A DNA stretch of 32,566 bases from an uncultured Caulobacterales bacterium (GTDB lineage Bacteria; Pseudomonadota; Alphaproteobacteria; Caulobacterales; Maricaulaceae), in the NCBI GenBank assembly GCA_938001915.1, contig CALLBD010000076.1, positions 1-32,566 on the forward strand. Reading direction: 5' to 3'. A program made the translations under genes and the position numbers. Under the pieces are notes generated by a model. It made no database searches. It was not told the DNA's origin and saw nothing but the letters and a program-made list of their open reading frames with translations. The number at the start of each line of letters is the position of its first letter. The stretch's first letter is position 1. Of this stretch, positions 1 to 32,566 are shown in pieces.

Positions 1-111
1 AAAATCAACCGCCCAACCCGCGTTGAGGTTAGAAACGGCGATTGTAGTCACCAGATGGGCTATGAGCGTAACCGCATGGGATAAAATCTCAGGAACTTTA
101 TGCGCCCACAC

Positions 112-648
112 TCACTCTACGCGCTTTATACGAAAAGAGGGCCGCTTATCATTAACGCGGCCGAGGGAGCTCCCGAGAGATTTCCGTTTAATTGTCAGCA
201 CATCCCCGCCGCCTTTACTCAGGCGGACCCTGCCCGACTCGACCTGCCGCCAAACTTCGCCATTTTCGAGGGTAAAGCGTATGTAGCCATTCGCGCCATA
301 GGTCTCGGCGCTCTGAATCGCGAGGCTGCGTTGTTTGGGCGGATTTTTTCTAATGTCTTCCGCCGCCTTTAATTCAGTCAATTCCTTCTCGGCGGCTTTC
401 GCCTCTTCTTTTTTTATTTCGGCAAAGGTCTCTTTTTCTAGCGCGACGATATCTCCGGTCGTTTCCGCCGCGCGCAATTTGGCGGTCTCTGCGCGGAAAC
501 AGGCGAGCTGCGCGTCCGTTTGCGTCAGGGCCTCGCAGGCATAAAGGCCGGACAGCGGGGCGGCGCTTTGGGCGGCGGCTAGCTGTGGCAGGGTAAAGAG
601 GGCTGCCGCGACAGCGGCGAGGATAGGTTTTTTCGGGGCGTGAACCAT
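112..648 (-). CDS. Secreted hypothetical protein with charged coiled-coil segment
   Basis: This 178-residue protein starts with a clear signal peptide: positive MVHAPKKP, a hydrophobic Ala/Leu core, and a likely cleavage after LAAA at about residue 26. I start at the ATG at 648, which has AGG about nine bases upstream, rather than at a start 60 bases further out that would place an Arg-rich stretch before the signal. Residues ~50-105 are rich in Ala, Glu and Lys and should form a coiled coil. The C-terminal part has the pattern FTLENGEVWRQ followed by basic residues, seen in exported alphaproteobacterial proteins of unknown function. Two Cys (in YACEA and LACF) follow the signal and could form a disulfide in the periplasm. 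No enzyme motif is visible. Function unknown. Confidence 0.7.
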   Translation of the reverse strand: MVHAPKKPILAAVAAALFTLPQLAAAQSAAPLSGLYACEALTQTDAQLACFRAETAKLRAAETTGDIVALEKETFAEIKKEEAKAAEKELTELKAAEDIRKNPPKQRSLAIQSAETYGANGYIRFTLENGEVWRQVESGRVRLSKGGGDVLTIKRKSLGSSLGRVNDKRPSFRIKRVE

Positions 649-744
649 GGCGGGGGACCTTTCGCGAATGAGGCGTCCAAACAACACGAAAGCCGCCCTT
701 GGAGTCAATTGAGAATTACGCTGCGCCGCGCGGTTTTCAGCCGC

Positions 745-1737
745 TTAGCTACCCGTTTTTACGTCAAGGCGCTTTCCGGTGACGTCCGTCTCGGGCGGGC
801 CATCTGGAGCGGGGGACGCCTGGTCCTGACGGTCATCCAAAGGCGTATCGAGCACAGAGTCCAAGGAGCGCAGTTTTGCAAATTGCTGATTGAGGTTCTG
901 ATATTTCGTATTCAGTACATAGCCCTCGGGAATTAAGTCGAGATCGGATTCTACGTCATCAATGGAGATATCATTTGCAATCGTATCGGAGAGGATAAGC
1001 GCCGCCGCATCTAAGACTTCGACCAATTTTTCCTCGCTCATACTGGCCCATATGGCCGCATGTTCGGACGGCTCAGCATCTTTTAATTTCGTAGAAATGC
1101 TGACAGCATATTGGTTACGATAAATATTATCGGAAAACTCAAGGACTCTGTCACGATCAGGCGTTTCTTGAAACCGCCTCAGCGCGGGGCTGTTGGGAAA
1201 CAACATCGCGTAGGACTGCACATATAAGGACTCAAAATTTGCCGTGAAGGCATATTTCATATCAACTAACAGGACAGCATCTGCATCTGACTGCGCGATT
1301 AATTGTCCCCGCAAGCCCGGATAGTCACTGCGCATAATCCGAAACTCTTCAATGCCGTCCAGCGTCGTGCCCGCCAGAGATTGTCGGACCTGTTTTTTAA
1401 ACTCAAATGGATAATCGTGACCCTTTAGCTTTTCGCGCATAGGTTTCGCCATTTTATTAGCATTTGCGGATTTCACGCCCCTCACGCCAATATCAAGAAA
1501 TAGCGGGATAAGCGTCACGCCAGACGCCAGCGCGCTCACCTCTGATAACATGCCGTTGCTCGTTATATCCGCGCCAATTTGACTTTGCTTGGCGATTAGA
1601 TAGGCGTCGACGCTTTTGATATGCTGCCTCGCGCCCGCGTCGAGATAATTTTCATTTGGCGTTCCCGTTGTCGACGCGCAGGCCGACAGGCCCACCATCG
1701 CACCAGTTAGCATTAAGCGCGTGATACATGATTGCAT
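745..1737 (-). CDS. Putative outer-membrane lipoprotein, unknown function
   Basis: This 330-residue protein has a lipoprotein signal: MQSCITRLML, a hydrophobic stretch, and the lipobox LSAC with the lipidated Cys at about residue 20. The ATG at 1737 is chosen because GGGGAG lies eight bases upstream. A GTG at 1755 would be in frame but would place that Shine-Dalgarno inside the gene. The mature part is mixed alpha/beta, with a VLLVDMKYAF-like strand and no catalytic signature that I recognise. The C-terminal ~35 residues are Pro/Asp-rich and probably disordered. It is separated by about 100 bases from the next minus-strand gene and lies downstream of another exported protein. The family is not recognised, but an envelope location is well supported. 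Confidence 0.75.
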   Translation of the reverse strand: MQSCITRLMLTGAMVGLSACASTTGTPNENYLDAGARQHIKSVDAYLIAKQSQIGADITSNGMLSEVSALASGVTLIPLFLDIGVRGVKSANANKMAKPMREKLKGHDYPFEFKKQVRQSLAGTTLDGIEEFRIMRSDYPGLRGQLIAQSDADAVLLVDMKYAFTANFESLYVQSYAMLFPNSPALRRFQETPDRDRVLEFSDNIYRNQYAVSISTKLKDAEPSEHAAIWASMSEEKLVEVLDAAALILSDTIANDISIDDVESDLDLIPEGYVLNTKYQNLNQQFAKLRSLDSVLDTPLDDRQDQASPAPDGPPETDVTGKRLDVKTGS

Positions 1738-1805
1738 TTGTCTCACTCCCCACACCTCAGGTCACAAGGCGCCACTTTGGCCAGTTTAACCCTATGAACC
1801 GCTCT

Positions 1806-1835
1806 CAAATTTGGCAATTCACGATTGCACATTTG
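1806..1835. repeat. Interrupted inverted repeat upstream of the lipoprotein gene
   Basis: The outer arms CAAAT (1806-1810) and ATTTG (1831-1835) enclose the inner arms GCAAT (1814-1818) and ATTGC (1824-1828). It lies about 70-100 bases before the lipoprotein start, in the only non-coding stretch upstream of it. It could be an operator or a 5'-UTR hairpin. The signal is weak because the region is AT-rich. Confidence 0.3.
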
Positions 1836-1911
1836 ACTTTAGGAAAATTTTTACCGGCAAATTTTGTCGCCGTAACTTTCCTCGTCCAGCCCTTACTACC
1901 TTACGAATATG

Positions 1912-1945
1912 AAAAAGCCCCGCTGAACCTTGGGTTAACGGGGCC
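1912..1945 (-). terminator. Rho-independent terminator after the repeat-containing exported protein gene
   Basis: Read on the minus strand, GCCCCG pairs with CGGGGC. An inner AACC/GGTT pairing and a short loop continue the stem, and TTTTT follows directly. It begins about 30 bases after the stop of the gene at 1972-2553 and is the cleanest intrinsic terminator in the first 5 kb. Confidence 0.85.
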
Positions 1946-1971
1946 AATTATTGCTTAGTCCGTTGCAGGAA

Positions 1972-2553
1972 TTAGAATGTCCAATCACCCGTAATCATAC
2001 ATGTACCATCACCCGCATCCTTTGTACCTGCTGGGCAATTAAGAGGGGCGGCGGAAGGCGCAGGCTCAACGATTGTGCCGCCTGATTTTGGGATAATTGG
2101 CGCGCCATTTGTCGTATGGGATCCTGCAGCTTTGTCGCCATATGTCGTGGCAGATCCTGCAGCTTTATCACTATAGGTTTTTGCGGATCCTGCCGCTTTA
2201 TCACCATAGGTACTCGCAGACCCTTGCGCTTTTTCCATCCCGATTTCTTTGCCGGCTTCGATCATCCCGTCTTTCGACACATCGTCCAAATTAACGGCCG
2301 TACCCGTCAAACCTTCGATTTTATTTTCGGCGCGGCCTTTAACGACGGCAATAGCGGCATCTTCCTTTGATCCCCCTTGGAGTAAAGTCTTCCCGGCTGT
2401 CAGCGCGTCATCTGATGTCATATTATCGATCACGGCATCGACGGCTTTATCTTTGACTTGGCTCGTTACGGCATCAGTAGACACTTGCGCGAAGGCGGCG
2501 GCTGGAAGCGCGATAAAGGCGGCGGTTACAAAAAGGGCGGTTAAGTTTTTCAT
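1972..2553 (-). CDS. Exported protein with 11-residue repeats and C-terminal Cys pair
   Basis: This 193-residue protein starts MKNLTALFVTAAFIALPAAAFA, a standard Sec signal peptide with cleavage after AFA. The ATG at 2553 has GGAG about six bases upstream. The mature N-terminal half is helical and Ala/Asp/Lys-rich. It is followed by three 11-residue units of the type TYGDKAAGSAx, which resemble the amphipathic 11-mers of group-3 LEA proteins, although I cannot show homology. The C-terminus ends with a small motif NCPAGT...DGTCMITGDW, whose two Cys can form a disulfide. The terminator at 1912-1945 closes the gene. A periplasmic or surface location and a protective or structural role are possible, but this is inference. 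Confidence 0.75.
   Translation of the reverse strand: MKNLTALFVTAAFIALPAAAFAQVSTDAVTSQVKDKAVDAVIDNMTSDDALTAGKTLLQGGSKEDAAIAVVKGRAENKIEGLTGTAVNLDDVSKDGMIEAGKEIGMEKAQGSASTYGDKAAGSAKTYSDKAAGSATTYGDKAAGSHTTNGAPIIPKSGGTIVEPAPSAAPLNCPAGTKDAGDGTCMITGDWTF
2120..2218 (-). repeat. Three tandem 33-bp units encoding 11-residue repeats
   Basis: On the plus strand each unit begins GATCCTGC (2120, GACCC-like decay after 2218). The three 33-bp units at 2120-2152, 2153-2185 and 2186-2218 are similar but not identical, so the duplication is old or under drift. In the protein they read TYGDKAAGSAK, TYSDKAAGSAT and TYGDKAAGSHT. Confidence 0.85.
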
Positions 2554-2735
2554 AAAAATCTCCAATTTTAAGATGAGGCTTCCTCAACTCCAGATTAAGA
2601 CAGGAAAATGCGGTCATAATATCAGCGAACTAAGAATTTGCCTTGCCGTCAGGTGATCCGCTTAATCCTGCTGCACATAATTTAGCGCCTGGTTCCTGAA
2701 TAGAAACTAAACCGACGTGCATTTTTTCACCAAAA

Positions 2736-3188
2736 TTAGTCATCTGGATTTTTCCAATTGACAGGACACTCCCCGCCGCGGCGAACCTTAGACTTAATAT
2801 TTAAGTTTAACGGTCCAAGCGCCGCAGCTGTGTCGACATCATAAAAGTCGGCGCCAAAATTGGCATCAAAGGTTCCGCGAATATCCAAACCCAGACCCGT
2901 ATCTGTGCAGCTGATATCTGCACGGCTCGTCGAGCGCGTCATGGAAATATTACTTAACTCGCATTCACCCCTACTCATAACTTCAACCAACTCATGCAAT
3001 TCTCGGCTATTTTCGTTTGGTCGGACGCAATATTGATAGATTTCGGGCGGCATATCCTGCCCGCCAAAATTGATGACGTGCGAGTAATTGTAGAAGCCAG
3101 GCTCAAGCGTGACGCTCTGGGCCCAAGAAAAATTTGGGACGAAGCTCACGGCGGCACTCAGGCCAATTAGGGAAACAAGTTTTTTCAT
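2736..3188 (-). CDS. DUF3617-like periplasmic protein
   Basis: This ~150-residue exported protein has a signal peptide ending FSWAQS. The mature chain follows the DUF3617 plan: a Pro-Gly start (LEPGFYNYSHV), a Met-Pro-Pro turn (DMPPEIYQYCV), then three further Cys at spaced positions in short beta strands. DUF3617 proteins are small periplasmic proteins of unknown function, common in proteobacteria. The start may be the ATG at 3188 or a TTG at 3194; AAAGG lies six bases before the TTG and twelve before the ATG. The gene is divergent from the serine hydrolase at 3618 and shares a ~420-base intergenic region with it. Confidence 0.7.
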   Translation of the reverse strand: MKKLVSLIGLSAAVSFVPNFSWAQSVTLEPGFYNYSHVINFGGQDMPPEIYQYCVRPNENSRELHELVEVMSRGECELSNISMTRSTSRADISCTDTGLGLDIRGTFDANFGADFYDVDTAAALGPLNLNIKSKVRRGGECPVNWKNPDD

Positions 3189-3334
3189 GATCAAGGTTCG
3201 CCTTTAGAGTAAATTCGAAATTTTAGAGACATACCAAGAATTAGCAAATTAACTGACAGATAGGTTCCCTTAAGTTGCAATCTATCAAAAAATGGGACGA
3301 AAATCGATGCGGCCCAGTATTTATATGCCCTAAA

Positions 3335-3350
3335 CGTGACCTAGGTCACG
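3335..3350. promoter_or_regulatory. Perfect 16-bp palindrome, candidate operator
   Basis: CGTGACCTAGGTCACG reads identically on both strands with no spacer. It lies in the divergent intergenic region between the DUF3617-like gene and the serine hydrolase, just upstream of a TATATG element. A gapless 16-bp palindrome is typical of a dimeric regulator site (TetR, MarR or LuxR type). No gene next to it encodes such a regulator. Confidence 0.55.
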
Positions 3351-3378
3351 GTCTGGCATGGTCACTTTAGACTATATG
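3350..3378 (+). promoter_or_regulatory. Possible promoter for the serine-hydrolase leader
   Basis: TATATG at 3373-3378 can serve as a -10 element. The matching -35 region falls at the right edge of the palindrome and has no good TTGACA match, so activation by the palindrome-binding protein would be plausible. The predicted start of transcription, near 3385, lies just before the structured stretch at 3408-3566. Weak call. Confidence 0.3.
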
Positions 3379-3407
3379 TAAATCTCCGAAACGGGGCGTA
3401 TCGGAAC

Positions 3408-3566
3408 CTCCGGTGCAGCGGATAATGGCGTTACTTCCCCAACGCATTAGCTGCTTGCATCCCCCAAGACAGCGTGGTTGCCAGTTATGCCGCGCTAATG
3501 AAGACTGGGGCGAACGAGAGGATGATCTAATGGCACTTTGCCAAGAGGATCATCCTCTTTCGGAGG
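3408..3566 (+). ncRNA. Putative structured leader RNA with three hairpins
   Basis: CCTCCG (3408-3413) can pair with CGGAGG (3561-3566), closing a ~160-nt domain. Inside are hairpin 1, with GCAGC/GCTGC, TAATG/CATTA and CGTT/AACG (about 3415-3455); hairpin 2, with GCGTGG/CCGCGC; and hairpin 3, where AGAGGATGATC (3517-3527) pairs perfectly with GATCATCCTCT (3548-3558) and encloses TGGCA/TGCCA. TTTC follows hairpin 3. It ends about 50 bases before the serine hydrolase start. It could be a cis-acting leader or a separate small RNA. I do not recognise it as a known riboswitch class. The pairings are read by eye, with no covariation data. Confidence 0.45.
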
Positions 3567-3617
3567 CCCGCGCGAATTACACTGGAATTATCGGCCTATC
3601 CAAAATAAAACCAGAAT

Positions 3618-5054
3618 ATGAATCGTCCCCTTAGCCTTGTCGCAATCTGTCTTTTCTCAAGCACCTCCGCGCTTGCGCAGGCCCCGAGCCTTCAAGACAA
3701 AGCCTTAGCTGCTGGATATAAGGCCATGTTCTCTTGTTCCGCCACATTTAACGGGAAAAAGACAGGGGCCGACATCGCGACGGACGAGCTTTCCAATATC
3801 TATGCGGATTTCACGCCCGCTATGACCGCTATTGAAGACGCCGAGATTGATGCGGTATCAAAAATCGTGAGTGTACGCTTTGCCCAAAATTTGCCGCCTA
3901 GATATGCGGTTTGGCGCGAACATTTGGGCTGCACAGCCCTGCCCCAAGGGGCGGGACAATCTGCCGCCAAGCACCTGCCGCGCGTGAAATTAAAATCCAA
4001 AGCTCGGGATATGTCGTCCGTGCCTTGGCCTATGGGCAACCTTCAGCCCAATGAACCGCTTCCCGAAACCATTGACAATACAGCTTTATCCGCCGCCCTG
4101 GCAAAAGCCTTTGACGGAGAGTTTGGCGGATCCACCACCTCGGTTTTGGTTATGCAGAATGGCCGAATTGTAAATGAGCGCTACCGGGAGGGCTGGGATA
4201 TCCACACGTCCCAGCGGACATGGTCGGTGGCCAAATCCATCGGCGCCTCCCTCATCGGCGCTGCTGTCGCGGATAATATTATTGAGATTTCAGATAAAGC
4301 CGGACTTAAGGCGTGGTCGAGACCAGGTGATCCACGCGCTAAGATAACGATTGAAAACCTTCTGCACATGGGGAGCGGTCTACACAGCGATCCCGAACCT
4401 GGGAAAGGCGGTAACCGCACCGATCAAGTCTATTTCGGCGGCGGGTTAATGGCCCAGCAGGCCACACGAAATCCGCTGGAAGCCTCGCCCGGGACACGGT
4501 GGAAATATGCCAATAATGACACGATGCTGGCGGTAAGAGCCTTGCGCGAGGCGATGGGAAATGACCGTAAGTTCCACGCCTATCCCTTCAAATCATTGCT
4601 TCATCCCATAGGCATGTTCGACACCGTGCCTGAAATGGATTGGGGCGGAGACTTTATCCTTTCTAGCCAAGTCTGGACGACAGCCCGCGATCTGGCCCGC
4701 TTGGGTCAGCTTCATCTGGATGACGGTGTCTGGAAATATGACGGAAAACCGAAACGGATTTTACCGGAAGGCTGGGCCGACTATATTGCCTCACCTGCGC
4801 CCGCCCAGCCCGCCAATCGCCAAGGCGAAGCCGCCTCAAAACCCGGCCGCGGCTATGGCGCGCAATTTTGGCGCTATGAGAATTATCCCGGTGTGCCCAA
4901 TGACACCTATGCGGCGCTCGGGAATCGCGGGCAGTTTTTGATCATAGTGCCTTCCAGAAATACGGTTATCGTGCGGCGTGGATATGATTGGCGCGGCAAT
5001 TATTTTGACGGACCGAAATTTGCGGCTGACGTTCTTGCCAGCCTAGCCCCTTAA
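3618..5054 (+). CDS. Exported serine hydrolase, beta-lactamase class C family
   Basis: This 478-residue protein has a signal peptide (cleavage near ALA-QA, residue ~21). Residues ~150-475 form a beta-lactamase/transpeptidase-like fold of the COG1680 kind. The nucleophile motif Ser203-Val-Ala-Lys206 (in TWSVAKS) and the second motif Tyr297-Ala-Asn299 (KYANND) are present. The third motif is near LGNRGQ at residues ~435-439. Family members hydrolyse esters, D-amino peptides or amides in the periplasm, and most are not antibiotic resistance genes; the substrate here cannot be read. The first ~130 residues contain several Cys and lie outside the catalytic domain. The gene is preceded by a palindrome and a structured leader, and its stop is four bases from the end of the convergent exbD. 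Confidence 0.9.
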   Translation: MNRPLSLVAICLFSSTSALAQAPSLQDKALAAGYKAMFSCSATFNGKKTGADIATDELSNIYADFTPAMTAIEDAEIDAVSKIVSVRFAQNLPPRYAVWREHLGCTALPQGAGQSAAKHLPRVKLKSKARDMSSVPWPMGNLQPNEPLPETIDNTALSAALAKAFDGEFGGSTTSVLVMQNGRIVNERYREGWDIHTSQRTWSVAKSIGASLIGAAVADNIIEISDKAGLKAWSRPGDPRAKITIENLLHMGSGLHSDPEPGKGGNRTDQVYFGGGLMAQQATRNPLEASPGTRWKYANNDTMLAVRALREAMGNDRKFHAYPFKSLLHPIGMFDTVPEMDWGGDFILSSQVWTTARDLARLGQLHLDDGVWKYDGKPKRILPEGWADYIASPAPAQPANRQGEAASKPGRGYGAQFWRYENYPGVPNDTYAALGNRGQFLIIVPSRNTVIVRRGYDWRGNYFDGPKFAADVLASLAP

Positions 5055-5058
5055 ACGC

Positions 5059-5488
5059 CTATTGTCCTCGGGCGGCAAAGCTTGGAGGCGTGAAGGTTTC
5101 GAACCTTACGGAACGGCCCGCCTGTTCCATATCATCCTTAATTGTGACGATATTTTCTAACCTTGCAGTCTTGTCCGCGCGCAAGTCAATTTGCGGCACC
5201 CGGGCGGTTCACAAGATGGCGCTGCACTTCGGCCTCCACAAAAGCGACGGGCACAACGCGGCCTTCGACAGAGACGACATCCTCCGCATCGACGACAATC
5301 GAAATGACGGGCGTTGTCGGCCCCGGCGGAACCTCGCCATTCGCTTGGGTGAAATCCAGCCCTCTTTCGTCAAGGAAAACAGCCGTCACAATGAAGAAGA
5401 TGAGCAGGATAAAAACTATGTCGAGCATGGGCGTCATATCCACCCCCTCTTCCTCTGATCTATAACTCCGGGTGAGACGACGTGACAT
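5059..5488 (-). pseudogene. exbD: ExbD/TolR-family biopolymer transport protein, frameshifted
   Basis: The first ~96 codons give a normal ExbD start: a short basic cytoplasmic tail, then one membrane helix with the conserved Asp23 in TPMLDIVFILLIFFI, then the periplasmic domain. The reading frame stops at 5186-5188. The other frame directly downstream continues the ExbD C-terminus (VPQIDLRADKTARLENIV...) to a TAG at 5059-5061. Removing one base in the CCCGGG run at 5199-5204 restores a ~142-residue protein, the usual family length. ExbD works with ExbB and TonB to energise outer-membrane receptors, but no exbB, tonB or tolQ is nearby. It is either a recent pseudogene, a sequencing or assembly error, or less likely a programmed frameshift. 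Confidence 0.85.
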
Positions 5489-5501
5489 ATGATTCCTTAG
5501 A

Positions 5502-5517
5502 GTTACATAAATGTAAC
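5502..5517. promoter_or_regulatory. Palindrome 1 upstream of exbD, candidate operator
   Basis: GTTACAT and ATGTAAC are perfect inverted arms separated by AA. The site begins 14 bases before the exbD start codon on the minus strand and is followed immediately by a second palindrome. ExbD genes are often under metal-responsive regulators, but I cannot name the regulator from the sequence. Confidence 0.5.
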
Positions 5518-5532
5518 GTAATACTATTACGT
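5516..5532. promoter_or_regulatory. Palindrome 2 upstream of exbD, candidate operator
   Basis: ACGTAATA and TATTACGT are perfect 8-bp inverted arms around a single C. The site overlaps the end of palindrome 1 by two bases, so the two could bind adjacent dimers. It lies between exbD and the divergent AT-rich gene at 5586 and could control either. Confidence 0.5.
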
Positions 5533-5585
5533 ATTAAAAGCAAGGGTTTAAATATGAAGCAAAATATTCAATAATATGGAATAAA

Positions 5586-6152
5586 ATGTACCCACCCAGC
5601 ACCCATATTCATTTAAACTTGGACGAAATACCTACGATTGAGGCATTAGCCGAAATTACTTTCGGTATCATAATATCCCTAGAAGAGTCCTTTGGCCTAG
5701 AAAAAAATTGGCATCAAACTGCTCCGCCAGGTGTTGCTCCTGATGGACAAGGTCTTTCCCCACTTAAAATCGAAAATGAAAAAGACTTGGTTGACTATTT
5801 CATCAGTCGCAATTGGGGTGAACGCTTTAGTACAGAACAATCATCTCGATCTGGGTTCTATTATAATGAGACTGTCGTAGCACAACTAAAACCAGAAGAA
5901 TTTGTAATCGATTTCGAACATCTTGGGCCTGAAGAATTAGGTGGCTGGAGGATTTTTATAAAAGCCATGAAGAGAAAACTCGATAGAGATTCTTTGGTTG
6001 CCTGCGGCGAATCCTTACGCAAGCAAAATGAAAATAGATGCGGGTCAATAGTATGCGTCTACAAAACCTCTCAAAAACAAATTGGGAAATATATGCCTCC
6101 CCATTTAAATGAAGAGGTTTTCAATTATCAAATTGGACCTAAATGGCTTTAA
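5586..6152 (+). CDS. Hypothetical cytoplasmic protein, AT-rich, possibly acquired
   Basis: This 188-residue protein has no signal peptide or membrane helix. It is acidic to neutral, with mixed helices and strands and motifs such as FISRNWGERF, FVIDFEHLG and GGWRIFIKAMKR. It looks like a compact single-domain protein and recalls some polymorphic-toxin immunity proteins in size and style, but I see no diagnostic residues and make no such call. Its codons are markedly more A/T-rich than those of its neighbours (for example many AAA, GAA and ATT), and it sits between two ordinary chromosomal genes, which suggests horizontal transfer. The upstream ~95 bases are very AT-rich and hold the two palindromes described above. 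No partner toxin is visible nearby. Confidence 0.65.
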   Translation: MYPPSTHIHLNLDEIPTIEALAEITFGIIISLEESFGLEKNWHQTAPPGVAPDGQGLSPLKIENEKDLVDYFISRNWGERFSTEQSSRSGFYYNETVVAQLKPEEFVIDFEHLGPEELGGWRIFIKAMKRKLDRDSLVACGESLRKQNENRCGSIVCVYKTSQKQIGKYMPPHLNEEVFNYQIGPKWL

Positions 6153-6186
6153 ATTTTGGGTGACCATTGACCAGAAAGCCACATAA

Positions 6187-6771
6187 TTACTGTGAGATGA
6201 GGTGATCCACAAGTCTTAGGGCCTCAGGGCTATCCCATTCGGCTTCGCCTTCGAGTATTGCAATTTCGCGTCCATCCGCATTGTAAAAGACGGTCGACGG
6301 ATAGCCGCGGAGGCGTAAGTTCCCTGGAATGCCGTAGGAGCCGTCATGCCACGGCGTCAGATTTTCAATATCATTATCCGCAAAAAACTTAGCAGGCTCA
6401 TATTTCGTTCTATCGATAGAGATGGTCACGACTTCAAAGGCCTTGCCGCCGCGCAAAGCTTGCAAGCGGTCGAGCGAGGGCATTTCCTTGAGACAGGGCG
6501 CGCACCATGTTGCCCAGACATTTACTAAAACCACCTTCCCGCGCAAATCCTTGAGACTGAGCGCCTGTCCATCTGCCGTTTCAAAGGTCGCTGAAGGTTG
6601 GGTGGGCGGCGTTTCACGCACTGTCAGTTTCTTAACACTGTCTTGGGCATATGCGTCTAAACCTGTTGCAGGTGGCTGACAGGACTGGACAAGGACGAAA
6701 CACACGCCAAAAAGCCCCACGAGTAAAAACGCGCGAATAGCATTGCCGAGTGAAAAGATTGAGGACGTCAT
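6187..6771 (-). CDS. TlpA-family thiol-disulfide oxidoreductase
   Basis: This 194-residue thioredoxin-fold protein is held at the membrane. Residues ~8-30 form a hydrophobic segment ending VLVQSC, so Cys31 may be lipidated, although the lipobox is imperfect. The catalytic motif is Cys90-Ala-Pro-Cys93 in [14 protein letters not shown], followed by a TISIDR strand and a cis-Pro region near GYPSTVFY. TlpA/ResA proteins reduce disulfides in the periplasm, often for cytochrome maturation or stress defence. The ATG at 6771 is the most sensible start; a longer frame exists but runs antisense through argH. No Shine-Dalgarno is visible before this ATG. Its start codon overlaps that of argH in the sequence CATG. 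Divergence of tlpA and argH is common in this bacterial group. Confidence 0.85.
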
Positions 6772-8179
6772 GAGCGACCAAATAGAAAAGAAAACAGGAA
6801 AAGGCCAGAAGATGTGGGGGGGCCGCTTTGCCGCAGGCCCGGGCGCGCTCATGCAGGCTATTAATGTCTCCATCGGATTTGACCGCCGCCTCGCCGCGCA
6901 AGATATTGCGGGCTCCAAAGCCCATTCCGATATGCTGGCTGCGCAAAGCATTATTACGGCAGAGGACCGCGACGCCATTCACATGGGCCTTGATGAGATT
7001 AAAGCCGAGATTGAGGCGGGCACCTTCCCGTGGTCAGAAGAGCTGGAAGACATTCATTTGAACATCGAAGCGCGCCTCAAAGATAAAATCGGCGAAGCGG
7101 GCGGACGGCTACACACGGGCCGCTCTCGCAATGACCAAGTTGCAACAGATTTTCGCCTTTGGGTGCGCGAACATGTTGAGCTATTTCAAAACCAACTTAC
7201 GGCCCTCATTGAAGCACTGGTTGAGCAAGCCGACGCTAATGCTGACACCATCATGCCGGGCTTTACCCATCTCCAATCTGCGCAGCCCGTCACATTTGGA
7301 CATCACATGCTGGCCTATGCAGAAATGTTCGCGCGGGACCGCGCGCGCTTTGCAGATTGCCATACACGCTTAAATGAAAGCCCGCTCGGGGCCGCGGCGC
7401 TTGCCGGCACGCCTTATCCGATTGACCGGGAGATGACGGCAAAGGCCCTTGGTTTTAGTCGCCCGATGGCCAATTCTCTCGATGCCGTATCTGCGCGAGA
7501 TTTTGCGCTGGAAGCCCTGTCGGCGGCCACGATTTGCGCAACGCATCTTTCGCGCCTCTCCGAGGAAATTGTCATTTGGACCAGCGCGCAATTTCAATTC
7601 ATCAAACTGACGGATGCTTTCACAACAGGCAGTTCTATTATGCCGCAAAAGCGTAACCCCGACGCGGCGGAATTGGTCCGTGCGAAGGTCGGCCGCATCA
7701 TGGGCGCTTTCACGGCGCTCTCCATTGTCATGAAAGGCCTGCCCCTCGCCTATTCCAAAGATATGCAAGAAGACAAAGAACCCGTCTTTGACGCTTTTGA
7801 CGCGCTAGAGCTTGGCCTTGCGGCAATGGCCGGCATGGTCGCTGATATGACGCCGAATAAGGAACGTCTTGCAGAGGCCGCAGGTGCAGCCTTCTCAACC
7901 GCGACAGACCTCGCAGATTGGCTTGTCATGAATTTAAATATGCCCTTCCGCGACGCCCATCACGTCACAGGCACCATTGTTGCGCTGGCAGAAAAGCAAG
8001 GCGTGACATTGGACGCGCTGGCCCTTGCCGACATGCGAAGCGTAGAGCCGCGCATCACGTCAGACATCTTCAACGTGCTGACGCCGCTGGCCTCCGCAAC
8101 AAGCCGCACAAGCTATGGCGGGACATCCCCGGATAATGTGAGACAGCAAGTTACCAGCTGGAAAGCGAAACTCACTTAA
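6770..8179 (+). CDS. argH: Argininosuccinate lyase
   Basis: This 469-residue enzyme has the usual length. It cleaves argininosuccinate to arginine and fumarate, the last step of arginine synthesis, in the cytoplasm as a tetramer. The start has MWGGRF shortly after it, HTGRSRNDQ at ~114-122 (substrate binding), and the fumarase/aspartase signature [11 protein letters not shown] at ~287-297, which carries the catalytic Ser loop. The ATG at 6770 has GAGG five bases upstream; an ATG at 6743 in frame is less likely. It is divergent from tlpA with overlapping start codons and converges on a minus-strand gene, sharing the TTAA at 8176-8179 for both stops. Confidence 0.97.
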
Positions 8180-8814
8180 AGCGGTTTCGGGTTCACACAA
8201 GTTTTTGGAACGCGTGATAAGATTTGCGTGATGGGCTCCGCGGCCCAGCTATCTGGATAAGGTTTGTTAATAGAGCTTGGCCGCCATCCCAAAACCCACA
8301 TATTTGTAGCTTCATCAAACTCGGCATTCAGCCCCAAGGTTTCTTCGGGACTGACAATCACGATCCTAATAAGGCGGTCGGCTTTGGACCCAATGGCTTT
8401 CGCGGCTTCATGTGCGCTATTATCGGCTGCAATAAAAACGGGAACGGGGCCAGACCCGAAATCATAGGGCATCTCGCATATACGGTCCTGCGCGCCGCGA
8501 AAATTAGCGAGACGGAAGCCACGGGTCTTAACCCCATCAGAGGGTGTTTCTTCGAGCGTATTCAGGGCCGCAAAGGCTTTCGCGGCCGCGCGGTCGAAAC
8601 GGCGTTGTTTTGGAACAGGTACATCTAGGCGGTTGATAACGGCATTCGCGCTAGATTTCAAAGTATCCGCCGCCCCGCTCACCGCGCGAGCGGGCGCCGT
8701 CGCAACCTGCCATGCTTTATAAATGCCGACACAACCCAATAAGCAAATCAGTAAGATGGCTGTCCATTTTAACGCCTTCCACATCTCCGTTCTATCGGGC
8801 TTAGGCTCACTCAT
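8176..8814 (-). CDS. Membrane-anchored hypothetical protein
   Basis: This 212-residue protein has a short cytoplasmic tail, one membrane helix (residues ~14-32, [16 protein letters not shown]) and a periplasmic domain of about 170 residues. The domain has two Cys, one in ICEMPY and one in TCVNP, that may pair. The first ~40 residues after the helix are Ala-rich and helical. No known domain is recognised. It overlaps the upstream DUF1289 gene by four bases (ATGA), so the two are translationally coupled and probably co-transcribed. The stop shares TTAA with the argH stop. Alternative starts at an internal Met 10 codons further in would keep the membrane helix. Confidence 0.75.
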
Positions 8815-9011
8815 GATGAAGACCCTTCAGCATTTAAATCTTTCAAGCGTTTTTTGGCTTCAATATTGGCGAACGCCCTTTGGGCAGGTGAGTAATTTAT
8901 CCACCCCGCTATATCCGCACGCATCCGGCCGCAGCCTGTGCAAACGCCAGAGCTTATGTCCAATGTGCAAATGAGCTTGCAGGGGCTATCCGTATCAATA
9001 TGTGCCGTCAT
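8811..9011 (-). CDS. DUF1289 small Cys-rich protein
   Basis: This 66-residue protein has the DUF1289 pattern: Cys-x3-Cys in SPCKLICTLD, followed by GVCTGCGR with a Cys-x2-Cys, then an aromatic DIAGWINYS region. The four Cys probably bind a metal, likely zinc or an Fe-S cluster, although the family's function is not established. It is often found as a short cytoplasmic protein in proteobacteria. It overlaps the downstream membrane protein by four bases. AGG lies three bases before the ATG, an unusually short spacing. Confidence 0.85.
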   Translation of the reverse strand: MTAHIDTDSPCKLICTLDISSGVCTGCGRMRADIAGWINYSPAQRAFANIEAKKRLKDLNAEGSSS

Positions 9012-9094
9012 GCGCCTAAGTTACCCGCAAAGCGCCAGACTGCAAGCTTTGTTGATTTCCGGCTTTTTGCTGCCCGTCAAACTCCAAAAAGCCC

Positions 9095-9874
9095 CTACTC
9101 TTCCTCAACGGCGTCCGCCATGCCAAACTTCCGCATTGTCTTGGGCGATGGCACAGGTTGTAAGTCATATTCACCGCCCCCAATCACGAGATATGAGGCA
9201 TCAAGGTCTTCAATATCATCCAGGCTGACAACCCACATATCATTTACGGGCTCAAGCTCTAAGATATTTTCTATATCGCCAGAGAATGCAGCGGCGGTTG
9301 GAACGGCCTCACGGTCACGCATGCGGATACCGAAATAATCCGTATCAGGCATAAATATCGCGAGGGCGGAAGGCAGCATTTTCTTATAGAATTTTTTCCC
9401 GTCTTTTGCGGCTTCTTCTAATTCTGCGAGACTATGTTTGCCGGGTGTCGACTTGAACAAGGGCGCAAGCCCCATTTCGAAATAGAGACCTTCATCGTCA
9501 TAGGGGCGATCTGCGCGGGTGGGGTCATCTACGCAAATATCCGTATCTGGCCGCGCTGATGCCGCTTCAATAAACGAAGGAACAGCGCCCGTCTCACGGG
9601 AGAAGGGCATCTCAGTAACAAGCTCGCCATCTTTGGACAAATAAAACCTATCGGGCCAAATGCCGTCATCTTTTATGATAAAACGCGGTTTCAAGCGTAC
9701 ATCCACAATATCCCTGCGCTCAGCTTTGACTTCGCCTAACTCGCTGACCAATTTGGGGACATCTTTTGCGGGGAAGCAAAAGGTCTCCCCCCGCAGTTTC
9801 TCACCCGCAGCGAAGGCGGCCACGCTGTTACTACACAGGGCGATAAGCGTAAAAGGCAGTATTGCGTATTTCAT
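9095..9874 (-). CDS. Secreted hypothetical protein
   Basis: This 259-residue protein has a signal peptide (MKYAILPFTLIALCSNSVAA, cleavage near AFA at ~21). The start at 9874 is preferred because the in-frame extension (to 9928) adds a Trp/Ser-rich stretch before the signal. The mature chain contains GETFCFP and ICVDDP, whose two Cys may pair, and a Tyr/Asp-rich middle (RPYDDEGLYFEMGL). It ends in a strongly acidic tail AVEEE. No catalytic motif or known family is recognised. It is divergent from the small lipoprotein gene and about 80 bases downstream in the same orientation lies the DUF1289 gene. Likely periplasmic. Confidence 0.7.
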   Translation of the reverse strand: MKYAILPFTLIALCSNSVAAFAAGEKLRGETFCFPAKDVPKLVSELGEVKAERRDIVDVRLKPRFIIKDDGIWPDRFYLSKDGELVTEMPFSRETGAVPSFIEAASARPDTDICVDDPTRADRPYDDEGLYFEMGLAPLFKSTPGKHSLAELEEAAKDGKKFYKKMLPSALAIFMPDTDYFGIRMRDREAVPTAAAFSGDIENILELEPVNDMWVVSLDDIEDLDASYLVIGGGEYDLQPVPSPKTMRKFGMADAVEEE

Positions 9875-9921
9875 CTGAGACGTTTTCCAGTTATGCGGTT
9901 CCCAATATGATGAGGAAGACC

Positions 9922-10167
9922 ATGACATTTCTTGAGCCTAGCAAATTCAGCGGCAGTATAAAAATGACGATATTGTCACTCTTGGCGGTGAGCCTTTTGG
10001 CAGGTTGCGGCATTCGCGGAACGCTAAAAACCCCTCCGCCTTTATTTGGAGGGGCCTCAAAAACTGATCCAGAGCAGGTCCCGATGGAGGATTTGGACAC
10101 TAGGAATGAAGATGAGGATGGCGACGGGTTCGAAGATTTAGACCGCGATCCACTGTCTGACCTGTAA
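9922..10167 (+). CDS. LptM-like small lipoprotein with Asp-rich tail
   Basis: This 81-residue lipoprotein (67 if started at the ATG at 9964) has the lipobox LLAGC and the motif GCGIRGTLKTPPPLFGG, typical of the small lipoproteins encoded next to lysA in proteobacteria. In enterics these were renamed LptM and help LptD mature; whether this protein does the same is inference. The ATG at 9922 has GAGG seven bases upstream. The C-terminus has the pattern DEDGDGFEDLDRD, a calcium-binding-like acidic loop resembling thrombospondin type-3 repeats, which is unusual for this protein class. It lies three bases upstream of lysA, so co-expression is likely. Confidence 0.75.
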   Translation: MTFLEPSKFSGSIKMTILSLLAVSLLAGCGIRGTLKTPPPLFGGASKTDPEQVPMEDLDTRNEDEDGDGFEDLDRDPLSDL

Positions 10168-10170
10168 ACC

Positions 10171-11460
10171 ATGCGACATTTTGACTATCAGAACGGCGAA
10201 ATGTTCGCCGAGGGCGTCCCCCTTGCCCGCATTGCGGAAGAGGTCGGGACGCCCGTCTATGTCTATTCAACGGCGACCTTCACGCGGCACTATCGGGTCT
10301 TTGCCGATAGTTTCAATGACACAGATGCGCTGATTGCCTATTCGGTCAAAGCTAATTCCAATATTGCCGTCCTCGCGACCTTGGCCGCGCAAGGGGCCGG
10401 CGCGGATGTAGTCTCTGGCGGCGAGCTCAAGCGCGCCCTCATCGCTGGCATTCCCGCAAAAAAAATCGTCTTTTCGGGTGTCGGAAAAACCCGCACGGAA
10501 ATGCGCGAGGCGCTAACCGCTGGCATTCGCGTGTTCAATGTTGAGAGCCTAGAAGAACTCCATGTTCTAAACGACACGGCTTTAGAAATGGGGCAAACGG
10601 CGCCAATCGCGTTCCGCGTCAACCCTGATGTCACGGCGGGCGGACATGCGAAAATTTCGACGGGTAAAAAAGAGAACAAATTTGGCATTGCTTGGTCTCA
10701 AGCCGAATTGGCCTATGAAGAAGCTGCGCGCTTACCGGCGATCGAAATCATCGGCGTTGATGTTCATATTGGCAGCCAAATTTCGGACCTTGCGCCCTTC
10801 GAGAAAGCTATACAAAAAGTGGGTGATCTAATAAAACGCCTTCGCGCGGCAGGGCACACAATTAAAAGCTTCGACATTGGCGGCGGGCTTGGCATCCCCT
10901 ACGGAAATAATACTGTCGTGCCGCCGCCCCCATCCGAATATGCGGCACTCGTAAAACGCCTCACAGCCGATTTAGATGTCGAAATGATATTCGAGCCGGG
11001 CCGCATGATTGCTGGAAATTCGGGCATTTTATTATCCGAAGTCCTTTATGTAAAACGCGGTGAAGACCGTGACTTCCTGATTATCGACGCGGCCATGAAT
11101 GACCTGCTGCGTCCCGCGCTTTATGACGCCTATCACGATATGGAACCCGTCAAACAGGGCGATTTGGACAAAATGGAAACCTATGATGTTGTTGGCCCCA
11201 TCTGCGAAAGCGGCGACACCTTCACCAAGGGCCGCGAAATGCCGAAATTGGAAAGCGGTGATTTAGTCGTCTTACACTCCGCTGGGGCATATGGCGCATC
11301 CCAATCGAGCCAATATAACACGCGTCCGCTCGTACCAGAGGTACTGGTGAATGGCGCTGAATATGCTGTTATTCGCGCCCGGCCGTCTATCGAGGACATT
11401 TTAAAGACCGAATCTCTGCCGAATTGGCTGTCAAAACACCAAAATGTCACGGACATTTAA
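10171..11460 (+). CDS. lysA: Diaminopimelate decarboxylase
   Basis: This 429-residue PLP enzyme of the alanine-racemase-fold group makes L-lysine from meso-diaminopimelate in the cytoplasm. The PLP Lys60 lies in YSVKANSN. The phosphate-binding DIGGGLGIPY, the DVHIGSQISD segment and the C-terminal CESGDTF (catalytic Cys and substrate contact from the second subunit) are all present. The length is usual for the family. Its start is three bases after the lipoprotein stop, and a TIGR02302 gene begins 36 bases after its stop. The arrangement small lipoprotein - lysA - TIGR02302 is conserved in alphaproteobacteria. Confidence 0.97.
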   Translation: MRHFDYQNGEMFAEGVPLARIAEEVGTPVYVYSTATFTRHYRVFADSFNDTDALIAYSVKANSNIAVLATLAAQGAGADVVSGGELKRALIAGIPAKKIVFSGVGKTRTEMREALTAGIRVFNVESLEELHVLNDTALEMGQTAPIAFRVNPDVTAGGHAKISTGKKENKFGIAWSQAELAYEEAARLPAIEIIGVDVHIGSQISDLAPFEKAIQKVGDLIKRLRAAGHTIKSFDIGGGLGIPYGNNTVVPPPPSEYAALVKRLTADLDVEMIFEPGRMIAGNSGILLSEVLYVKRGEDRDFLIIDAAMNDLLRPALYDAYHDMEPVKQGDLDKMETYDVVGPICESGDTFTKGREMPKLESGDLVVLHSAGAYGASQSSQYNTRPLVPEVLVNGAEYAVIRARPSIEDILKTESLPNWLSKHQNVTDI

Positions 11461-11496
11461 CGCGACAGCAAAGCTGATGCGAGTATAGTCAAGCCC

Positions 11497-14193
11497 ATGT
11501 CAGAGAATCTGGACACGGTTATACAGTCGACTCATCGCCTCGTTCGGCGCGCGAAACTGCGCCTTTACTGGGAAAACTACGCACCTGTCCTCGCGCTAGG
11601 ACTTTTAGCCCTTTGCCTCTTCTCCATCGGGGCCTCTCTTGGGATATGGCAATGGATTGGCGACCCTGTAAGGCTCATTGCGCTGATCATTACGGTGTTT
11701 TTTATCGCGCGTTCTGTTCTGCGGGCCGTCGCGCTCAAACCGCCAACGGAGTCGGATGCACGGCGGCGTGTTGAAAGCGACTCAGGCCAAACGCACCGCC
11801 CGCTAGATGTGCTGGATGATAGACCTGCCCTATCAGCAGACCTCTGGCCATCCCATCAAAAAAAGGCTTTAAATCAGGCGAAAAACCTTAGAGCCGCCAC
11901 GCCGCGCCCCACCCTCTCGCCCATTGATCCCTACAAGCTTCGCATTATAGCCCCGGCTCTTTTGTTATTATCCACCCTTTATATGGCGGGATTTTCGTTC
12001 GAACGCTTACGCAAGGCGGTCAGCCCAAGCTGGCAATCGCCCATTCGCGCTAGCCAAGTGAGTTATGAGGCCTGGATTGACCCGCCCGCCTATACGGGCC
12101 GTCCGCCCATTTATTTTAAAGACGGAACAAATGTCGCCGTCCCCAAGGGCAGTGAATTTGTGGTGCGTATTTCTGGTGTTAAGACCGCGCCGCGGCCACG
12201 GCTGAGCCAAAAATGGAAAAGCCGTTTCCTCACGCCGAAACGCTTAGGCGCGAAAAGCTTCGAGCTGCGCGAGACGATTGAGAATAGCGCGAATGTCGAA
12301 TTCCGCGTAGGCCTCTCTCGCAAAACTTTTGTGCTCAATGTGAGCGATGACCTCAAGCCTGAAGTCGAGATTGTCGAGCCGCCAAAAGCTGATAAAAGAG
12401 ACCGCTTAACCTTTGCCTATTCTCTAAAGGATGATTTCGGGGTCCAAGTCCTGAAACTGGAGATGGCGCTGATGGAGGACAATCTTACCCCTGAGACCGC
12501 TTTTGAAGGTGTCACGATTTTTGCAGATGTGCCGCTGCCCTCTGCGCGGCAAACCTCGGTTGAAAGCGCGAAAGCTGCCATTGATTTATCCAAAACTCGC
12601 TATGCTGGGCGCAAAGTCATCGGGCGGCTTGTCGCTGTGGACGGCGCGGAGCAAGCGGGGGTCTCCGAACCCGTTTGGTTTACGGTTCCGGATAAGATTT
12701 TTGTAGAGCCTCTCGCCAAAGCCGTCGCGGAGCAACGCATATGGGTAATGGAAGGCCTCGATGAGACCTATGCCGCCCTCCCTGAGCCCCAATGGGTGCC
12801 AAGTGACGGGTTCTGGAATGAATATAAACCGCGCCAACATTGGGACCGCGCGCCCGCTGCCATTCAGCGCGCAACCTTGCTCATTGAAGCTGTGACGGAC
12901 GAGCCAGCGGGCCTCTTTAAAGACCCTGCTGTCTTCATGGGGCTGCGTCATGCTCGCTCCCAAATGCGTCACGCCCATAGCCTTGCAGAGCTTCAAGGTC
13001 TGCCCGAGGATCTCTGGCGTATAGCCCTCCGGGCGGAATTTGGCGTCTTAGGCTCAGCTCTAGAAGAAATGCGCGAGGCCGAAGCTGCCTTAAGAGAAGG
13101 CATTGCCCGCCGCGCCTCGAAACGCGAAGTCGACACCTTATTCGATCGCTATAATCTGGCTGTTGATGCCTATACAGAAGAACTTCGGCGCAAAGCCCAA
13201 GAAGAGGGCAATGTGGCAGAAGGCGATGGCGGCGGCGGAAGCCAAAACGCAGGAAGCCTGGATGAAATTCAGGAACTTCTCAAAGCTATTGAAGAGGCTA
13301 ATGCCGCCGGCGACACCGAAGGCGCGCGCAAAGCGCTGGCCCGCTTGGCTGAAGTCCTAGAAAATATGCAAATCCAATTGTCTCAAGGCGGCGGCGGCGG
13401 AGGCGGTGGTCCCAGCGGCGGCGAAATGTCAGAAGAAGAGCAAAAGCAGCTGGAAGACCTAGCAGATCTAACGGGTAAGCAACGCGACCTACAAGATGAA
13501 ACGGAACAAGCTGAGCGCGAGGAAGAAACGGAAGAAGGTCAAGAGGGGCAGGATGGTCAAGAGGGGCAAGGAGAGGAGGCCGGCTCGCAAGGTCAGGACC
13601 CGCAGGAATTAGCCCGCCGCCAAGCCGAGCTGCGGGATCTTCTAAATCGTTTAGGCGACAGCCTACCCGCAGAAGGCGGAGATGACTCTGAGACGGGCTC
13701 ATCTGAGGGACAAGTCGAAGAACAAGGCGAAGGACAAGGCCAAAACCCAGGAGAGGCGCAAGGGGGAGGCAATGAAGACACACCTGAAGGACAAGGCGGC
13801 ACAGCCGGGTCTCAGGAATTACAAGAGCAATTCGCAGAAGGTATTGGCGCCGCCGAGGAAGCCATGCGCCAAAGTGAAGACGCCCTGCAAGAGGGTGACT
13901 TGGCCGGCGCAGGCGAAGCACAAGAAGATGCTATTCGGGCATTGCGCGAAGCCGGAGAAGCTTTGGCGGAAGCCGTCTCAGAGCGCGGAAATGAAGGCGA
14001 GAGTGACGGCGATGATCCGCTTGGGCGTGCAGATGAGGGGTTTGATGACGGATTGAGCGAAACCGATATTGATGACAGAGACAACGCGACCCGGTCGCGT
14101 GACCTTCTCGAAGAATTACGTCGCCGCGCGGCGGAACAAGACCGCGCCGTCGAAGAACGCCAATATTTAGAGCGTTTATTGAAGCGTTTTTAA
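11497..14193 (+). CDS. TIGR02302/DUF4175 family membrane protein
   Basis: This large 898-residue protein has three N-terminal membrane helices (residues ~28-52, ~58-80 and ~150-168), followed by a soluble, probably periplasmic part. The middle includes two beta-rich stretches and aligns in style with the alphaproteobacterial family TIGR02302. From about residue 575 to 850 the chain is low in complexity, very rich in Gly, Glu and Gln, with a run of eight Gly after LSQ. The C-terminal 40 residues are a charged helix (LLEELRRRAAEQDR). The family's function is unknown. It always tends to follow lysA, as here. Confidence 0.9.
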   Translation: MSENLDTVIQSTHRLVRRAKLRLYWENYAPVLALGLLALCLFSIGASLGIWQWIGDPVRLIALIITVFFIARSVLRAVALKPPTESDARRRVESDSGQTHRPLDVLDDRPALSADLWPSHQKKALNQAKNLRAATPRPTLSPIDPYKLRIIAPALLLLSTLYMAGFSFERLRKAVSPSWQSPIRASQVSYEAWIDPPAYTGRPPIYFKDGTNVAVPKGSEFVVRISGVKTAPRPRLSQKWKSRFLTPKRLGAKSFELRETIENSANVEFRVGLSRKTFVLNVSDDLKPEVEIVEPPKADKRDRLTFAYSLKDDFGVQVLKLEMALMEDNLTPETAFEGVTIFADVPLPSARQTSVESAKAAIDLSKTRYAGRKVIGRLVAVDGAEQAGVSEPVWFTVPDKIFVEPLAKAVAEQRIWVMEGLDETYAALPEPQWVPSDGFWNEYKPRQHWDRAPAAIQRATLLIEAVTDEPAGLFKDPAVFMGLRHARSQMRHAHSLAELQGLPEDLWRIALRAEFGVLGSALEEMREAEAALREGIARRASKREVDTLFDRYNLAVDAYTEELRRKAQEEGNVAEGDGGGGSQNAGSLDEIQELLKAIEEANAAGDTEGARKALARLAEVLENMQIQLSQGGGGGGGGPSGGEMSEEEQKQLEDLADLTGKQRDLQDETEQAEREEETEEGQEGQDGQEGQGEEAGSQGQDPQELARRQAELRDLLNRLGDSLPAEGGDDSETGSSEGQVEEQGEGQGQNPGEAQGGGNEDTPEGQGGTAGSQELQEQFAEGIGAAEEAMRQSEDALQEGDLAGAGEAQEDAIRALREAGEALAEAVSERGNEGESDGDDPLGRADEGFDDGLSETDIDDRDNATRSRDLLEELRRRAAEQDRAVEERQYLERLLKRF

Positions 14194-14201
14194 GCGCGGT
14201 T

Positions 14202-14933
14202 TTACGGATTTTCGGGCGCGAACCTATATCGCAATTCGACACCATCGATCGGCGGCGAGGGGTAATCTGTTTCAATCGTTATACGCTCGCCCGCCGCGAT
14301 TGTCCCGACTTCGACATACCAATCCACTAAGGCTTCACCCGACCGGTTTTCCAAGCGCATTTGGATGGGCGGGGAAGATATGGCCGAAGACGTCAAATTT
14401 ACGACCTCACCATTGACGCGCAATAAATCGACACCATCAACAACAAGGCGCTGCGACGTCAAGCCTTGAACATCCAAGCCATTTGATTTCACATTAATTC
14501 CCACGGCTTGGTAAAAGGTTGCCGTTTTGGGGAAGGCCTCAACAATGGCTTGCCGCTGCCATATGGCCAAAAATATGGCGCCGCCCAACAATAATAGCGG
14601 CACAGCCCATATCGACCGAATGGCTCGCTTGCGTTTGGATAATTTTTCCGCATCCGCCTTATTTCGCATCAATATATGCGCCCCGACCGAGGCGGGAGCG
14701 GGGTTTTCAAACGCCGTGTCCTGCGCCTCATCTGATTCTTTTTCGGCGCCAGTGAGGGTTTCAGGCGTTAAAACGACTGCTTTATTATCCTCCAGCGCCA
14801 GAACATCAGGGTCCACACCCTCAACAAACCAGACCGTTTGACAGCTCGCACATCGCACAGACCGCCCATTTGGGCCAATCGCACCGTCTTTCGCCATATA
14901 ATTTGTGGAACATTCGGGACAGGTCAGTATCAT
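14202..14933 (-). CDS. MJ0042 zinc-ribbon / DUF3426 membrane protein
   Basis: This 243-residue protein opens with a zinc ribbon: Cys5-x2-Cys8 and Cys28-x2-Cys31, in MILTCPEC and VRCASCQTVW. An acidic linker follows, then one membrane helix (residues ~109-127, AVPLLLLGGAIFLAIW) and a DUF3426 beta domain at the C-terminus. MJ0042/DUF3426 proteins are common upstream of ftsE in alphaproteobacteria; their role is unknown. The gene is divergent from ftsE (about 63 bases between the starts) and converges on the TIGR02302 gene with an 8-base gap. Confidence 0.9.
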   Translation of the reverse strand: MILTCPECSTNYMAKDGAIGPNGRSVRCASCQTVWFVEGVDPDVLALEDNKAVVLTPETLTGAEKESDEAQDTAFENPAPASVGAHILMRNKADAEKLSKRKRAIRSIWAVPLLLLGGAIFLAIWQRQAIVEAFPKTATFYQAVGINVKSNGLDVQGLTSQRLVVDGVDLLRVNGEVVNLTSSAISSPPIQMRLENRSGEALVDWYVEVGTIAAGERITIETDYPSPPIDGVELRYRFAPENP

Positions 14934-14996
14934 AGGTTTTTAGTATATTCCGAGTCAGTCAAAGGTTACATACAGACCGTGACACAACAGGCCCAA

Positions 14997-15680
14997 ATGT
15001 CCAGTTTGCCCGACCTCGTTAATTTTGAACGTGTGGCGCTTCGCTATGGCCGAGGTCCAGAGGTTTTAACAGAGGCAACTTTAGATTTGCCGCAGGGCAG
15101 TTTTACCTTCCTAACGGGGCCATCGGGCGCAGGTAAATCAACGCTTTTAAAACTCTGCTACCTGTCTCTCATTCCGTCTCGCGGTCTTATCCGCATGTTT
15201 GGGAAAGACAGCGCCCTGCTCACGAATGCCGAGCGCCAAGCGATAAAACGTAGAATTGGGGTAGTTTTGCAGGACTTCCACCTCATTGAACATCTCTCGG
15301 TCTATGAAAATGTTGCCCTGCCCTTGCGGGTCGCAGGACAATCTCGCGCGGCCTATCACACGGATTTGGTTGAATTGCTCGATTGGGTCGGATTGGGGCA
15401 CAGGCTAGACGCCTATCCGCCTACCCTGTCTGGCGGAGAGAAACAGCGCTGCGCGATTGCGCGGGCCGTTATCGCCAAGCCAGACCTGCTTATTGCGGAT
15501 GAACCAACGGGCAATGTTGACCCCGAAATTGGCCGGCGTTTGCTCCGCCTATTCTCAGAGATGAACCGGATGGGTACAACAATTCTCATCGCAACACATG
15601 ACACCCATTTAATTGATGAGCTGGACGCACGGGTTCTGCGTATAGAGAAAGGGCAGATATTTACGGGCAAAGCCATATGA
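14997..15680 (+). CDS. ftsE: Cell-division ATP-binding protein FtsE
   Basis: This ABC ATPase of 227 residues has Walker A GPSGAGKST, a Q-loop, the signature LSGGEKQRCAIARA, Walker B LLIADEPTGN and the switch ATHD. FtsE with FtsX forms the membrane complex that controls cell-wall hydrolases at the septum. I start at the ATG at 14997, where AGG lies five bases upstream and the protein length fits the family. Further upstream in-frame starts would add an unconserved ~50-residue tail overlapping the divergent gene. Its stop overlaps the ftsX start by four bases (ATGA). Confidence 0.95.
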   Translation: MSSLPDLVNFERVALRYGRGPEVLTEATLDLPQGSFTFLTGPSGAGKSTLLKLCYLSLIPSRGLIRMFGKDSALLTNAERQAIKRRIGVVLQDFHLIEHLSVYENVALPLRVAGQSRAAYHTDLVELLDWVGLGHRLDAYPPTLSGGEKQRCAIARAVIAKPDLLIADEPTGNVDPEIGRRLLRLFSEMNRMGTTILIATHDTHLIDELDARVLRIEKGQIFTGKAI

Positions 15681-16570
15681 GCGCCCGCAGTGTCCATCCG
15701 CCCCAAGAGGCCGCCCTCCTGCCGCATAAGCTCCGCAATGTTCGCGCGCTTTGGGTTGTTTTGAGTATCATGGCGCTATTGGCCTGCTGCGCTTTGCTAT
15801 TTGCGCGCGGCTCCCTGCGATTATCGGAAGATTGGCAATCGCAGCTCTCCGATACGCTTACCGTGCAAGTCCTATTGGAAGACATCCAAGACTGGACGCC
15901 GCAAACCTCGCTGGCGCGAGAGACATTAGGAGAGGTGTTCCCCGGCGCCGATATTGATGTCCTGCCGCAAGCCCAGGCGCGGGAGCTGCTTCAGCCGTGG
16001 CTCGGTAATACATCCCTGCCTGACAGCCTAGCTGTGCCGGGACTCATTACACTCACGGGTCCAGATTTAAATCAAGCCACGGCGCAAAAGGCTTTAGAGG
16101 CCGCGGGCCTTAGAGTGAATATTGATGATAATACGCGCTACGCAGATGAGCTAGGCCGCACGGCGCGGCGCTTCGTGAGCATTGGATATGTGACGCTGCT
16201 TTTGATGCTTATCGCTGGCCTGTCCGTCAATATTTTCGCGACCCGCGCCGGGTTGATTGCGCAGAAAGATATTATCCGCGTTCTGGTTCAAGTGGGCGCG
16301 AGTGATAAATTCATCGCCCGCCTCTTTATCCGTCAAGCCCTGCGGCGCGGCTTGATAGGCGCGGCAATGGGCGTATGTATTGCGTTTTTGCTTTGGCTCG
16401 GCCTGTCTCTTTTGGGCGGCTGGGGCGAATTGGGGTGGACCACCCTCAGCGCAGGACTTGTCGATACTTTATGGCTTGTCGGATTAGGCTGTGTCTTTGC
16501 CCTTATTTGCGCGGCAGCTGCTGGGGTGACGACAATACGCCAATTAGCATTTGAGCGCAGACGCTTGTGA
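15677..16570 (+). CDS. ftsX: Cell-division protein FtsX
   Basis: This 297-residue membrane protein has the FtsX layout: a short N-terminal cytoplasmic part, helix 1 at ~31-50, a periplasmic loop of about 110 residues (TVQVLLEDIQDW...LINIDD-like), then three helices (~175-195, ~220-245, ~265-290) with the FtsX/MacB motif region between them. It pairs with FtsE, with translational coupling by the four-base overlap, and its stop overlaps the next gene in GTGA. It transmits ATP hydrolysis to periplasmic amidase activators. Confidence 0.93.
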   Translation: MSARSVHPPQEAALLPHKLRNVRALWVVLSIMALLACCALLFARGSLRLSEDWQSQLSDTLTVQVLLEDIQDWTPQTSLARETLGEVFPGADIDVLPQAQARELLQPWLGNTSLPDSLAVPGLITLTGPDLNQATAQKALEAAGLRVNIDDNTRYADELGRTARRFVSIGYVTLLLMLIAGLSVNIFATRAGLIAQKDIIRVLVQVGASDKFIARLFIRQALRRGLIGAAMGVCIAFLLWLGLSLLGGWGELGWTTLSAGLVDTLWLVGLGCVFALICAAAAGVTTIRQLAFERRRL

Positions 16571-17220
16571 CCGGCGCCAGTCCCAAAACTCTCTCAAAGC
16601 GCCGTGGTTGGACGCGGTTTTTAATATTCCTCTGTGTGGGAACGCTCGCCATTTTACTCGGTGGCTTCATCGCCTTCGCCCAATTCATAGACGGCTTGCG
16701 CTCGCCCGACAATTTACCTGCGGCTGATGGGATTGTTGTGTGGACAGGCAAAGGCGGCGGACGCGTACAGGCCGGAACAGACCTTTTAAAAATGAAAAAG
16801 GGTGAGCGGCTATTAATTTCGGGCGTGCACGAAAGTAATGGCCTTGCGGAAATAACGGAAATTAGCGGATTACCCGAAGCCTTGGCAAAGTGTTGTTTGG
16901 ATTTGGATTATGCTGCCAAAGATACATCGGGGAATGCGCGAGAGACAGCAAGCTGGGCGCAGGCCTTGGGCTATGATCATATTATATTGGTGACATCGGC
17001 CTATCACATGCCGCGCGCCCAAGTCGAAATTGCGTCGACGACGGGCCGTATGCGCATTACGCCCTATCCCGTGGAGCGGGCCGATAATCGCAAATGGTAT
17101 AGATCCAGCGCGCGCGCGAAACGCCTCTTTCAAGAATATCTGAAACTCCTCCTCGTCTATGCGCGCGGACGGAGCGCAGAAATTGAGGCCCCCGTCTTAG
17201 AGGATGTCCCGAAACCTTAA
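16567..17220 (+). CDS. YdcF/DUF218 family membrane-anchored protein
   Basis: This 217-residue protein has one N-terminal membrane helix (~15-37, FLIFLCVGTLAILLGG) and a DUF218 domain with GIVVWTGKGGGRVQAG at its start and the later DTSGNARET and LVTSAYHMPRA signature segments. DUF218 members include SanA- and ElyC-type proteins involved in envelope integrity. The start is GTG at 16567 overlapping the ftsX stop by four bases, so it belongs to the ftsEX operon. Its stop shares the TTAA at 17217-17220 with the convergent tyrA gene. Confidence 0.88.
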   Translation: MTGASPKTLSKRRGWTRFLIFLCVGTLAILLGGFIAFAQFIDGLRSPDNLPAADGIVVWTGKGGGRVQAGTDLLKMKKGERLLISGVHESNGLAEITEISGLPEALAKCCLDLDYAAKDTSGNARETASWAQALGYDHIILVTSAYHMPRAQVEIASTTGRMRITPYPVERADNRKWYRSSARAKRLFQEYLKLLLVYARGRSAEIEAPVLEDVPKP

Positions 17221-18095
17221 TCGGGGTCTGAGTCCAAAATGCGGCGCCGGATATCGCGCGTTTTCGCAAAACTATCGAGCAGAGTATCTCCGTCGTCCCA
17301 GCGAATGGCGCGTTTTAGGGCCGTCAAATCCTCAATAAATCTATCGACGAGCTCCAAGGTTGCCGTCTTATTCGTCAAGAAAACATCGCGCCACATGACG
17401 GGATCTGAAGCGGCAATACGGGTGAAATCCCGAAAACCGCCCGCCGAGAATTTCACAACTTCTTTGCGGGTCACGGTTTCCATATCAATCGCGGTCCCCA
17501 CCAGTGTATAAGCGATTAAATGCGGTAAGTGAGAGGTGGTTGCCATCACAATATCATGGCGCGACGGGTCCATAACAGCGACTTGGCTGCCAAGCCCTTC
17601 CCAGAATTTTGTAAGCGCTTGGATGGCCGTATCATCCGCGCCCTCGGGCGGGGTTATTACGCACCAGCGATCTTTGAACAGCGCGGCGAAACCAGACTCG
17701 GGCCCTGAATTTTCCGTACCCGCGATTGGATGTCCTGGGATGAAGTGAATATCTTCGCGGACCTGCCCTGCCATGGCATCGACGAAATGTCCTTTAACCG
17801 AGCCGACATCCGTCAAAACTGCCCCCGCTTTCATCGAGGGGATAAGGGCCATCGCCGTGGTGGCAAGGCGCGCAGAGGGCGTGCATAAAATGACCAAATC
17901 TGATTGCGCGGCGAAATGATCGGCGGGGCCATCGGCAACACCATCGGCAATGCCGAGCTTCGTAATTGTCTGACAGGCAGTCTCAGAAGTGTCAGCCATA
18001 TAGATGGTTTTGCACTGCGCCGTTTCACGTGCGGCGCGCGCGATTGAGCTGCCGATTAAGCCGCCGCCAACAATGAGAAGGGTTTCAAATCGCAT
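17217..18095 (-). CDS. tyrA: Prephenate/arogenate dehydrogenase
   Basis: This 292-residue NAD(P)-dependent enzyme oxidises prephenate (or arogenate) on the way to tyrosine. It has the Rossmann motif GGGLIGSS at residues 10-17, the prephenate dehydrogenase signature HPIAGTENSG, and the later SHLPHLIAY stretch with the helix bundle behind it. Which of the two substrates is used cannot be told. The gene begins two bases after the chorismate mutase stop, so the two are probably co-translated. In related bacteria a histidinol-phosphate aminotransferase gene often sits between the two; it is absent here. Confidence 0.92.
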   Translation of the reverse strand: MRFETLLIVGGGLIGSSIARAARETAQCKTIYMADTSETACQTITKLGIADGVADGPADHFAAQSDLVILCTPSARLATTAMALIPSMKAGAVLTDVGSVKGHFVDAMAGQVREDIHFIPGHPIAGTENSGPESGFAALFKDRWCVITPPEGADDTAIQALTKFWEGLGSQVAVMDPSRHDIVMATTSHLPHLIAYTLVGTAIDMETVTRKEVVKFSAGGFRDFTRIAASDPVMWRDVFLTNKTATLELVDRFIEDLTALKRAIRWDDGDTLLDSFAKTRDIRRRILDSDPD

Positions 18096-18097
18096 AA

Positions 18098-18862
18098 TTA
18101 TTGTCCAATGGGGCGCGGGAGGCAGCCGATAACGCGGCGGGTCTCACTGGGCGGAATATCGTGAAATCCGTCCAGGCTATAGAGACGGAATATCCCGCTT
18201 TGCGCGCGCAGCACCGCCCCATCTGGCGCGGGGGCCTCATCCGTAATACATAGCAGCGTTTGGTCTGCCCCCGACGGCGTGAGCACAACATCGGCCACCG
18301 CCACAGCCTTTGGCCAGTCCCGGCGGCCTGTGCGCGGCAGCCCTGCTAAAATATGCAGGCCTTCCATCGCCCCGCCTGGCCCCAGCGCGGTCCACCAATT
18401 TATCAAACCGCCGGGCGGCGGCGCGGGGGCGGTCAGGACAGCGACACCTTCGTCTTCGGAATAACAGGCGGCAAGCGCCGCGCTTGTCGTGGGATAGGTC
18501 AGCACATCCAACGCCGCGCCAAATCTATCACGGACCAAAGACCAATTGGATAGCGCGTCGCCTTCAAGCGCGACATGCATGCGCATGGGGCCCTGCGCGG
18601 CGAGACTTGCGCTCATGAGCTCTGCCCAGATTGTCGACACGAGCGAGGCTTGGGTGGCTTTGGCCTTTGAAGCGAGCTGACGGACATGGCTGTCTTCTCG
18701 AGAGGGACGCCAAACGCGCATGCCGCCTTTGGCTTTTCGGACTTGTCCCGAAAGCTGAAGGCGCTCGGCAATTAACTCAAGCAGCGCATTATCCACGCGG
18801 TCAATCTCGCGGCGCACCGTTTCGATATCGGGAATTGTCTCATCTTTATTATCAGGCATCAC
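18098..18862 (-). CDS. Chorismate mutase (AroQ type) with C-terminal extension
   Basis: This 254-residue protein has a type-II chorismate mutase domain in residues ~12-95, beginning ETVRREIDRVDNALLELIAERL, with the conserved Arg and the GQVRKAK segment. It converts chorismate to prephenate, the branch-point step to phenylalanine and tyrosine. The remaining ~150 residues are not a canonical prephenate dehydratase; they look like a degenerate or distinct regulatory domain, typical of similar alphaproteobacterial proteins. It overlaps the upstream methyltransferase by 11 bases and lies two bases from tyrA. Confidence 0.82.
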   Translation of the reverse strand: MMPDNKDETIPDIETVRREIDRVDNALLELIAERLQLSGQVRKAKGGMRVWRPSREDSHVRQLASKAKATQASLVSTIWAELMSASLAAQGPMRMHVALEGDALSNWSLVRDRFGAALDVLTYPTTSAALAACYSEDEGVAVLTAPAPPPGGLINWWTALGPGGAMEGLHILAGLPRTGRRDWPKAVAVADVVLTPSGADQTLLCITDEAPAPDGAVLRAQSGIFRLYSLDGFHDIPPSETRRVIGCLPRPIGQ

Positions 18863-19616
18863 GTCGGTTCACACCAGTTTTGTTAAGGCGGGAGCGGTTC
18901 ATGGCAGGCACGCCCCCAAATTTCGGTCGGGCCACTTTTTGCGTGTGACCAATGTCAGAGGGCGCATAAAGACGCTTGATGGCTTCTACAAGCACTAGAC
19001 CTGAAAAACGTGGCCAAACTGTTTCGCCAAATCGCTCTGCCCCTTTGAGGACGCTTGGCCGCGCGCAAGCTCTGATAGGCGGTATATAGAGAGCATTGGC
19101 CCCGACAGTAGGTGTAAATTTCGCCGCGCGCAAAACCGTTTTTAACTGACGCCGAGAATAGGGCCGCCCTGCCCCAAAGGGTAAGCCATCCGCCCGCGCC
19201 CACATCCCCGCCCGGTTTGCGCAGATAATAACGATTCGTCCTTCAGGCACCAAAATGCGATGGAATTCAGCCAGCGTCGCGGCGACGGTGTCTTCTTCCT
19301 CAATCGCGTGAATAGCCAAAATACGGTCAAAAGACGAGTCTGAGAAAGGCAGCGCCCGACCTTCTGTCAAAACCGTTGAGATACCGCGCTTGCCCTCATG
19401 CGCGATAGCGCCTTGGCTTTCTGGCATAGCCAAAATCATCCGATTCGCCTCGGGCTCATATCCGGCGAGATAGGGCCAGGCATAGCCGTAACCCAATACA
19501 TTCTTCCCCGCTAAATCTGGCCAGAGCGAGGTCAAACGCCGCGCCGCCATATCACGCGCAGCCCCGCCCAATGGGCTGGCGTAGAACTGTTCTAATCGTG
19601 TTGCGGTTTCACGCAT
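18852..19616 (-). CDS. Class I SAM-dependent methyltransferase
   Basis: This 254-residue protein has the class I fold: a GYGYAWPYL nucleotide-binding region (a modified motif I), then the acidic AEGRALPFSDSSFDRIL and LVPEGRIVIIC strands of the Methyltransf_11 family. The substrate is unknown. The N-terminal half has the usual short helix (LEQFYASPLGGAARDM). It is the first gene of the minus-strand methyltransferase - chorismate mutase - tyrA unit and overlaps the mutase by 11 bases. The GGDEF-EAL gene lies upstream in the same direction. Confidence 0.85.
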   Translation of the reverse strand: MRETATRLEQFYASPLGGAARDMAARRLTSLWPDLAGKNVLGYGYAWPYLAGYEPEANRMILAMPESQGAIAHEGKRGISTVLTEGRALPFSDSSFDRILAIHAIEEEDTVAATLAEFHRILVPEGRIVIICANRAGMWARADGLPFGAGRPYSRRQLKTVLRAAKFTPTVGANALYIPPIRACARPSVLKGAERFGETVWPRFSGLVLVEAIKRLYAPSDIGHTQKVARPKFGGVPAMNRSRLNKTGVNRRDA

Positions 19617-19639
19617 GGGGTAGGTGTAGAATATGCCGC

Positions 19640-21382
19640 TTAATTTTGCCAGCTCGGGACCGCAGAGGGCATGCCAAACATATAGCCTTGGAAGTAATCA
19701 ATGCCCAAGCGGCGTAAAACTTGTGCATCCGCGCGATCATCAACCATTTCTGCGACGGTTTCGACGCCAAAGGTTTGCGCCAAATCTACCATCATCCGAA
19801 CGAAAGTTTGCTTGCTAACATCAGAGGCAACCCCTTGGATAAAGCTGCCATCAATCTTTATGGAATCCGCCTCTATCGCCAGCAGATTTTGGAAGGTCGT
19901 ATAGCCCGCCCCAAAATCATCGATGGAGAATTGGCAGCCAAGCAATCTGACATGATTGGAAAATTCGCTCGCTTTTGCGGGGTCGTCCAACGCCACAGTC
20001 TCGGTCAATTCTATCGTGACCTGATCTGCGCGCGGCCCCAGCGCTTTGAGCGCCGTTATATAAGCGCTTGCGGCGGCTGGGTCCGTGACCGTCGCGGCGG
20101 AGACATTCAGCGCGAGCTTTATGTCTGGATCAGATTTCAAGGTTTCAGAGGCCAGCTCTAGGGCGCGCCTATCTAGCATGTGGACAAGTCCTAAGCCTTC
20201 CGCTGCCATGATAAACCTCCCTGCGCTGACCAGCTCGCCATCTTCGCGTTTGAGGCGCAAGAGACATTCATGATGATGCAAGCGTGACGACTTCGCATCG
20301 ATAATGGGTTGATAGGCCAACTGAATGCGCCGCTGATTAAGCGCGTCCAAAACATCCTGAGCGCTGGTCTCGCGCGCGGCGGTCGCAGTGTTGGCGGCCA
20401 TATTGTTATCATAGCGGCAGAGTTTTGACGGCTGGGCGTGCTGTAACGCAGCCTGGGTCTGCGCTAAAGCCGCCTGCGCGGTTTTAGCTTGGGTCGGCAT
20501 TTGAGTGGAGACGATGGAGACAGCGAAGAAAAGCGGGCCATGCGGCGTATTCACGGATGATTTTTCGAGCAGAACAAATAATCGCTCGGCGATAGCTTTC
20601 ACCTCTTGCGCCGTCGCGCCATATAAAACTAAAGCGAAATCGCCGCCGCCTATTCGGCCCAATAAATCAGGAGGACGCATGATATTTGAGAGGCGCTTCG
20701 CAAGGGCCTGTAAAACCGTATCGCCGGTGTGATAGCCATAAATATCATTGATATCAGCCAGGTTATTGAGGCTTAGCCGCAGCAAAGCTCCCTGACTTTG
20801 CTGGCGTTCCCCTAGGGCGCCCATATGGTCCAGGCTTTGAGTAAGAGCGGCAAGATTGGGTAGGCCCGTCAATTCATCATGACTGGCCAGAAAAGCCGCG
20901 CGGTCCTGCGCGTGTTTTTGCTGGGTTATATTCCTTATCACGCCTTGAATTTCGGACGGGTTTGCCCCGTCCCCTGAAATTCTGCGGCCCTGTTCTTCAA
21001 TCCAGATTTTATCGCCATGGGCGCCGCGCCATTGATAGGTCACCTTATATTCCGCGCCGTCCCAGGTAAGGCGGCTCATCGCCCTGCGCCGCTCTCGTGC
21101 AGCGTTTGGCGAGAGTCGGGAGGTCCACTCAGCCTGTATTTGCGGCACCTTATTTGGGACCATATATAACACATCCGCCGCGCCGTCTGACGAGGCAAAC
21201 TGCAAGTCTTTTGACTGCAATATGCGAAAGGGAGCCGCCCTAAGGAGCGCCAAGGCGGTAGTTTCACCCCGCAAATCTGGAGCGGAATGGAAAGATGAGC
21301 CGCTTTTTCGCACCCGCTGTTCCATGCTTAGACTGAACCTGTCAGGGGTTGAGGGGAAATAGGCATTAATCGCCAAACCCAT
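19640..21382 (-). CDS. PAS-like GGDEF-EAL c-di-GMP phosphodiesterase
   Basis: This ~580-residue signalling protein has a PAS/PAC-like N-terminal domain (WRGAHGDKIWIEEQGRRI and EIQGVIRNITQQK), a GGDEF domain from HDELTGLPN onward, and a C-terminal EAL domain. The GGDEF active site reads GGGDF, so cyclase activity is probably lost; an RxxD inhibitory site (RPPD) is intact five residues before it. The EAL motif reads ECLLR. The key acids and Lys are present: NVS, ELTE, DDFGAGY, KIDGSF, VETVAE and DYFQGY. It is predicted to hydrolyse c-di-GMP and to sense it through the GGDEF site. No membrane helix is seen. Start at the ATG at 21382 is a choice; a TTG at 21415 is also in frame, and both overlap the upstream gene. 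Confidence 0.9.
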   Translation of the reverse strand: MGLAINAYFPSTPDRFSLSMEQRVRKSGSSFHSAPDLRGETTALALLRAAPFRILQSKDLQFASSDGAADVLYMVPNKVPQIQAEWTSRLSPNAARERRRAMSRLTWDGAEYKVTYQWRGAHGDKIWIEEQGRRISGDGANPSEIQGVIRNITQQKHAQDRAAFLASHDELTGLPNLAALTQSLDHMGALGERQQSQGALLRLSLNNLADINDIYGYHTGDTVLQALAKRLSNIMRPPDLLGRIGGGDFALVLYGATAQEVKAIAERLFVLLEKSSVNTPHGPLFFAVSIVSTQMPTQAKTAQAALAQTQAALQHAQPSKLCRYDNNMAANTATAARETSAQDVLDALNQRRIQLAYQPIIDAKSSRLHHHECLLRLKREDGELVSAGRFIMAAEGLGLVHMLDRRALELASETLKSDPDIKLALNVSAATVTDPAAASAYITALKALGPRADQVTIELTETVALDDPAKASEFSNHVRLLGCQFSIDDFGAGYTTFQNLLAIEADSIKIDGSFIQGVASDVSKQTFVRMMVDLAQTFGVETVAEMVDDRADAQVLRRLGIDYFQGYMFGMPSAVPSWQN

Positions 21383-21821
21383 CTGCGACTGCAAAATCTC
21401 GGCGCGCGGCGGCAATTGTCACCATAAACCCGGCCATCACATCGAGCAGCGTCATTATCATTATCATGAAAAAGATAGAGGTCGCAAAGGCGGGCAAGAG
21501 AAGGAACTCAATCAAACACACCACGAATAATACTAAGGAAAAAGCATGGTTCATCACAGCCGCGCGGCCGATTCCTGTCGATTTGATAAGTTCAAAAAAC
21601 AACATCATCAATGAGCCAACGACCAGCGCATGTCCTGGCGTAATATGCCACGTAACACCACTTGCCATGGGAACGGCAAAGACATCCGCATCCAAGCGGG
21701 CCCGCATATCCGTAACGGTAGACAAGGTTGCCCCGCCCCAAGCAAAGACATTATAGACCGCAACGGGAACAATCATCATTGGGAAAATAGTAAAAAATCG
21801 CACAGGTTTAGCTCGAATCAA
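21366..21821 (-). CDS. Four-helix membrane protein, unknown function
   Basis: This 151-residue protein has four predicted membrane helices with short loops: FFTIFPMMIVPVAVYNVF, ITPGHALVVGSLMMLFFELI, AFSLVLFVVCLIEFLLLPAF and IFFMIMIMTLLDVMAGFMV. No catalytic motif is visible. Many alphaproteobacteria encode similar small membrane proteins of unknown role. Its end overlaps the start of the GGDEF-EAL gene by 17 bases (or 50 if the longer start is used), so the two are probably translated together. Confidence 0.8.
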   Translation of the reverse strand: MIRAKPVRFFTIFPMMIVPVAVYNVFAWGGATLSTVTDMRARLDADVFAVPMASGVTWHITPGHALVVGSLMMLFFELIKSTGIGRAAVMNHAFSLVLFVVCLIEFLLLPAFATSIFFMIMIMTLLDVMAGFMVTIAAARRDFAVADGFGD

Positions 21822-21869
21822 TAGGGTTAAGAAAACCCTACCCGCTCAACTATTTACGAGGCGTTAACC

Positions 21870-22628
21870 CTAAAGCTCATCTACGCCGCCTGGCAGCTTC
21901 ATGCGTTTACGCAACCAAATGACGCCGCGTAGATCGGCAATACTGACCTTAAGCCGCCCAAAATTCGTATATTTGCTCTCTCCAAACTCACGCGCGCGGT
22001 GATTTACATCAGCAAATTCAATGGCGAACCCCTCGCGTAGCATAAGCGCGGGGATATAGCGGTGGATATGGTCAAAATAGGGAAGATCGAGAAATGCCTG
22101 ACGGCAGAACAGCTTCAATCCACAGCCCGTATCATCCGCCTCATCTTTTAGGAGGTGTTTTCTGATGCCATTACCAAAGCGGGAAGCGACTTTTTTCGCC
22201 GCTGAGTCAATGCGTTTGGCCCGCCGCCCGCCGACCATAGCCAAATTCTCAGGCGCGCCCTCGCGGGTTAATTGCGCGAAGAGCGCAGGAATATCCGCTG
22301 GATCATTCTGCCCGTCACTATCCAATGTCGCAATGACATCCGCGCGGGCCGCGCGAACGCCCGACCGAACACCGCGAGATTGTCCTGAATTCTGACGATG
22401 CGCCAAAACGCGCAATGCCGGAAAGCGCGACTTCATCTGCGTTAATACGGCTTGGGTGTTATCCGTCGAAGCATCATCTATAAAAATCATCTCATAGCGA
22501 ATCGCGGACAGCGCCGCATCAATTTCAGCAGCCAAATTTTCGACATTCTCAGCCTCATTAAACGCAGGCACCACCACAGATATGAGCGGTGCCTCCTCAC
22601 TTGTAGGTTTCATTTCATCAGCCAGCAT
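21870..22628 (-). CDS. Family-2 glycosyltransferase, DPM1/ArnC-like
   Basis: This 252-residue soluble GT-A enzyme has SVVVPAFNEAENV at its start, IFIDDASTDNT, then DSDGQNDP as the metal-binding DxD-type motif. It resembles dolichol- or undecaprenyl-phosphate sugar transferases that load sugars onto polyprenyl carriers, but lacks the C-terminal membrane helices of ArnC. The start at 22628 has AGG five bases upstream. It is divergent from the ArnT-like gene at 22711, and the two functions fit together: one makes the polyprenyl-linked sugar, the other uses it. Confidence 0.9.
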   Translation of the reverse strand: MLADEMKPTSEEAPLISVVVPAFNEAENVENLAAEIDAALSAIRYEMIFIDDASTDNTQAVLTQMKSRFPALRVLAHRQNSGQSRGVRSGVRAARADVIATLDSDGQNDPADIPALFAQLTREGAPENLAMVGGRRAKRIDSAAKKVASRFGNGIRKHLLKDEADDTGCGLKLFCRQAFLDLPYFDHIHRYIPALMLREGFAIEFADVNHRAREFGESKYTNFGRLKVSIADLRGVIWLRKRMKLPGGVDEL

Positions 22629-22710
22629 AAGGGCCTCATGTCATGAAAAACGCATAGCATCAAAGGTGAAAACGCTTTTGTGCACCTGGGCGATAGGATA
22701 GGCCCAACCT

Positions 22711-24417
22711 ATGTTAGATAAGCTAACCCCTCGCCCTTGGCACAGGCTCATCCTGATGATGCTTGCGCTCGCCATGGTCTTACCGGGCCTTGCTAGCGTT
22801 CCGGTTATTGATAGGGATGAAGCGCGCTTTGCCCAAGCCAGCGCGCAAATGGCGGAGACGAATGAGTTCCTGCATATTAAATTTCAAGACGAGGCGCGAA
22901 ATAAAAAACCCGCCGCAGCCTATTGGGCGCAAACTGCGGCGATAAAAATATTCAATAAGGATGCAGAAAAACGCCTTTGGGTCCAGCGCCTGCCCTCTGT
23001 ATTGGCGGCTTTACTGACCATTTTTGCGCTTTATTGGGGTGGCCAAAAAATGGTTGGGCGAGCGGCAGCCTTTATCGCCTGCGCCTTACTTGCAACCTCC
23101 CTCATCTTTGTTTTCGAAGGCCATATTGCCAAGACAGATGCTCTGCTTTGCGCGTCCACAACCCTCATGTTTGCAAGTCTTGGGCGGCTCAGAGCGGCGA
23201 GGGGACGGCGCGAGGTTTGGGTCTTTTGGGCCGCATTGGGCGCCTCAATTATGATTAAGGGCCCCATTGGGCCAGTCCTCGCCATCTTAACCTTTGCCGC
23301 GCTATGGAAATTTGATGAGAGCCTAGCTTGGGCCAAGCCGCTATTGCACATCGGCGCGATAGGCTTGTTCCTCTTACTTTGGGTGCCTTGGGCCGTGGCA
23401 ATTTTTGTCGCGACCGATGGTGCGTTTTTTATTGAGAGCCTCGGCAAAGATTTCGGCGGCAAGGTTGTATCTGGCCAAGAAAATCACGGCGCGCCGCCTG
23501 GAACCCATAGCCTCGCCATATGGCTGACGCTCTGGCCAGCCAGCCTCTTCCTGCCCCTCGCTCTCGCCTTTGCCATGCAGACATGTCGCGCAAAGTCTGA
23601 TGAACGGGTAGCCCGCGCCATGCGCCTCGCGCTTTGCTGGGCGGTGCCTTTTTGGATACTCATAGAGCTCATGCCCACAAAACTACCGCATTATGGCCTG
23701 CCTATTTTTCCCGCGCTGTGCCTCATCATGGGCGCCGCTATTGATTCGATAGGTAAAGTCACACGCGAAGAGACATCAGAGAATTTTAAAATAACGCGCC
23801 GCTTGGGTGGCGGTCTTTTTATCTTCAGTTCACTCCTTCTGGTCAGTGTATTGGTTGGCGCGCAGAGTCTTTACGGTGAAGATAACGCCGCAATCGTGAT
23901 TTACATCACATGCGGGCTGGCGGGCTTACTCGCAATTTTCGCTGGGGTTGCGCTTTGGAAACATAGGATTAGCCAAGCCTTAGGCGCCGCCCTCTTGTCG
24001 GCTATCATTCTGACGCTGGGGGTCTATAGCGCCTTGCTACCCAATATGCCCGCCTTCAACACATCCGAACGTTTAGCCGCTGAACTATCACGTTTTGCGC
24101 CCGGCACAGAAAGCCACGCTATCCACAGTCCGCATTTTACAGAGCCCAGCCTCGTCTATCATGTGGGGGATAGCATCGATGTCAAAGCGGGCGAAGTTAA
24201 TCTTTCCAATGGGCGTTTGGCTATATTGGATACCCAGCGCGATGAGACGGCGGCTCTTTTGCAGCGCCTAACCCTCTCCGCACAGCGGCGCGGGTTGTGT
24301 CTCGCGGACTCGAAACCTATTGCAGGCTTAAATTATTCTAAAGGCAGCCGGCCCGTTGAGCTTGTTATTTTGAAGGAGGTGCCTTGCGCGGAGCCGTCTG
24401 GAAAACGACCGACTTAA
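22711..24417 (+). CDS. ArnT/PMT-like family-39 glycosyltransferase
   Basis: This 568-residue multi-spanning membrane enzyme has the ArnT/PMT_2 signature DRDEARFA with Asp36-Glu37 in the first periplasmic loop, then at least ten membrane helices and a soluble C-terminal domain of about 130 residues. Family members move a sugar from a polyprenyl phosphate to lipid A or other acceptors in the periplasm. A role in lipid A or surface-glycan modification is likely; aminoarabinose itself is not shown. The 3' end overlaps the convergent family-2 transferase by 53 bases. Confidence 0.9.
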   Translation: MLDKLTPRPWHRLILMMLALAMVLPGLASVPVIDRDEARFAQASAQMAETNEFLHIKFQDEARNKKPAAAYWAQTAAIKIFNKDAEKRLWVQRLPSVLAALLTIFALYWGGQKMVGRAAAFIACALLATSLIFVFEGHIAKTDALLCASTTLMFASLGRLRAARGRREVWVFWAALGASIMIKGPIGPVLAILTFAALWKFDESLAWAKPLLHIGAIGLFLLLWVPWAVAIFVATDGAFFIESLGKDFGGKVVSGQENHGAPPGTHSLAIWLTLWPASLFLPLALAFAMQTCRAKSDERVARAMRLALCWAVPFWILIELMPTKLPHYGLPIFPALCLIMGAAIDSIGKVTREETSENFKITRRLGGGLFIFSSLLLVSVLVGAQSLYGEDNAAIVIYITCGLAGLLAIFAGVALWKHRISQALGAALLSAIILTLGVYSALLPNMPAFNTSERLAAELSRFAPGTESHAIHSPHFTEPSLVYHVGDSIDVKAGEVNLSNGRLAILDTQRDETAALLQRLTLSAQRRGLCLADSKPIAGLNYSKGSRPVELVILKEVPCAEPSGKRPT

Positions 24418-25354
24418 GCGAGAGAAAATAAGCTCTCCCGACAATGGCAATTGCCATGAAAGGCGCGGCCAAAACGGTCAAAACCTTGGGCAAAAATCCC
24501 GGCGTATAATTCCAGAAATAGCGCAGGAACCCTTTGAGCTTTTCTTTCTCAATCCAAACGCGCGGGACATTTGATGTCGACCCATAATGCATAACCGTGG
24601 CCCCGGGGACAAAGCCGACCTGTCCGCCCATTTGGCGCGCGCGTCTGCAAATCTCAATATCTTCCACATGTAAAAAATAGGTTTCATCAAATCCGCCCAT
24701 CATTTCAAAACACGGGCGATCCGTCATAAGACATGCGCCTGAAATCGTGTCAATCTGAACAGGGTGCGGCGGAAGCGGATCTGTTTCACGGTGAATGGAC
24801 CGCAGTCCCGGAATAACCTCTAAAATCGGAAGAAAACCGACCAAAGCTGACAGCGGCGTGAGGGCGCGGCGGCGGGCGCCGCGTTGCTCTCGGCCTTTTT
24901 CATCTCGCAATAATCCGCCCGTTATCCAAGGCTCAACGAGGCCGTCACCCGCATTGGCGAGTTGGCGCGCCGCACCTTTTGAAATAACGGCATCAGGATT
25001 AAGGAATAAAAAATAGTGACCCGTCGCCATTTTTGCCCCGTAATTACAGGCCCGAGCAAAGCCAATATTTCCATGCCCTTGTAGGAAACGAACCCGGTTA
25101 TCCGCGGCCGTTAAATCTGAGAGGCGCGTTCGCGCGCTTTCAGTATTTCCATTATCGACCACAATAAGCTCATAGATATCCCGGTCTGCGAGGACAGCCG
25201 AAATAGCCTCCATTAAAGCAGGTCCGGTCATATAGCTGACCATGATAACACTGATAGGACGTTTTCTGGCTGCGTCTGGCAGCTGTCCAAAATGACCGCT
25301 CATGCCAATAGCCGCCTCTGCACCCCCACCGGGCAGAGTGAATGTTCTCACCAC
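24365..25354 (-). CDS. Family-2 glycosyltransferase, rhamnosyltransferase-like
   Basis: This 329-residue protein has a GT-A domain: VIMVSYMTGPA, IVVDNGNTES, the NIGFARACNYGA stretch, FLFLNPDA (DxD position) and GGFDETYFLHVEDIEIC, all typical of WbbL-like transferases. A hydrophobic C-terminal segment (VLTVLAAPFMAIAIVG) attaches it to the membrane. It starts at GTG 25354, with AAGGAG seven bases upstream. It lies downstream of the O-antigen ligase gene in the same direction and probably builds the same surface polysaccharide. Its 3' end overlaps the ArnT-like gene by 53 bases. Confidence 0.9.
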   Translation of the reverse strand: MVRTFTLPGGGAEAAIGMSGHFGQLPDAARKRPISVIMVSYMTGPALMEAISAVLADRDIYELIVVDNGNTESARTRLSDLTAADNRVRFLQGHGNIGFARACNYGAKMATGHYFLFLNPDAVISKGAARQLANAGDGLVEPWITGGLLRDEKGREQRGARRRALTPLSALVGFLPILEVIPGLRSIHRETDPLPPHPVQIDTISGACLMTDRPCFEMMGGFDETYFLHVEDIEICRRARQMGGQVGFVPGATVMHYGSTSNVPRVWIEKEKLKGFLRYFWNYTPGFLPKVLTVLAAPFMAIAIVGRAYFLSLKSVVFQTAPRKAPPSK

Positions 25355-25374
25355 GTTTATACTCCTTGCGCCCC

Positions 25375-25397
25375 GAGCAAAAACGCTCAGTTTTTTT
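25375..25397 (+). terminator. Weak hairpin followed by T7
   Basis: GAGC (25375-25378) pairs with GCTC (25385-25388) around AAAAAC, and seven T follow from 25391 on the plus strand. The stem is only four pairs. It would end plus-strand transcription coming from the ArnT-like gene nearly 1 kb away, so its role is uncertain. Confidence 0.3.
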
Positions 25398-25482
25398 ATC
25401 CTAAGACTGCAAGTTAATGATTGTAAAGTTAATTTTTATTCGGGTGCGATGAAAGAAGAAAACGTTCAGCTAAAATTCATCA

Positions 25483-26718
25483 TCAATTATCAGTGTCCTC
25501 GACTGGGAGAAGACAAAGTAAACTTGTACTCAACACAATCAAAGCCCACCACCAATGTTGCCACACGCCAACGGTGGCTGCGCCGCTCGTTGCGACAGTC
25601 ACTAAGAGGCCGGCCGCCGCAAAAGCTCGTAAAGGGGACCCGCAATATTTTAAGGTCAGTTTTAACAGCGCAAGTAAAAAACCGGTAACCAGACAGATGC
25701 CAACGAGACCTGTCTCGAGCCAAATTTGAATCCCGATATTATGCGGATGCATCGACATCACCAAAATATCCCGCCCATCTGGCGCGCGGAAGGTCAGCGC
25801 ATCAAAGCTTCGGGAAGCGTCAAAGCCATGCCCGATGAGAGGCGCTTGCTGTATCAATTCCCAACTATAGGCCCACATGCGCAGACGATGTTCCCAAGAC
25901 AAGGGAATCTTCCGCATCATCTCGGCATCCATCCCAGCAGATAGCCCTCCTAAAACCGGAGCAAAAGCAAGGCTGGAAATCGCTAAGGCAAAAGCCAATA
26001 TCAGACCTAATTTGGGGCGCCATGCGGCAAAAAGGGCAAAGCCTGTCGCTAAAATGGCCGTCGGAAGAACGATGGACAAATTATTGAAATGGGCCGACGC
26101 CATGAGACCCAAAAATGCGGCAAGCGCTAAAACCCATCCGCGTTTCACGCGCCATATCAATAAAGCCGCGACAGGCCATAATAGCTGAACATAACTTACC
26201 TGCCCGCGCCCCAAATTCATTTCCGCGTCGCTGCGTCTTTGCACCGGGTCTTCTCCAGGGGCGACAGGGTCCCCTAATAGGGACAGCGCATACCCGCTCA
26301 CGGCATCTATCAATAAAAGCAATACGCCCAACAGGCCCGCCCCGATTATAGTCCAAATCAGAATAGATTTTTGCGCCTCAGGTAATGTCAATATGACGAC
26401 AGGGAAAAAGAGAAGCGCCGCCGTAAGGGCAAATAATATTGCGGCATTCCCCCCCAATAGGCTTGCGTCATAGGGGCTCCAGAGCGTCGACACCCACGCC
26501 CAGATGACGAATCCTAATAGCCATATTGGCCAGGCTGATTTTAAATATTGCGCGCCTGTCCGGTCTGCCGCCCACGCCATAAGGCCAGAGAGGCCAACGG
26601 CCGCGCCTGCGACTTGAAATCCAAGGCCGCCCGCAAGCGCCAAAATGGGCATGAGTAAAATCGTCAGCCACAACCAGCCGTGTGAAAAGCCGTTTAAGGT
26701 TTTGACGAGTTTTTGCAC
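25483..26718 (-). CDS. O-antigen ligase / polymerase family protein
   Basis: This ~411-residue membrane protein has about ten or eleven helices and the Wzy_C domain. The periplasmic loop with PLIGHGFDASRSFDAL and the conserved MSMHPHNIGIQIWLETGLVG near the end is the WaaL/Wzy signature, with His essential for ligation in known members. It would join O-antigen or another polyprenyl-linked glycan to an acceptor, or polymerise it. The start is GTG 26718, two bases past the thrS stop, with AGGGG four bases upstream. Further upstream Met codons lie inside thrS. Confidence 0.9.
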   Translation of the reverse strand: MQKLVKTLNGFSHGWLWLTILLMPILALAGGLGFQVAGAAVGLSGLMAWAADRTGAQYLKSAWPIWLLGFVIWAWVSTLWSPYDASLLGGNAAILFALTAALLFFPVVILTLPEAQKSILIWTIIGAGLLGVLLLLIDAVSGYALSLLGDPVAPGEDPVQRRSDAEMNLGRGQVSYVQLLWPVAALLIWRVKRGWVLALAAFLGLMASAHFNNLSIVLPTAILATGFALFAAWRPKLGLILAFALAISSLAFAPVLGGLSAGMDAEMMRKIPLSWEHRLRMWAYSWELIQQAPLIGHGFDASRSFDALTFRAPDGRDILVMSMHPHNIGIQIWLETGLVGICLVTGFLLALLKLTLKYCGSPLRAFAAAGLLVTVATSGAATVGVWQHWWWALIVLSTSLLCLLPVEDTDN

Positions 26719-26719
26719 T

Positions 26720-28651
26720 TTACCCCTGGCGTAAATCTGGTGGTGAGGCCTCATGGGAGAAGGCGGCAATCGCGTCGTCTACGGTGACAATGCTCTGGTC
26801 ACGCGAGCCAAGGCGGCGAATAGCAAGTTTGCCCTCTTCCATTTCTTTGCGGCCGACAACGGCAATAGCTGGGATTTTTCGGTCGGCTGACAGTTCGCGG
26901 ATTTTGTAATTGATTTTCTCATTACGAATATCCAGCTCGGCGCGAAGTCCCGCAGCCTTCAATTTCGCTACGACCTCTCTGGCGTAATCATCTGCGTCCG
27001 ACGTAATGGTCGCGACAACGATTTGAACAGGTGAGAGCCAGAGCGGGAATTTTCCCGCATAGTTCTCAATCAAAATCCCGAGGAATCGTTCAAAAGAGCC
27101 CAGCACAGCGCGGTGCAACATCACCGGTGCATGTTTCTTATCATCCTCACCGATGAAATTGGCATTGAGGCGTTCTGGCGTATTCGGGTCGAGCTGAATC
27201 GTGCCAGCTTGCCATTCGCGGCCGATCGCGTCGCGCAGAACGAAATCAAGTTTAGGACCATAAAACGCGCCGTCCCCCTCATTGAGTTCGACCTCAAGAC
27301 CCGACGCATCCGCAGCTTCTTTCAGAGCGGCTTCGGCTTTGTCCCAATATTTATCAGAGCCCACGCGCAAATCAGGGCGGGTCGAGAATTTCACCTTCAC
27401 ATCATCAAAACCGAGATCCGCATAGACAGATTTTAACAGCTCGGTGAAGGCTTTTACTTCATCGGTGACTTGATCCAGCGTACAAAAAATATGGCCGTCA
27501 TCTTGGACAAAGCCGCGCACACGCATCAAACCATGTAGCGCGCCTGAAGGTTCATAGCGGTGACAGGAGCCAAATTCCGCAAAGCGAATAGGCAAGTCGC
27601 GGTAAGACTTCTGCCCCTGATTAAAGACCTGAATATGGCACGGGCAATTCATGGGTTTCAGCGCAAGGACTTTATCCTCTTCCGCAATTTCCGCGACGAA
27701 CATATTTTCGCGATATTTCGCCCAATGGCCCGACGCCTCCCAGAATTTGCGGTCCATCATCTGCGGCGTTTTGATTTCCTGATAGCCATATTCGCGCTGA
27801 CGGCGAGACATGTAATCACGCAAAGTCGTGTAAAGCGTCCAACCATTTGGGTGCCAAAAGGCTTGGCCTTGAGCCTCTTCTTGGAAATGGAACAGCGAGA
27901 GCTGTTTCCCGAGACGGCGATGATCTCGCGCTTCGGCTTCTTCGATTTGTTTTAGATGCGCATCAAGCTCTTCTTGGGTTGTCCATGCTGTTCCGTAAAT
28001 CCGCTGGAGCTGTGTCTTATTACTATCGCCGCGCCAAGAGGCCCCTGCGACTTTCATCAACTTAAAGGCTTTCCCGATTTTACCTGTGCTCGGTAGATGC
28101 GGTCCAAGACAGAGGTCAAACCATTTACCTTGCCTGTAAATCGTAAGAACTTCGTCTTCTGGCAGGTCTTCGATGAGTTCTACTTTGAAATGCTCACCTA
28201 GGCCTTTGAATAATTCAATCGCCTCGTCGCGCGCCATGACTTGACGCTCAAACTTATCATTGCGGTTGATGATGAAGGCCATCTTCTTTTCAATGGCGGC
28301 GAAATCATCCGCGCTGAAAGGTTCTTCGCGGTGGAAGTCATAATAAAAGCCGTTCTCGATAACGGGGCCAATGGTGACTTGCGTGCCAGGGAAAAGCTCT
28401 TGTACGGCCTCGGCCAATACATGGGCAGCGTCATGACGAATAAGTTCTAGCCCTTCTGGGTCTTTTGCCGTGACAAGTTCAATATTGGCATCATCCTCAA
28501 TCGGCAAGCTGGCATCTACAAGCTTCCCGTCGAGTTTGGCCGCGAGAACCTGCTTCGCGAGGCCTTTCGAGATTTTCTTCGCAACCTGCATAGCGGTCAC
28601 GCCCGCCTCATATTCGCGGGTTGCGCCATCTGGAAATGTCAAAGTGACCAT
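26720..28651 (-). CDS. thrS: Threonyl-tRNA synthetase
   Basis: This 643-residue class II synthetase charges tRNA-Thr with threonine. The domains are TGS (residues ~1-60, [17 protein letters not shown]), the editing N2 domain with [11 protein letters not shown], the catalytic core with motif 2 in [18 protein letters not shown] and motif 3 [10 protein letters not shown], and a C-terminal anticodon-binding domain. The zinc ligands MNCPCH (Cys), the later His and the LHRAVLG His are present. The ATG at 28651 gives the standard N-terminus. A longer frame that starts at 28741 would run into yidD. It lies between yidD and the O-antigen ligase gene in one direction. Confidence 0.97.
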
Positions 28652-28655
28652 GAAC

Positions 28656-28958
28656 TTATTCCGAATTTGTACCTCGCCACATGGCAACGCGCCACGGGGC
28701 ATATATGGGCGGTGTGGTAATGTTTTCGGGCACATTATCAACCCCGGACGTGCCCCAAGGCTGGCATCGAAGCAGTCGGGCCAAAGTCATCCACCCACCA
28801 TACCACGGGCCGTGACGCGTAATCGCCTGTTTCGAATAAGTCGAACAGGACGGGTGATGGCTACATTTCACGCCAAAAAAGGACAGGATGGGCGAGATGA
28901 AAATTTTATAGATCATCAAAGCCGCAATCATGGGCAGAGAGAAGACTCGCCTAATCAC
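28656..28958 (-). CDS. yidD: Membrane protein insertion efficiency factor YidD
   Basis: This 100-residue protein has the YidD/DUF37 signature: [30 protein letters not shown], and [14 protein letters not shown] with conserved Cys, Tyr and Arg. YidD sits at the inner face of the membrane and helps YidC insert membrane proteins. It is normally near rnpA-yidC; here it is detached and instead overlaps a NifU-like gene by four bases, an arrangement also seen in other alphaproteobacteria, and lies five bases from thrS. Confidence 0.93.
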
Positions 28959-29386
28959 GCCGCGGCCTCTTGCGCCGCTTCAAAAGCCGCCACAGCTGCA
29001 TCAAAAGCCAGCATGGTCGAGGTATGGCGCGCAGGATATTTTGCTACGCCCGCCAGCAGCGCCAGTTTTTCAAAGCGTCCTGTGGGCGCTTCCCCGCCGT
29101 CTTTGAGCATAGCGCGCAGCCCGTCGCGCGCCGTTTGCAACTCCTCTAGGCTTGCGCCGATAATGGCCGCTTTCAAAATCGCCGCACTCGCCTGCCCCAG
29201 CGCGCAGGCCTGAACCCGCATCGCGCAGTCCGAGACTGCGCCGTCGTCAATATTCACATCAATCTCAAGCCAAGAGCCGCAGAGCTTAGAGACTTTCCGT
29301 GCCGTCCCATCGGGCGACGGCAGCGCCGCATTTTCCAATGTCGACGACAAAGTCAAAATGTCCGTATTGTAGAGGTCGGTGAACAT
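28955..29386 (-). CDS. NifU/IscU-like Fe-S scaffold protein
   Basis: This 143-residue protein has the IscU-fold N-terminal domain of the NifU family: KLCGSW (first Cys), DCAMRVQACALGQASA (second Cys region) and a C-terminal helix. In classical IscU a third ligand Cys follows near residue 105; here the equivalent stretch reads PARHTSTMLAF, with no Cys. So cluster assembly may use a His or Thr/Ser, or the protein may only bind metal. It is coupled to yidD by a four-base overlap. It heads the minus-strand unit leading into yidD and thrS. Confidence 0.85.
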   Translation of the reverse strand: MFTDLYNTDILTLSSTLENAALPSPDGTARKVSKLCGSWLEIDVNIDDGAVSDCAMRVQACALGQASAAILKAAIIGASLEELQTARDGLRAMLKDGGEAPTGRFEKLALLAGVAKYPARHTSTMLAFDAAVAAFEAAQEAAA

Positions 29387-29496
29387 AAGGTATATGTAGA
29401 GACAAATGCGGCGAAGGGATAGGCCATATGACGCCGCGGCACGGCGCTATTGCCCGTTAATTTCGCATATTTGGCCACTGAGCTCTCGTCCATCAA

Positions 29497-29524
29497 TTGA
29501 CGAAAGCGAGTTTTTTAGTATAGT
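29497..29524 (+). promoter_or_regulatory. Sigma70-type promoter for the TPR-like gene
   Basis: TTGACG (29497-29502) and TATAGT (29519-29524) are separated by 16 bases, close to the consensus. Transcription would start near 29531, leaving a short leader with GGAGG before the ATG at 29547. It is the clearest promoter in the window. Confidence 0.75.
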
Positions 29525-29546
29525 GAAGTGCAACTTGGAGGGCAAA

Positions 29547-29975
29547 ATGACACTTTTGAAAGCAAGCTTCTATTCTGTCGCAGCGGCAGCCGTTTTGAGT
29601 TTTTCGACGAGCGCATATGCGAATAACACATTCGCAAATGCTACAAATACGACAAACCCTTTTCTCGCTGGCGCTGTTCCCGATAAGTCCAATGTCCAAT
29701 ATTTGCGCCTCTTCGATGTCAGCGCCTTGCCCCATCGCGGCGAGAGATATTTAGGCTCAAGCCGGACCGCGACGTTATATTTCAAAAAAGGTGTCAAGAA
29801 TTTTGAAAAGGGTAATCTTGATAAAGCCGCTCGGCATTTCAAAGCTGTCCTCAGAGCGGATGGATCGAGAGGCCTAAATAAGGCGACCTATCACTACCTT
29901 ACGAACATCACGCATAAACAAGGCGATGAGGCCCAAGCTAAATCCTATGCGCAAGCCTATTACAATATAAGGTAA
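29547..29975 (+). CDS. Small secreted TPR-like protein
   Basis: This 142-residue protein starts MTLLKASFYSVAAAAVLSFS with a Sec signal peptide cleaved after AYA. The mature chain has one or two TPR-like helix pairs: ATLYFKKGVKNFEKGNLDKAARHFKAVLR followed by KATYHYLTNITHKQGDEAQAKSYAQAYY. The start has TTGGAGGG close upstream; an in-frame start 141 bases further out would hide the signal peptide. A strong promoter precedes it. The function is unknown, and small exported TPR proteins commonly act as scaffolds. A GC-rich hairpin follows the stop. Confidence 0.8.
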   Translation: MTLLKASFYSVAAAAVLSFSTSAYANNTFANATNTTNPFLAGAVPDKSNVQYLRLFDVSALPHRGERYLGSSRTATLYFKKGVKNFEKGNLDKAARHFKAVLRADGSRGLNKATYHYLTNITHKQGDEAQAKSYAQAYYNIR

Positions 29976-29995
29976 GGCCCCGGCATATGCGGGCC
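29976..29995 (+). terminator. GC-rich hairpin directly after the TPR-like gene
   Basis: GGCCC (29976-29980) pairs with GGGCC (29991-29995), and the interior GCATATGC is itself self-complementary. It starts at the first base after the stop codon. There is no adjacent T run, so it may stabilise the 3' end or act as a weak terminator. Confidence 0.4.
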
Positions 29996-30049
29996 GCCTG
30001 AGGACGCGCTGTCCTTACACACGTCTTTTTCACATCTCGCTCACAGTCA

Positions 30050-30192
30050 GTTTTATTGTATGTGAACGCCCTTTCCGCTTTAAGGTAGCTATCTCTTATC
30101 CCCTTGGAGATACACCTCAGTCTCGGTTTTCCCCTGGCCAGACTGAATAAGTAAAGCAGGATTGGCCGCTCCTCCCTCAGGGCCAATCCTGC
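30050..30192 (+). ncRNA. Repeated structured RNA element, copy A
   Basis: This copy opens with GTTTTATTGTATGTGAACGC and continues through CTTTCCGCTTTAAGGT to about 30086. It has a small hairpin TATCTC/GAGATA (30090-30112) with loop TTATCCCCTTG. The terminal hairpin pairs GCAGGATTGGCC (30156-30167) with GGCCAATCCTGC (30181-30192); its 13-base loop contains CTCCTCCC, an anti-Shine-Dalgarno-like sequence. No T run follows. A second 3' arm, CCAATCCTGCG, lies at 30205-30215 and could compete. Copy B shares the first block and terminal hairpin with compensatory change. It may be a small RNA or the leader of the 51-codon ORF. Confidence 0.7.
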
Positions 30193-30238
30193 GTACTTAA
30201 TTCACCAATCCTGCGCAAATACTTCGAATGAGACACCC

Positions 30239-30394
30239 ATGCTACGCGACCAAAAAATCAAAAAGCTCAAAGCAGAAATTACACATCATAAAGCGGCCTG
30301 TCTTCGGGCGTGGCCAAAGCCGAGTGATTACACCCGTCTGATTGACGCGCAATATGCGCTGCGGGCGCTACGTGCAGATGAAGCGGCAGGCTAA
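30239..30394 (+). CDS. Small basic protein (51 residues), unknown
   Basis: A complete frame from ATG 30239 to TAA 30392-30394 encodes a basic, largely helical protein starting MLRDQKIKKLKAEI and ending LRADEAAG. It has a Trp-Pro turn (RAWPKPSDY) between two helices. A weak GAG lies seven bases upstream. It sits exactly between the two structured RNA copies, which makes expression plausible. It is not DUF1127 as far as I can see. There is no signal peptide or membrane helix. Confidence is moderate because the frame is short and there is no strong Shine-Dalgarno. Confidence 0.5.
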   Translation: MLRDQKIKKLKAEITHHKAACLRAWPKPSDYTRLIDAQYALRALRADEAAG

Positions 30395-30421
30395 ACGCCG
30401 CTCACGGCGACCTCACACTCT

Positions 30422-30575
30422 GTTTTATTGTATGTGAACGCCGCTTCCGCTTTAAGGTCTTTAACGCTTCTTACCTCGAAGATGTTACCTCAATCTCGGC
30501 TCTCCCCTTGGCCTGATTGAAAGACTTAAGCAGGATTGACCCGTCCCCCAGAGGGTCAATCCTGCCCCTTTTTTT
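30422..30575 (+). ncRNA. Repeated structured RNA element, copy B, with intrinsic terminator
   Basis: This copy repeats the opening block of copy A (37 positions with two mismatches). A hairpin follows at 30463-30486, where AACGCTTC pairs with GAAGATGTT around TTACCTC; it replaces the sequence but keeps the C-rich loop of copy A. The terminal hairpin pairs GCAGGATTGACCC (30530-30542) with GGGTCAATCCTGC (30553-30565) around a loop with CCCCC. Seven T follow at 30569-30575, so this copy ends in a textbook terminator. Relative to copy A, one G-C pair is replaced by A-T in both arms. Confidence 0.75.
30530..30575 (+). terminator. Rho-independent terminator at the end of copy B
   Basis: A perfect 13-bp stem and a ten-base loop are followed by CCC and then T7. 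It would end transcripts from the small ORF and copy B before the GAF-LuxR gene region. Confidence 0.85.
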
Positions 30576-30654
30576 CATTTAATACAGCCGCATTATCCCG
30601 CGTCCTAAAAGCTCCACCTCAGCGGCAATAGCTGCCCCGAAGGCAGATCTTTCG

Positions 30655-30869
30655 CGCCTCACATTCCTGTGAACCGCCCTAATTAATCTTGCAAAGCGTC
30701 ATCTAATACCCCAGAGATAAGCTCCCTATAGACATCACGGGGCCGTGTGGGGCGCGACCGAGGCATTGATTGATTCAGGCAATTGCTTCGCCATTAAACT
30801 CTATCTCTGTCTTTTTCCCGTGGTGCGAAAGCTGCGATCAGTCTGACCTTTGCGGTCAATACTGCCCCC
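30655..30869 (+). ncRNA. Degenerate third copy of the RNA element before the GAF-LuxR gene
   Basis: The 5' part CCTCACATTC...CTGTGAACCGCC (from 30655) recalls the start of copies A and B without the TTTTATTGTAT stretch. Near the 3' end, TGACC (30844-30848) pairs with GGTCA (30854-30858), with CAGT/ACTG outside, and the 3' arm GGTCAATACTGCCCC nearly repeats copy B (GGTCAATCCTGCCCC). The middle is poorly conserved. It ends about 45 bases before the GAF-LuxR start and could be its leader. Apart from this the stretch 30576-30909 shows nothing clear, only small hairpins such as CTGCC/GGCAG. Confidence 0.4.
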
Positions 30870-30909
30870 TTGGAACCGAGTGAAACAGAAAAGATACCCA
30901 TGAAATTAA

Positions 30910-31671
30910 ATGTCTGAGGATACCAACACCCCCCCACATAAATCCCGTCTCGCCGCGCTTGAGGACATGCAGGTGCTCGATAGTGGCTCGGAGGCATTTT
31001 ATGACGATATAACCCACCTCACCGCAGCGTTATGCGAGGCGCCTATTTGCCTGATCAGCCTTGTCGATGAAGACCGGCAATGGTTTAAATCCGAGGTCGG
31101 CCTATGCCTGTCAGAAACCGTCATCGAGCAATCCATATGTGTCCATGCGGTGCAACAAAATAGCTATCTTGAAGTCTTCGACACGCAGCTTGATCCGCGC
31201 ACGCAGGATAATGTGCTATGCCGGGGGAGCAGGCCTATCCGCTTCTATGCAGGCGCGCCTTTAAAAACGACAGAAGGCCTCGCCCTCGGTACGCTTTGCG
31301 TATTGGATTACATGCCGCGACAGCTGACCAAACTTCAGCGCCGCGCGCTAGAGATTCACGCCAATATCGTGACCCGGCACTTAGAATTCACGCGAACACT
31401 TGTCAGGCGAGAGCTTGTCCCCGCAACGCAGGATCTGGACGCCTATAAGGCGACACAAGCCGAATTCGAATCGCTGACCCCGCGCGAAAAAGACGTTCTC
31501 AAATTAATCGCCGGACCCAGCGCCAGCTTAAGCAGTAAGCAAATTGCGGCGGAATTGGGCATTAGCCACCGGACGGTGCACCACCACCGCGCCCATATCA
31601 TGACTAAGATGAAAGTGACCTCTGTCGCGGAGTTAATCACCAAATGCCTCAAAGCCGAGCTTTACGACTAG
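30910..31671 (+). CDS. GAF-domain LuxR-type transcriptional regulator
   Basis: This 253-residue protein has a GAF domain in residues ~24-165 (AALCEAPICLISLVDEDRQWFKSEVGL and YAGAPLKTTEGLALGTLCVLD), a type that senses small molecules or redox/light signals in related proteins. It ends in a LuxR/FixJ-type helix-turn-helix at ~187-245 with SLTPREKDVLKLIAG, SSKQIAAELGIS and HRTVHHHRAHIMTKM. It lacks a response-regulator receiver domain, so the GAF domain likely controls DNA binding. The signal is unknown. A degenerate RNA element precedes it and a hairpin covers its stop codon. Confidence 0.9.
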   Translation: MSEDTNTPPHKSRLAALEDMQVLDSGSEAFYDDITHLTAALCEAPICLISLVDEDRQWFKSEVGLCLSETVIEQSICVHAVQQNSYLEVFDTQLDPRTQDNVLCRGSRPIRFYAGAPLKTTEGLALGTLCVLDYMPRQLTKLQRRALEIHANIVTRHLEFTRTLVRRELVPATQDLDAYKATQAEFESLTPREKDVLKLIAGPSASLSSKQIAAELGISHRTVHHHRAHIMTKMKVTSVAELITKCLKAELYD

Positions 31672-31685
31672 CTGTTTCCAGCTAG
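31668..31685 (+). terminator. Hairpin overlapping the stop of the GAF-LuxR gene
   Basis: CTAGCTG (31668-31674) pairs perfectly with CAGCTAG (31679-31685) around TTTC. It includes the TAG stop codon. No T run follows, so it is probably a 3'-end or processing structure and not a classical terminator. Confidence 0.4.
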
Positions 31686-31766
31686 GCAATCATACGCATA
31701 GACACATAAATTTTTGGTTGTAGTAAGGGGACATCAAGTAAAACATGCGCCCCGTTTTATTTGTTC

Positions 31767-31795
31767 GAGCCCAGAGCTACTACAGCGCTGGGCTC
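31767..31795 (+). terminator. Hairpin GAGCCCAG/CTGGGCTC, possible terminator
   Basis: GAGCCCAG pairs with CTGGGCTC, and GCT/AGC extends the stem inside across a mismatch. It lies about 100 bases after the GAF-LuxR gene. C-rich sequence and then TTATTT follow, so termination would be weak. Confidence 0.45.
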
Positions 31796-32159
31796 CTCCC
31801 CCCCCTTATTTCTGCCGCAGCGGGGATTAATCCTCATTTCAAACCCGTCCGCGCGGCCCAAAAACACTGCGCTTTCAATCGCTTATAAAATAAATAAAAA
31901 ACTTGTTCCTCACACTGCAATTTCACCCGCATATTAACTCTCGTTCTTTCGGACATTGGACAAGTAAGACGTCACTTACCTGTATCGAGAGACGGTGGAG
32001 TTGAGCGTCTGATTAAGTGCAAATCGCATTCGCGAAATGCACGAGACACATCAGAGTGTGCCGGACTTTTTGAAGTGAGAGCCGATGCCTGAGGCCAAAG
32101 TTGCCTCAACTGGTAGGACAGACGGGCCGCTTCATCAAAAACCATCGCCGCGTGGCCAA

Positions 32160-32184
32160 GTTGATTGATTTCAAATCAATCAAC
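32160..32184. promoter_or_regulatory. 25-bp palindrome, candidate operator
   Basis: The arms GTTGATTGATTT and AAATCAATCAAC are perfect inverted repeats of 12 bp around a single C. Such a long AT-rich palindrome with a one-base centre is more typical of a regulator binding site than of an RNA hairpin. It lies 225 bases upstream of the partial gene at the window edge. Confidence 0.55.
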
Positions 32185-32408
32185 AAGGGAGCGGAATGGG
32201 CTTATGGCCCAATCCGCTATGATCTCTGCGTAAAACACATTATTATCTCTGGTCTCCATCGCGGAGATCACCACGCGGGCCGTCCTTTTTTCGAGGGCTT
32301 CGCCCTCTAATGCGCGCCGCCGCCGGCCAACCCGGCGCGGAATGCTTCTGAAAAAACCTTGGCAGTTCCTTTGATGGACTGTGAGCCTAACCGCGTGAGA
32401 GAAACACA

Positions 32409-32566
32409 ATGCCCCGAAAACCTGACCATCCCCCGACCCTCAGCGTCCAAGAGCAGCTGCGCTGTCTCCATCTCGCGGTGAAGCTCCGCAGTGAGCAGGT
32501 GAAATTGCGTCGGCTGGAGTGGGACACCCAAGAGCTGGCCCTGCCGCATATCTGGCCGCTGCCGGG
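32409..32566 (+). CDS. Partial hypothetical protein, truncated by window edge
   Basis: An open frame begins at ATG 32409, with GAGAG seven bases upstream, and continues to the end of the window (52 complete codons). It starts MPRKPDHPPTLSVQEQLRC and is basic and helical, with Trp residues. The family cannot be named from this much sequence. Its codon use is more GC-rich than that of the region before it. Confidence 0.5.
   Translation, partial: MPRKPDHPPTLSVQEQLRCLHLAVKLRSEQVKLRRLEWDTQELALPHIWPLP

Follow-up and report, generated by a model that had tools for sequence, protein, structure and literature searches.

The locus and the repeat unit

The window, which is the whole stretch of 32,566 nucleotides that was analysed, is part (contig G000:C76) of a 120-contig assembly that is 89.65% complete. 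The host is a marine relative of Caulobacter. The best named relatives of its sufU-like protein are in Litorimonas cladophorae (80% identity) and Hellea species (71-77%), which places the host in the Caulobacterales near Hellea. Two tandem copies of a repeat, called A and B, lie on either side of a small open reading frame, orf51. The features of the locus are:

beside A/B, - strand: thrS-like gene, which we take to be such from its translation
near A/B, - strand: YidD gene (Pfam scan)
near A/B, - strand: NifU_N gene (Pfam scan)
29547-29975, + strand: TPR-like gene upstream of copy A, below the Pfam cut-offs
30040-30192, + strand: copy A
30040-30086, + strand: 5' block of A, equal to that of B at 43 of 47 positions; probable promoter/operator DNA
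30090-30112, + strand: hairpin 1 of A in the MFE fold, loop UAUCCCCUU
30117-30146, + strand: hairpin 2 of A, with U-G pairs, loop UUCCCCU; predicted fold and double change against B
30156-30192, + strand: hairpin 3 of A, loop CCUCCCUC with two closing inner pairs, tip CUCCUCCCUCAG; double change against B
30239-30394, + strand: orf51, a basic protein of 51 residues (pI 9.8) between A and B
30412-30565, + strand: copy B
30412-30458, + strand: 5' block of B, probable promoter/operator DNA on the same basis as in A
30462-30487, + strand: hairpin 1 of B in the predicted fold, loop UUACCUC
30490-30520, + strand: hairpin 2 of B, loop CUCCCCUU; predicted fold and double change against A
30530-30565, + strand: hairpin 3 of B, loop CCCCA with two closing inner pairs, tip GUCCCCCAGA; double change against A
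30569-30575, + strand: seven consecutive T behind copy B; together with hairpin 3 they probably form an intrinsic terminator
30910-31671, + strand: GAF-LuxR gene downstream of copy B

Orf51 is probably coding, as its coding score of 0.19 per codon is close to the in-frame median of 0.20 and exceeds the 95th centile of the other frames (0.15). It looks like an orphan. There is no Pfam match over the cut-off (DUF6891 is sub-threshold, E 0.03) and no NCBIfam match, and no homolog was found in 59 relatives, six of which gave short matches with E 0.03 or worse. The TPR-like protein presumably begins with a signal-like segment. The host encodes it a second time, at G000:C37:23439-23837, and a search of 60 genomes gave homologs in 4 of 17 congeners and in a single further member of the family. 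The sufU-like gene is present in 16 of the 18 genomes of the genus. At the 15 other loci of the genus, compared with flanks of about 1.5 kb (one locus is shorter), the TPR, orf51 and GAF-LuxR genes were not found beside it (tblastn, E <=0.01). Positions 31680-32408 form a stretch of about 700 bp with several palindromes, no clear gene and no Rfam match to E 5, and a small open reading frame follows at 32409. The window contains no tRNA or tmRNA.

The two tandem copies of the original prediction are real. They are 78% identical at an offset of 372 bp, and a blastn search with B as query returns A (30040-30192) at 78% identity and E 5e-27. Three ungapped repeat families give A-B spacings of 372-374 bp and identities of 76-84%. 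The copies begin 10 nucleotides earlier than had been claimed: the homology starts at CTCACA (30040 and 30412) and its other end is the terminal stem. The flanks of A and B share only matches of 7-17 nucleotides (E 0.7 or worse) and none that are longer, so that the repeat unit is one block.

The substitutions between A and B, counted in ungapped columns, are distributed unevenly. There are 4 in the 47 positions of the 5' block, 12 in the 27 of the hairpin 1 region, 5 in the 33 of the hairpin 2 region, 4 in the 9 of the linker and 7 in the 36 of hairpin 3. The 5' block, rightly described as nearly identical, is thus the slowest-changing part of the repeat, and it halts immediately ahead of hairpin 1. 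A slow block followed by a fast hairpin 1 region is fitted better by a promoter plus an RNA than by the RNA of about 145 nucleotides that had been proposed. The block is therefore more likely to be promoter DNA than RNA, and each RNA, with the block outside it, would probably be about 105 nucleotides long. The block of A contains an inverted repeat, TCACA-N15-TGTGA (30041-30065), and a weak TTGTAT-N17-TTTAAG, and a sigma-70 consensus scan called no promoter in the 5' block.

The consensus scan called no terminator at A or B. The T-run after B was probably missed because three C separate it from the hairpin. Copy A has no T-run behind hairpin 3. At 30183-30225 the 3' arm of A's terminal stem is repeated in tandem (21 nucleotides, spacing 22), which yields two possible 3' arms and may have displaced a T-run after A.

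A candidate for a decayed third copy was noticed downstream of B, at 30658-30871. It consists of a shortened CTCACA...TGTGAAC block and a GGTCAATACTGCCCCCTT tail in the same order, and is marginal. Full-length alignments of the two copies both fall in 30787-30893, with p 0.03 for A and p 0.04 for B. The 3' part of B gives p 0.0075 (30829-30871) and that of A p 0.12, placed elsewhere; the 5' block of A gives p 0.10 (30658-30680) and that of B p 0.14, placed elsewhere. Model R1 (see below) has no match in this region, and a third copy is not claimed.

Predicted hairpins, paired changes and C-rich loops

The predicted fold of either copy has three hairpins. The folding z-scores are -3.6 (A) and -4.9 (B) over the spans first proposed, and -5.1 and -6.6 for hairpins 1-3 alone. 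The middle of the repeat had been said to keep one hairpin with a C-rich loop; the C-rich loop is there, but there are two such hairpins. RNAalifold, applied to the alignment of the two copies (A2), gives a structure of 23 pairs, comprising hairpins 2 and 3, all of which are kept in both copies. Hairpin 1 is predicted in A and in B, yet its pairs differ and it adds no shared pair to the consensus structure.

The change of a G-C pair to A-T in both arms of the terminal stem, which had been pointed out originally, was found in hairpin 3 at columns 85/103 of A2. A second double change is located in hairpin 2, at columns 39/63, and one further pair has a one-sided change. Sliding the partners in the structure leaves no double changes. 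In 20,000 simulations with five changed bases among the paired columns, all 23 pairs were kept in 0.095% and at least two double changes arose in 0.11%, the structure having been read from the same two sequences that were used to test the pairing. When all 28 substitutions were placed anywhere, at least two double changes arose in 12.7% and all pairs were never kept. A shuffle control reached as high in 131 of 500 cases, two rows giving this control no power. The changes do preserve pairing, as had been held; as an argument for selection on RNA they are weak, since they come from two copies in one genome.

Another possible source of the paired changes is template switching from one arm of a quasi-palindrome to the other. 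In that case A and B would be plain DNA repeats, a duplicated terminator or palindrome with arms matched by such switching, and would make no regulatory RNA. In A as in B, hairpin 3 forms a long quasi-palindrome that folds strongly whichever strand is taken (z -4.8 and -4.9 in A, -8.2 and -6.5 in B). Its 3' arm is repeated after A, and the relatives searched hold no copy. Nevertheless, this explanation is improbable. Hairpins 1 and 2 fall well below shuffled sequences on one strand only (z -3.3 in A and -3.7 in B on the + strand, -0.8 and -1.8 on the - strand), the second double change lies outside hairpin 3, and the most conserved part of the repeat is the 5' block, which the duplication of a terminator does not explain.

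The strand preference also bears on an RNA from the - strand, which would titrate CsrA/RsmA with GGA loops in the manner of CsrB/RsmY. In favour of this proposal, the loops on that strand read CAAGGGGAUAA, CCAGGGGAAAA and GAGGGAGG. Hairpins 1 and 2 are weak there, however, and the T-run and the U-G pairs of hairpin 2, which would read A-C on the - strand, fit the + strand. No Rfam model of CsrB/RsmY matches the window at the gathering cut-off or positions 29900-30750 to E 10. A titrating RNA at this locus is very hard to credit.

All six predicted loops are C-rich, the weakest being that of hairpin 1 in B, which has no CCC. The C-rich loop pattern, defined after A and B had been seen, fits 59 of the 726 + strand hairpin loops found elsewhere in the window and all five that the scan caught inside the element; these are hairpins 1 and 2 of both copies and one alternative fold, the scan having missed hairpin 3. 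Within the window, only A and B have three such hairpins in series. In a scan of both strands that covered 590,513 bases and kept overlapping loci, the other 73 sequences added one case; the shuffled set gave two. Each copy alone is thus rare but not unique, and the two are not independent. The observation of the pair is confirmed and is modestly unusual.

The loops were originally suggested to bind ribosome-binding sites. They are complementary to G-rich sites of this kind, but the computed preference is only weak. Against 28 start regions of the window, the loops of hairpins 1, 2 and 3 of A pair about 2.5, 2.4 and 2.3 standard deviations better than shuffled loops, that of hairpin 2 of B 1.7, and the other two of B within 1; the starts were picked partly by Shine-Dalgarno strength, which favours C-rich queries and makes the comparison partly circular. 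The upstream TPR gene, with the Shine-Dalgarno sequence UUGGAGGG, has a computed energy of -13.5 kcal/mol with loop 2 of B. The tip of hairpin 3 in A contains UCCUCCCU (30170-30177), whose first U is predicted to be base-paired; B lacks this sequence.

Taken together, A and B are most likely a pair of new small RNA genes with a known way of working, candidates recognized from their sequence. At a probability of roughly 60%, they encode sibling trans-acting RNAs that block translation by pairing of their loops with G-rich ribosome-binding sites. A unit of promoter plus RNA would have been duplicated, and the 5' block of each copy would drive + strand transcription of an RNA with three hairpins. 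The loops of A (UAUCCCCUU, UUCCCCU and CCUCCCUC) and those of B (UUACCUC, CUCCCCUU and CCCCA) would pair with Shine-Dalgarno regions. Transcription of B would stop at the intrinsic terminator, whereas that of A, which has no T-run, may partly run on through orf51 into B, with later cutting. The repeat, the + strand bias, the pair-preserving changes, the C-rich loops, the T-run after B and UCCUCCCU in A count for these genes. Counted against them are the lack of any promoter or terminator call in the consensus scan, the end of A without a T-run, the first loop of B, the weak pairing with start regions, the dependence of the paired changes on two copies, and a hairpin 1 without shared pairs.

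The ends of the copies can be read differently, with A, orf51 and B as one transcript in which A is the leader, B the terminator or 3'UTR, and the hairpins serve the transcript itself, in cis, through attenuation, stability or processing. A T-run after B and none after A would be expected of such a transcript, and orf51 scores like a real gene. This arrangement is nonetheless rather unlikely: a 3'UTR copy would have no need of a near-identical 5' block, a cis element does not require all of its loops to be C-rich, and the start region of orf51 pairs poorly with the six loops (-2.7 to -6.9 kcal/mol).

Search for relatives and known small RNA systems

The search for copies in related genomes, among which covariation was to be checked, turned up no copy of A/B in any genome searched, and this counts against the small RNA genes preferred here, as it is unusual for a useful small RNA. 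Blastn found no copy in 39 relatives, the best short match (E 0.12) being at chance level, and model R1 found none in the 17 congeners or at 52 sufU loci of named records. The core of the 5' block, allowing up to 3 mismatches, matched twice among 137 genomes of the family, both times at A/B themselves; the 136 others include the 17 congeners, and the reversed control of this pattern matched in 3 genomes. An exact pattern had no match in the genome and viral collections. Inspection by eye saw no copy at five of six loci with other TPR homologs and in part of one GAF-LuxR locus. The weak matches were rejected: that of R1 in L087 (15 bits, E 0.3) is at chance level, those in G015 and G005 (E 0.06 and 0.15) resemble ordinary gene terminators, and those of blastn in five plasmid records (E 2 or worse) are again at chance level.

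Rfam gave no match at the gathering cut-off in the window. On 29900-30750, to E 10, there were three matches, none meaningful. The mir-26 model (27.1 bits on the + strand and 24.7 on the - strand, E 5e-4 and 3e-3, cut-off 57) is an animal microRNA model lying on a long hairpin, and the ar35 model gave no match over its cut-off. Among the matches listed from the open-licence literature, there is no report of A/B for small RNAs of Hyphomonadaceae or Caulobacterales, nor for Hellea, Litorimonas or Robiginitomaculum.

The known systems are described here from excerpts of the cited papers. The ar14 RNAs of Rhizobiales (NfeR1 or 'cuckoo', RF02344) have three hairpins with variable stems and CCUCCUCCC in every loop, and occur in several copies per genome (PMC10746234, PMC7143759). 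Their layout, three hairpins each with an unpaired C-rich, anti-Shine-Dalgarno-like run in the loop, is also that of the predicted folds of A/B, and the pair is comparable to their several copies. Unlike ar14, A/B do not repeat the same CCUCCUCCC from loop to loop (8 of its 9 letters occur in the tip of hairpin 3 in A), most of the stem sequence of hairpins 2 and 3 is shared by A and B, and the lineage differs. The ar14 model had no match in 29900-30750 to E 10 or in the genome to E 1. CCTCCTCCC is absent from both strands of the window and has 7 copies in the whole genome, compared to 16 of the reversed control.

CcsR1-4 of Rhodobacter (RF02791) are, like A/B, tandem RNAs with C-rich loops that adjoin a gene for a small protein (PMC10253847, PMC8625941). 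They have two hairpins in the Rfam model and a CCUCCUCCC motif, whereas A/B have three hairpins. Furthermore, the CcsR RNAs lie downstream of the DUF1127 gene ccaF1 and are cut from its 3'UTR (PMC10253847, PMC8625941), while A and B flank an unrelated open reading frame and have a 5' block each. Release from a single precursor by RNase E is a further mark of CcsR. The CcsR model had no match in 29900-30750 to E 10, and a Pfam scan found no DUF1127 in the five neighbouring proteins; the intervening protein does differ, as had been stated. Membership of A/B in ar14/cuckoo or CcsR is rejected, there being no model match, no CCUCCUCCC and no DUF1127 gene. The likeness to tandem CcsR/cuckoo RNAs that was pointed out originally is borne out as one of manner.

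In Caulobacter, the alphaR8 RNAs SisA-D share the core UUUCCUCCCU; repression by SisA works through pairing ahead of a start codon (PMC12559287). Together with MmgR of Sinorhizobium they resemble A/B as sibling small RNAs, in Caulobacterales (PMC12559287), and the UCCUCCCU of A equals the last 8 of the 10 letters of their core. The alphaR8 core is single-stranded and follows a weak hairpin, and the terminator is a distinct element (PMC12559287), whereas only UCCUCCCU was found at the locus, in the tip of A's hairpin 3; no single-stranded UUUCCUCCCU lies ahead of a terminator. In the excerpted account the Caulobacter siblings have no shared upstream motif, while A and B share one, and in most species one alphaR8 copy is beside an FGase (N-formylglutamate amidohydrolase) gene (PMC12559287). 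FGase is not among the neighbours of A/B (thrS-like, YidD, NifU_N, TPR-like, GAF-LuxR).

GsrN of Caulobacteraceae also has a C-rich loop, which pairs with a G-tract in an mRNA leader, but this loop is single and 5', the promoter is of the sigma-EcfG type and general-stress genes are usually nearby (PMC5869019). None of these genes is among those identified beside A/B. LhrC1-5 of Listeria, an unrelated organism, are likewise multicopy and have three redundant UCCC sites covering the Shine-Dalgarno sequence, although one of the three is a single-stranded linker and not a loop (PMC4132741). By every test of membership that could be run, A/B stand outside the known systems, the exception being the three-hairpin layout.

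A C-rich-loop 3'UTR RNA in the genus

The ar14 model had no match over its cut-off in the 18 genomes of the genus. Its best weak match, in G003 (33 bits, cut-off 58.8; 28 bits with the CcsR1 model, cut-off 65.3), immediately follows a conserved 214-codon gene that belongs to no Pfam family. Homologs of this gene are present in 20 of 60 genomes and in 13 of the 18 within the genus. The 3'UTRs of all 20 were folded, and 12, all from this genus (12 of 18 genomes) and including the host (contig G000:C39), have an RNA of two hairpins with changing stems. The first loop contains CCCC, the second CUCUCC in 11 of 12, and UUUU follows right behind in 9 of 12. The 12 RNAs are:

G000:C39:1386-1469, host: 3'UTR RNA (L184, L202)
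11 congeners: 3'UTR RNA (L177-L179, L182, L183, L185-L188, L190, L191)

Eight homologs in which the pattern is partial or absent (L180, L181, L189, L192-L196) were left out of the alignment; C-rich loops are nevertheless present in L181, L189 and L194.

In hairpin 2, to which the covariation test applies, 6 of 11 pairs are changed on both sides over the 12 rows, and 95.5% of the cells pair. On four of five measures none of 500 shuffles did as well, and on the fifth, pair types, 46 did; slid versions have at most two double-changed pairs. Selection of the rows by eye and a structure drawn up by hand favour this result. At E <1e-4 model R2 recovers the same 12 genomes, which follows from how it was built. 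It also matches a second place in G012, which shares 96% identity with the first over 284 bases and is therefore probably a duplicate contig. Elsewhere in the family R2 gives weak matches, with E 0.004 at best; at E <=0.5 it matches 28 of 137 genomes in total. Rfam gave no match over its cut-offs for the 10 RNAs scanned (all of the 12 but L179 and L185). As R2 matches neither A nor B, kinship of the 3'UTR RNA with A/B is unsupported. The RNA is not described in anything searched.

That the genus has a further RNA whose two loops are C-rich and which covaries strongly also counts for the reading of A and B as small RNA genes. If A and B are made and active, they illustrate the fast rise and duplication of multi-loop anti-Shine-Dalgarno regulators beyond Rhizobiales and Rhodobacter, without sequence relation to the known families tested. 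A more tentative and doubtful proposal is that A, orf51 and B form a recent, species-level riboregulator module. Two anti-Shine-Dalgarno RNAs and a small basic, possibly RNA-binding, protein would then have evolved separately from ccaF1-CcsR, in a genus already carrying the 3'UTR RNA. Such RNAs would in that case have arisen repeatedly in Alphaproteobacteria, with lasting constraint on the C-rich loops only. The 3'UTR RNA itself, whose C-rich loops are conserved while the stems change and covary strongly (12 of 18 genomes), brings the cuckoo/CcsR pattern into the Caulobacterales.
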